Shown here: in pieces, positions 1 through 45,022 of the stretch | Layout of the letters: the number at the start of each line of letters is the position of its first letter | How positions within the stretch are numbered: position 1 is the first letter of the stretch | Assembly: GCA_017887425.1 (NCBI GenBank) | Contig: JAGHHZ010000007.1 | Coordinates: forward strand, 1 to 45,022 | Length of the DNA stretch: 45,022 bases | DNA from: Bacilli bacterium | GTDB lineage: Bacteria; Bacillota_I; Bacilli_A; RF39; UBA660 | Direction: 5' to 3' | Program-made: the position numbers and the translations under genes | Notes under the pieces: model-generated | What the model saw: only the letters and a program-made list of their open reading frames with translations | What the model was told of the DNA's origin: nothing | Database searches by the model: none

Positions 1-2
1 CT

Positions 3-140
3 ACTGGACCTACTGGACCTAGTGGAGCAACTGGTGCTACTGGACCTACTGGACCTAGTGGTGCTACTGGAGCGACCGGACCTACTGGACCAACCGGACC
101 AACTGGGCCTACTGGGCCTACTGGACCTACTGGACCATAG
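3..140 (+). CDS. Collagen-like GXT-repeat protein, C-terminal end (partial)
   Basis: The reading frame is open from the window edge to the TAG at 138-140 and encodes fifteen uninterrupted triplets of the type TGP, SGA and TGA, i.e. collagen-like Gly-X-Y repeats in which Thr precedes most glycines. Such Thr-rich repeats are known from surface and exosporium proteins of Firmicutes (BclA-like). The protein stops directly after the last repeat, so unlike BclA it has no C-terminal globular trimerisation domain. The repeat DNA is clearly richer in G+C than its surroundings. The N-terminus and any anchor lie outside the window, so the cellular location cannot be read. The repeat call is certain; the function is not known. 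Confidence 0.9.
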
Positions 141-141
141 A

Positions 142-170
142 AAAAAAGCTTTTAAAGCTTTTTTCTTTTT
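142..170 (+). terminator. Intrinsic terminator of the collagen-like gene
   Basis: Perfect 10-bp inverted repeat AAAAAAGCTT / AAGCTTTTTT (142-151 and 155-164) with a 3-nt loop and a following T-rich tail, starting two bases after the stop codon. Confidence 0.8.
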
Positions 171-190
171 ATAATGGCATCAATAAACTT

Positions 191-225
191 GTTAAAAAAT
201 AGGATTCATTTTTATATTGAATCCT
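191..225 (-). terminator. Intrinsic terminator of yqeG-yqeH
   Basis: Inverted repeat AGGATTCA (201-208) / TGAATCCT (218-225), followed on the minus strand by a run of six T (192-200 region). It lies about 50 nt beyond the yqeH stop. Confidence 0.75.
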
Positions 226-274
226 AAAAATATTATAACAAAAATTTCAACAAGAAATTTTTTTATCAAATATA

Positions 275-1198
275 CTAAATTATACTTCTACGTGTAAACA
301 CAGAAACTTTATCCAAAGTATATACATTTAAAGTGCTTTTTTTATTAGTTTTAATAAAACATAAGCCTTTAACAACAATATCATTATGATTAACTTCAAT
401 AACATGTTTTTTCAAATTGGTATTAATTTTTTTATAGTATCTTTCTATTTTTAAATTATTAGATACATAAAAAGTTAAATCGATATCATTTGCTTCAATT
501 AATAAATAATCATCGACAACTATAGTTTGAAAGCCTTTTATTTGATAAGTTATAGGTTTTATTTCCTTTTTGGGAATTATTTTTTTTAATTCCTCACCAC
601 TAACATAATTGGCAATATCTCCTTCGCTTAATAATCCAGGAGTATCGATTAAAGTTAAATCACCCAAATTTATTTCAATTGTATTTAACGTTGTACTAGG
701 AAGTGGACTAGTAGTTATTTCAGTTTTATTATCGGAATAATTATAAATCAATTTATTAATCATAGTAGATTTACCAGCATTAGTAAAACCGACAATATAA
801 ACATTATTAGACTTTTTATATTTATTTATTTTATCTAATAATTCATCAAAATTATAATTTTTATTACTACTAATAATGATTTTATCAATATAATCAATTC
901 CATAATCATAATCAAACAATTTATCAAAAGAAACACTTTTTGGTAACAAATCACGTTTAGTTAAAACTAACAAAATATCATTTTTTAAATATTTTCTAAT
1001 TAAAGACAAATCACCAATATTAAACAAATCAACTACTAAAAGTACTAAGTCATTACTTTTTGAAATATTTTCTAAAATAGGAATAAAATCATTGTTAGTT
1101 TTAGTAATCACTTTATAATCGTTATAATGTTTTATCCGGAAGCATCTTTCACATAAAGTATTTTCACATAAAACTCCACAGCCTTGACATTTATTCAT
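275..1198 (-). CDS. yqeH: Ribosome biogenesis GTPase YqeH
   Basis: Circularly permuted GTPase needed for 30S subunit assembly in Firmicutes. An N-terminal zinc finger (CQGCG and CERC, about residues 4-20) is followed by the permuted order of G motifs: G4 TKRD comes first, then G1 GFTNAGKST, then G3 DTPG. The C-terminal part matches the RNA-binding region of the family. An upstream in-frame ATG at 1225 exists, but the ATG at 1198 is preceded by AAAGGAAA at normal spacing and gives the zinc finger right at the N-terminus, so it is preferred. It overlaps the end of yqeG by 8 nt, and the two are clearly one transcription unit, as in Bacillus. At 307 aa it is shorter than B. subtilis YqeH (about 366). 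Confidence 0.93.
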   Translation of the reverse strand: MNKCQGCGVLCENTLCERCFRIKHYNDYKVITKTNNDFIPILENISKSNDLVLLVVDLFNIGDLSLIRKYLKNDILLVLTKRDLLPKSVSFDKLFDYDYGIDYIDKIIISSNKNYNFDELLDKINKYKKSNNVYIVGFTNAGKSTMINKLIYNYSDNKTEITTSPLPSTTLNTIEINLGDLTLIDTPGLLSEGDIANYVSGEELKKIIPKKEIKPITYQIKGFQTIVVDDYLLIEANDIDLTFYVSNNLKIERYYKKINTNLKKHVIEVNHNDIVVKGLCFIKTNKKSTLNVYTLDKVSVFTRRSII

Positions 1199-1712
1199 AA
1201 TATTTTCCTTTAGTAAATAAATCATTATCCCGTAATTTTTTCAATATTTTTCTTTCAAAATGACGATTTATTCTTGTGGTTAGCCTTTCTTTAGTACCAA
1301 TTGGGTTAACTAATATCGTTGTAATACCGACATTATTACCGCCTTTAATATCAGTTAATAATTGATCGCCAATACAAGCCACGGAAGTAACGTTTAATTT
1401 ATATTCGTCTAATATTTTCATGTATTTTCTTTTGAATGGTTTCATAGCTATAGCACAACAATCAACATCTAATTCATCTTTAAATGGTTTTACTCTTTTT
1501 TTAGGGCTATTAGAAAATATAATTATCTTAAATCCTTTAGTTTTTAAATCATCGAATAATTCTTTAATTTTTTTATTAGGTTTTTTCATTGTAATAGGAA
1601 CAATTGTATTATCCAAATCTATAAGCAAACATCTTATTCCGCGATTATATAAAATATCGTAATTGATTGTATAAATACTTTTTTGATAAATATCTGGTAT
1701 ATATTTTTCCAT
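1191..1712 (-). CDS. yqeG: YqeG family HAD IIIA-type phosphatase
   Basis: HAD-superfamily protein of the YqeG family, typically found directly upstream of yqeH. HAD motif I is LLIDLDNTIVP with the two catalytic Asp residues, motif II is the Ser of FSNS, and motif III/IV is IGDQLLTDIKGG. The natural substrate of the family is not firmly known. An ATG nine bases upstream (1721) is directly fused to the AGGAG ribosome binding site, so the second ATG (1712), at 8-9 nt spacing, is taken as the start. The 173-aa product has the usual family length. Co-transcription with yqeH suggests a role in ribosome assembly or its surveillance, which is inference. Confidence 0.9.
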   Translation of the reverse strand: MEKYIPDIYQKSIYTINYDILYNRGIRCLLIDLDNTIVPITMKKPNKKIKELFDDLKTKGFKIIIFSNSPKKRVKPFKDELDVDCCAIAMKPFKRKYMKILDEYKLNVTSVACIGDQLLTDIKGGNNVGITTILVNPIGTKERLTTRINRHFERKILKKLRDNDLFTKGKYYE

Positions 1713-1824
1713 ATCAAACATCTCCTATTTCATTTAATGTTTATTATATATTTACAAATTATTTTCTATTATTTTACTTTTCAGCAATTTATTTTTTAAA
1801 TATTCTATATGTCTCTTAATAATA

Positions 1825-1833
1825 ATTATACCA
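1825..1833 (-). promoter_or_regulatory. Candidate extended -10 promoter for yqeG-yqeH
   Basis: Minus-strand TGGTATAAT is an extended -10 element about 115 nt upstream of yqeG and just beyond the aspS terminator. No good -35 is seen. Confidence 0.4.
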
Positions 1834-1838
1834 TGTCT

Positions 1839-1872
1839 AAAAAAAATAAAATAGTTAAATTTTATTTTTTTT
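1839..1872 (-). terminator. Intrinsic terminator after aspS
   Basis: Perfect 14-bp inverted repeat made only of A and T (1839-1852 and 1859-1872) with a 6-nt loop. The minus-strand 3' arm ends in eight T, so it provides both stem and T-tract. It begins 7 nt after the aspS stop. Confidence 0.75.
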
Positions 1873-1878
1873 ATTAAA

Positions 1879-3606
1879 TTATCTAATTTTTATATGAGTT
1901 TCTCTTAATTGTAATTCACTAACAGCACTAGGAGACCCCATCATCAAGTCTTGACCAGAGGCACTCATTGGAAAAGCAATCGTTTCTCTAATTGATTTTT
2001 CTTCTTTAAGCAGCATTATCATCCGATCGATTCCTGGGGCCATCCCTGCATGAGGAGGAGCACCATATTGAAAGGCTGTATATAAAGATTTAAATTTTTC
2101 TTTAACTGTATCTTCACTATATCCCGCTAATTCAAAAGCTTTTTTCATTATTTCAATGTCATGGTTACGAACAGCACCACTAGCCATTTCTATCCCGTTA
2201 CAAACAAAATCATATTGATAAGCTACAATATCTTCAATATCTTGGCTATTTAAGGCTGTAATTCCACCTTGAGGCATACTAAATGGGTTATGAGAGAAAT
2301 CATATTTATCCAATTCTTCATTCCATTCATACATTGGGAAATCTTTAACAATACAAAATTCATATTTACTTTCATCAATTAAATCTAATTTTCTTCCCAA
2401 TTCATCTCTAATTAATCCGGCCAATTTACTAGCATTTTTTCTATCAGCGATAAAAAATATAACACTATTTGGTTTTAAATCAGCTAATTTTATCAATTCT
2501 TCTCTTTCAAAATCAGTTAAGAATTTATCGATAGGTCCTGCAAAACTCATATCTTCTAATATTTTAAAATAACCGATTCCTGGCATACCAATTGTTTTCG
2601 CATAATCAACTAATTCGTTAAACCAAGAGTTTGATTTACTAGCAATATCTAAAATTTTAATTGCTTTAACTGGAACACTACGAAACGGTTTGAAATCAGT
2701 ATCGACAAAAACACTACTTACATCGATAATTTCTAATGGGTTTCTTAAATCCGGTTTATCGGTACCATATTTGTCAATTGCTTCTTTATAAGTTAATCTT
2801 CTAAATGGTTTAGATATTTCTTTAGTACCAAACTTTTTAAAAACCTCATAAAATATTTCCTCACCAATTTTTAAAACATCTTCTTCCGTAACAAAACTCA
2901 TCTCAAAATCTAATTGATAAAATTCACCATATACTCGATCACTTCTTGCATCCTCATCTCTAAAACAAGGCGCAATTTGAAAATATTTATCAAATCCAGA
3001 ACACATTAATAATTGTTTAAATATTTGGGGAGCTTGAGGTAAAGCATAAAATTTGCCTTTAAACTTTCTCGAAGGGACGATAAAATCTCGAGCTCCTTCT
3101 GGCGATGAAGCAGTTAAAATAGGTGTTTGAATTTCTAAAAATCCTAGTTTTTCCATTTTTTCTCTTAAAAACTTAATAACTTGTGATCTAAATACAACAT
3201 TATCATGTACTTTAGGGTTTCTTAAATCTAAATAACGATATTTTAATCTAACTTCCTCCGAAACTTCTTTAGAAGTAATTATTTCAAATGGCAAAACATT
3301 TTTTGACTTACCTAAAATAGTTAAAGAACTAATTAATATTTCAACTGTTCCGGTAGCTATTTTTAGGTTGTAATCATCTTCATCTCTTTTTCTAACCATT
3401 CCTTCTATTGTTACTGTACTTTCTTTAGTTAATCCATCAAAAATACTATCGTCGTTGCTTACGACTTGAACTGTTCCTTTTTCATCTCTGATATCGACAA
3501 ATATAACCCCACCATGGTCTCGGATATTTTCTACCCAACCAGCAATTTTAACTTTTTTACCAATATCTTGTTCACTTATTAATCCACAATAAATATCTCG
3601 ATACAT
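1879..3606 (-). CDS. aspS: Aspartate--tRNA ligase, bacterial type
   Basis: Class IIb aminoacyl-tRNA synthetase that charges tRNA(Asp), and in organisms with GatCAB often also tRNA(Asn). The N-terminal OB-fold anticodon-binding domain (GWVENIRDHGG) is followed by the class II core with motif 2 (FRDEDARSDR), the bacterial GAD insertion domain, and motif 3 (GIDRMIMLL) near the C-terminus. About 575 aa, normal for bacterial AspRS. The GTG at 3615 lies inside the ribosome binding site GAGGTG, so ATG 3606 is the start. It sits 5 nt downstream of gatB in a T-box-controlled operon. This context suggests a non-discriminating enzyme that makes Asp-tRNA(Asn) for the amidotransferase; discrimination cannot be decided by eye. 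Confidence 0.96.
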   Translation of the reverse strand: MYRDIYCGLISEQDIGKKVKIAGWVENIRDHGGVIFVDIRDEKGTVQVVSNDDSIFDGLTKESTVTIEGMVRKRDEDDYNLKIATGTVEILISSLTILGKSKNVLPFEIITSKEVSEEVRLKYRYLDLRNPKVHDNVVFRSQVIKFLREKMEKLGFLEIQTPILTASSPEGARDFIVPSRKFKGKFYALPQAPQIFKQLLMCSGFDKYFQIAPCFRDEDARSDRVYGEFYQLDFEMSFVTEEDVLKIGEEIFYEVFKKFGTKEISKPFRRLTYKEAIDKYGTDKPDLRNPLEIIDVSSVFVDTDFKPFRSVPVKAIKILDIASKSNSWFNELVDYAKTIGMPGIGYFKILEDMSFAGPIDKFLTDFEREELIKLADLKPNSVIFFIADRKNASKLAGLIRDELGRKLDLIDESKYEFCIVKDFPMYEWNEELDKYDFSHNPFSMPQGGITALNSQDIEDIVAYQYDFVCNGIEMASGAVRNHDIEIMKKAFELAGYSEDTVKEKFKSLYTAFQYGAPPHAGMAPGIDRMIMLLKEEKSIRETIAFPMSASGQDLMMGSPSAVSELQLRETHIKIR

Positions 3607-3611
3607 TGTAA

Positions 3612-5030
3612 TCACCTCTTTTTTATTTCTTCTTTGATTATTTCTAACGTTTTAACTGGACTTGCTTGTCCTTTAGTTTTTTTCATAACTTGACCAACAA
3701 AATAGTTAGTCACATATTCTTTTCCTTCTTTAAATTGTAAAACAATATCTTCATGTTCATCTAAAGCTTCATTTACTAATTTAACTAAAACACTTTCATC
3801 GTCAATTTGTCTTAAATGTTCTTTTTCAATAATTTCGATTGGATCAACTTTTTCATCCATTGCCCGGTATAATACTTTTTTCGCATTACCTACCGATATT
3901 TTATTATCTAAAGTTAATTTTATAACTTCACTTAACATTTTAGAAGTTATAAATAAACCCTCTAAATCTGTATTTAATTTATTTAAAGAACCTAAAATAA
4001 CCGTTGTAACCCAACTACAAGCTTCTTTTGGTTTTATATCATAACTAATCAATTCTTCAAAATAATCAGCTATATCTTTATCTTTAACTAAGACATTAGA
4101 ATCGTATTCTGAAAGTTCATATTCATTTGTATATTGATGATATCTTTCATATTGTAATCTAGGGATTTCTTTTCTTATATCATCTAAAAATTCTTTAGTT
4201 AATTTAACTGGTGGCATATTAGGTTCAATAAAATATTTATAATCAACCGCATCAACTTTTTCACGCATCGAATAAGTTTTCATAGTTTCTTCATCGAATC
4301 TTCTTGTTTCTTGAATAACTTTTTCTCCTTTATCTAACACTTCATTTTGTCTTTTTATTTCATACTCAATAGCCGCTTTAACACTCGAAAATGAGTTGAT
4401 ATTTTTCATTTCTACTTTAGTTCCTAATTTATCACTATCAGTTAAAGAAATGTTAACATCACAGCGCATTTGACCTTTTTTCGAATCTGCTTCTGATACC
4501 TCACAATAAATAAAGACATCTCTTAAAGTTTCCAAAAACTTAACAGCTTCTAAAGCATTAGATATGCAAGGCTCGGTTACAATTTCAATTAAAGGAATTC
4601 CCGATCTGTTATAATCGATTAATGAATAAGCTGGATAATGATCTAAAGAAGCCGTATCTTCTTCTAGATGTAATTGATGAATTAAAATATCTTTTTCATA
4701 ATCTGGCATAACGATTTTTAAATAGCCATTTTTACCCATCGGTTTAGTAACTTGCGTTATTTGATAACCTTTTGGCAAATCTGGATAATAATAGTTTTTA
4801 CGGTCGAATAATACTTCATCTGGGTTAGTACAGTTTAAAGCCATTGCCGTTTTTAAAGCTTTTTTAACCGCTTCCATATTGACTACTGGTAAAATACCTG
4901 GCAAACCTAAATCGACTGGTGTTACATGAATATTTGGAATACTAGTATATTCGTTTTTGGATGCTGAAAAGTTCTTAGTAACCGTTTTTAATTCACAATG
5001 AACTTCTAAACCAATAACAACTTTGCGCAT
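3612..5030 (-). CDS. gatB: Asp-tRNA(Asn)/Glu-tRNA(Gln) amidotransferase subunit B
   Basis: tRNA-binding and kinase subunit of GatCAB, which activates the side chain of Asp-tRNA(Asn) or Glu-tRNA(Gln) and amidates it with ammonia from GatA. The N-terminus GLEVHCEL and the motif ADSKKGQMRCDVNIS are characteristic, and the C-terminal YqeY-like tail ends with GQVMKKTKGQASP. About 472 aa, full length. A GTG at 5039 overlaps the ribosome binding site TAGGTG; the ATG at 5030 is chosen because it begins one base after the gatA stop at good spacing. Third gene of gatC-gatA-gatB-aspS. Confidence 0.97.
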   Translation of the reverse strand: MRKVVIGLEVHCELKTVTKNFSASKNEYTSIPNIHVTPVDLGLPGILPVVNMEAVKKALKTAMALNCTNPDEVLFDRKNYYYPDLPKGYQITQVTKPMGKNGYLKIVMPDYEKDILIHQLHLEEDTASLDHYPAYSLIDYNRSGIPLIEIVTEPCISNALEAVKFLETLRDVFIYCEVSEADSKKGQMRCDVNISLTDSDKLGTKVEMKNINSFSSVKAAIEYEIKRQNEVLDKGEKVIQETRRFDEETMKTYSMREKVDAVDYKYFIEPNMPPVKLTKEFLDDIRKEIPRLQYERYHQYTNEYELSEYDSNVLVKDKDIADYFEELISYDIKPKEACSWVTTVILGSLNKLNTDLEGLFITSKMLSEVIKLTLDNKISVGNAKKVLYRAMDEKVDPIEIIEKEHLRQIDDESVLVKLVNEALDEHEDIVLQFKEGKEYVTNYFVGQVMKKTKGQASPVKTLEIIKEEIKKR

Positions 5031-5031
5031 T

Positions 5032-6453
5032 TTATTCACCTACCTTTTCAAAATCTAAAACTTCTTCTATTTTATAAGCTAAGTTTAAAACTAAGCCATC
5101 TTCTTTTGCTCTTCCTGTAATATTGATACTAATTGGCATTTTATTAACAATACCACTAGGAATACTAATACTAGGAAAACCTCCAAAGTTTCCAATGACT
5201 AAATGGTTTTCTAAAATTAAATATTTATCAGACAATTTATCGCTAGAATCTTCAAATAATGGAGCTATACTACCACTAGATGGCATAATTAATCCGTCAT
5301 ATTTTTCAAATAGTTCTTCCATTTTTGAAACGACTAATCTTCTTACTCTTTGAGCATTTTTAAATAATTTTTCTTGGTTTTCTTTTTGTAAAATATAACT
5401 ACCTAAAATAAATCTTCTTTTGATAAGTTCGGAAAAGCCTTTTGTTCTTGCATCAAACATAATTTCTTCAACTGAAGTACCTTCTCCTCTTGGGCCAAAC
5501 TGAATACCAGTTAAGTTAGAGTTATTGCTTGTTGCTTCCGCACATGAAATTGTCATATAAGTAGGATATAAAGCTAATAACAATTCTTTAGGAAATTCTA
5601 CTTCTTCTACTTCGATTCCAAGACTTTTTACCTTTTCAATAGTCTCTTTAAATTTAGTTAAAATTTCTACTAATTCGTCATCATCTTCATAATTTTTAGG
5701 GTCACAAATATCTTTAAAATAAAATAATTTTTTTCCTTTAACTGAATTATTTAACATATCAAAATAACATTCATCATCATCTTTTAAAGAAGTCATATCA
5801 TGAGGATCGTATCCTTTAATAATATCAGTAACGATTGCCGCATCAGCGACATACTTAGTAAAACAACCAACATGATCTAAACTAGAAGCAAAAGCAAATA
5901 AACCATATCTAGAAATGCGTCCATAAGTTGGCTTAAAACCAACTATTCCCCCATAAGCAGCCGGTTTTCTAATTGAATCACCAGTATCAGAGCCAATACT
6001 AAAAGGAACTAGATTCATTGCAACACTTGCTGCACTTCCTGCTGAAGATCCACCAATTAGCCTTTTTTTATTCCAAGGGTTTCTTACGACGCCATTATTA
6101 CCAGTTGTACCAGTACCTCCCATAGCTAACTCATCCATCGAAGTTTTACCGACTAAAACAGCACCAGCTTCTTTTAATTTTTTATAAACAGTTGCATCGT
6201 AAACTGGAATATAGTCTTTTAAAATATTCGAACAAGCAGTAGTTAAAATACCACGAGTTGAAATGTTATCTTTTAAAGCGTAGGGAATATTATCGATTAA
6301 AGTTTTACCACCTCGATGCATATATTTATCTAAAATAGTCACAAATGCATTTATTTCTTTATCGTTTTTTGCAATCGCTTGTTTAAATAATTCTTCACCA
6401 GTTGTTTTATTTTCATCTAATAATTTTCTTAATCTTAGTATTTCTGATTTCAT
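5032..6453 (-). CDS. gatA: Asp-tRNA(Asn)/Glu-tRNA(Gln) amidotransferase subunit A
   Basis: Amidase-signature glutaminase subunit that releases ammonia from Gln for GatB. The Ser-cisSer-Lys triad is visible: Lys in YALKDN, the Gly/Ser-rich stretch GGSSAGSAASVA, and the nucleophile region GSDTGDSIRKP, where the usual GGSIR reads GDSIR. Full length at 473 aa. The start codon overlaps the gatC stop by one base (TAATG), typical of translational coupling. The one unusual residue pattern (GDSIR) lies in a conserved loop and should not by itself be read as inactivation. Confidence 0.96.
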   Translation of the reverse strand: MKSEILRLRKLLDENKTTGEELFKQAIAKNDKEINAFVTILDKYMHRGGKTLIDNIPYALKDNISTRGILTTACSNILKDYIPVYDATVYKKLKEAGAVLVGKTSMDELAMGGTGTTGNNGVVRNPWNKKRLIGGSSAGSAASVAMNLVPFSIGSDTGDSIRKPAAYGGIVGFKPTYGRISRYGLFAFASSLDHVGCFTKYVADAAIVTDIIKGYDPHDMTSLKDDDECYFDMLNNSVKGKKLFYFKDICDPKNYEDDDELVEILTKFKETIEKVKSLGIEVEEVEFPKELLLALYPTYMTISCAEATSNNSNLTGIQFGPRGEGTSVEEIMFDARTKGFSELIKRRFILGSYILQKENQEKLFKNAQRVRRLVVSKMEELFEKYDGLIMPSSGSIAPLFEDSSDKLSDKYLILENHLVIGNFGGFPSISIPSGIVNKMPISINITGRAKEDGLVLNLAYKIEEVLDFEKVGE

Positions 6454-6746
6454 TATTCCACCACCTTTGGTACTTTAACTTGATCTTTCGCTACTTGTTT
6501 AGCATTTTCTAAAACTTCAGATACTGTCAAAACATCGTTATCATTATTTATATCTTCTCTTAAACTAGTATCTTTAACAAAAGGAAAAGTCATTGGTTCA
6601 ACTTTATCAATATCTTTAATTTTACTAATTAAATCCATTTGTTTTAAAATAACATCGAATTCTTCTTGTAGTGTTTGATATTCACTATCATCCATATCAA
6701 ACATCAACTTATTAGCATATTGCTTTAATTTTTCTTTTTCAATCAT
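6453..6746 (-). CDS. gatC: Asp-tRNA(Asn)/Glu-tRNA(Gln) amidotransferase subunit C
   Basis: Small bridging subunit that wraps around GatA and GatB. The sequence has the family pattern of two N-terminal helices followed by VEPMTFPF and the RED-like segment LREDI. The in-frame ATG at 6785 would place the first 13 codons in the leader RNA next to its terminator. ATG 6746 is preceded by AAAGGGTGA and yields the normal 97-aa protein. First gene of the operon, 20 nt downstream of the T-box terminator. Confidence 0.93.
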   Translation of the reverse strand: MIEKEKLKQYANKLMFDMDDSEYQTLQEEFDVILKQMDLISKIKDIDKVEPMTFPFVKDTSLREDINNDNDVLTVSEVLENAKQVAKDQVKVPKVVE

Positions 6747-6764
6747 TTTAAATTCACCCTTTCG

Positions 6765-6807
6765 TAAAATAAAAACAGCACTCATCCCACAATTGGGACG
6801 AATGCTG
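6765..6807 (-). terminator. Regulated terminator of the T-box leader
   Basis: Long inverted repeat of 14 positions (6776-6789 and 6794-6807, CAGCATTCGTCCCA against TGGGATGAGTGCTG, with a few wobble or mismatch positions) followed on the minus strand by TTTTTATTTT. Its 5' arm directly follows the conserved T-box sequence, so antiterminator and terminator are mutually exclusive. Confidence 0.85.
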
Positions 6808-7047
6808 TAAGATCCGCGGTACCACCCATTTTATCATATATTTAAAATCTAAACAGATTATATGATCACTTTCTCATTTCTAACAAAATGTGTAATAAGA
6901 TAACGGATTACTTCCGAGTTACACTACTAAATATTGTTCGCATAACTAACTCGTGAGTGTTATTCATAATAACTAATTATGTTAGCTTCCACCATACCTA
7001 ACTCGCTTGATAAATCATTATTATTACTTCTCTCAGTCAAAGTCGAT
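6765..7047 (-). promoter_or_regulatory. T-box riboswitch leader, probable tRNA(Asn) sensor
   Basis: The invariant T-box TGGGTGGTACCGCG is at 6828-6815. Stem I shows the loop-E pair AGTA and GAA flanked by the complementary stems ATAATAA / TTATTAT, with a lower helix TGAG / CTCA. The 3' side of the specifier loop reads GAA-T-AAC-A, so the specifier codon followed by the usual purine is AAC (6961-6959), an Asn codon. The leader therefore should read uncharged tRNA(Asn) and switch on gatCAB-aspS. T-box identity is certain; the Asn assignment comes from the position in the loop. A two-tRNA (Asn/Glu) T-box has been reported for clostridial gatCAB, and a GAA triplet is also present here, but it belongs to the loop-E motif. 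Confidence 0.93.
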
Positions 7048-7053
7048 AGAAGA

Positions 7054-7082
7054 ATAATATCATATTTTTTTATTATTGTCAA
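7054..7082 (-). promoter_or_regulatory. Promoter of the T-box/gatCAB-aspS operon
   Basis: Consensus -35 TTGACA (7082-7077), 17-bp spacer, -10 TATTAT (7059-7054). Transcription would start near 7047, at the 5' end of T-box Stem I. Confidence 0.85.
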
Positions 7083-7090
7083 ATTTAGAT

Positions 7091-7119
7091 TTGACAAATC
7101 TAATTTATTGTAGTAATAT
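7091..7119 (+). promoter_or_regulatory. Promoter of the lysine-riboswitch operon
   Basis: Consensus -35 TTGACA (7091-7096), 17-bp spacer, -10 TAATAT (7114-7119). The -35 box stands back to back with that of the T-box operon, 8 bp apart. Confidence 0.85.
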
Positions 7120-7127
7120 TATACTCA

Positions 7128-7296
7128 CTTGAAAGAGGTCGCAGTTTTTATTAGTAAGTATCAGTTAATCAGATTATCGCTGATACATGAAAGGAAAAAC
7201 TGCCGAAATGTAGAAAAAATATCTGAGTTTTTCTATGTTGGGGTACTATAGAATATATAGTAAACTGTCACAATACAATGTGAAGCGCTTATCAAG
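7128..7296 (+). promoter_or_regulatory. Lysine riboswitch (L box) aptamer
   Basis: All core L-box elements occur in order: AGAGGTCGC, AGTA, ATGAAAGG, GCCGAA, GTTGGGG, ACTGTCAC and GTGAAGCGCTTATC. P1 closes with CTTGA (7128-7132) / TCAAG (7292-7296). The internal stems pair well, e.g. GTATCAG/CTGATAC and TACTAT/ATAGTA. It is followed by a terminator, so lysine binding should switch the downstream operon off. Confidence 0.94.
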
Positions 7297-7311
7297 AAAT
7301 TAATGGTATTA

Positions 7312-7350
7312 AACCATGATTTTGCGCTCGCATTATCATGGTTTTTTATT
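7312..7350 (+). terminator. Expression-platform terminator of the lysine riboswitch
   Basis: AACCATGAT (7312-7320) pairs perfectly with ATCATGGTT (7335-7343), followed by TTTTATT. The segment AAAT..ATGG just upstream (about 7297-7307) can pair with CCAT..ATTTT of the 5' arm and loop, a plausible antiterminator. Confidence 0.85.
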
Positions 7351-7371
7351 ATCAAAAAGGAAGTGTTTAAT

Positions 7372-8319
7372 ATGAATAACCAATGTTTACAAAATAGATA
7401 TGAACTATTTATCAGAGAATGTGCAAAAATGACTAATCAATATAATCAAGAAGTTATATTTTCCGTTTTACAGTGCGATGAAAATTTTCAAAAACAAGAA
7501 CTTTCTAAAACAATTAGTCAAATTAGCGAATTTTATGATTTAGAATACACCGGGAATGCAGATTATATTCATATTCCTAATTTTAATACTGTCTTTGAAA
7601 ATTATTTAAGATACCCTATTTTAATTGCTTATCAAATCAATGATAGACAAATAGATATTTTAGGAATGACAACAATTAAAGATTACCACAATATCGCTAA
7701 TATCAATCCTTATTATCCAATTAAAAATTCTTATTATTACGAAATCACAGGTTTAATAGCTAAGAAAAACAGTCCTGTTAAAGGAATTGGCAAACATTTA
7801 AATGAAGTAGCAACTATTGCTATTCGAGAGCATCAAAAATTATTTCCACAAGCTGAATTAGTATATGTCGCCGATTGTCGTAATTACCGTAGTGTCAATG
7901 CTGCTAAATATGGTTCTAGTTATGTACGACAACTAGACAATTCATCTACTCATGTTCGTTTAATTGGTTACTATACAGTAGTTGACGCTAATAATAATTT
8001 ATTAGAAGCCCCAACATTTGTTTTAAAGTTTGAGACAACCAAAGATTTACCTACAAAACAAGATATTATATTTAGCTATCAAATAAGTGATAATATGTTT
8101 GAAGATATGGAAACAGAAATTAGATCTAAATTAGCTGAATTCAGTATTAAAGATCCAATTAGAACAATCGACGAAGGGACCGGAATCGTTAACTTTTATG
8201 AATTAGAAGATAAATCTATTAATATCGATGATATTCAAATTATTACTAACCAAACTGATTTAGGTAATGACCGTATTCCAAAAACAAAAATATTAACAAA
8301 AAAGGCGGTGAATATATGA
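7372..8319 (+). CDS. GNAT-like protein under lysine-riboswitch control
   Basis: 315-aa protein without a clear family name. The middle part looks like a GNAT N-acyltransferase: beta-strand EITGLIAKK, then VKGIGKHLNEVATIAIREH resembling the acetyl-CoA-binding R/Q-x-x-G-x-G/A motif, then NYRSVNAAKYG resembling the C-terminal Asn/Tyr motif. The terminal ~100 residues show no recognisable motif. No signal peptide or membrane segment is seen. The upstream ATG at 7303 lies inside the terminator, and ATG 7372 has the ribosome binding site AAAGGAAG, so it is the start. It overlaps the next gene by 4 nt (ATGA). Riboswitch control suggests a link to lysine supply or lysine modification, but the substrate cannot be read. 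Confidence 0.55.
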   Translation: MNNQCLQNRYELFIRECAKMTNQYNQEVIFSVLQCDENFQKQELSKTISQISEFYDLEYTGNADYIHIPNFNTVFENYLRYPILIAYQINDRQIDILGMTTIKDYHNIANINPYYPIKNSYYYEITGLIAKKNSPVKGIGKHLNEVATIAIREHQKLFPQAELVYVADCRNYRSVNAAKYGSSYVRQLDNSSTHVRLIGYYTVVDANNNLLEAPTFVLKFETTKDLPTKQDIIFSYQISDNMFEDMETEIRSKLAEFSIKDPIRTIDEGTGIVNFYELEDKSINIDDIQIITNQTDLGNDRIPKTKILTKKAVNI

Positions 8320-9665
8320 GCACAATTAATTTCTTTAAAGATATAGCCAAAATACCAAGAGAATCAGGTAATGAAGAAAAAATAGCTAATTATCTTTGTG
8401 AATTTGCCCAAAAAAGAAATTTAGAATATTTTAAAGATTCTTATAACAATGTCTTAATTAAAAAGAAAACTAAAAATTCTAAACCAATTATTCTTCAAGC
8501 TCACACCGATATGGTTTGTGAAAAAGAAAAAGACTATCCTTTTGATTTTAAAAACGATAGTATTGAATTAATTATCGAAAATGGTTTTATAAAAGCTAAT
8601 AAAACAACTTTAGGAGCTGATAATGGTGTTGGTATTGCTCAAATATTAAATATATTAGATAGTGATATCAAAGCGAATATTGAAGCTGTTTTTACAGTCA
8701 GCGAAGAAACTTCAATGATTGGAGCTATTAACTTTGATACATCTTTATTAAAAGGAAAACATTTATTATCATTAGATGGATTCGAAGAAAAAACAATTAT
8801 TAATGAAAGTGCTTGTTTCTATGATTTAATAATTAAAAGTAATTATGACTATAATAGTAAATTTAACTATTATTATCAATTATCCATAAATGGATTATTA
8901 GGTGGTCACTCTGGATTTGATATTAATAAAAATAGAGGTAATTCAATAATTTTATTGGCTAATTTAATAAAAAAATTTAAAGATTTTAATTTAATTAATT
9001 TTTATGGTGGAACCAAATTTAATGTCATTCCAAATGAAGCAACTTGTGAATTTTATACTAATCTTTCTTTTGAAGAAATAAAAAAAATATGTACTAAATT
9101 TATTTCTGAACATAAAAATATTTTTCCAAGTTTAAATTATAAGATTGAAGTAATTAATCAAACAAAAGATTCGCTAGATAAAAAAGATAGTCAAAGTTTT
9201 ATAGACTTTCTTATTAATTTTCCTAACGAAGTAATTAATAGTTATAATAACTTCCCTACTACATCTTCTAATTTAGCTGTTATAAATCTTAAAAAACAAG
9301 AAATTAAAGTTGGTTTCCGTAGTTCTAGAGAAAAAGAAGAAAAAGCTTTTTTAGATAATTTAAAAGAATTATTAAATGAAAATAAATTTGAATTAATAAT
9401 TCATGGTCATCAACCAGGATTTGAAACAAAAAATTCTAAATTAATTGATGGATTATTGAAAACGTCTCCTTATGAAAATACTGTCGTTACTCCTGTTCAT
9501 ATAACAGTAGAATTAGGCTTTTTTAAAGAGAAAATCAAAGATTTAGAAGTTGCTATCATCTCACCTAATATCAAAGGAGCTCATTCAACTAACGAATGTG
9601 TTGAAATAGCCTCAATCGAAAGAACTGATAAATGGTTAAAAGATTTTATTAGTAATTACAATTAA
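8316..9665 (+). CDS. pepD: M20C family aminoacyl-histidine (Xaa-His) dipeptidase-like peptidase
   Basis: Di-zinc metallopeptidase of the PepD type. Metal and catalytic residues are in place: His and Asp in AHTDMV, bridging Asp in GADNGVG, catalytic Glu pair in SEET, Asp in SLDG, and the C-terminal His in GAHSTNE. About 450 aa, slightly shorter than E. coli PepD (485). There is no signal peptide, so it should act on imported di- and oligopeptides in the cytoplasm. It is translationally coupled to the GNAT-like gene and lies under the lysine riboswitch. A peptidase turned on at low lysine would free lysine from peptides; this is inference. True dipeptide specificity is unknown. Confidence 0.87.
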   Translation: MSTINFFKDIAKIPRESGNEEKIANYLCEFAQKRNLEYFKDSYNNVLIKKKTKNSKPIILQAHTDMVCEKEKDYPFDFKNDSIELIIENGFIKANKTTLGADNGVGIAQILNILDSDIKANIEAVFTVSEETSMIGAINFDTSLLKGKHLLSLDGFEEKTIINESACFYDLIIKSNYDYNSKFNYYYQLSINGLLGGHSGFDINKNRGNSIILLANLIKKFKDFNLINFYGGTKFNVIPNEATCEFYTNLSFEEIKKICTKFISEHKNIFPSLNYKIEVINQTKDSLDKKDSQSFIDFLINFPNEVINSYNNFPTTSSNLAVINLKKQEIKVGFRSSREKEEKAFLDNLKELLNENKFELIIHGHQPGFETKNSKLIDGLLKTSPYENTVVTPVHITVELGFFKEKIKDLEVAIISPNIKGAHSTNECVEIASIERTDKWLKDFISNYN

Positions 9666-9714
9666 TAGTAATTACTAATTTTTTTTAACATATACTTTTA
9701 TGAGGTTGATAATT

Positions 9715-10653
9715 ATGAACATTATAGATATAAGTTTTAATGAATTCGTTGGTAAAATTAAAAATATGACAATTGATGAAATATTTATTAATATGCAAAA
9801 TAAATTTCATCATATTCATCCGGATATTCAAAACTCTTTAGAAAATTATCTCAATAAATTTGACTATTGGGGAATTCTAGATAAAGAAAATAATAACTAT
9901 GCTGCTCTTTACTATAAAGCGGAAACTTTAAAAGAACACATCGATGATTTCATTTGGCTTTATAATAAACTAAATGACTATACTTCTAGAAAAATATTAT
10001 TTGCTATTTTAAATAACTGGTATCAATTTGATTTTGAAACATTAAAAGAATGTATGAATAATAATTTTAAACATTATTTTGATTTAAATCTAATTCCGAA
10101 TAGCGATTTTGAAATATTTGTTGATTTAGGAGCTTATACTGGCGATACAACTTTAGACTTTATTAATACTTATAATAATTATAAAAAAATATATTGTTAT
10201 GAAATAACGAAAGAAACAACAGCTATTTTGAAAAACACTTTAAGCAATTTTGATAATATCGTTTATAAAAATAAAGCAGTACTAGATAAAAATCAAACAC
10301 TATATTTAAAAGAAAGCCCTGTTAATGCATCAGCTAATCAAGTGGGCGATATTGGAACTGTTGAAGTAGAAGCTGTCGCTTTAGATAATGATATATTAGA
10401 AAGAATCGATATTCTTAAAATGGATATTGAAGGTTCTGAATACCAAGCACTAATGGGAGCTAAAAATCATATTAAAAATGATACACCAAAATTATTAATT
10501 TCTGTTTACCACAATAATGATGATTTATGGCGTATTCCAAAATTAATTGATGAATATAATAAAGACTATAATTATTATCTAAGATATTACGGTAATAATA
10601 TCTATCCTACAGAAATAGTTTTAATATGTACACCTAAACCAAGAATTTATTAA
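9715..10653 (+). CDS. FkbM family SAM-dependent methyltransferase
   Basis: The C-terminal half is a class I methyltransferase of the FkbM family. It has SAM motif I VDLGAYTGDTTLDF around residue 140, an acidic strand-2 end YCYEIT, and the FkbM hallmark DILKMDIEGSEYQALMGA. FkbM enzymes usually O-methylate sugars or secondary-metabolite hydroxyls. The N-terminal ~130 residues are helical and not recognised. ATG 9700 overlaps the ribosome binding site GAGGT, so ATG 9715 is preferred (312 aa). It follows pepD after about 50 nt without an obvious terminator, so it may be a third gene of the lysine operon. No glycosyltransferases are nearby to suggest a substrate. Confidence 0.82.
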   Translation: MNIIDISFNEFVGKIKNMTIDEIFINMQNKFHHIHPDIQNSLENYLNKFDYWGILDKENNNYAALYYKAETLKEHIDDFIWLYNKLNDYTSRKILFAILNNWYQFDFETLKECMNNNFKHYFDLNLIPNSDFEIFVDLGAYTGDTTLDFINTYNNYKKIYCYEITKETTAILKNTLSNFDNIVYKNKAVLDKNQTLYLKESPVNASANQVGDIGTVEVEAVALDNDILERIDILKMDIEGSEYQALMGAKNHIKNDTPKLLISVYHNNDDLWRIPKLIDEYNKDYNYYLRYYGNNIYPTEIVLICTPKPRIY

Positions 10654-10710
10654 AATTATATAAGTCATATTTTTAAAATTGATTACAAATATACAATACT
10701 AGTAAAAACT

Positions 10711-10738
10711 AAAAAGACAGATAAAACTGTCTCTTTTT
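10711..10738. terminator. Bidirectional terminator between the FkbM gene and arcD
   Basis: AAAAAGACAG / CTGTCTCTTTTT form a hairpin (10711-10720 with 10727-10738, one bulged base) with A- and T-runs on both sides. It serves the converging lysine and arc operons. Confidence 0.75.
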
Positions 10739-10759
10739 AATTTAACTACAATCAAAATC

Positions 10760-12217
10760 TTATAAAATCATCATTGCAACTGTTAAAATAACTATATTAA
10801 CTACCGCAATAGTAGCAACTATTTTAAGCGCAAATTTAAACCATGTTGCATATTCAACTTTAGCTAAAGCAAGTCCACCCATAATAGCACCACAAGTTGG
10901 TGTTATTAAATTAACTAAACCATTAGCAGCAACTAAAGTCATAATAGTTCCTTCAACGCTATATCCTAATTGATTTGCTAAAGGTCCTATTATTGGTGCT
11001 GATAAAGTTGCTAATCCAGAACTAGATGGAACCAATATAGATAATAACACATGTATTACATAATTAAATGGAGCAAATATAGTAATTGGAACATTTTCTA
11101 ATAAATTAGCTGCATTATAAATAATATAATTGTCTAAATATGTAGCTTGCATTAAAACAGAAGCACCACGAGCAATAGCAATAATTAAGATTACACCAAC
11201 CATATCATCAGCGCCATCAATAAATGTATCAACAAATTTTTTCTCGCCTGTTCTATTAACCAAACCAATAATTACTGACATAATCAAAAACCATAAAGCT
11301 GCTTCGTAGAAATACCATTGTCCTAATGAAGAACCTGTTAACCATCCTGTAAATTTAGTAAATATATCAATACCAAATTCTTCCCATGGAATAAAACCAA
11401 TTATCATTACTACAAAAGTTAAAGCAAATAACCATAATGTAATTTTTTGTTTGCTAGTTAATTTAACATTAGTAACATCAGTATCAGCATGAGCACCATA
11501 CTCTTCTTCCATATTCTTTCTTTCTCTCAAAGATAAGAATGTAGAACCTTTTTTCTTAATAACTTTTCTGGCATATGCCATAACAAATAAAATTGAAATA
11601 ATTAATGTTGTAAGCCATAAAATAACACCGATTCCAATAATCAATCCTTGATTAACAACTACCCCCTCTGGCAAGGCACTAACTGCTGCACCTACTGCAA
11701 AAGGATTAATAGTTGAACCCAAAACACCTGAGCCAGCACCTAATAAAACAATAGCTGATGCGACAATCGTATCCATACCAGCCATAACCATAGTTGCTGA
11801 TAATAAAGCATAAAAGCCAACTGTTTCTTCTAGCATTCCGTATGTAGTACCACCAATTGAAAAAATAAACATTAAAATCGGAATTAAAACTAACTCGTGA
11901 CCTTTTAATTTTTTAACTAAAACTTTAATACCCGTTTCTAAAGCTTCAGTTCGAGCGACAATCGCTAAAAATCCTCCTAAAATAAGAACGAAAATACATA
12001 CATCAATTGCATTTTCAAAACCTAATATTGGTGATAATAAAATCTCTGATAATGTTGCACCAACAACTCCACTACCATTTACAATTTCTTCAACTCCCTC
12101 AGCATTCGTTACAAATTCTGCTTTAGGTAGAAAATGTGAAACAATCCCTAAAACAAATATTAATATAAAAATAATTGAAAACGCTGTTAAAAAGCCTTTT
12201 CTTTTTTTCTTTGCCAT
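10760..12217 (-). CDS. arcD: YfcC/ArcD-type arginine-ornithine antiporter (putative)
   Basis: Polytopic membrane protein of 485 aa with about 12 hydrophobic segments, belonging to the YfcC/DcuC-like family. Recognisable stretches are ILGGFLAIVARTEALETGI, SIGGTTYGMLEE and LGSTINPFAVGAA in the N-terminal half and VPSSSGLATLSAPIIGPL with LITPTCGAIMGG in the C-terminal half. Members encoded in arginine deiminase operons exchange arginine for ornithine; the operon position here is the evidence for that role, since the family also contains carriers of other substrates. Last gene of the arc operon, 1 nt after arcC. Confidence 0.82.
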   Translation of the reverse strand: MAKKKRKGFLTAFSIIFILIFVLGIVSHFLPKAEFVTNAEGVEEIVNGSGVVGATLSEILLSPILGFENAIDVCIFVLILGGFLAIVARTEALETGIKVLVKKLKGHELVLIPILMFIFSIGGTTYGMLEETVGFYALLSATMVMAGMDTIVASAIVLLGAGSGVLGSTINPFAVGAAVSALPEGVVVNQGLIIGIGVILWLTTLIISILFVMAYARKVIKKKGSTFLSLRERKNMEEEYGAHADTDVTNVKLTSKQKITLWLFALTFVVMIIGFIPWEEFGIDIFTKFTGWLTGSSLGQWYFYEAALWFLIMSVIIGLVNRTGEKKFVDTFIDGADDMVGVILIIAIARGASVLMQATYLDNYIIYNAANLLENVPITIFAPFNYVIHVLLSILVPSSSGLATLSAPIIGPLANQLGYSVEGTIMTLVAANGLVNLITPTCGAIMGGLALAKVEYATWFKFALKIVATIAVVNIVILTVAMMIL

Positions 12218-12218
12218 A

Positions 12219-13160
12219 TTAATCTCCCTTTCTTACAATAATCGTGCCCGTTTTGCCTAACAAAGCATCTTTAACTTTACCTAATGATGTAATAATAGCT
12301 TGTCCATTTTTTTTATGAGTTATATAATCTAGGCATGCCTCAATTTTTGGAAGCATACTTCCTTTTTTAAACTCATCATTTTTAATATATTCTTTAGCTT
12401 GCTTAACAGTTAATAAATCTAATTTTTGTTCATTTTCTTTACCAAAATTAATACAAACTTTATCAACTGCAGTCAAAATTAAAAATATATCAGCATCCAA
12501 ACTAATAGCTAGTTTAGCACTTGTTTTATCTTTATCAATAACCGCATCGATTCCTTTAAAACCACTTTTTGTTTTAACAATCGGAATTCCCCCACCACCA
12601 GCAGCAATTACAATATTTCTTTTAGAAACTAAATCTTTTATTACTTTAGATTCAATTATTTTTAAAGGTTCAGGACTAGCAATTACTCTTCTAAAACCAC
12701 GTCCAGCATCCTCTTTAAAAATATAACCTTTTTCTTTACTAATTTGTTCAGCTTCTTCTTTTGTATAAAAACTACCAATAGGTTTAGTTGGATTTTTAAA
12801 TGCAATATCTTTAGCGTCAACTAATACTTGAGTTATTACTGTTATACAGTTTCTTCGCATATTTCTTTTTAACAATTCTTTTTGAATTGATTGTTGTAAA
12901 TGATAACCAATATAACCTTGACTCATCGCACCACATTCAGCAAATGGCATATCAGGAGTATCAACTTCTTCATGAGCTACTTGCATTGCTAAATTGATCA
13001 TTCCTACTTGGGGACCATTACCATGTGTTATAACTACTTCATAACCATCTTCAATGATATCGACAATATTTTTAGCTGTTTTTTTAATTAAGTCTAATTG
13101 TTCTTCTGGCGTATTACCTAATGCATTACCGCCTAATGCAATAACTATCTTTCTTTTCAT
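12219..13160 (-). CDS. arcC: Carbamate kinase
   Basis: Converts carbamoyl phosphate and ADP into carbamate and ATP, the energy-yielding step of the arginine deiminase pathway. Family signatures are ALGGNALG at the N-terminus, [17 protein letters not shown] and the Lys-containing [10 protein letters not shown] loop. 313 aa is the normal length. The start codon overlaps the upstream TGA (ATGA), so translation is coupled to the ornithine carbamoyltransferase that supplies its substrate. Confidence 0.96.
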
Positions 13161-14146
13161 TTATATAGAGTTGCAAACATAACAGCTTTAATCGTATGCA
13201 ATCTATTTTCAGCTTGATCAAACACTTTAGATTGCTTAGACTCAAAGACTTCGTTAGTTACTTCCATTTCTTTCAAACCAAATTTTTCATTAATCTCTTG
13301 ACCTATTGTCGTTTTTAAATCATGAAATGATGGTAAACAATGTAAAAATATAGCATTTTCATTAGCTAAACTTAATAATTCTTTGTTAACTTGATATGGT
13401 TTTAATAAATTAATTCTTTCTTCCCAAATACTTGCATCTTCTCCCATGGAAACCCAAACATCAGTATATAAAACATCCGCATTTTTTACAGCTTCTTTTG
13501 GGGCATCAATAAATTCAACTTTAGAATCATATTTTTTAGCAAATTCTTTACATTCATCAATCAATTCTTTTTTTGGCATTAATTCTTTTGGTGAACAACA
13601 AACAAAATTAATACCCAATTTTGAACAAACAACCATTAATGAATTAGCTACATTATTTCTTCCGTCACCCAAGAAAACTAATTTTTTACCACGAATACTA
13701 CCAAAATTTTCCATCATTGTCATGATATCAGCTAACATTTGTGTCGGATGAAATTCATTAGTTAGTCCATTCCAAACAGGAACTTTAGAATATTTCGCCA
13801 ATTCTTCTACAATTTTTTGATCAAAGCCACGATATTCAATTCCATCATACATTCTAGATAATACTCTAGCTGTATCTTCAATACTTTCCTTCTTTCCCAT
13901 CTGAGAACCGGTTGGACCTAAATAAGTTACTCCCATACCTAAATCATATGCACCTACTTCAAAGGCACATCTTGTTCTAGTTGAATCTTTTTCAAACAAT
14001 AAAACAACATTTTTTCCTTTTAAATAAGCATGATTCTTATGTTCTTTCTTTTTATTTTTGAAAAGAATTGCTAGTTTAATTAAATAAATTATTTCTTCTG
14101 GGGTATAATCAATTAGTTTTAAAAAATCTCTCCCATAGAAATTCAT
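13157..14146 (-). CDS. arcB: Ornithine carbamoyltransferase, catabolic
   Basis: Splits citrulline with phosphate into ornithine and carbamoyl phosphate in this pathway. The carbamoyl-phosphate-binding motif [10 protein letters not shown] (STRTR), FHPTQMLAD and the HCLPSF motif with the catalytic Cys are all present, and the ornithine loop region (WVSMGED) is clear. 329 aa, typical. The catabolic role is assigned from its place between arcA and arcC; the sequence alone does not separate it from an anabolic ArgF. It starts one base after arcA. Confidence 0.95.
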
Positions 14147-14147
14147 T

Positions 14148-15389
14148 TTACATCTCCCTTTCTAACGGCATACTCATACATCTTGGACCACCACGTCCTC
14201 TTGATAGTTCTGCGCTTGGCATTTCTAATACTTTAATACCATGTTCTTTTAAAACCTTATTTGTTTCTTCATTACGGTCATAGACAATAACTACTCCTGG
14301 AGCAATGCATAACGTATTAGAACCATCGTTCCATTGTTCCCTTTCTGATGCGATTTTATCACCACCAGCACATGGTATAAGAGTGATTTTTCTTTCTAGA
14401 TAGTGTGATAAAATATTCTCCAACGAATCATTTATCTCTTTAACATTTAAATCTTCATCACTATCAGGTATATCACCTTCTGTTATTTCAAAAACTTGTA
14501 ATGTATCCATTATTCCAGGATGATATGTAAATTTATCATAATCAATTTGGGTAAAAACTGTATCCAAATGCATAAATGCTCGACTATTTGGAATATTAAA
14601 AGCTAAAATTGTATCAATTTTGCAAGATTTATCTTTAAATAAATTTTTAGCTAATTGATCAATAGCTTCTGGACAAGTTCTTTGCGAATAACCAATCGCT
14701 ATAATATGTTCATTTAAATTTAAGACATCACCACCTTCAATATGGTGCGGTAAATAGCGATCATAATAAAGTGATAATTGATCTTTAAACTCTGGATGAT
14801 ATTCAAAAATATATTCCGCATAAATTGTCTCTCGATTTCTTGTAACTGAATACATTTTATTTAAAGACACTCCATTTCCAATACTAGCAAAAGGATCTCT
14901 TGTAAAATATAAATTAGGCATTGGTTTAGCTAAAAATTTAGATTCTTCGCTTACTAAATCAACTAAAGATTTTTCAATTTCTCTTTTTTCCCGATCTAAC
15001 TCACCAATTTGAATGCCTTCCATTGTTTTTAAAACTAGTTCTTTCATATCTTCTATATTATCTAAATATTCATACACTAGATTTTTATATTTTGGTGTTC
15101 TAATACCTGCTTCATAAATAAATTGTTTTAAAAACCTCTCTTTAATGCCTGGATTAAACATTAAAACTTCTGTCATCAAATCTTCTAAATAGACAACCTC
15201 AACACCATTTTCTTTTAAAATTCTAGCAAATTCATCATGTTCTTTTTGAGCGACTGGTAAATATGGAATATCATCAAATAATAACTCACTTAATGTATCA
15301 GGAGTTAAATTAAGTAATTCCTTACCTGGACGATGTAATAAAACTTTTTTTAATTTTTTAATTTCACTATCAACTTTAATAGCGTACAT
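14148..15389 (-). CDS. arcA: Arginine deiminase
   Basis: Hydrolyses arginine to citrulline and ammonia, giving ATP through ArcC and acid tolerance through ammonia. Guanidino-modifying-enzyme motifs are intact: [22 protein letters not shown] with the catalytic His and acidic residues, LDTVFTQID, and the nucleophile Cys in [10 protein letters not shown]. 413 aa, full length. The first gene of arcABCD with a strong ribosome binding site (AAAGGGG). The start is fixed by the conserved N-terminus ([18 protein letters not shown]) following closely. Confidence 0.97.
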
Positions 15390-15424
15390 ACTATTCCCCT
15401 TTCAATATTCTTATATCTAATATA

Positions 15425-15453
15425 ATAATAACATTTATAATGAAAAAAGTAAA
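15425..15453 (-). promoter_or_regulatory. Promoter of the arc operon
   Basis: TTTACT (15453-15448), 17-bp spacer, TATTAT (15430-15425). No convincing ArgR box is seen. Confidence 0.6.
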
Positions 15454-15461
15454 TTATAAAA

Positions 15462-18400
15462 TTATATTATTGTTAAAAATTTAGAATCTATTATCGAATA
15501 CAAATATAAATTAACTTTTTTATTAGATTTGCTTTCAATAAAATTTTTATAACCTGTTAATTGTTCAACGTATTTTTTATCATCGATGTTTTTTAGTTTG
15601 TAATCGATTATATCGATATGATCATCATACTCTAACATTAAATCGATAATACCATGGTATTTTATATCATCTTTAATATACATAAATTCATATTCTTTAA
15701 ATATTTTGGCATCTTGATAATTTTTTAAAATATCACTCTTTAAAAAATTACTAATTTTTTCTTGATAAAATTTATTTTCTAAATTTATTTCTTTATTAAA
15801 ATCTAAATTTTCTAATAGTTCATGAAATTCCGTTCCAAATTTTAATAATTTTTTCTTATCTTTAGTAATTACTTCGTTTATTTTCTTAGAAAAATTACTT
15901 TCTTTAATTTCTTCATTTTCAACAATTATATTTTCTACATTTAATTTTTCAAGTTCAAAAATATCATAATTATTTTCTTTAATCAAATTATAATCTTTTG
16001 TTAAATTAAGAACATCAACTTTAATTAGGTATTTTTCCAAGCGATTCTTTATTGAATTGATAATATCTAAAAAACTACGATACTGTTCTTTAATATCATT
16101 TTTTAATACTAACTCTTTATTAAAACTATTTATTTCACTATAAGGTATAACCATAATCATTTTCTCTTTAGCTCGAGTCAAAGCCACATAAAATAATCTT
16201 ATTTTTTCAGAGATTTCTTCTTTAATATAATCTTCTTTAATTAATGTTTTATATATAGTATTACCTATTCCTTCATCAAAATATGGAGTAACTATTCCAT
16301 ATTTATTACTATATAAAAATTTTTCATTTAATTCTCTTATATTAAAACTTTTGTACATATTGGCAAAATAACAAATATGATATTCTAATCCTTTAGATTT
16401 ATGAATTGTCATTATTTTAACAGCATCGCCTAAATCATTATTAATTTGATATTTCATTTGATAATTTTCCCTAATCATTTTATCTAGATGATTAGAAAAT
16501 AAAATAATATCATAATCGGTCAAATTATTAGCCATATCGATAATTTGATCTACTTTAATTAAACTCGCTTCAATATTACCGATTGTAATTAATTTTTCAT
16601 AAAAACTAAACTTTTCTAAAATCTCATTAATTACATAAGAAGGACTAAAATCAATTGATATTTCCTTAGCTTTTTTAAATAAATCACTATCATAATAATT
16701 TTTATTTAAAAAATATTTAAAAATAACGTCATCCTTTTCATTATAAATAAAACTTCGCATAATACTTATAAATAAATATCTAAAATCACTATCATATTCT
16801 TTATTGTTAACTTTTATAACAAACTTAATCAAATTATTTAAAACATAAATATCTTGGTCATTATTCATTTTTTCTTCTTTTAAAATATTTAAAGGTATTT
16901 GATGATATTCAAAAATTTTCTTAAACAAATCAAAATTAGCAGAACGGTCTAATAAAATAACAAAATCGCTATAACGAGCTTTCCTTAATACTAATTCATC
17001 TTTATCAAATACTTGATAATTGTTATCTATCTTATTTTTAATGTCATTAGCAATTAAGAAACACTCTACTTCATCTTTACTAAAATTGTTATTATTATTT
17101 TCATACTCTAATATTTCAAGGTCATAATCTTGTTTAGTTGCTCCTTCATTGATATAAGCATTATTTCCAAATACCATCTGATGAGTTTTTAAATAATCAG
17201 CACCACCAATATCATCATTCATGATTAAATTAAAAATCAAATTAATATCATCTAAAACTTCTTTTCTTGAACGAAAGTTTTTATTTAAATCAATTTTAAT
17301 ACCACCAATTTCTTTAGAATAACTATCATACTTATTTTTAAAGATATTGGGATTAGCATTTCTAAACCGATATATCGATTGCTTAATATCACCAACCATA
17401 TAAACATTATTAGAAGAAATATATTTAATAAATTCTTCTTGTAAATCATTAGTATCTTGATATTCATCAATCATAATTTCTTTAAAGCTGTTTTTTAATT
17501 CTAAAGCTATATGCGGATGTTCCTTAACTATTTTAATCGCAAGTAATGCGATATCAGTAAATTCATATAAATCATTTTGATATTTATAATAATTAATTTT
17601 TTTAGTTAACTTTAAAATAATATCAATTATTACTTTGACATAATCTTTTGTTTTTAAAATTGTATCTTTTATATTATCAATATTTTCATAGCTGCATAAA
17701 TCATTAATACTTTTGATTTTTTTATTGAGTTTATCTTTGATTTTTTTAGTTTCATCTAAGGAACCACGAGGTAAAGGTGGGAGTTTTAAATTTGAGTTAA
17801 TTTTAATTTCATCATATGTAACACTACTTAAAAGTGGGTTTATTGATTCATATAATTTGTTTAAATATTCACTATCTATATAATCACTTAATTCTGTTAT
17901 AATATCTTCAAGTGATAAAACTTGTTTTTTAATATAAATTAAATAAGAATTGATATCTTTATTAATATCACTAAATTGATAATTTTTTAAATAATCAATC
18001 TTATCGATTAACATATCTAATTTATCACTTATATTTAAAATTTGGTTTCTAATTTCCTTATCATCTTTAACACAAAAATCACTAATTAATTTTTTAAAAT
18101 CATTATCATTTCGATATTTTTCTTCAAATATTTCATCTAAAAATTCTTCTTTTTTTATTTTGACAACTGATTCCTCAATAATATTTACATCTTTTGATAC
18201 ATTGATTAAATAATGATATTTCTTAACAATCGATAAAGCAAAACTATCAAACGTAGTAATATAAGCCGCATCGATCATATCTAATTCTTGAACTAAATTT
18301 TCTTTTTTTATTTTCTTTCTAATTCGTTCTTTCATTTCACTAGCTGCAGCTTTAGTGAAAGTTAAAATAAGTAGTTCGTTAATATGAATCCCTTGTTTTA

Positions 18401-18521
18401 ATTTATCAATAACACGTTCACTTAAAACGGCTGTCTTACCACTTCCTGCACCTGCACTGACAATAATGTTTGTCCCGCTTTTATAAATCGCATCATTTTG
18501 TTCTTTAGTCCACACTGGCAT
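15462..18521 (-). CDS. addA: ATP-dependent helicase/nuclease subunit AddA
   Basis: UvrD-like helicase and nuclease of the Gram-positive AddAB recombination machine. The Q-motif and Walker A (NIIVSAGAGSGKTAVLSERV) lie near the N-terminus, motif II is MIDEYQDTN, GDIKQSIYRFRNA is motif III, and TIHKSKGLEY and FYVALTRAKEKM are motifs V/VI. The C-terminal RecB-type nuclease shows GIIDLMLEYDDHIDIIDYK and QLTGYK. 1019 aa is shorter than the ~1230 aa of B. subtilis AddA. ATG 18521 with GGAGGTGA is chosen over the in-frame start at 18545. It overlaps the end of addB by 17 nt. Confidence 0.94.
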   Translation of the reverse strand: MPVWTKEQNDAIYKSGTNIIVSAGAGSGKTAVLSERVIDKLKQGIHINELLILTFTKAAASEMKERIRKKIKKENLVQELDMIDAAYITTFDSFALSIVKKYHYLINVSKDVNIIEESVVKIKKEEFLDEIFEEKYRNDNDFKKLISDFCVKDDKEIRNQILNISDKLDMLIDKIDYLKNYQFSDINKDINSYLIYIKKQVLSLEDIITELSDYIDSEYLNKLYESINPLLSSVTYDEIKINSNLKLPPLPRGSLDETKKIKDKLNKKIKSINDLCSYENIDNIKDTILKTKDYVKVIIDIILKLTKKINYYKYQNDLYEFTDIALLAIKIVKEHPHIALELKNSFKEIMIDEYQDTNDLQEEFIKYISSNNVYMVGDIKQSIYRFRNANPNIFKNKYDSYSKEIGGIKIDLNKNFRSRKEVLDDINLIFNLIMNDDIGGADYLKTHQMVFGNNAYINEGATKQDYDLEILEYENNNNNFSKDEVECFLIANDIKNKIDNNYQVFDKDELVLRKARYSDFVILLDRSANFDLFKKIFEYHQIPLNILKEEKMNNDQDIYVLNNLIKFVIKVNNKEYDSDFRYLFISIMRSFIYNEKDDVIFKYFLNKNYYDSDLFKKAKEISIDFSPSYVINEILEKFSFYEKLITIGNIEASLIKVDQIIDMANNLTDYDIILFSNHLDKMIRENYQMKYQINNDLGDAVKIMTIHKSKGLEYHICYFANMYKSFNIRELNEKFLYSNKYGIVTPYFDEGIGNTIYKTLIKEDYIKEEISEKIRLFYVALTRAKEKMIMVIPYSEINSFNKELVLKNDIKEQYRSFLDIINSIKNRLEKYLIKVDVLNLTKDYNLIKENNYDIFELEKLNVENIIVENEEIKESNFSKKINEVITKDKKKLLKFGTEFHELLENLDFNKEINLENKFYQEKISNFLKSDILKNYQDAKIFKEYEFMYIKDDIKYHGIIDLMLEYDDHIDIIDYKLKNIDDKKYVEQLTGYKNFIESKSNKKVNLYLYSIIDSKFLTII

Positions 18522-20811
18522 TATCATCACCTCCAATATCGACAATATCTTTTTCCTGTCTATAACAAATATCTATAAAAGGACAATATAAACAACCAAT
18601 ATTCTCACCATCTAATCTCTTAGGATTAATATCAAACGAACCATTTAAAATATTATCGCGAGCAAAATTTATTTTCTCGTCAACTATCTCAATCAATTTA
18701 CCTATTTCTTCATCATTAATCATTTTAGAATAATGACTAAAACCATTACTAGTAGTTTTTAAAGATTTAATTACTTGACTATTTTCATAAGTTTTATCAA
18801 ATTTTTCTAATATATTCAAATCATCATTAGTATAACCTTGTAGTTTTAAATTATTTTCTTTTAACTCCAAATAACTATGATTATTATCTTTATTAATTTC
18901 ATTATTCAATATTTTTTGTAAATAAAAGCCAGCTATTTTTATATTTTTAAACTTTAGTTCTTTTGATAAATATAAATAGATTGGTAATTGCATTTCTAAT
19001 CCATATTTAGTATTATCGATATCTAAAATAGGATTGCCAGTTTTATAATCAATAATACACAATATTGTTTGATTATCTTCTTCTTTATATAAAATCTTAT
19101 CGATAATTCCCATAAAAGTAACTTTAATACTAGTACTTTTGTCGATAAATATCTTTTGTTCATATAAAGCTTGATTTAAATTTAAATTTTGATATTGTTT
19201 TTTTATTGTATCAATAATAAACTTTAATTCATTTTTTAACTTTTCTATAAAAAAGATTTCTTTATTATTAAATTGATATTTTTGATTATCTAAAAATGTT
19301 TGATATTCTTTTTCAAAATCAAAATCATCAGTAAAAGCTTTCGATAAAACATAATGAAATAAACTACCTAAAACAGTTTGATATGTTTCTTCAAACTTAT
19401 TAACTTTCAAAATATTATTTAAATAATATCTAAAACTACACTTATAATAATTATCGATACTCGAATAAGATAATAATAAATTATCATTTAAATATTTTAA
19501 TAAATCTTCATTTTCTATTTTATTATATTTATTATCATATTTTCGATAATTCAAATCATAATTATTTAAATAAACTAAGTTTTCATCTTTTACTCCATAT
19601 TTTATTAATTTGTCTAAAGAACTACTTAAAACTATTTGATTGTAAAGATCCGAATGATTAAAACTAGATTTGTAATCTTTAATTATTTTTAAATTTAATT
19701 CTTCATTTAAATTAGATATTAAATATTTTTCTTTATTGTCCTGCAATTTATAAGTTATATATAAATTTTTAATACTATTAATTTTATCAATTATTTTCAT
19801 CTTTTCTAATTTGTTTAACTCTTGTGAAGTAAATAATCCTAACAATTTTTTCTCTTCATCGTTAAAAAAATCTTCATCTTTATAGATAACAGGAATACTA
19901 CCATAATTAAAGCCCAAAATAAAAACATAATCATCATCACTTACTTTACTATCAAACGATATTAACTTGACACTATTCTTTAATTCTTTGTTTTTTATTT
20001 TAGTATGTTTTAAATCATAAATTATTAGATCTTTAATATCATTTATATCGTATTCGATGTATTTGTTATAAATATCGATTACTTTATTTATTATATCTTG
20101 ATTAGTAAATTTCTCTTTAATTTCATCAATTACTGTATCGCTTAAATTATCAATAAAATATTTACCAATTGTTGTTTGATAAAGATTGATATCATTTGGT
20201 ATACTAATTGGAATATTATAAAAATATCCCATCCTTTTTAAAATAGAATAATAGCTATTCGTGACACCCATTAATTTTATTTTATTAATACCAATTCCTT
20301 GTTTAATTAATTCAGCTATTTTATCAAAAACAAATTCTACTTCTTCATTAATTGTTTTAAATTCATAAACACAATTATGTATATAACTACCCTTATCTTT
20401 AACCATTGTGATTTTTTTGTCCTTTAATAGTTCTAAATCAAAATTACTTAAATCATAGCCATAAACAACAATATTATCAAAATTGATTTTTCTAGTCTTA
20501 ATTAAATTTTTAACTTCTACTTTTAATTTTAATAAATTATTTAACTTTTCACTATCATAACTTTTCTTTTTAAGATATAGCATATTATCTAAATATATTA
20601 AGGCTACTTCATATTTTAAATTATAATGTTTCATTAAATAATATATTGCCTTTTCATCATATTCGAAAAAAGATCTTCTTAAATTTTCTAATGAAATATA
20701 TTTAATATTAACTAAAGGTTTTTCTTCAGTCACTTCTAAAATAATATCTTCTTTAATATCATTAGGAACTACAAGTAACGTATTATCAGTTAAGTAATCT
20801 AAATATTTCAT
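18505..20811 (-). CDS. addB: AddB-like PD-(D/E)XK nuclease subunit, short form
   Basis: Partner of AddA. The C-terminal third has a RecB-family nuclease fold: GSLFHYVLS, MGIIDKILY, CIIDYKTG and QLPIYLYL. It is framed by the iron-sulfur cysteines typical of AddB (one Cys in YYKCSFRYYLN, three in CLYCPFIDIC). The N-terminal part is a divergent inactivated-helicase region without Walker A. At 768 aa it is much shorter than B. subtilis AddB (about 1160), so much of the helicase-like half is reduced. Gene order addB-addA with overlap supports the call. The start has the binding site TAGGTGAG. Confidence 0.85.
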   Translation of the reverse strand: MKYLDYLTDNTLLVVPNDIKEDIILEVTEEKPLVNIKYISLENLRRSFFEYDEKAIYYLMKHYNLKYEVALIYLDNMLYLKKKSYDSEKLNNLLKLKVEVKNLIKTRKINFDNIVVYGYDLSNFDLELLKDKKITMVKDKGSYIHNCVYEFKTINEEVEFVFDKIAELIKQGIGINKIKLMGVTNSYYSILKRMGYFYNIPISIPNDINLYQTTIGKYFIDNLSDTVIDEIKEKFTNQDIINKVIDIYNKYIEYDINDIKDLIIYDLKHTKIKNKELKNSVKLISFDSKVSDDDYVFILGFNYGSIPVIYKDEDFFNDEEKKLLGLFTSQELNKLEKMKIIDKINSIKNLYITYKLQDNKEKYLISNLNEELNLKIIKDYKSSFNHSDLYNQIVLSSSLDKLIKYGVKDENLVYLNNYDLNYRKYDNKYNKIENEDLLKYLNDNLLLSYSSIDNYYKCSFRYYLNNILKVNKFEETYQTVLGSLFHYVLSKAFTDDFDFEKEYQTFLDNQKYQFNNKEIFFIEKLKNELKFIIDTIKKQYQNLNLNQALYEQKIFIDKSTSIKVTFMGIIDKILYKEEDNQTILCIIDYKTGNPILDIDNTKYGLEMQLPIYLYLSKELKFKNIKIAGFYLQKILNNEINKDNNHSYLELKENNLKLQGYTNDDLNILEKFDKTYENSQVIKSLKTTSNGFSHYSKMINDEEIGKLIEIVDEKINFARDNILNGSFDINPKRLDGENIGCLYCPFIDICYRQEKDIVDIGGDDNASVD

Positions 20812-20832
20812 AACTCACCTACTTCTTAAATA

Positions 20833-20841
20833 ATTATATCA
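20833..20841 (-). promoter_or_regulatory. Candidate extended -10 promoter for addBA
   Basis: Minus-strand TGATATAAT lies about 20 nt upstream of the addB start. The -35 region is weak. Confidence 0.4.
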
Positions 20842-20904
20842 TTAATAATTTAAAATTTAGCTTATTTTCACTAATAATCATATAATATTAATAGATATAT
20901 CCAA

Positions 20905-20933
20905 TTGACATTTTTGTTAGATTGTGATATATT
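20905..20933 (+). promoter_or_regulatory. Strong promoter of a candidate small RNA
   Basis: TTGACA (20905-20910), exactly 17 bp, then TATATT (20928-20933) preceded by TGA, i.e. an extended -10. No protein gene follows on this strand. Confidence 0.75.
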
Positions 20934-20939
20934 GCCATA

Positions 20940-20998
20940 AATAACGAATTATTGGTGTTTGGGAATGATACCCACTTGCCTTTAATTCGTTATTTTTT
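20940..20998 (+). ncRNA. Candidate ~60-nt small RNA
   Basis: Starts at the expected distance from a near-consensus promoter. A perfect 12-bp stem AATAACGAATTA (20940-20951) / TAATTCGTTATT (20983-20994) encloses a 31-nt loop that contains a smaller hairpin (GGG aatgata CCC) and ends in a T-run, so the terminator is the RNA body itself. There is no ORF and no upstream plus-strand gene that it could terminate. I do not recognise a known family. The sequence CGAATTATTGG recurs in a second structured element at 21286-21296. Confidence 0.55.
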
Positions 20999-21077
20999 AT
21001 AAATATATTGATATTAATAATTTAATTTTTTTTAATCTTTTAAATAAGCAATACTTTATTTTCAATATAATAATCAC

Positions 21078-21102
21078 AAAAAGAACTATTTCTAGTTCCT
21101 TT
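21078..21102 (-). terminator. Intrinsic terminator of the small-peptide unit
   Basis: On the minus strand AAAGGAACTA-GAAA-TAGTTCTTTTT forms a ~10-bp stem (one G-U pair) with a GAAA tetraloop and a T-run. Confidence 0.7.
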
Positions 21103-21129
21103 AATTTCCTTTATTATTCATTTTTACAT

Positions 21130-21202
21130 TTATTTTCTTTTTTGAGCAAACTCACAGAATCCACACCATATAGCAACTAAAACAACAAAAAAACATCAAC
21201 AT
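21130..21202 (-). pseudogene. Small hydrophobic peptide gene, frame broken at a T7 run
   Basis: ATG 21202 follows AAGGGTGA at 6-nt spacing and its own promoter and terminator flank it, so this is a dedicated mini-gene. As written the frame starts MLMFF and ends at a TGA (21152-21154) after 16 codons. If one T of the seven-T run (plus-strand A7 at 21187-21193) is skipped, the frame continues as VVLVAIWCGFCEF followed by a basic tail (AQKRK) and TAA at 21130-21132. That gives a 23-residue single-span membrane peptide with a charged C-terminus. Such peptides resemble type I toxins or small membrane-complex subunits; no family is recognised. The break could be phase variation, slippage, decay or a sequencing error. 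Confidence 0.5.
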
Positions 21203-21222
21203 AATTAATCACCCTTAATTGT

Positions 21223-21251
21223 ATTATAAACTATATTTAATTTGTTTTCAA
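21223..21251 (-). promoter_or_regulatory. Promoter of the small-peptide unit
   Basis: TTGAAA (21251-21246), 17-bp spacer, TATAAT (21228-21223). The start site would lie almost at the ribosome binding site. Confidence 0.8.
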
Positions 21252-21280
21252 CAATTTTTAACGTGAGTAATTATTTTGTA

Positions 21281-21350
21281 GAAACCGAATTATTGGCAAA
21301 AATGGTTGGTAATTAGAGTCAATTTCTAAGTAGCCATTTTTTCGGTTTTC
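21281..21350 (+). other. Structured intergenic element, possible RNA
   Basis: Nested inverted repeats: AAACCGAA/TTCGGTTT (21282-21289, 21341-21348), AAAAATGG with CCATTTTT (21298-21305, 21334-21341), and inner TTAGA/TCTAA (21313-21317, 21325-21329). A T-rich tail follows on the plus strand. It shares the 11-mer CGAATTATTGG with the small RNA 340 nt upstream. No strong promoter is visible. The rest of the 20812-21431 interval shows nothing further beyond the units listed here. Confidence 0.4.
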
Positions 21351-21431
21351 TTTTATATAATTTGTTTATAATGATATAATTCAAAATTTATTCTACTACT
21401 GTTATTGTCTTTTTAATTATATTTATAACTG

Positions 21432-21962
21432 TTAAATGCTTTCAAGATAACATTTTACTGCTTCGATAGTATCTATTACAACAACTGCGTTTTTCTCTGA
21501 ACTTATTTTCAAATTTGAATTCAACTCTTCTAAAATATTATTCTTATGAATATATCTTATTTCTAAATTACCATCTTTTTCATCATCAGTTAAATTAATA
21601 ATATCAAGATTCGGTTGAGCATCAGTTTCGACTAAATAATAGTTAGTAATATAACGTGAATTAGCACCTTTTTGTGGATAATCTTTATTCATATATTTGA
21701 TTGATAAAAAAGGAGTTAAACTGTCAAATGTAATTTTAATTCCTGTTTCTTCTAATATTTCTCTTTCTAAACAAGACTCATATGATTCATTTTCTTCGAC
21801 ATGTCCACCAACTAAAAAATACGTATTATGGCTAAATACTAACATTATTTCATCATTAGAATTTACTATTAAAGCTTTTGCTCTTTTCACTTCACGATTA
21901 ATATCAATATCATTTAAATCATCATAATTATGTAAGATTTCTTTTGTTTTTATTTGTTTCAT
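21432..21962 (-). CDS. Nudix hydrolase
   Basis: 176-aa protein with a complete Nudix box: G-x5-E-x7-REILEETGI around residues 73-95 (GGHVEEN then ESYESCLEREILEETGI). The catalytic and metal-binding Glu residues are present. It would hydrolyse a nucleoside diphosphate linked to another moiety; the specificity (8-oxo-dGTP, ADP-ribose, capped RNA or other) cannot be read. A short acidic N-terminal extension (KTKEILHNYDDLNDIDI) precedes the fold. Single gene with the binding site GGTGA. Confidence 0.88.
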   Translation of the reverse strand: MKQIKTKEILHNYDDLNDIDINREVKRAKALIVNSNDEIMLVFSHNTYFLVGGHVEENESYESCLEREILEETGIKITFDSLTPFLSIKYMNKDYPQKGANSRYITNYYLVETDAQPNLDIINLTDDEKDGNLEIRYIHKNNILEELNSNLKISSEKNAVVVIDTIEAVKCYLESI

Positions 21963-22026
21963 TTAATTTCACCAATTTAATTATATCATTAATATCAATA
22001 AAAAAGAAATTGAATTAATCAATTCC

Positions 22027-23160
22027 TTAATCAAAAATTTGTTTTAAATATCTTAAATATAATTCAAATATATTAGCTTTTGAAACATCTTCTTGAACAG
22101 TTAAATCAACTGTTTTTATAGTGTTTCCATTTTCTTTTAAAGTGAGTTTACCAACCACATCCCCTTTAGATACTGGTGCTTTTATCTTATCGACATCAAC
22201 ATCATAAGTAAAATCACCAGCGCCTTCATTTTTATTATACAAATCCGTAATATCTTCTTTAGCTACTATTCCAACATACTCGTTTTTTCCTTTTTCAACT
22301 TTTACTTCTTCTAAAACAGTTTCGGTATCCACTATTTTTTGTAAGCCATATTGAGCATAAACATAATCAAATACGCTAGATACATCTTTATTTCTTGTCT
22401 CACTATCAGGTTCACCCATAACAACAGTAATAATACGCATATCATTAATATTAGCAGTAGCAGTTATACAGAAACCCGCTTCAGCAGTATAACCTGTTTT
22501 CAAACCATCCACACCGTTATAAAACCTAACTAATTTATTAGTATTAACTAACCAAAATGGGCGATCAGTATCTTTTCTTAAATAATCTTCATAAATCGAA
22601 GTAAATTCAAATATTTTTTCATGTTTAACTAATTCTTTTGCCATCATAGCCATATCATAAGCTGTTGAATAATGATTGGCCTCATCTAAACCATGACTAT
22701 TTTTAAAATTAGTATCTTGTAGCCCCAATTCTTTAGCTCTATCATTCATCATCTTAACAAACATTTCTTCCGTCCCAGCAATTTTTTCAGCTAAAGCGAC
22801 AGCCGCATCATTACCACTTGCTACAGAAAGACCTTTAAACATATCATAAACACTCATCTGCTCTCCTGTTTCAAGTAAAATTTGACTCCCCCCCATACTT
22901 GAAGCATTTTCTGATACAGTTATCATATCTTCCCATTTTATGACACCTTTTTCAATAGCTTCCATAACTAATAACATCGTCATTATTTTAGTCATACTAG
23001 CCGGATGCCTTCTTTCATGAGAATTTCTTTCATAAATAATTTCCCCAGTAGTCGGTTCTAAAACAATAACACTACTTGCATTAGGCGCTAATTCGGAAGC
23101 TTGAACACAAAAAGGAAATAAAACTAATAAAATCAATAAAACACCAAATATTTTTCTCAC
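22027..23160 (-). CDS. dacA: D-alanyl-D-alanine carboxypeptidase (PBP5/6 type)
   Basis: Low-molecular-weight penicillin-binding protein that trims the terminal D-Ala of peptidoglycan stem peptides. Serine-peptidase S11 motifs are complete: SxxK in PASMTKI, SxN in ASGNDAA, KTG in LKTGYTAEA. It has an N-terminal signal peptide (RKIFGVLLILLVLFPF then VQA) and ends with an amphipathic helix (FELYLRYLKQIF) of the membrane-anchoring type. The GTG at 23169 sits inside AGGTGA, so GTG 23160 with proper spacing is taken as the start; this gives a standard signal peptide (about 377 aa). Confidence 0.93.
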   Translation of the reverse strand: MRKIFGVLLILLVLFPFCVQASELAPNASSVIVLEPTTGEIIYERNSHERRHPASMTKIMTMLLVMEAIEKGVIKWEDMITVSENASSMGGSQILLETGEQMSVYDMFKGLSVASGNDAAVALAEKIAGTEEMFVKMMNDRAKELGLQDTNFKNSHGLDEANHYSTAYDMAMMAKELVKHEKIFEFTSIYEDYLRKDTDRPFWLVNTNKLVRFYNGVDGLKTGYTAEAGFCITATANINDMRIITVVMGEPDSETRNKDVSSVFDYVYAQYGLQKIVDTETVLEEVKVEKGKNEYVGIVAKEDITDLYNKNEGAGDFTYDVDVDKIKAPVSKGDVVGKLTLKENGNTIKTVDLTVQEDVSKANIFELYLRYLKQIFD

Positions 23161-23193
23161 ATTACTCACCTATTTAAAAATATGTTATAAATT

Positions 23194-23222
23194 TAAAAAA
23201 ATGTCTTTTTGTGACATTTTTT
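23194..23222 (-). terminator. Terminator of the RiPP-type operon
   Basis: AAAAATGTC / GACATTTTT (23213-23221 with 23197-23205) with a 7-nt loop and a T-run on the minus strand. It lies about 90 nt past the S66 peptidase gene and upstream of dacA. Confidence 0.7.
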
Positions 23223-23308
23223 ATAACAAATAGTGTATAGAAAAAATATTACAATATTTTCATATGAAAAAGAGTAAACAACTAGAAAATATAATGAACT
23301 ATTTATCA

Positions 23309-24259
23309 CTAACTTTTAATTAATATTTTATTTTCTTCATATGTATCTATAATACAATAGCCACCAATAGGTATAGTAGCATTTGGCGTTGTGTGACCAA
23401 AATTCACATTTATAATAATTGGTATATTTTTTAATTCTTTTTTATTTAATATCTTTTTCCATTTTGTTAAGTTCATTCCAGTTTGAGTTTGACTTCTTCC
23501 AATTATTAATCCTCTTACTTTATCAAAATCTTTTTGTTGAATTAAAGAAACTAAATTTCTATCAAATTCATAAGGAAATTCTTTACCAACAAGAGCATCA
23601 TCTTCAATGAATAATATTTTATCTTTTAAACTCGGCATATAAGTTGTACCTTGTAATAAATTAAAGCTACAAAGATTACCTCCTATGATTATACCTTCTG
23701 CCTTACCATTATTTATTACAATACTTCCCTTATTTTTTATAAACTTTCTCTTTTCTTGATTATCATACCATTTATCACTACTATAATAATCAGGATCATA
23801 CAAATAATATTGTTCATGGTTAATAGCTTTTTTGAAATAATCAATTGTTTGTTCTAACCCTTTTTTCATAGCAAAACTGTGAAATGTTGGACCTAAATAT
23901 GTAGTAATGCCAGTTTTTGCATATATCGCATTTAAAATTACAGTAATATCAGAATACCCACATATTATTTTAGGATTATTTTTAATTAAATCATAATCAA
24001 TATAATCCAATAATTGATTACTATTATAGCCACCCAATACTGATAATATAATATCAATATTTTTATTTTTTATAGCATCGTGAAAATCTGTTATACGTTT
24101 TTTGATACTTGATGAAATGAATGAATCTGTAAAACTTGAATTTTTGGAAAACTCAACATTAAACTCAAGTTGTTCCAATTTACTTTTGGCTAGTTTAATG
24201 TTTTCATCACAAATCATACCTAAACTTCTAGACAAAGCACATACCATTATATTTTTCAT
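23309..24259 (-). CDS. S66 family LD-carboxypeptidase / MccF-like protein
   Basis: 316-aa serine peptidase of clan S66. The nucleophile Ser103 lies in ICGYSD, the acidic triad member is in LFIEDD (about Glu219) and the His is in NFGHTTPN (His289). It also has the Asn-rich loop SVLGGYNSNQLLDY. The family contains cytosolic muramoyltetrapeptide LD-carboxypeptidases and MccF, which gives immunity to microcin C by cleaving its aminoacyl-nucleotide bond. As last gene of an operon with a RiPP precursor and a ribosomal protection protein, an immunity role is attractive, but wall recycling cannot be excluded because the alanine racemase gene is next to it. Good ribosome binding site (AGGAAA). Confidence 0.86.
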   Translation of the reverse strand: MKNIMVCALSRSLGMICDENIKLAKSKLEQLEFNVEFSKNSSFTDSFISSSIKKRITDFHDAIKNKNIDIILSVLGGYNSNQLLDYIDYDLIKNNPKIICGYSDITVILNAIYAKTGITTYLGPTFHSFAMKKGLEQTIDYFKKAINHEQYYLYDPDYYSSDKWYDNQEKRKFIKNKGSIVINNGKAEGIIIGGNLCSFNLLQGTTYMPSLKDKILFIEDDALVGKEFPYEFDRNLVSLIQQKDFDKVRGLIIGRSQTQTGMNLTKWKKILNKKELKNIPIIINVNFGHTTPNATIPIGGYCIIDTYEENKILIKS

Positions 24260-24268
24260 ATTTTTTTC

Positions 24269-25339
24269 CTATCTTTTCAATACTCGTGGAACTCTTTCGG
24301 ATATTGATGTCATCACTTCATAATTACATATATCATTACACCAAATTCCAAGTTGTTCGATGGTTAATTTGTCATTATCCCAAATAAATACCTCTTGTCC
24401 CACTTTTACATCAGGTATATCTGTAATATCTATCATCATATTATCCATGCAAATACCAATAATTTTAGCTTTACTAGATCCAACAATAACATATGGTTCA
24501 CCAGTCTCTAATGTTAAAAGCCCATCACCAAAGCCAAAGGGAATTGTTGCAACAATGGTTTTTCTTTCAGCAACAAAGTTTTTATTATATCCAACAGTTT
24601 CTCCTTTTTCAATTGTTTTTAAAAAACTGATATTAGTTTTCAATATAACACTTGGTTTTAACTTCATTTCTTCTTTTAAACTATCATTTGGATAATATCC
24701 ATAAATCAATATTCCTACTCTAACCATATTATGTAAATAATCCCTATAATATTTTAAACCACCACTACTACAAATATGAATATGTTGAGGATATATTCCA
24801 TTATCGTTAAATTTTTTAAGAGCCTGTTCAAATAAATTAATTTGATTTAAAGAAAATTCATTGTCAGAATTTGTAGATAGATGCGTAAATATACCATCTA
24901 TAAAAACATTATTATTTTTTTTCAAACTATCAATATATTTATCAATAGAATTTAATTGTAATCCAGTTCTTCCCATACCGGTTTCAATTTCCGTATGAAT
25001 CATCACTTTGGTGTGATTATCTACGAGATCAAAAATATTAGATCCATTTAATATAAAATCATATTTTTTCGACAATTCAAATTCCTCTTTTGATAATGGA
25101 TATAAGACTAAAATCTTATTTTTATATCCTTTTTTTCGTAATTCTATTGCCTCATCCAAATACGCTACACCAACATATCTAAATTCGTTTAAAATTTCAG
25201 GACAATAATTTAAATGGGTTCCATACGCAAATGCTTTTACAATAGGCATAATATCAATATCTGATCCTAGGTATTTTTTTATTTCGTTGATATTATGCTT
25301 TATATTTTTTAAATTAACTATTAATTGTGTTGATCTCAT
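24269..25339 (-). CDS. alr: Alanine racemase
   Basis: PLP-dependent fold III racemase of 356 aa. The PLP lysine is in IVKAFAYG (canonical VKANAYG, so Lys is kept but the usual Asn/Asp is Phe). The second catalytic Tyr is in TVGYNKNF, CMDNMMIDIT carries the substrate-binding Met, and GYYPN and FGFGDG (canonical GYADG) are also seen. All catalytic residues are present, so it is probably active, but the deviations leave substrate specificity open. The start overlaps the methyltransferase stop (TAATG). It may serve peptidoglycan D-Ala supply, or be a dedicated racemase of the RiPP-type operon. Confidence 0.88.
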   Translation of the reverse strand: MRSTQLIVNLKNIKHNINEIKKYLGSDIDIMPIVKAFAYGTHLNYCPEILNEFRYVGVAYLDEAIELRKKGYKNKILVLYPLSKEEFELSKKYDFILNGSNIFDLVDNHTKVMIHTEIETGMGRTGLQLNSIDKYIDSLKKNNNVFIDGIFTHLSTNSDNEFSLNQINLFEQALKKFNDNGIYPQHIHICSSGGLKYYRDYLHNMVRVGILIYGYYPNDSLKEEMKLKPSVILKTNISFLKTIEKGETVGYNKNFVAERKTIVATIPFGFGDGLLTLETGEPYVIVGSSKAKIIGICMDNMMIDITDIPDVKVGQEVFIWDNDKLTIEQLGIWCNDICNYEVMTSISERVPRVLKR

Positions 25340-26355
25340 TATTTCACCTCAAAGACATAAAACTGAAATATTGCATCACGTTCTTCATCATATCCATTGC
25401 ATATTATTGGGACTAATCCATATTTTTGAAACATTTCTTTTCTAATTAAAACAGGGGTATGTCCAAAGCAAATAATTAACCCATTTTTTTTTACTTTAGT
25501 AACTAGTACTTTAAAAATTTTATAGGCATCTTTTGTACTAACAACTTCAGAATTTAAAAATCTAAGAAACATTAAATCGACAGAATTATTTTTTAATGGT
25601 GAATTAATTGCATTACAACACAAGGACTCATCAACATAATTTTTAGCATATTCTATCATTTCTCTACTTAAATCATGTCCAATAGTATGTGACATTGGAA
25701 AACTTTTTTTATAATCACTTAAAAATTCTCCAGTAGAGCAAGCAGGATCATAAACTATCTTATAATTGTTGTTCATTTTTTTTAAAAAAACTTCTGTAAA
25801 TTTTCTAAAATGAACTTCTCCATAACCTAGATATTCTTTTTTTTCAGGATTAAAGCTCCATCCCTCTTCTGGAGATACTTCTTCTTTTCCTGTATAAAAA
25901 TCTCTATATTTATATGGATAATATATATCTATTTTCCTGTTTTCTTTTATTTCATTAAAAATAAATTTTTTTTCTTCATTATTAAATGGATAATATTCTA
26001 TAGTTATTTTTTTGTTTTTTAAACTTCTTTTTTTCAAAAAACCAAATAACATAGATGCAGTAATCATACTACAATTTATAGCGTTAATTTTATTTTCTAT
26101 TCTTAAAATAGATCTTATTTTTCTACCTACTATAATCTTACCTTTATAGAATTTTAATAAGAAAATATTTTGTGGTAAATTATAATTAAAATCTTCAAAC
26201 TTAATAGTTTTTCTATTAAATATATCATTTAAATTTATCTCATCTATATCCTTAATATCTTTACTATTAAAATAAATATTATTATATATTTCTATTTCTT
26301 TTTTCTCTAATTCATTATAATAATCTAATGGTCTTTTGTTTTTATATGAATGCAT
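25339..26355 (-). CDS. Class I SAM-dependent methyltransferase of the RiPP-type operon
   Basis: 338 aa. The C-terminal half has a class I methyltransferase fold: motif I VYDPACSTGEFLSDY at about residue 200, acidic strand-2 end HDLSREMIEYAK, then NNSVDLMFLRF and KKNGLIICFGHTP. The N-terminal ~190 residues (start PLDYYNELEKKEIEIYNN) form a separate domain that I do not recognise, with the segment YRDFYTGKEE followed by GWSFNPEKKEY. There is no membrane segment. It starts 8 nt after the GTPase gene and overlaps alr by one base, so it belongs to the operon. The substrate could be the modified peptide or another small molecule. Confidence 0.8.
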   Translation of the reverse strand: MHSYKNKRPLDYYNELEKKEIEIYNNIYFNSKDIKDIDEINLNDIFNRKTIKFEDFNYNLPQNIFLLKFYKGKIIVGRKIRSILRIENKINAINCSMITASMLFGFLKKRSLKNKKITIEYYPFNNEEKKFIFNEIKENRKIDIYYPYKYRDFYTGKEEVSPEEGWSFNPEKKEYLGYGEVHFRKFTEVFLKKMNNNYKIVYDPACSTGEFLSDYKKSFPMSHTIGHDLSREMIEYAKNYVDESLCCNAINSPLKNNSVDLMFLRFLNSEVVSTKDAYKIFKVLVTKVKKNGLIICFGHTPVLIRKEMFQKYGLVPIICNGYDEERDAIFQFYVFEVK

Positions 26356-26363
26356 AAAACCAC

Positions 26364-28382
26364 CTACAATTTTTTACCATATTCTTTTTCTTTTTGAATT
26401 CGTGCAAATTTTGAACGACTCTCTTTTTTCTTTTTCATAAGTGTTTCGTCTAAAGAGTCTAAACTTGCTTTCATATCATTTATTACAAATGTCGTTTCAT
26501 TTCTAGGATCAACACCAATATATTCCATTTTTGCATCTTGATTTTTACTTATCTCATATTTTGAAACATAAGATGTATAAGTGCCACGACCACTAGTATT
26601 CATTGATAACTCTAAAGGAAAATTTAACATATTTGCTGATGGTGCTTCACCTTCAATTGTAATTTCACCTCCAAAAGTATTCGCAATTTGATAAGTTCCA
26701 CCTTTTGAAGATATTAGTTTTATAACACTACTTGTGTATTCTTCTGGAAAAGTAATAATATAACTAGAAATAGGTTCAAGTAATTTCATATTTGCTTTTT
26801 TTAAGCATCTAAACAATGCCAAAGGTGTAATTATATTAAAGTGCATTGGATCGCTTCCCATCGAGTCAAATTGACCTCCAATAAGAGCAACTTCCATATC
26901 GGTAAGTTCCCATCCATTTAAACCTTGTTTTGAATAATAATTTATTAATCTTTCTACCTGTCTTTGGTATTTTAAATGTAAAAAATCTGTTGATAATTTA
27001 GAGACATATTTAAATCCACTACCACGTTCTAATGGAGACACTTCTAATTCAATACCAGAAACACAAGTATAACTTGCCTTGGCTGAAACTGTCGATGTTG
27101 GAACCTCTTTATGAATTACAATAGGATTTTCAATATTAGCTTTAATATTAAATCTTTCTTCCAACATTGTTTTTATAATTTGTGCTTGAACTTCACCCAT
27201 TAAACTACAATAAATTGAGTTTGTTCTTTCATTGTATCTTACATTCAAATATGGATCTTCTTCATTTAAAATTTTAAGTGCTCGCATTAGTTCTATAGTA
27301 TCTTTTTTATCAATAGAATTAATTTCCATTGTCAATAATGGCTTTACAAAACTTATATATTTATCTAATCCAATGTTATTTCCTATAATTTGTCCACACT
27401 TTACATCTAATCCACTGACTATAGCAATATCACCACTATATGCTGTATCAACTGGTTTCATTTTCGAACCATCAGAAATCATGATATTTTTAATTTTTTC
27501 AGTTTGATTTTCACCTACATTTATAACATCCCTATTATTAATGCTTCCATTTAAAACTTTAATATATGCATTTTTACCATTTTCGTCAACTCTTATCATA
27601 AAAACATATGCAGACATTTCTTCTTCTAACTTTTTAGATGTTATTGGTAAATATCTTGCAATAGAATCAACTAAATCATTAATACCAACATCTATTAAAG
27701 CACTACCACCTATTATTGGAAAAATCTTATTTTCATGAGTTAAACTAATCATTTTTGAAGCTAACCATTCATCATCAATATTTTTCCCGCTTATATATCT
27801 TTCTAATACTTCGTCATCGACCATTGATAATTCTTCAATAATTTCTGTTATATTTGAAGGAACAATAGAAATATTACCATCATCGTCTTGAAACACATGT
27901 GTCAATGTTAATGTAGGAACTTTTAGATTATTTTGTAATTCAGCTATTACTTTATCATAATCAGCACCTTTTCTATCCATTTTATTAATAAATATAATAA
28001 CTGGTACGTTTTTTTCCTGTAAAGCACGCCATATAGTATAAGTTTGGGCTTCTAACCCCTCAACTCCTGAAATAACTAACACTGCTCCATCTAGAACATT
28101 GATAGCCCTCTCTACTTCAGCTGAGAAATCTACATGCCCTGGTGTATCTATTAACTGTATATTTTTATTGTTTAATTTAAAAGATACTATTGAATCCCTT
28201 ACAGTTATTCCTCTTTCCTGTTCAACTTTCATATTATCGGTAACTGTATTACCAGAATCGACCCTACCAATACTATCAATTACATTTGTATGATAAAGTA
28301 AATGTTCAGTTATAGTTGTCTTACCAGCATTAGCATGCGCAAAAATACCCAATGTTAACACTCTTTCATCTTTTCTATCCAT
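26364..28382 (-). CDS. TetM/TetO-like ribosomal protection GTPase (EF-G paralogue)
   Basis: Translational GTPase of about 672 aa resembling Tet(M)/Tet(O), which remove tetracycline from the ribosome. G1 is GIFAHANAGKTT, switch I QERGITVRDS, G3 LIDTPGHVDF, G4 INKMDRKGAD. The later EF-G-like domains include GEVQAQIIKTMLEE and the C-terminal GRGTY and NFPLELSMNTSG. It is slightly longer than TetM (639 aa), with a basic C-terminal tail. Start GTG 28391 is inside the ribosome binding region; ATG 28382 is used. It sits directly after the radical SAM gene in a RiPP-type operon, which suggests self-protection rather than, or in addition to, acquired tetracycline resistance. Confidence 0.87.
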   Translation of the reverse strand: MDRKDERVLTLGIFAHANAGKTTITEHLLYHTNVIDSIGRVDSGNTVTDNMKVEQERGITVRDSIVSFKLNNKNIQLIDTPGHVDFSAEVERAINVLDGAVLVISGVEGLEAQTYTIWRALQEKNVPVIIFINKMDRKGADYDKVIAELQNNLKVPTLTLTHVFQDDDGNISIVPSNITEIIEELSMVDDEVLERYISGKNIDDEWLASKMISLTHENKIFPIIGGSALIDVGINDLVDSIARYLPITSKKLEEEMSAYVFMIRVDENGKNAYIKVLNGSINNRDVINVGENQTEKIKNIMISDGSKMKPVDTAYSGDIAIVSGLDVKCGQIIGNNIGLDKYISFVKPLLTMEINSIDKKDTIELMRALKILNEEDPYLNVRYNERTNSIYCSLMGEVQAQIIKTMLEERFNIKANIENPIVIHKEVPTSTVSAKASYTCVSGIELEVSPLERGSGFKYVSKLSTDFLHLKYQRQVERLINYYSKQGLNGWELTDMEVALIGGQFDSMGSDPMHFNIITPLALFRCLKKANMKLLEPISSYIITFPEEYTSSVIKLISSKGGTYQIANTFGGEITIEGEAPSANMLNFPLELSMNTSGRGTYTSYVSKYEISKNQDAKMEYIGVDPRNETTFVINDMKASLDSLDETLMKKKKESRSKFARIQKEKEYGKKL

Positions 28383-28415
28383 TAACAACACCCCACAATA
28401 TATTATAATACTATT

Positions 28416-29771
28416 TTAAAATTTTTTCATTTTTTCTAATATTATTGTCTTGATTAGTTCATCATAATTTACACAACTTGGCCCTTTTATATCCATATTG
28501 TCATCACTCATGTGCTTTGCAGCAGGACATCCTGTTCCACAAATATATCTATATTTACAATCTTTACATTTAGGAATTACTTTAACATTTCTATTAAACC
28601 AAGCGTTGATTTTTTCATCATTTAATTCATATTTTGGATAAAATATTCCAACTCTATAATCATTATTTCCGATTCCATGCCAACATTTATAAACATTCGA
28701 TTTACAATCTAATATAAATTGATTTTTTGCTGCTCCACAATGTCTTAATACAGGTTGATATGGTTCATCATTGAAAATACTTTCTATAAAATTTTCTGGA
28801 TGAAATTTTTTTCTAAAAATAGCCATATTAGGATTTTGTTCTTCCAATTCAAATATTTTTTCGATTCCTATTTTTTCATTTACAATATTTTGTTCTCCAG
28901 AACATCCACCATCTTGTAATAAGTATAAATAAGGTTTTAACTTTTCACTATTATTGAATTCCTTAACTAATACATTTGCTAAATCAGGTAATTCATTTAT
29001 ATTAGTGTCATCAACATTAACCCTTAAAATTATTAAAATATTATTTTTAATGGCTAATTTAATATTTTCCATAATTAAATCAAAACTGCCTCTACCATCA
29101 TGAAATATTCTTCTTTTATCATGAATTTCTTTGACACCATCAACAGTTATTTGTATGTGATCAAGAGTATTTTTATATTTATTAAATAAATCAATATAAT
29201 AGTTTAAATCAACACCATTAGATACAATATCTATTGTATAATTTCTTTTTTTAGCTTGTTCAAAAATATATTCAACTGTTTTTAAGTTGCATTTTAAAAG
29301 TGGTTCTCCACCCATAATCGTTATTCTAATATCATCATTTGTCCTACCATAATTATCTTCGTATACTTTCATTATCTTATCAATTTTATCAAATTGTATA
29401 TCAACCATTTTAATAGAATCTATATTGGTAGTTCCTTTTATCATATACGTTTGTTCATAACAGTAAATACAATGCAAATTACAAGCATAACTAGGCACAA
29501 CTAAAAAATTAGGAGTAGCTCTTTTTTCTAACATTTCTATTCTGTTATCTAATTTTTCTAAAAATCCATCATATTCTTTTTTGCTATTAAACAAATATCT
29601 TCTTTCTAACATACAACTTAATATTTCGTCATCTATCTCATTAAAACGATTGTTAATTATTAAATTATATACATTTCTTTCAATTATATCTGTAGCGCCA
29701 TTAATCAAATTAATCATAATAACTTCATTTTCATTATAATCAATAAATTCTATTTCTTTAATTAAAAACAT
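28416..29771 (-). CDS. Radical SAM/SPASM peptide maturase
   Basis: 451 aa. The radical SAM cluster motif is CNLHCIYCYE (Cys97, 101, 104), with GGEP at 154-157. The C-terminal SPASM domain contains CX2CX5CX3C (Cys402, 405, 411, 415) followed by Cys433, and upstream Cys345, 356 and 363, enough to hold two auxiliary 4Fe-4S clusters. The first ~85 residues may be the peptide-binding (RRE-like) region. SPASM enzymes next to tiny precursor genes install thioether or C-C crosslinks in RiPPs. Here the precursor gene is 84 nt upstream, beyond two hairpins, and the enzyme has its own good binding site (AGAGGTG). The type of crosslink cannot be predicted. Confidence 0.92.
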   Translation of the reverse strand: MFLIKEIEFIDYNENEVIMINLINGATDIIERNVYNLIINNRFNEIDDEILSCMLERRYLFNSKKEYDGFLEKLDNRIEMLEKRATPNFLVVPSYACNLHCIYCYEQTYMIKGTTNIDSIKMVDIQFDKIDKIMKVYEDNYGRTNDDIRITIMGGEPLLKCNLKTVEYIFEQAKKRNYTIDIVSNGVDLNYYIDLFNKYKNTLDHIQITVDGVKEIHDKRRIFHDGRGSFDLIMENIKLAIKNNILIILRVNVDDTNINELPDLANVLVKEFNNSEKLKPYLYLLQDGGCSGEQNIVNEKIGIEKIFELEEQNPNMAIFRKKFHPENFIESIFNDEPYQPVLRHCGAAKNQFILDCKSNVYKCWHGIGNNDYRVGIFYPKYELNDEKINAWFNRNVKVIPKCKDCKYRYICGTGCPAAKHMSDDNMDIKGPSCVNYDELIKTIILEKMKKF

Positions 29772-29807
29772 AAAAACACCTCTTTAATTATTTTAACATA
29801 AGGAATA

Positions 29808-29833
29808 TAAGGGAGAAAATGCAATCTCCCTTA
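29808..29833 (-). repeat. Intergenic hairpin between precursor and maturase genes
   Basis: Perfect 9-bp stem TAAGGGAGA / TCTCCCTTA with an 8-nt loop but no T-tract. It may act as an RNA-stability or partial-termination element giving more precursor than enzyme mRNA. Confidence 0.55.
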
Positions 29834-29843
29834 TACAGAGTTT

Positions 29844-29861
29844 ATCTAATTAAAATTAGAT
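29844..29861 (-). repeat. AT-rich hairpin overlapping the precursor stop codon
   Basis: ATCTAAT-TAAA-ATTAGAT inverted repeat directly at the end of the precursor ORF. It has no T-run, so it is not a standard terminator. Confidence 0.45.
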
Positions 29862-29936
29862 GTGGTAATGACAAGATGCATTACTTGTTGTTACATTTTC
29901 AGCTTTAACAACAACTTTCTTATTTATAGATTTCAT
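29856..29936 (-). CDS. RiPP precursor peptide (26 aa)
   Basis: Small ORF missed by length cut-offs. ATG 29936 is preceded by the ideal ribosome binding site AGGAGGG at 6-nt spacing. The first half is a basic leader (MKSINKKVVVKAENV) and the C-terminal part is TTSNASCHYHI, ending with a single Cys and a His-Tyr-His cluster. This leader-core layout, the strong ribosome binding site, and the radical SAM/SPASM gene 84 nt downstream fit a RiPP precursor. Cys, Tyr and His in the core are plausible sites of thioether or cyclophane crosslinking, which is inference. I recognise no named precursor family. No protease or exporter gene is adjacent in this window. Confidence 0.8.
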   Translation of the reverse strand: MKSINKKVVVKAENVTTSNASCHYHI

Positions 29937-29954
29937 TGCATTCCCTCCTCTCAT

Positions 29955-29984
29955 TATATATTATACACTTTATAATTATGTAAA
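29955..29984 (-). promoter_or_regulatory. Candidate promoter of the RiPP-type operon
   Basis: TTTACA (29984-29979) with TATATA 18 bp downstream (29960-29955); overlapping TATAAT hexamers occur at 29953-29958 and 29960-29965. The exact -10 cannot be fixed. Confidence 0.5.
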
Positions 29985-30006
29985 TAAAATATTAAATTTT
30001 TATAAT

Positions 30007-30027
30007 ATTATAACTATGAGTTATAAT
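30007..30027. promoter_or_regulatory. Palindromic operator candidate for the LysR regulator
   Basis: Perfect 9-bp inverted repeat ATTATAACT-atg-AGTTATAAT midway between the divergent RiPP operon and the lysR gene. It contains T-N11-A spacing as expected for LysR-type regulators. Confidence 0.6.
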
Positions 30028-30091
30028 TAAATATTATTTTTCATTTATAAATAGTAAAATATCATTAAAATACTATTCTTTTATAAAAATA

Positions 30092-30100
30092 TGTTATAAT
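30092..30100 (+). promoter_or_regulatory. Extended -10 promoter of the lysR/ATP-grasp pair
   Basis: TGTTATAAT (TGn plus a consensus -10) lies 22 nt upstream of the lysR start. There is no clear -35. Confidence 0.5.
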
Positions 30101-30121
30101 AAGTTACAAAGAGGTGGATCT

Positions 30122-31009
30122 ATGGATATTAACTACGATCTATATAAAATGTTTTATATTGTTGCAAACTGTTCGACGATAACTGAAGCAGCCAAAAAAT
30201 TAAATATTAGTCAACCGGCTGTTACTAAAGCTATTAAGAATTTAGAGTTGCAATTAAATGGGACTCTATTTATAAGAACTAAGACAGGAATAAAGCTTAC
30301 TGAAAATGGAAAAAAATTTTATAATTATATCAGCCCAGCAATAGAACAAATACAAGATGCACCCAATCTGTTTGACAATATAAATAAAATTGAAACTGGT
30401 GAAATTAAAATTGGAACTAGTAACACCGTTTTAAAATATTTCTTAATGCCATATTTAAAAAAATATTCTAGACTATTTCCAAATGTAAATATTTCAATTG
30501 AAGAAAGTTATACCCCGGAATTAATTAACATGGTTAAAAATGGCTCTTTAGATATAGCAATTATATATGCTAATGATGACGATAAAAAGTTAGAAGGATT
30601 AAAAATATTAAAATTACAAATATTAAATTATTGTTTTATTGGTAATAAAAAATATAAAAATTTATCAAATAAAGTTATAAGTTTTAATGAATTAAAAAAT
30701 GAAAGTTTAATCTTAAATACAATAAATCCGATCCAAACATCCCTGTTAAATGATTCAAAATATATTGCACATATAAATTTAGCTAGTCATTCGCTTGTTT
30801 ATGAGTTTGTTAAAGAAGGATTTGGAATAGGACTAGTTATCAAAGAATTTATAAAAGATAAATTAGATGATAAAAATTTATATGAAATTAAAATTAAAGA
30901 GGATTTTCAACCATTAAATTTAATATTAGTTATTAACAAAAATAGTTTTCCAACATATGCAACATCACAATTAATAAATATTATTAAAAATAAGGAGGAT
31001 GAGAAATGA
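30122..31009 (+). CDS. LysR family transcriptional regulator
   Basis: 295 aa with an N-terminal winged helix-turn-helix (YDLYKMFYIVANCSTITEAAK then LNISQPAVTKAIKNLE, with the typical GTLFIRTKTGIKLTENG wing) and a C-terminal periplasmic-binding-like effector domain (GEIKIGTSNTVLKYFLMPYL and later GFGIGLVIKEFI). Regulators of this family usually control a divergent operon, here the RiPP operon, through a palindrome such as the one at 30007-30027. The ribosome binding site is GAGGTGG. The start overlaps nothing upstream, and the stop overlaps the ATP-grasp start (ATGA). Confidence 0.93.
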   Translation: MDINYDLYKMFYIVANCSTITEAAKKLNISQPAVTKAIKNLELQLNGTLFIRTKTGIKLTENGKKFYNYISPAIEQIQDAPNLFDNINKIETGEIKIGTSNTVLKYFLMPYLKKYSRLFPNVNISIEESYTPELINMVKNGSLDIAIIYANDDDKKLEGLKILKLQILNYCFIGNKKYKNLSNKVISFNELKNESLILNTINPIQTSLLNDSKYIAHINLASHSLVYEFVKEGFGIGLVIKEFIKDKLDDKNLYEIKIKEDFQPLNLILVINKNSFPTYATSQLINIIKNKEDEK

Positions 31010-31854
31010 AAATTTTAATTATTACTAATTTAGAAAATGAATGTAGTATAGAAGATGTATGGATTGCAAATTCATTTATAAGTGATGGCCACATTGTTAA
31101 ACTAGTAAATAAATATTATGACAAAAGTTTGGAAGATGAATATGATATATTTATTAAAAGATATTCTTGGATTGAAGATATAAGTGATTTTTCTGTCGGA
31201 GCTGAAGAATCAGACTATGAAACAAGAATATTAAAGAAAGACTTACCACGAATTAATTTTGATGGAAAATTTGATAATCAAGGAAAACATTACCTATCTC
31301 ATTTATATAATTTAGGTTATTCAGTTGTTCCAACCATTAATGATATTTCAAAATTAGATACGCTAGGAAATCATGAAAGGTTTTTAGTTAAGCCAGTTAA
31401 TGGTTACGCTAGTTATGGAATAATCGAGACTGATAAAAATAATATCGAACATTATTGGAATAAAAACTATGTTATACAGCCAAAGTTAAATTTTGATAGT
31501 GAGGTTCAATTTTACTTTATAGGTAATAAATATGAATTTGCACAAATATTTACTCCTAAAAAATTATTATCACATGAAAACGCCGTTTTTTACACGCCAA
31601 ATAAAGAAGAGATAGAATTAGCTGAATCTTTTGCTAAATTAAACGGTGAAAGTTTTAATGGAGTTCAACGAATAGATTTTTTAAAATTAAATAATCATTT
31701 ATTATTATCAGAATTAGAGGATGATAGTCCATATATGGCAATAGAAGCACTTCCTGACGATAAAAAGCAAGAGTTTATAAATGATTTTAAACAAATGGTA
31801 TATGCATATTACAATAGACTAAACAAAGGAAAAACTAAAGTACTTAAAAAATAA
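31006..31854 (+). CDS. ATP-grasp ligase, RimK-like
   Basis: 282 aa. The ATP-grasp fold is recognisable from FLVKPVNGYASYGI (ATP-binding Lys and glycine loop), VIQPKLNFDSEVQFYFIG and the metal-binding FNGVQRIDFLKLNNHLLLSELEDDSP. Such enzymes join a carboxylate to an amine or thiol through an acyl phosphate, as in RimK, D-Ala-D-Ala ligase and graspetide macrocyclases. It is translationally coupled to lysR and divergent from the RiPP operon, so it could tailor the peptide, attach an amino acid to the product, or be an unrelated ligase. The substrate is not readable. Its stop codon lies inside the following terminator. Confidence 0.8.
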   Translation: MKILIITNLENECSIEDVWIANSFISDGHIVKLVNKYYDKSLEDEYDIFIKRYSWIEDISDFSVGAEESDYETRILKKDLPRINFDGKFDNQGKHYLSHLYNLGYSVVPTINDISKLDTLGNHERFLVKPVNGYASYGIIETDKNNIEHYWNKNYVIQPKLNFDSEVQFYFIGNKYEFAQIFTPKKLLSHENAVFYTPNKEEIELAESFAKLNGESFNGVQRIDFLKLNNHLLLSELEDDSPYMAIEALPDDKKQEFINDFKQMVYAYYNRLNKGKTKVLKK

Positions 31855-31878
31855 TTCTCAAAATCGAATTATTTTTTT
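31848..31878. terminator. Bidirectional terminator between the ATP-grasp and amidohydrolase genes
   Basis: AAAATAATTC (31848-31857) / GAATTATTTT (31866-31875), an 8-nt loop, then T-runs on both strands. Confidence 0.8.
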
Positions 31879-31883
31879 CTTTT

Positions 31884-32690
31884 TTAAAAATTCGTATTAT
31901 AAGCTCTACAAACATTATTATACAAAATGTCTACTTTTTCCTTTTCGTCGACATTTAATAAGTCAAGTATTTTGATATAACTTGATACATCGTTATAATC
32001 ATCTGATACTGCAAAGAAATCTGTTCCATACATTATTTTCTTTTTTGTAGTTGGATAAAGATTAAAATACTTATTAATAGTATCGGATATAATCACATTT
32101 TGTTTTTCTCTTTCTTCTAAAGTTTCACCATCATTACACCCACTAAAACAAGTATAAATATTATCATATTTATTACACAAATAAAATAAAACATCAAAAT
32201 TTGGCCAATTTATATGGCTAGCAATAAAATTTACTTTAGGATACTTTATCGCTAATTGTTCAATAAACTTAGCATCAGAATAAGGAGAATATGAACTTTT
32301 GCCATCATCATCATAAATTTCTCCGCAGTGAAATGTAATAGATAAATTGTGATTATTGGCAAATTCAGCAACTTTAAATATTTTCTCATCATTTGCATAA
32401 TATTTTTGATAACCTAAATATATTTTTATTGCTATGATTCTTTGATATTTATTAAGATCATCTTCTATTTTAACTAATTCGTTATCCAAATTATCTAAGT
32501 CCACTGAATCAATAAAATACATATTGTCATTATCCATAAATTCTTCAAAATTGTATGGATCTAACATTTCATCTATATAAAGTCCTCTTATATTAATATA
32601 CTTATTAGCACAATCTGTTTTTTTATATAAATCAAATTCATCTTTTGTCAATACGTGCATATGACAGTCTACTATATATTTATTATCCAT
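31884..32690 (-). CDS. Amidohydrolase-family metal-dependent hydrolase
   Basis: TIM-barrel hydrolase of the amidohydrolase-2 type, about 268 aa. Metal ligands appear as HxH in DCHMHV near the N-terminus, His in SITFHCGE, His in IASHINWPN and the catalytic Asp in MYGTDFFAV. Substrates in the family range from carboxylates (decarboxylation) to amides and phosphoesters, so no reaction is assigned. The in-frame ATG at 32705 overlaps the binding site TGGAGGA, so ATG 32690 is chosen. It is the last gene of the attenuator-controlled operon with the GNAT and ASCH-deaminase genes. Confidence 0.82.
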   Translation of the reverse strand: MDNKYIVDCHMHVLTKDEFDLYKKTDCANKYINIRGLYIDEMLDPYNFEEFMDNDNMYFIDSVDLDNLDNELVKIEDDLNKYQRIIAIKIYLGYQKYYANDEKIFKVAEFANNHNLSITFHCGEIYDDDGKSSYSPYSDAKFIEQLAIKYPKVNFIASHINWPNFDVLFYLCNKYDNIYTCFSGCNDGETLEEREKQNVIISDTINKYFNLYPTTKKKIMYGTDFFAVSDDYNDVSSYIKILDLLNVDEKEKVDILYNNVCRAYNTNF

Positions 32691-32725
32691 AATATATTCC
32701 TCCATTATCTATATTGTAACATAAA

Positions 32726-33217
32726 TTATTTAATTTTCTTTATTTTTGTATACATTCTTGAATGATAACCATTTCTATCATAAAATTTAATTGCCTTTTC
32801 ATTATAAGCAAAGACATCTACTAAAATATATTCACAATCTTTAGATTTAAAATATTCTTCCATTTTATTTATAAGTATATTTCCTATGCCATTACCTCTT
32901 ACTTTTTTTGAAATAATTAATTCAGTTATTACTCCTCTTTTAGGACATTTATAATCTAAATAATCATATGCATCATAAGGAAATATGCATCCCATAATTA
33001 AACCTATTGCTCTATCTTGTTCAACTGCTATATAACATTTACCATTATTATTTCTAACTTTTTTTAAATCTAATAATGCCATTTTTTCTCTATATTCAGG
33101 ATGTAATTGATCTAGATTATCTTTATCGATAGTTAAAATATATTCTTCAAGTTCGACCAATAAATCTTTAACATCTTCTAAATATCTATCTTTATATTCT
33201 ATTATTTTTCTTTCCAT
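32726..33217 (-). CDS. GNAT family N-acetyltransferase
   Basis: 163 aa and entirely one GNAT domain. The acetyl-CoA pyrophosphate loop is KVRGNGIGNIL (R-x-x-G-x-G), preceded by the strand VITELIIS and followed by VDVFAYNEKAIKFYDRNGY, the typical C-terminal motif with Asn and Tyr. Relatives acetylate small molecules such as aminoglycosides, other antibiotics or amino acids, as well as proteins. Position between the deaminase fusion and the amidohydrolase, behind a leader-peptide attenuator, makes drug or nucleoside modification plausible. The ribosome binding site GAAGGAAAG is about 14 nt from the ATG, so initiation may be weak or coupled; a TTG at 33220 is an alternative start. Confidence 0.88.
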   Translation of the reverse strand: MERKIIEYKDRYLEDVKDLLVELEEYILTIDKDNLDQLHPEYREKMALLDLKKVRNNNGKCYIAVEQDRAIGLIMGCIFPYDAYDYLDYKCPKRGVITELIISKKVRGNGIGNILINKMEEYFKSKDCEYILVDVFAYNEKAIKFYDRNGYHSRMYTKIKKIK

Positions 33218-33243
33218 CAAATTCGTTTTATCTTTCCTTCCTA

Positions 33244-33999
33244 TTAAACTCTATCATAACCCCACCAATCAGGAATTAATTCTTCTAATCTTACTATTTC
33301 TTTAGAATCAATATTTTTTAATATTTCAATGTTTTTACTATTTTTAGAAAGCTGCATTAAATATTCTCTACATGCTCCACAAGGAGAACCAATATTGCCT
33401 TTAGAATCGACGCATACTAATTTAATAATTTCATTTTCACCATTTGTAATCATATTAGCAATGGCATTTCTCTCACCACACATACCAAGAGTTGAAGCAG
33501 TATCAATACATACTCCAGTATAAATATTATGATTTTCAGTTAAAATTGCGGCACCTACTCCTCCAGCACTAATCATTCCCGATACTTCTTTAGGTTTTCT
33601 AACATCTTTAGCTTTTTGATATAGTTCTTCCCAAACATTATTTTCACTATATAAATACTCTATATGAATTGCGTATACACCACTTTTCTTAATAGCATCT
33701 TGATAACCATCAAGTTTATTGACATTTTTTATTGCTTCTTCTTTATCATTGGTAGATGAAGTAGTATATCTAGTTCCTTCTAATGTAAATAATTCTTCTA
33801 ATGAATCATAATGATTTACTTCTTTAACCTTAACATAAAATACACCTAAATTATTGCTAGTAAATTCTATAATATCATTTTCTTTTAATTTACTATAATC
33901 ATGTTTACCATTCTCTTTATTTGTTCTTATCTCTACTCTTTTGGTATTATTTTTGATAGCAAGAGCTGCTCTATCATTAATATTTAATTTAATTATCAT
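33244..33999 (-). CDS. ASCH domain-cytidine deaminase fusion protein
   Basis: 251 aa with two domains. Residues 1 to about 115 resemble an ASCH domain (IKLNINDRAALAIKNNTKRVEIR and a beta-barrel with IEFTSN and VYAIHIEY). From about 125 onward lies a cytidine deaminase fold: GVGAAILTENHNIYTGV, the zinc motif MCGERNA (catalytic Glu after Cys) and SPCGACREYL with the other two Cys ligands. The C-terminal LEELIPDWWGYDR resembles blasticidin-S deaminases and short CDAs. ASCH proteins of the YqfB type remove acetyl from N4-acetylcytidine, so a two-step salvage (deacetylate, then deaminate) or detoxification of a cytosine nucleoside antibiotic is conceivable. First gene after the attenuator, with binding site AAGGAAA. 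Confidence 0.85.
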   Translation of the reverse strand: MIIKLNINDRAALAIKNNTKRVEIRTNKENGKHDYSKLKENDIIEFTSNNLGVFYVKVKEVNHYDSLEELFTLEGTRYTTSSTNDKEEAIKNVNKLDGYQDAIKKSGVYAIHIEYLYSENNVWEELYQKAKDVRKPKEVSGMISAGGVGAAILTENHNIYTGVCIDTASTLGMCGERNAIANMITNGENEIIKLVCVDSKGNIGSPCGACREYLMQLSKNSKNIEILKNIDSKEIVRLEELIPDWWGYDRV

Positions 34000-34019
34000 T
34001 TTAATTTTCCTTTCTTAAC

Positions 34020-34110
34020 AAAAAAATCTGCGTTGTGCAGAATTAATTTTTACAATCCAAAAGAAAATTCCTAGAAGTTTAATCTATTAGGAGTCGTGAT
34101 TAATTCTGCA
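34020..34110 (-). promoter_or_regulatory. Attenuator: terminator and mutually exclusive antiterminator
   Basis: Terminator: TCTGC-ACAAC-GCAGA plus seven T on the minus strand (34041-34020). Antiterminator: TGCAGAATTAAT inside the leader ORF (34110-34099) is perfectly complementary to ATTAATTCTGCA (34047-34036), which contains the 5' arm of the terminator. Pairing of the two therefore opens the terminator. A competing hairpin TCCTA/TAGGA also forms around the leader stop codon. Confidence 0.8.
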
Positions 34111-34133
34111 TTATTAATTTGTAAATTTTTCAT
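34071..34133 (-). CDS. Leader peptide of the attenuator (20 aa)
   Basis: ATG 34133 follows the strong site AAAGGAGTG, and the ORF MKNLQINNAELITTPNRLNF ends with TAG at 34071. Codons 8-12 form one arm of the antiterminator, so ribosome position decides between antiterminator and terminator. There is no run of one amino acid except a moderate number of Asn (five of twenty), which fits drug-induced stalling at least as well as amino-acid starvation. Leader peptides of this size precede inducible resistance genes in Gram-positive bacteria. It could be confused with a RiPP precursor, but no maturase is adjacent and the pairing explains it better. Confidence 0.75.
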   Translation of the reverse strand: MKNLQINNAELITTPNRLNF

Positions 34134-34171
34134 CTTAATCACACTCCTTTCTTTGAATAATTTACAGTAAC

Positions 34172-34200
34172 AATATACCATAAATTTATTGTTTTGTAAA
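34172..34200 (-). promoter_or_regulatory. Promoter of the attenuator-controlled operon
   Basis: TTTACA (34200-34195), 17-bp spacer, TATATT (34177-34172), with the start site near 34165, about 30 nt upstream of the leader ATG. Confidence 0.8.
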
Positions 34201-34273
34201 TTATAATAATATTATAACTTGTAATCTTATTTAATATTTCTATCATTTAATTATATTTATTTATAGTAGTTTA

Positions 34274-34282
34274 TGTTATAAT
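34274..34282 (+). promoter_or_regulatory. Extended -10 promoter of the DUF2207 gene
   Basis: TGTTATAAT 22 nt upstream of the start codon; the -35 is not clear. Confidence 0.5.
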
Positions 34283-34304
34283 AAAACAAAGGTAGAGTGA
34301 TTGT

Positions 34305-36497
34305 ATGAAACGTTCAATAAAAATACTTATAATCGTTTGGATCTTAGTATTCATTTTTGAAACTTTAATTCCTTTTGTTTTTTCAATATTTTCAAGTCTT
34401 GAGGAAAGTACTGGTCCTAATGATTATGCACGAATTACTGATATCGATTATAAAGCAGTATTAGTTGATGAACCAAATGAAGGTGGCAAAGTTGTTATTA
34501 CTGAGCAAATAACGTTCGATATCCATGCTGCTAGTCAAGATAATTTATTTTGGGAATTGTGGAGAGATCTTCCTGAGGATTATGTCGATGGACTAAAGAT
34601 TGATTATCAAGTTAATTATGTTAAACAAATTAATGATGATGGTACAGAAACTTATTACGAAGAAAGTCCAAAATTATATTGGGAAGATAGTGACTATACC
34701 AGCAGTATATATGGTCCAGGAAAATGGTATCACAGTACAGGACCATATAGTGAAGATTTGCGAAACTATGAATGTGTATTTTTCTACGTTGATGGCTTAT
34801 ATCGTGGAGAAATAACATTTGAAATTCAATATGAAATGAATAACGCGGCTCTTCGTTATGCAGATGTTTCTGAATTATATTTGACAATGTACTCTGAAGA
34901 TACAATTAAATATTTAAAATCTTTTAATGGGCAAGTTTTAATTCCAGAAAAAGATATGCCAAAAGAAGGTTACTATTTAGCTCACACTTATGGAACTAAC
35001 TCTAATACTTTTGAATACACCGAATCAGACACTTTAAATCCTGGTTATCATACATTTTCATTTAGTCTAGATGAAGATGATTTAAAATTTAAAAGTTACA
35101 ATCAATATTTGGAATTTTCTTTGCTATCTTTTGATGTATACACCCATATATTTACCGACTATGCTCCTGATAATCTTTATTCAGATGATAATTATTTAGA
35201 AGAAGCTTTAGTAGCTATTGAAGAATATGATCAATTGCCAGATAAATATAAAACTTACAAAACCATCTTCTTATCTATTTCAATTGGTGTTTCGATTTTA
35301 ATTTTAATTTCTACTGCAACAAGAGATAAGAAGATTAGAAAAAAGCATAATTTTTATACACCTATTCAAACTATGCAATATTTTAGAGAAATTCCAAGTG
35401 ATTTAGACCCACATTTTGCAGCTACCTTAACTTTCTCTAAAAGCAATCACAAAGTTAATATTGAAGACTCCTACTCTGCTTTAATGTTAAATTTAATAAG
35501 AAAAGAATATATTGAATTACAGAAAATAAATAGTAGTAAAGATTGGACTTTTAACAATATTACAATTAATATATTATATGACCCTAATTCGTCATATCAA
35601 TCTTCAACAATATCTAAAGATAATTCAAATAATAATATTGGCGAAGTAAAATCAGAAAATAATACTTTAAACACTCAACAAGCAAATAATTCAGTTATTA
35701 ATCAACCAGTTGAACTTCGCAACATAAATGGTAAAGTGTTAGAAAAATTATCACCGAACGAAGAGTCTTACTTTAATTTAATTATTAGGCATTCTTCAAA
35801 TAACAGTATTACGATGAAAAATTTTCAACAAAAGGTTTCTACCGATTATGATAATACAGATACATTTGTTACATCTATTGAAAAGTCAATTGTTAATATC
35901 GGTATATCACAAGGATATTTTCAAAAATCAGATTATAATGGTCTAAAAAAGAGAACTAATTTTTTATCTAAAAGCTATATTATATTTGGTTTATTGATGA
36001 TGACTATTGGTAATTTAATTATCGTAAATACTCGTTTTGATTTAGCCTTTGGTTCATTATTTATCTTAGGAGCAGTTCTACTCATATGCGGAATTTATTT
36101 AAAAAGATTTGTCAATAAATATGTATTATTAACTCAATTGGGAGAAGATGAATACGTCAAATGGAAAGCATTATATGATTTCTTAAATAGTCAAACATTA
36201 ATGAAAGACCGCACTGTTATCGAACTACCTTTGTGGGAAAAATATTTAGTTTATGCAACTGCTTTTGGAATTTCAAACAAAGTTATAAAGGCATTAAAAA
36301 TTAGATGTCCAGACGTTTCAAATAGCCCTATTTTAAGTGGTGATTACTATTACTCAAGCAGCTTTAGAAGAACTAATCATCTATTTAGAACCGCAACTCG
36401 CAGTGCTTCTTCAACATCAAGAATTTATCGATATAGCGTTGGATCATATTATGGAGGCGGCGGCCGCGGCGGTGGTGGCGGTGGCGGAGGTCACTAA
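34305..36497 (+). CDS. DUF2207 family membrane protein
   Basis: 730 aa. An N-terminal signal anchor (ILIIVWILVFIFETLIPFVF) leads an extracellular beta-rich domain (ITDIDYKAVLVDEP, ITEQITFDIHA and LWRDLPEDYVDGLKIDY), the DUF2207 signature. A transmembrane helix (TIFLSISIGVSILILI, about 325), a cytoplasmic region, then a pair of membrane helices (about 560-610) follow. The end carries GDYYYSSSFRR and a glycine-only tail closing with His, typical for the family. Function is unknown. The glycine codons create a G+C-rich patch (with a GCGGCCGC sequence) in an otherwise AT-rich region. An Asn/Ser-rich linker (about 425-465) looks disordered. Confidence 0.88.
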   Translation: MKRSIKILIIVWILVFIFETLIPFVFSIFSSLEESTGPNDYARITDIDYKAVLVDEPNEGGKVVITEQITFDIHAASQDNLFWELWRDLPEDYVDGLKIDYQVNYVKQINDDGTETYYEESPKLYWEDSDYTSSIYGPGKWYHSTGPYSEDLRNYECVFFYVDGLYRGEITFEIQYEMNNAALRYADVSELYLTMYSEDTIKYLKSFNGQVLIPEKDMPKEGYYLAHTYGTNSNTFEYTESDTLNPGYHTFSFSLDEDDLKFKSYNQYLEFSLLSFDVYTHIFTDYAPDNLYSDDNYLEEALVAIEEYDQLPDKYKTYKTIFLSISIGVSILILISTATRDKKIRKKHNFYTPIQTMQYFREIPSDLDPHFAATLTFSKSNHKVNIEDSYSALMLNLIRKEYIELQKINSSKDWTFNNITINILYDPNSSYQSSTISKDNSNNNIGEVKSENNTLNTQQANNSVINQPVELRNINGKVLEKLSPNEESYFNLIIRHSSNNSITMKNFQQKVSTDYDNTDTFVTSIEKSIVNIGISQGYFQKSDYNGLKKRTNFLSKSYIIFGLLMMTIGNLIIVNTRFDLAFGSLFILGAVLLICGIYLKRFVNKYVLLTQLGEDEYVKWKALYDFLNSQTLMKDRTVIELPLWEKYLVYATAFGISNKVIKALKIRCPDVSNSPILSGDYYYSSSFRRTNHLFRTATRSASSTSRIYRYSVGSYYGGGGRGGGGGGGGH

Positions 36498-36531
36498 AAA
36501 AGAATAATTCTAAAAAAGGATTATTCTTTTT
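36497..36531. terminator. Bidirectional terminator between the DUF2207 and homospermidine-synthase-like genes
   Basis: AAAAAGAATAAT (36497-36508) / ATTATTCTTTTT (36520-36531), extended by a G-U and a C-G pair. It overlaps the stop of the gene on the minus strand. Confidence 0.8.
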
Positions 36532-37993
36532 AATTTTTAACAATAAAATCTTTCGATTGAATACCATTAAAATCAATCTTTAACTTATCTTGAATTAAAT
36601 TTTTATCAAAAGTTTTGTATATTGTCTTTGAAATGTATTTTTCAGCTTTATTTAAAATATATTTATAATCAATTATATCATCAGGAAAATATATTCCACC
36701 TTTATCTTGATTTTTAATCATCCAACAAACTGCTGCTAAAGCCGACATTGCCACAGGTGTAATCGTCGGTGTTTGCCAATATGAATCTTTTTTATTTTTA
36801 TATAAATAAGATAGTTCTATTCTGTTACCAACCCAAACAGGATTAAATTTATTTCCGATAAGTAGTACTCCGACATATTCAGTACCTTTTTCAATTTTTT
36901 CTCGATATACAATTTCTGCTTCATTTGGACAAACATGCCCTCTGACAATACTTTGACCGTTTTCATTCTCACAATCTTGTGGTTCATTAATATTAGCATT
37001 AGGATAATCATTTACCTTAGATTTTATTAAATATTCATTAGCTAATTCACAAGGCAAATAAATAAACATTACCGACGGTCGATAAGTTACTTTGCCATTT
37101 TCAATTACTTCTAAACTATTAGCAATAGTAATAGTTTCTTCATGAGGAACTAAATACCCTTCAAAATAACCATTAGGATAAAAAGTACGACATTTCATAT
37201 CAACAGCTATCTTTTTATATTCTAAAAATCCTTTTTCTAAATCTAATAATCGACATTTATCCTGATAGTCAATTATTTCATGAGTACCAATATTTTGTGT
37301 AGCTTCACTTAAAAGTTCAAAAAAGAAGGAATCAACACACCAAGTATTAGTTAACTTACTGGATTTATATTCTTCATTTATTTTTTGCAAATCAATATCA
37401 TTTACATGAATCATTTTAAGTTCTAAATTTTTAGCTATTTCATTAAATTTATTTTCTTTTAATAATTTTTTTAAATATTTATCTTTTTTAAACTGAGTTG
37501 TAATAATATATTCAAGAGCTGATTTGACAAAATGAGATACTAAGCCAGGATTATTACCATGTTGTAAAACAATGGGATATTTATTATTCCGATATTTTTT
37601 TTGCATTTCTTTTTTTAAAATATTTTCCTCAAAAATGCTATACCAATTTTCTGGCCAATCAGCCTCACCAGTATTAAGATACATAATATTATTTTCAGCA
37701 CACCACTTACAAATATCTTTAGTTCCCACCGTATCAGCAAAGTCAATTAATAAATCTCCTGAATTTAAATACTGTTTAAATATTTCTTGAAAATTATCTT
37801 TATTCACATCATAAATATAAAAATTAGTAGATATTCCACCTAAGTTTATATAAGCTTCAAACTCAAATTTATCTTTAGTAATTACGATATAATTGTTTTC
37901 ATTAAATTGAATTTCCTTTTTTACTTTTTCATAAAAACTTTTCCCAACTGCTCCAAAACCAAATTGAACTATTTTTCCTGAAAACTTTATCAC
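36530..37993 (-). CDS. Homospermidine synthase-like saccharopine-dehydrogenase-fold enzyme
   Basis: About 487 aa. The N-terminal NAD-binding Rossmann fold starts with KIVQFGFGAVGKSF. LLIDFADTVGTKDI, LNTGEADWPENW and the family motif LQHGNNPGLVSHFVKSAL identify a homospermidine synthase. The bacterial enzyme transfers aminobutyl groups from putrescine or spermidine in an NAD-dependent reaction. The GTG at 38002 directly abuts the AAGGAA site; GTG 37993 at normal spacing is preferred, but either is possible. It follows the unknown 214-aa gene by a few bases. With a glutathionylspermidine-synthetase-like ligase in the same operon it could supply the amine that is conjugated. Confidence 0.83.
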   Translation of the reverse strand: MIKFSGKIVQFGFGAVGKSFYEKVKKEIQFNENNYIVITKDKFEFEAYINLGGISTNFYIYDVNKDNFQEIFKQYLNSGDLLIDFADTVGTKDICKWCAENNIMYLNTGEADWPENWYSIFEENILKKEMQKKYRNNKYPIVLQHGNNPGLVSHFVKSALEYIITTQFKKDKYLKKLLKENKFNEIAKNLELKMIHVNDIDLQKINEEYKSSKLTNTWCVDSFFFELLSEATQNIGTHEIIDYQDKCRLLDLEKGFLEYKKIAVDMKCRTFYPNGYFEGYLVPHEETITIANSLEVIENGKVTYRPSVMFIYLPCELANEYLIKSKVNDYPNANINEPQDCENENGQSIVRGHVCPNEAEIVYREKIEKGTEYVGVLLIGNKFNPVWVGNRIELSYLYKNKKDSYWQTPTITPVAMSALAAVCWMIKNQDKGGIYFPDDIIDYKYILNKAEKYISKTIYKTFDKNLIQDKLKIDFNGIQSKDFIVKN

Positions 37994-38006
37994 TTTAGTC
38001 ACTTCC

Positions 38007-38651
38007 TTAATTAGTCTCTTTTAATTTAGGTATTTTTATTTCTTTTGGATCATCAAAACCATCTGTAAATAATATTTTTATATCCTTTTGATATTTATAT
38101 AATACTTTACTTAAATCACTATTAAGTTTTTCACCTCTTATAATTATTTTTTTTATTCCTTTTTTTACTAAGTATTCCTTTGAAGGAATATCTTGAGGAT
38201 ATATATCCCAACTATTATCAAAAATACCTCTACTTGATTTATAACGATTTAAACGATTACTATCCAAAAGAAAAACCGGTGATGCATCATTTTCTATTTT
38301 AATATTTTTTAATTCCAAAGCCCCCCAAATAAGTAATGGTTCAATTATCAAATTATTAGTAGTACTTTTCGTGTTTATTGGTGGATTAGTTCCATTAAAT
38401 ATCGGAATTGGACGGTAACCTAATTTAGCCAAAGCGATTCCTTCTTTGATACTGTTCACACCTTGAGTATCAATTATTAGTGCTGTATCATTCATTTTTT
38501 CTTTAATGTAATTTATTTTAGGAATTGTGTAATCGATAACTTCGTGATAGTTGAGATGTTCATTAATGCCAATAAAAGGAACTGGTCTTACCCAATCTGT
38601 CCAATCACAACCACTAGGAGCCCATATTTTATATACTTCTTTATTAGTCAT
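38007..38651 (-). CDS. Unknown protein of the polyamine-type cluster
   Basis: 214 aa, not recognised. The N-terminus is Trp/Pro-rich (KIWAPSGCDWTDWVRPVPF). The middle has Rossmann-like strands (DTALIIDTQG and GYRPIPIFNG) and NDASPVFLLDSNRLNRYK, and the C-terminus ends with a strand-like DIKILFTDGFDD. No signal peptide or membrane helix is seen. It overlaps the upstream ligase by 8 nt and precedes the homospermidine-synthase-like gene by a few bases, so it is clearly part of the same pathway. A good ribosome binding site (AAAGGAG) shows independent initiation. Confidence 0.75.
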   Translation of the reverse strand: MTNKEVYKIWAPSGCDWTDWVRPVPFIGINEHLNYHEVIDYTIPKINYIKEKMNDTALIIDTQGVNSIKEGIALAKLGYRPIPIFNGTNPPINTKSTTNNLIIEPLLIWGALELKNIKIENDASPVFLLDSNRLNRYKSSRGIFDNSWDIYPQDIPSKEYLVKKGIKKIIIRGEKLNSDLSKVLYKYQKDIKILFTDGFDDPKEIKIPKLKETN

Positions 38652-39864
38652 TTTTCTTACTCCTTTCGATTACTACTGGTATATCTTTAGCATCAGAATC
38701 GATTCTATTTTTTTCGCTTATTCTAGCATAAAATCCAGCATGTCTGCCATCAACGGTATAAGAACCTAAACAAACATGAAATTCTTCATTATTAATCCCT
38801 TTTAAAGGACGACTGATAAACTTTTTCTGTGCTAAATAATTATTGGGATGTCTTTTAACATCTTTTAAGATTTCTTTATATTCATCATTTGAACAAGCTT
38901 CTTTAATAGCAATTTTTTCGCCTACTCTTCCACAAGCTGGTTTATAAATATAATCTTTTTTATCTTTTGCCTTCTTTACTTCAATAGTATCTGGTAATAA
39001 TCTTTTCCATGCATCTAACTTAATTCCATTTTTTTCTAAGTTCTCCCAAATTAAAGGAAACCTTTTAGTTTGGGCAAATATAGCGATTGGATGATTACAA
39101 GATGGTGTAATAGTATTAAAATATCCACCCCATGTTTTGGGTTTGATATCTTTTAGCCATTCCAAAGGAGTAAATCTAAATATACAATCAACTTTACCTT
39201 CATAACCATCTAAAACACTTATTGCTTCCTTATTTTCGAATTTCAAATGGTCAACTGCTCCATAAAGTGATTTAAATCCTAAAGATTCCATCTTGTCTCC
39301 GATATATTGCATCACTTGACGGTCGTCACTATAAGAAGTACAATGAACAAACATAATAGTACCTTTTTCTTTAATTTTTCTAGCTAATGTATGCGCTAAA
39401 ATATCACCAAAATTAATACTATAATAATTTTTGTTATTTAAAGTTTTAATAGCTAGTTCTGGCAATAACGAAGCTTCAGCAAAACCTCCTGGTACATCAC
39501 TATTAACTTCACTTACAGCCCAAGTATCTTCAATTGTTGGATGAAAATCATAACGCATTAAACGAATATGTCTATTCTCATCATAATTGTTCATCATTTT
39601 TAATTCATTATATATTTTTTTTGGTAGCCTAAGAGGTTTAGCTAATTTTAAATGATTATTTAAAAAATTCTCAGCTTCTCTAGTTTCTAAATCTAAAGCT
39701 TCTGTCAACTTTGCTATTTCTTGACACTCATCTTCTGTTATTACTAAAACATATCGAGCTAAAGTATTGCTATCTAAAAACTGGGGATCCCATTTATAAC
39801 AATCAAATATAGCATCGGTTCGATAATCTTCAAATTTATCACTTGGTATAGGTACTAACTTCAT
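38644..39864 (-). CDS. Glutathionylspermidine synthetase-like ATP-grasp ligase
   Basis: 406 aa, matching the synthetase domain of glutathionylspermidine synthase (Gsp_synth). The signature RYDFHPTIEDTWAVSEVNSDVPGGFAEAS is split by its usual residues, and the ATP-binding part has IYKPACGRVGEKIAIK, LAQKKFISRPL and the C-terminal YTVDGRHAGFYARIS. The amidase domain of E. coli Gss is absent, as in YgiC/YjfC-type relatives. It should form an amide between a carboxylate and an amine, possibly a polyamine. It leads a three-gene operon with a homospermidine-synthase-like enzyme, which supports a polyamine conjugate. Binding site GAGGTAG. Confidence 0.86.
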   Translation of the reverse strand: MKLVPIPSDKFEDYRTDAIFDCYKWDPQFLDSNTLARYVLVITEDECQEIAKLTEALDLETREAENFLNNHLKLAKPLRLPKKIYNELKMMNNYDENRHIRLMRYDFHPTIEDTWAVSEVNSDVPGGFAEASLLPELAIKTLNNKNYYSINFGDILAHTLARKIKEKGTIMFVHCTSYSDDRQVMQYIGDKMESLGFKSLYGAVDHLKFENKEAISVLDGYEGKVDCIFRFTPLEWLKDIKPKTWGGYFNTITPSCNHPIAIFAQTKRFPLIWENLEKNGIKLDAWKRLLPDTIEVKKAKDKKDYIYKPACGRVGEKIAIKEACSNDEYKEILKDVKRHPNNYLAQKKFISRPLKGINNEEFHVCLGSYTVDGRHAGFYARISEKNRIDSDAKDIPVVIERSKKND

Positions 39865-39913
39865 TTGCTACCTCTTTTCTATAGTATCATTATATCATAA
39901 GTTAAATTAGTAT

Positions 39914-39941
39914 ATAAAAATTAAGCCATTAAGACTTAATT
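39914..39941 (-). terminator. Terminator of the hybrid kinase gene
   Basis: ATTAAG / CTTAAT (39940-39935 with 39925-39920) followed by TTTTTAT on the minus strand; it overlaps the stop codon. Confidence 0.55.
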
Positions 39942-42539
39942 CATATATTTATTTATAATAGTAATAACTTCCTTTACTTCATTTACTAATAGATTAAAAT
40001 TATTATGGATATAAGTTACATCATTATCTTTACTTTTTAATTCTTGCTGTAAAGCAATATCCGCTAATTTATTAAATCCTAAATATCTACTATCACTTTT
40101 CAAAGAGTGTACTAAAATAGCATAATTAGCTAAATCATTTTGATTTTTATAATTATTTAAATTATTAATTTTATCTTTTATTGTCTCCATAAACTCTTTA
40201 AGTAAATCATTATATGTGTTAATGTCTCCTAATAATTCTAAAGACTTATCAATATCAACATTATTAGCTTTTAGATATTCAATACTTCCTTTAAAAGAAT
40301 TAGTGTTTAATGCATTATCTATAATACTATTCAATACACTTTTATCAATTGGTTTAGAAATATATCCATCAAAACCACTATTTAAGTATTTTTCTTTAGC
40401 ACCATCAACAGCATCAGCTGTTAAAGCAATTATTTTAGTATTGAAATTAGGAATTTGTTTTAACTTATTTAATAGTTCTACACCATCCATTTCAGGCATC
40501 ATAATATCAACAAATATTAAATCATATTTTTTGCCACTATTAATTAAATTTAAACATTCCATTCCACTTAAACAAGATTCAACTATAAAATTATATGGTT
40601 TCAAAAAATTAATTGCAATCATAATATTAACCTTATTATCATCAACTATCAGTACTCTTTTGTTAGGATAACTTTTTAAATTATCATTATTTTCTTTAGC
40701 TTCGCTAACAGGTAATACTTGACTTGGTGAATTATCAACATTAATATATTTTCTTAAAATTCGATACAATTCAGATTTTTCAATTGGTTTAGCCAAATAA
40801 TCATCAAAACCATCTTTTAAATACTGCTCTTTCATTCCATTTATTGCATTAGCAGTTAATACAATAGTTGGTGTATTAAAATTAGGAATTTCTTTTAATT
40901 TAGCTAATACTTCTGTTCCACGCATTTTAGGCATCATGTCATCCAATAAAATCAAATCATACTTATTGCCACTATTAATTAAATTTAAACATTCTGCTCC
41001 ACTTTCAGCAGTAGTAATAGTTGGATTATATTTAACTAACAATTTTTGAGCAACTTTTAAATTTAATTTGTTATCATCGACAATTAAAATTTTTTTATTA
41101 GTTAAGTCTAAATTAAAGTCATCAGTTTCTTCTTTTTCAACTTCAATTTTAGCTAAAGATAATCTCTGATCAATTGCTACTTTAAATTCTGAGCCTTCTC
41201 CATAAGTACTATTGACAACAATTTTACCATTCATCATTTCAACTAATTGTTTAGTGATTGCAAGTCCTAAACCAGTTCCTTCAATAGTAGTGTTTCTATC
41301 TTCATCAATCCTTTGAAATTTAGTAAATAACTTACCAATATCTTTTTGTTTAATTCCTCGGCCACTATCTTTAACAGATATAATTAAACGACAAATATTA
41401 TTATTTTTAACACATTTAACATCCAAACTAATAAATCCATGATCAGTATATTTAACAGCGTTAGTTAATAAATTAATCAATATTTTTTTAACATTCATAT
41501 GATCGCCATATAAAACTAATGGCAAATCTTCAGCAATGTTGACTTTAAAATCTAATGGCTTATCACCTATTCTAGCTCGAATAAGCTTTACTACATTATC
41601 AAACAATTTTTTAGAGCTATAGTCTGATTCAACTAGTTCTAATTTACCAGCTTCAATTTTAGAAATATCCAAAATTCCATTAACTATTTCTAGTAATGTT
41701 TTAGAAGCACTAACAACATCGCTAGCGTTTTCTTTTGCTTCTTCTAAACTATCCGCATTAATAATACATTCTGAGAAACCAACTATTGCATTTAACGGTG
41801 TTCTAATTTCATGAGACATACTTGATAAGAAATCCGACTTAGCACGATTAGCTTTTTCAGCAGTATCTTTAGCCAAATTCAAATAATTAATCATTTTAAC
41901 GTCAGGATTTTCGATTGTAAAATACATCATTAACATAATATATGACTCTAAGGCTGTAACCATTAATAACTGTGGATTTGTAAATTGAATAGCAGAAACA
42001 ATTACCCCTAATATAATAAAAGACAAAAGGGGCAAATATTTTTTATTTTTTAATTTTTTATAATGCGTTACCATAACCATCAATATTACCAAAACAATTA
42101 TTCCTGTAAAAATATAAGTTATATTAACTGAACTTCCAGAGGCATAAATGGCTGTATCCGTTTTGATATGTTCGATTGGTAAAATAGAAATAATGATAGC
42201 AGCAATAAAAAACAAAAATGTCGTTATTTTCATTAATCTAATCCGAAAATTTTTATATGTGTCGCAACTTATTATCAGAACATAATACATAAATAAAATT
42301 GCCCAACCAATTAAAAACACCATATAAGTTTTAACAATGATATCTCTAAATATTATTGGCGAATTATTAATAGAACATATAATTGAACATCCTAACTCAA
42401 GTAATAAACCAATCAAATTGACAATTATCAAATATCCATACAATGTCGTCTCATAATTTTTTACTCTTTTTTTAGTAAAATAAACTAAATTTATTAATAT
42501 ACTTACACATAATCCACTTATGATAAAACCAATACCCAT
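39936..42539 (-). CDS. Hybrid sensor histidine kinase with two receiver domains and HPt
   Basis: 867 aa. About seven membrane helices occupy the first ~210 residues without an extracellular sensor domain. Then follow HisKA with the phospho-acceptor in SHEIRTPLNA (His243) and HATPase with N-box LTNAVKYT, G1 DSGRGI and GTGLGL. Receiver 1 has VDDN and the Asp of LLDDMMPKM; receiver 2 has VDDN and VDIMMPEMDG. The C-terminal HPt domain has its His in LVHSLKSDSRYLG. Both receivers keep acidic pocket, Asp and Lys. A full internal phosphorelay is thus encoded in one chain; no output regulator gene is adjacent. Binding site GGAGGG. Confidence 0.93.
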   Translation of the reverse strand: MGIGFIISGLCVSILINLVYFTKKRVKNYETTLYGYLIIVNLIGLLLELGCSIICSINNSPIIFRDIIVKTYMVFLIGWAILFMYYVLIISCDTYKNFRIRLMKITTFLFFIAAIIISILPIEHIKTDTAIYASGSSVNITYIFTGIIVLVILMVMVTHYKKLKNKKYLPLLSFIILGVIVSAIQFTNPQLLMVTALESYIMLMMYFTIENPDVKMINYLNLAKDTAEKANRAKSDFLSSMSHEIRTPLNAIVGFSECIINADSLEEAKENASDVVSASKTLLEIVNGILDISKIEAGKLELVESDYSSKKLFDNVVKLIRARIGDKPLDFKVNIAEDLPLVLYGDHMNVKKILINLLTNAVKYTDHGFISLDVKCVKNNNICRLIISVKDSGRGIKQKDIGKLFTKFQRIDEDRNTTIEGTGLGLAITKQLVEMMNGKIVVNSTYGEGSEFKVAIDQRLSLAKIEVEKEETDDFNLDLTNKKILIVDDNKLNLKVAQKLLVKYNPTITTAESGAECLNLINSGNKYDLILLDDMMPKMRGTEVLAKLKEIPNFNTPTIVLTANAINGMKEQYLKDGFDDYLAKPIEKSELYRILRKYINVDNSPSQVLPVSEAKENNDNLKSYPNKRVLIVDDNKVNIMIAINFLKPYNFIVESCLSGMECLNLINSGKKYDLIFVDIMMPEMDGVELLNKLKQIPNFNTKIIALTADAVDGAKEKYLNSGFDGYISKPIDKSVLNSIIDNALNTNSFKGSIEYLKANNVDIDKSLELLGDINTYNDLLKEFMETIKDKINNLNNYKNQNDLANYAILVHSLKSDSRYLGFNKLADIALQQELKSKDNDVTYIHNNFNLLVNEVKEVITIINKYMN

Positions 42540-42564
42540 ACAAAGCCCTCCATATTATAGCTTT

Positions 42565-42573
42565 ATTATACCA
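42565..42573 (-). promoter_or_regulatory. Promoter of the hybrid kinase gene
   Basis: Extended -10 TGGTATAAT (42573-42565) with TTTACT 18 bp upstream, inside the terminator of the preceding gene. Confidence 0.5.
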
Positions 42574-42582
42574 CAATTAACA

Positions 42583-42622
42583 AAAAAAAGTAAAAATTAT
42601 TATTTTAAAACTTTTACTTTTT
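42583..42622 (-). terminator. Terminator of the AMP-ligase gene, overlapping its 3' end
   Basis: 11-bp inverted repeat AAAAAGTAAAA / TTTTACTTTTT (42622-42612 and 42595-42585) plus further T. The 5' arm is formed by the last Lys/Val codons of the gene. Confidence 0.65.
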
Positions 42623-44540
42623 CTTTTTCTTTATATGGCTTTAACTTGATTTCAGAATCTTCATAAATAGGCATAACACATTTTTCAGTTATTCCTTCCG
42701 CAATTAATGTTTGACGATTACGTTTTTCTGATTTATTTCCAACAAATCCTTCATCAAAACTTCTTACGCGATAAAATATTTTATTGGCTAGCTCGTCACC
42801 AAATTTGTTAATGATTCTTTTCTTAATACTCATAAGAATTTTTTCTTTATTTTGAGCAGCCGTCGGCATAAATTCAAGATGAATAACAACGGAATCTCCA
42901 AAATTTACTACTTCATAAGATAAAATATGTTTTGTATCCTTTTCTACTTCTAAACCAATTTGGAAAAGTGGAATTTTTGTTCCATCATCTAAAACAAATT
43001 CATCTCCAACTCTTCCTAATATATTAACAGTACCATATTTTTCAATATAAGCATACGCATTACAATTATTCCAAATTTCTCCATCACTATCAATAAATTT
43101 ACTTTTTTTAGTAGCATCTGGATTATTTTTATATTCTTTCATTTGTGTTGGCGTTTTTACTCCTAAAATACCTACACTACCTCTAGGCAATTTATTACCG
43201 TTTTCATCAAAAACAGCCATTTGAACCATCGCATATTTTTTTAACTCACATCTTGAACCAGTTAACTTATATTTAGGATGTAAGCTTTGCAAAGAACGAT
43301 ATGGAGTAAAGAACATTCCACCTCTTTCTGTATCGCCACCACCAATTGATAATGGCACTGGTGCTAATGGACGTGGTAATTTACCAACACCACATTTTGC
43401 TTTTCTTAACATTTTGTTAATAAATTTCTCTTCACCTTTAGAAGTTGGCTCTCCAACTGATGTAAGCATCATCATATAAGGCATTGTAAAATTTTCAAAA
43501 CGAGGATCTTTATATAATTTTTTGGCGGCATCAACTAACATATTTCTTGGCACAGAAACATAGTTTGGTTTATTTATCGCTAAACTATATAAAAGAAATT
43601 CTCTTTGGTAAATCGGCTCTAAAGCAACAGTACATCCTTTATACAATACATCTGACATGCTAGAAATAAGCGATGTATTAGAAAAAGTTGGAATAAGCAT
43701 TTCACCAATTAAATCAGTCATTTGTGGTAATCCAGATAAATCTGGGTCTTGAAAACGTCCAATTGTTACTAAACTACGATTTCTATGAATCATTGCTTTA
43801 GGTTTATTGCTAGTAGTTCCACCACTATATGTAACTAAAAATTCTGCGTCGATATCGCCAATAGGATAATCAGTAATTGCTTTAGACGGACTATCAGCTT
43901 CTTTTAAAAATTCTTGTTTTGATATGATTCTTTGATCATTTTTTCTATATAATTCTACCTTATTTTCAAAATCATAAAAATCTTTATCTAATTCAATATA
44001 CGGATCTTGACCGTTTTTTAATGAGTCAGTTAAAGAAAACATAACAATCTCATTTACTTTTGATTCGTCAATTGATTCTTTAATTTTACTATATTGATCA
44101 TCGCCACAAATAATAAAATCAGTATCACATCCATTAATAATTTCTGTTACATAATCTTTTTCAAATGAGCCAAAAGAATTCATCTTCGCTTCTAACAAAT
44201 TAATTGCCATCATCGTATAAACAAATTCTGGACTTGGAGACATGCAAACAGGTACTTCAACACCTTTAGTAACACCTTTTTTGCTAAGAACAGAAGCATA
44301 TTTAGAAGCATTTTCAAACATTTCACGATAAGTAACTTTAGTTCCACGGTAAAAAAGCGCTGTTGCATCTAAATTATTCTTATTTCGTTCAAATAAATCA
44401 CGTACCCAAGCTCGATTGTGATTTACTTCAACGTCGACAAGACCCTTCTTAGCTTTATCAGATAGTTCGTCAAGATTGATATCAAATCTATCCTTTAAAA
44501 TTTGTTTTGTATATTCATATTCGGTTAGATCATTAATCAT
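42600..44540 (-). CDS. AMP-forming acyl-CoA synthetase/ligase family protein
   Basis: 646-aa member of the ANL adenylating superfamily. The P-loop-like motif is TYSGGTTSNKPKAMIHRNRS; FYRGTKVTYREMFENA and GVTKGVEVPVCMSPSPEFVY form the N-terminal core. GRVGDEFVLDDG precedes the hinge and the C-terminal subdomain contains a late catalytic-type Lys region (EKRNRQTLIAEG). It should activate a carboxylate as acyl-AMP, then transfer it to CoA or another thiol. Substrate unknown. It is monocistronic, with a strong promoter and GGGGG-rich binding site, and the divergent gene encodes an envelope protein. The motif around 370 (GGGDTERGGMFF) is unusual for fatty acid CoA ligases. Confidence 0.85.
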   Translation of the reverse strand: MINDLTEYEYTKQILKDRFDINLDELSDKAKKGLVDVEVNHNRAWVRDLFERNKNNLDATALFYRGTKVTYREMFENASKYASVLSKKGVTKGVEVPVCMSPSPEFVYTMMAINLLEAKMNSFGSFEKDYVTEIINGCDTDFIICGDDQYSKIKESIDESKVNEIVMFSLTDSLKNGQDPYIELDKDFYDFENKVELYRKNDQRIISKQEFLKEADSPSKAITDYPIGDIDAEFLVTYSGGTTSNKPKAMIHRNRSLVTIGRFQDPDLSGLPQMTDLIGEMLIPTFSNTSLISSMSDVLYKGCTVALEPIYQREFLLYSLAINKPNYVSVPRNMLVDAAKKLYKDPRFENFTMPYMMMLTSVGEPTSKGEEKFINKMLRKAKCGVGKLPRPLAPVPLSIGGGDTERGGMFFTPYRSLQSLHPKYKLTGSRCELKKYAMVQMAVFDENGNKLPRGSVGILGVKTPTQMKEYKNNPDATKKSKFIDSDGEIWNNCNAYAYIEKYGTVNILGRVGDEFVLDDGTKIPLFQIGLEVEKDTKHILSYEVVNFGDSVVIHLEFMPTAAQNKEKILMSIKKRIINKFGDELANKIFYRVRSFDEGFVGNKSEKRNRQTLIAEGITEKCVMPIYEDSEIKLKPYKEKEKVKVLK

Positions 44541-44565
44541 AAATTTCCCCCTTTAATAATCACCG

Positions 44566-44599
44566 ATGTTATTCTAACATATGTAAGAAATATTGTCAA
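44566..44599 (-). promoter_or_regulatory. Promoter of the AMP-ligase gene with overlapping palindrome
   Basis: TTGACA (44599-44594), 17-bp spacer, TAGAAT (44576-44571). A perfect palindrome ATGTTA-ttc-TAACAT (44566-44580) covers the -10, an operator candidate. Confidence 0.75.
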
Positions 44600-44613
44600 T
44601 TTTTGATATTTTA

Positions 44614-44642
44614 TAGACAACAAACTTTGAATATAGTATAAT
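44614..44642 (+). promoter_or_regulatory. Promoter of the M15-like peptidase gene
   Basis: TAGACA (44614-44619), 17-bp spacer, TATAAT (44637-44642). Confidence 0.7.
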
Positions 44643-44667
44643 TTAATTAAGAAAGATAGGTGTTGCT

Positions 44668-45022
44668 ATGGAAAAAAAGTTAGATAAAAACATAATTAAA
44701 AGACTTGTATTTGTCGTAGTATTCGTTGTTGTTGTAGTAGGAATTATTTTAATTATTCAAAATAGTAATAAAACAGAAAAAGCTTTAAAAGAATTAGGTT
44801 ATTCAAAAGAAGATATCACCGTTATCACTGAAAAATTAAGTGAAACGGATATTGAAAAAGTATTAAATATGGAATATAATCAAAAACTAGCCAGTATCAT
44901 AAGTGCTCAATATTATATTCCTGATAATTTAGATAGGTATTTAGCTTATTCTCCTAAAACAGATAATATCGATGATATTATTAGCATCGTTAATGTAGGA
45001 GCAGATAGTGAATGGTATACAA
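44668..45022 (+). CDS. Membrane-anchored protein, probable M15 (VanY-type) D,D-carboxypeptidase, N-terminal part
   Basis: 118 codons are visible before the window ends. A short basic N-terminus is followed by one hydrophobic signal-anchor (LVFVVVFVVVVVGIILII). An extracytoplasmic region follows with a helix-rich segment ALKELGYSKEDI and KLSETDIEKVL. The stretch IPDNLDRYLAYSP and IISIVNVGADSEWYT resembles the region that precedes the catalytic domain in M15B D-alanyl-D-alanine carboxypeptidases of gut Firmicutes. The zinc-binding motifs lie outside the window, so the family is assigned from the pre-domain only. ATG 44668 has the site GATAGGTG. Confidence 0.7.
   Translation, partial: MEKKLDKNIIKRLVFVVVFVVVVVGIILIIQNSNKTEKALKELGYSKEDITVITEKLSETDIEKVLNMEYNQKLASIISAQYYIPDNLDRYLAYSPKTDNIDDIISIVNVGADSEWYT

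Follow-up and report, generated by a model that had tools for sequence, protein, structure and literature searches.

The PqqA and MftA systems pair a tiny precursor, whose fixed C-terminal core contains a Tyr, with a SPASM maturase, and in nocardicin tailoring the PLP enzyme NocJ follows NAT. Metal is chelated by 3-amino-3-carboxypropyl (acp) groups in nicotianamine and staphylopine, and attenuating leader peptides precede some tetracycline or macrolide resistance genes. NAT is the acp transferase forming isonocardicin C, and bacterial metallophores typically involve acp transfer, with more NAS-like enzymes proposed for others (PMC10491745). In microcin C, MccF serves as self-immunity peptidase (PMC7136475, PMC9239234). 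Here, we describe a cassette that combines elements reminiscent of these systems and may represent a new RiPP class, a reading to which we assign a probability of about 0.5 from sequence comparison: a crosslinked core, an acp-decorated Tyr, editing by a racemase-fold enzyme and a GTPase that, with an S66 peptidase, would protect the producer. No described RiPP class with the same enzyme combination was found in the literature searched, whose coverage was incomplete, and to that extent the cassette is undescribed, as a preliminary description of the sequence had proposed.

Gene order, precursor peptide and distribution

The window, the whole 45,022-nucleotide stretch of DNA analyzed (contig JAGHHZ010000007.1), contains six tightly spaced genes in one direction, all on the minus strand with gaps of at most 84 nt (Table 1). 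The racemase-family gene starts within the end of the NAT-like gene (shared position 25339). The boundaries drawn earlier hold, with a divergent LysR gene conserved on one side and a predicted terminator-like hairpin on the other. Although all gene positions given in the preliminary description are correct, its methyltransferase label had to be replaced, and “TetM-like” applies at family level only.

Table 1 Features of the cassette and its flanks in the window
Feature	Position	Strand	Description
Precursor peptide ORF	29856..29936	-	26 aa, MKSINKKVVVKAENVTTSNASCHYHI; core SNASCHYH[IV]; Shine-Dalgarno GAGAGGAGG
Radical SAM/SPASM peptide maturase	28416..29771	-	451 aa; Pfam Radical_SAM and TIGR04085 above cut-off
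EF-G/ribosomal-protection-like GTPase	26364..28382	-	672 aa from ATG; sister branch of Tet RPPs
NAT-like 3-amino-3-carboxypropyl transferase, putative	25339..26355	-	338 aa; isonocardicin synthase homology
Alanine-racemase-family PLP enzyme	24269..25339	-	356 aa; TIGR00492; altered substrate entrance
S66 peptidase, MccF side of family	23309..24259	-	316 aa; bit scores against 5usd/4e5s, MccF, LdcA
Divergent LysR-type regulator	30122..31009	+	Pfam HTH_1 and LysR_substrate
Probable LysR operator	30010..30024	.	inverted repeat ATAACT-N3-AGTTAT
Hairpin, precursor-maturase gap	29805..29836	-	12-bp stem, compensatory changes
Terminator-like hairpin and T run, 3' of S66 gene	23194..23219	-	read from sequence

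The 26-aa ORF is real, beyond chance. It lies 60–90 nt upstream of the maturase gene in 8/8 distinct loci recovered, its Shine-Dalgarno site is fixed across loci, and residues 18–25 are identical in the eight distinct precursor sequences (the window and its relatives), followed by I or V. The precursor described earlier, with its SCHYHI end and ideal ribosome-binding site, recurs in every relative with an invariant core. Across the ORF, pN/pS is 0.23. Among cassette ORFs of 12–60 aa that lie outside the larger genes, a scan returned it as the only one preceded by a strong ribosome site, yielding no other candidate maturase substrate. At all loci, an encoded precursor adjoins the modifying enzymes and is conserved together with them, as in a RiPP operon; conservation of the ORF beside homologous maturases and of the operon order, on which the preliminary description had staked its proposal, was found for both.

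A short ORF and a hairpin preceding an operon with a ribosomal protection protein (RPP)-like gene could also be read as a regulatory leader peptide acting by translation or transcription attenuation, the downstream genes then forming a resistance or metabolic operon. In line with this, synonymous sites are unusually conserved (pS 0.26 versus at least 0.38 for any maturase window of equal length) and the rare Tyr codon TAC is retained in 8/8 precursors. However, conservation extends to the encoded peptide, whose core has a pN of 0, and RNA folding inside the ORF is no better than that of synonymous shuffles, leaving RNA structure there unsupported as the basis of conservation. The hairpin of the precursor-maturase gap is placed after the precursor stop codon and maintained by compensatory change (across eight copies, 8/11 stem pairs aligned by hand vary at both positions yet remain paired), and the adjoining SPASM maturase needs a peptide. 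We therefore regard attenuation as improbable; the hairpin may instead be a partial terminator or mRNA-stability element.

The LysR gene adjoins the precursor at all loci whose recovered sequence extends far enough, and the predicted operator is located 87–89 nt before the precursor ATG in 7/8 copies and 81 nt before it in the remaining one (L007). The AT-rich hairpin at the cassette end, read by eye on the minus strand, consists of AAATGTC-N7-GACATTT followed by TTTTT. A search against Rfam gave no match above threshold.

Carriers amount to 6/386 genomes of a single family of uncultured gut Bacilli, the only family from which the cassette is known. At phylum and class level, neither the NAT-like nor the maturase profile retrieved an orthologous cassette from beyond it, the sole weak maturase match (L038) lying in a different gene context. 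Viral contigs yielded nothing when scanned with either of these two proteins or with the core codons. Gene order is conserved while genomic surroundings differ among loci, indicating that the cassette genes form a unit. This unit appears to move horizontally, since between two carrier genomes (G441 and G021) the cassette GTPase is 79% identical, compared with 69% for EF-G. A role as a defense system was rejected, the PADLOC matches being generic.

Modifying enzymes and the S66 peptidase

The maturase carries a CxxxCxxC motif (C97/C101/C104) and SPASM cysteines C345, C363, C402, C405, C411, C415, and C433, all invariant in eight copies. With CteB (5wgg) as its nearest PDB relative, its designation as a radical SAM/SPASM protein stands. 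It scores below the curated cut-offs for CefB (138.8 bits/cut-off 600), Clo7bot (109.9/600), PapB (107.8/340), and SCIFF (71.1/425). Three strands and three helices are predicted for residues 1–84, the region of a putative RRE-like leader-recognition domain, in a model with an overall pLDDT of only 53.8. AlphaFold models were built from five to eight close relatives (pLDDT 48.7 and 53.8) and used for hit ranking only.

The SAM enzyme labeled a methyltransferase in the preliminary description is a homolog of the acp transferase NAT. Homology to isonocardicin synthase (8zhu) is near full-length (E 1.3e-39 by profile, 4.5e-35 by single sequence) and exceeds that to all other SAM-dependent enzymes of solved structure, the next PDB match having an E value of 0.056; the top four Foldseek structures are all NAT, albeit for a low-confidence query model. 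On account of this homology and these structural matches, the enzyme is most likely a SAM acp transferase, although homology alone may also accommodate plain methyl transfer. Our guess for its acceptor is the invariant core Tyr, with His or something else as alternatives. On a Pantoea plasmid, a 43-aa ORF is followed by YcaO and next by a NAT-like gene, which places a relative of NAT in a RiPP-like setting independently of the cassette. Literature searches of incomplete coverage for acp transfer in RiPPs, or for NAT with RiPPs or YcaO, returned nothing relevant.

The label of alanine racemase is justified for the family (TIGR00492 259.8 bits, cut-off 168; catalytic Lys and Tyr retained), but the substrate entrance is rebuilt in 7/7 cassette copies (K/E, Y/F, R/x, R/deletion), changes that are absent from an ordinary racemase of the same family. 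Because its score exceeds the NCBI alanine racemase cut-off, the enzyme may simply make D-Ala. A housekeeping function is nevertheless disfavored: alr is wholly missing from 7/18 family genomes and in two cassette genomes another racemase gene is present outside the cassette, so that the cassette enzyme does not appear to be a general D-Ala source.

By its bit scores (5usd/4e5s 321, MccF 162 and 140, LdcA 68), the S66 peptidase is on the MccF side of its family. The operon was described as including this gene, which is true of the window but not of all relatives: it is missing at the expected place in L035, one relative having an M29 peptidase there instead.

These enzymes bear on a further reading, in which the cassette makes a RiPP, the NAT-like protein is a methyltransferase after all, and racemase and S66 peptidase serve cell-wall D-Ala metabolism or immunity. 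The Rossmann fold is indeed generic (Pfam Methyltransf_11), TIGR00492 is passed, and in the window's genome (88% complete) the cassette racemase is the only one found. Against it speak the acp transferase as sole solved relative with E < 0.05 and the alr distribution given above, and we consider it quite unlikely.

A ribosomal protection-like GTPase

The probable start codon of the GTPase is the ATG at 28382, giving 672 aa as in relatives, rather than the upstream GTG at 28391. It forms a separate sister branch to the tetracycline ribosomal protection proteins, scoring 528.8 bits against the tet_protect profile (cut-off 775). The tetracycline-displacing domain-IV loop YSPxSTPADF is absent; the tip loop reads FDSMGSDPMHF in six cassette copies, with one position varying in one, and a basic C-terminal extension adds ~30 aa. 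“TetM-like” is hence correct for the family, but the protein is not of the tetracycline type. The GTPase may shield the producer.

This GTPase would be left without a function if the product were a peptide metallophore or a cofactor for handling metal, with GTPase and S66 peptidase incidental or regulatory. Such a product is chemically plausible, as metal would be chelated by Cys, two His and the carboxylate and amine brought in with acp, the ligand-rich core is invariant, and the cassette is devoid of a toxin exporter; acp transfer is moreover typical of bacterial metallophores, whose known NAS/CntL enzymes are, however, not homologous to NAT (PMC10491745). Among the conserved cassette genes there is no metal importer, efflux pump or metal regulator. 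We judge this reading unlikely, yet the least improbable of the alternatives. The least probable is a redox or catalytic cofactor like PQQ or mycofactocin, not aimed at other cells: precursor and maturase match the PqqA/MftA pattern with an invariant core, but no oxidoreductase partner is conserved in the cassette, sporadic spread and horizontal movement better suit a dispensable natural product, and the GTPase is again unexplained.

Proposed pathway and comparison with known systems

From the established homology and conservation, we infer chemistry, target and function of the proposed RiPP as follows. The maturase, engaging the precursor via a putative N-terminal leader-binding domain, would make one crosslink in SNASCHYH (-2 Da), either a thioether formed by Cys22 or a C-C or C-O bond involving Tyr or His. 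The NAT-like enzyme would then move 3-amino-3-carboxypropyl from SAM onto the Tyr24 phenol (+101 Da), paralleling NAT action on the phenol of nocardicin's hydroxyphenylglycine, and the racemase-fold PLP enzyme would act on the amino-acid head of the acp group, most likely from L to D. Peptidases (S66, M29 where present, or host enzymes) may trim or inactivate the product, which would bind the ribosome and be dislodged from the producer's own ribosomes by the GTPase. This complete version, a RiPP class with radical SAM crosslink, acp on the core Tyr and side-chain epimerization yielding a ribosome-binding antibiotic with a dedicated protection GTPase, is tentative and rather doubtful as a whole. 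Oddly for an antibiotic, the cassette includes no conserved transporter, and the fixed core suits a signal, metallophore or cofactor equally well.

If true, acp transfer to a phenol, to our knowledge otherwise confined to nocardicin, enters ribosomal peptide chemistry, and a NAT-like gene beside a tiny ORF becomes a sequence handle by which to find further clusters of this kind. From a self-protection GTPase, the ribosome would be predicted as target ahead of compound isolation; being naturally related to tetracycline protection proteins but suited to another ligand, the GTPase would also bear on the origin of tetracycline-type resistance proteins.

Microcin C (MccA–MccF) resembles the cassette in its tiny precursor, in an S66 peptidase, there providing self-immunity, and in acp transfer to the product and a PLP enzyme working on it, both presumed for the cassette. 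It differs in having the MccB adenylyltransferase and the MccC exporter, neither of which, nor an MccA-type heptapeptide, was found in the cassette, and an MccD that is not homologous to NAT; radical SAM maturase and RPP-like GTPase are features of the cassette only. With nocardicin NAT (PDB 8zhu, 8zhv), the cassette SAM enzyme shares homology over ~280 residues and the signatures ACSTG, GHTPVL, and LN..VV. A phenolic acceptor is likewise available in the core, and in both cases a PLP enzyme comes after the NAT-type enzyme, but the cassette one belongs to the alanine-racemase family, unlike NocJ. NAT acts on a small molecule, an NRPS β-lactam, whereas the cassette enzyme presumably modifies a ribosomal peptide. 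Ranthipeptide and sactipeptide maturases (CteB, CefB, Clo7bot, PapB) share SPASM radical SAM architecture and a core Cys, yet the cassette maturase reaches at most 139 bits versus family cut-offs of 340–600, and its precursor is much shorter with a single Cys. Tet RPPs (TetB(P), Tet(O), Tet(M), Tet(Q), Tet(36)), finally, are the sister clade of the cassette GTPase and share its translational GTPase fold and domain layout at 31–36% identity, but they have YSPVSTPADF where the GTPase has its distinct tip loop, and its basic tail is an addition.

The precursor and its surroundings

Scanning genome contigs with the maturase recovered eight related loci (L002-L009), of which L006 repeats L005 across their shared stretch; the source MAGs are named uncultured Bacilli, Tenericutes or Erysipelotrichaceae, or Candidatus Pelethosoma. 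The same small ORF lies directly 5' of the maturase gene in every one of them. Among eight distinct precursors, including that of the window, core residues 18-25 (SNASCHYH) are identical (8/8), the peptide ends in either I or V, and the other differences fall in the leader. pN/pS is 0.23 across the ORF, with pN = 0 in the core. Comparison of these sequences shows the precursor to be real and conserved. The preliminary description had proposed an undescribed RiPP operon and named missing conservation of the 26-aa ORF beside homologous maturases as evidence against it; the identical core, the pN/pS value and the ORF kept beside each maturase therefore do not refute this proposal. Synonymous divergence in the ORF is low (pS 0.26, versus a minimum of 0.38 in any maturase window of equal length). 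The Tyr24 codon is the rare TAC in 8/8 copies.

Upstream of the precursor, an inverted repeat, ATAACT-N3-AGTTAT, is present in all eight copies (one with GTTAT only); its distance to the start codon is 81 nt in L007 and 87-89 nt in the others. All eight also share a TATAAT-like box and have GAGAGGAGG ahead of the ATG. Judging by its form, the inverted repeat is a putative LysR-type site. A GC-capped hairpin between precursor and maturase is kept in 8/8 copies, and 8 of 11 hand-aligned pairs are altered on both sides with pairing retained. This would suit a partial terminator or stability element favouring precursor over enzyme.

Coordinates of the cassette and of related features (window positions unless a locus is named)
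Feature	Position	Strand	Remarks
Six-gene cassette	23309-29936	-	
Precursor ORF	29856-29936	-	26 codons, MKSINKKVVVKAENVTTSNASCHYHI
LysR gene	30122-31009		divergent from cassette
282-aa protein	31006-31854		overlaps LysR gene end
Optional cassette genes	L008:12603-14830, L009:16507-18771, L034:3214-4312, L035:8362-9468		M29 aminopeptidase, second small SAM methyltransferase, MORN-repeat protein
Radical SAM/SPASM protein, genome G659	L038:2628-6141		28% identical
Maturase relative	L039:5932-7473		Muribaculaceae plasmid CP061010.1, 29.5% identity
NAT-like gene cluster	L040:8372-10588		Pantoea eucrina plasmid NZ_CP083450.1

The maturase and its companion genes

In the maturase, every cysteine of the radical SAM triad (C97-C101-C104) and all seven of the SPASM motif are invariant. 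Its score falls below the cut-off of every known maturase family, the closest being CefB (138.8/600 bits), and membership of a named family was rejected by tests; CteB is the closest solved protein by sequence and predicted fold alike. On the small, mobilizable plasmid CP061010.1, the distant maturase relative is directly followed by a Cys-containing 47-aa ORF ending in ...STECFTCTLCFTCGEFL. This ORF is likely a RiPP precursor and fits the view that maturases of this branch act on peptides. The SPASM protein at L038 lies beside AMP-binding-enzyme-like and carrier-protein-like genes, a cluster of another kind than the cassette.

As initially described, six genes follow one another with short gaps, opposite the LysR gene. 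By tblastn with the window proteins, the order LysR, precursor, maturase, GTPase resembling ribosomal protection proteins, NAT-like enzyme, racemase is constant in all long-enough contigs, and flanking genes vary from locus to locus. The S66 peptidase follows the racemase in the window, L003, L007, L008, L009 and L034; an M29 peptidase occupies its place in L035 and is additionally present in L008 and L009. The second small methyltransferase and the MORN-repeat protein are extra in L008, L009 and L034. No transporter is found in the cassette. The comparisons show, at the level of sequence, that the cassette genes travel together, and likewise the family placements of their proteins. The maturase occurs in 6/386 sampled family genomes, spanning six genera; within the genus to which the window belongs, four sampled genomes lack it. 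Between genomes G441 and G021, the cassette GTPase is 79.4% identical versus 68.7% for EF-G, which points to horizontal transfer of the cassette. The 282-aa protein, conserved in five cassette loci, has no match in Pfam, NCBIfam or PDB; judged by eye, it is perhaps an ATP-grasp-like ligase candidate.

GTPase and S66 peptidase

The GTPase, described as TetM-like, does adjoin the Tet proteins (36% identity to TetB(P), 32% to Tet(O), 30% to EF-G) but groups outside them. G motifs are retained. The domain-IV loop YSPVSTPADF of Tet proteins is replaced by FDSMGSDPMHF, one copy differing at one position. Its natural reading would be dedicated ribosome clearing against a different ligand. A tetracycline resistance locus was rejected by tests.

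The S66 peptidase scores 321 bits with MccF-like proteins, 162 and 140 with MccF, the microcin C self-immunity enzyme, and 68 with LdcA. Its variable presence across loci suggests an accessory, immunity or trimming role. Identity with microcin C was rejected by tests.

The NAT-like enzyme and the racemase

The label "METHYLTRANSFERASE" had to be replaced, as sequence profile and Foldseek both identify a NAT-like protein. A profile of five cassette copies matched isonocardicin synthase (NAT) at E 1.3e-39 over residues 52-335 (next PDB match 0.056), a single sequence at 4.5e-35; Foldseek placed four NAT chains on top (3e-12 to 2e-11; next 7e-6) from a poor input model. NAT is described as the enzyme that transfers 3-amino-3-carboxypropyl (acp) to form isonocardicin C; it is not related to MccD, NAS or CntL (PMC10491745). 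Tyr24 is proposed as the acp acceptor because it is the sole phenol in the precursor, with His as an alternative. On the Pantoea eucrina plasmid, a 43-aa ORF, YcaO and a NAT-like gene stand in a row beside maltose genes; the protein is a relative of the cassette enzyme, with NAT its closest match too. NAT-like enzymes therefore occur in a second RiPP-like setting, which looks like a separate RiPP cluster unrelated to the cassette. Pantoea PSNIH1 and Acinetobacter venetianus also carry similar NAT-like genes on plasmids.

The catalytic Lys, Tyr (GYN), Arg of TGMGR and MD are retained in 7/7 cassette racemases. In the same 7/7, Lys of HxKxDTGM is E, Tyr of GYxDG is F, no Arg comes after GYxDG, and the position preceding ICMD, occupied by R or D in two same-family racemases, is absent. 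These altered positions, which we take to be entrance or support residues (Geobacillus enzyme numbering), lead us to infer a different or larger substrate.

The cassette is a RiPP by its logic and a new class by its content; each enzyme's substrate, the order of steps, the ribosome as target and protection by the GTPase are what we infer from it. In nocardicin, a PLP enzyme acts on the acp group. A PLP enzyme also acts on this group in microcin C (PMC10491745), as the cassette racemase may.
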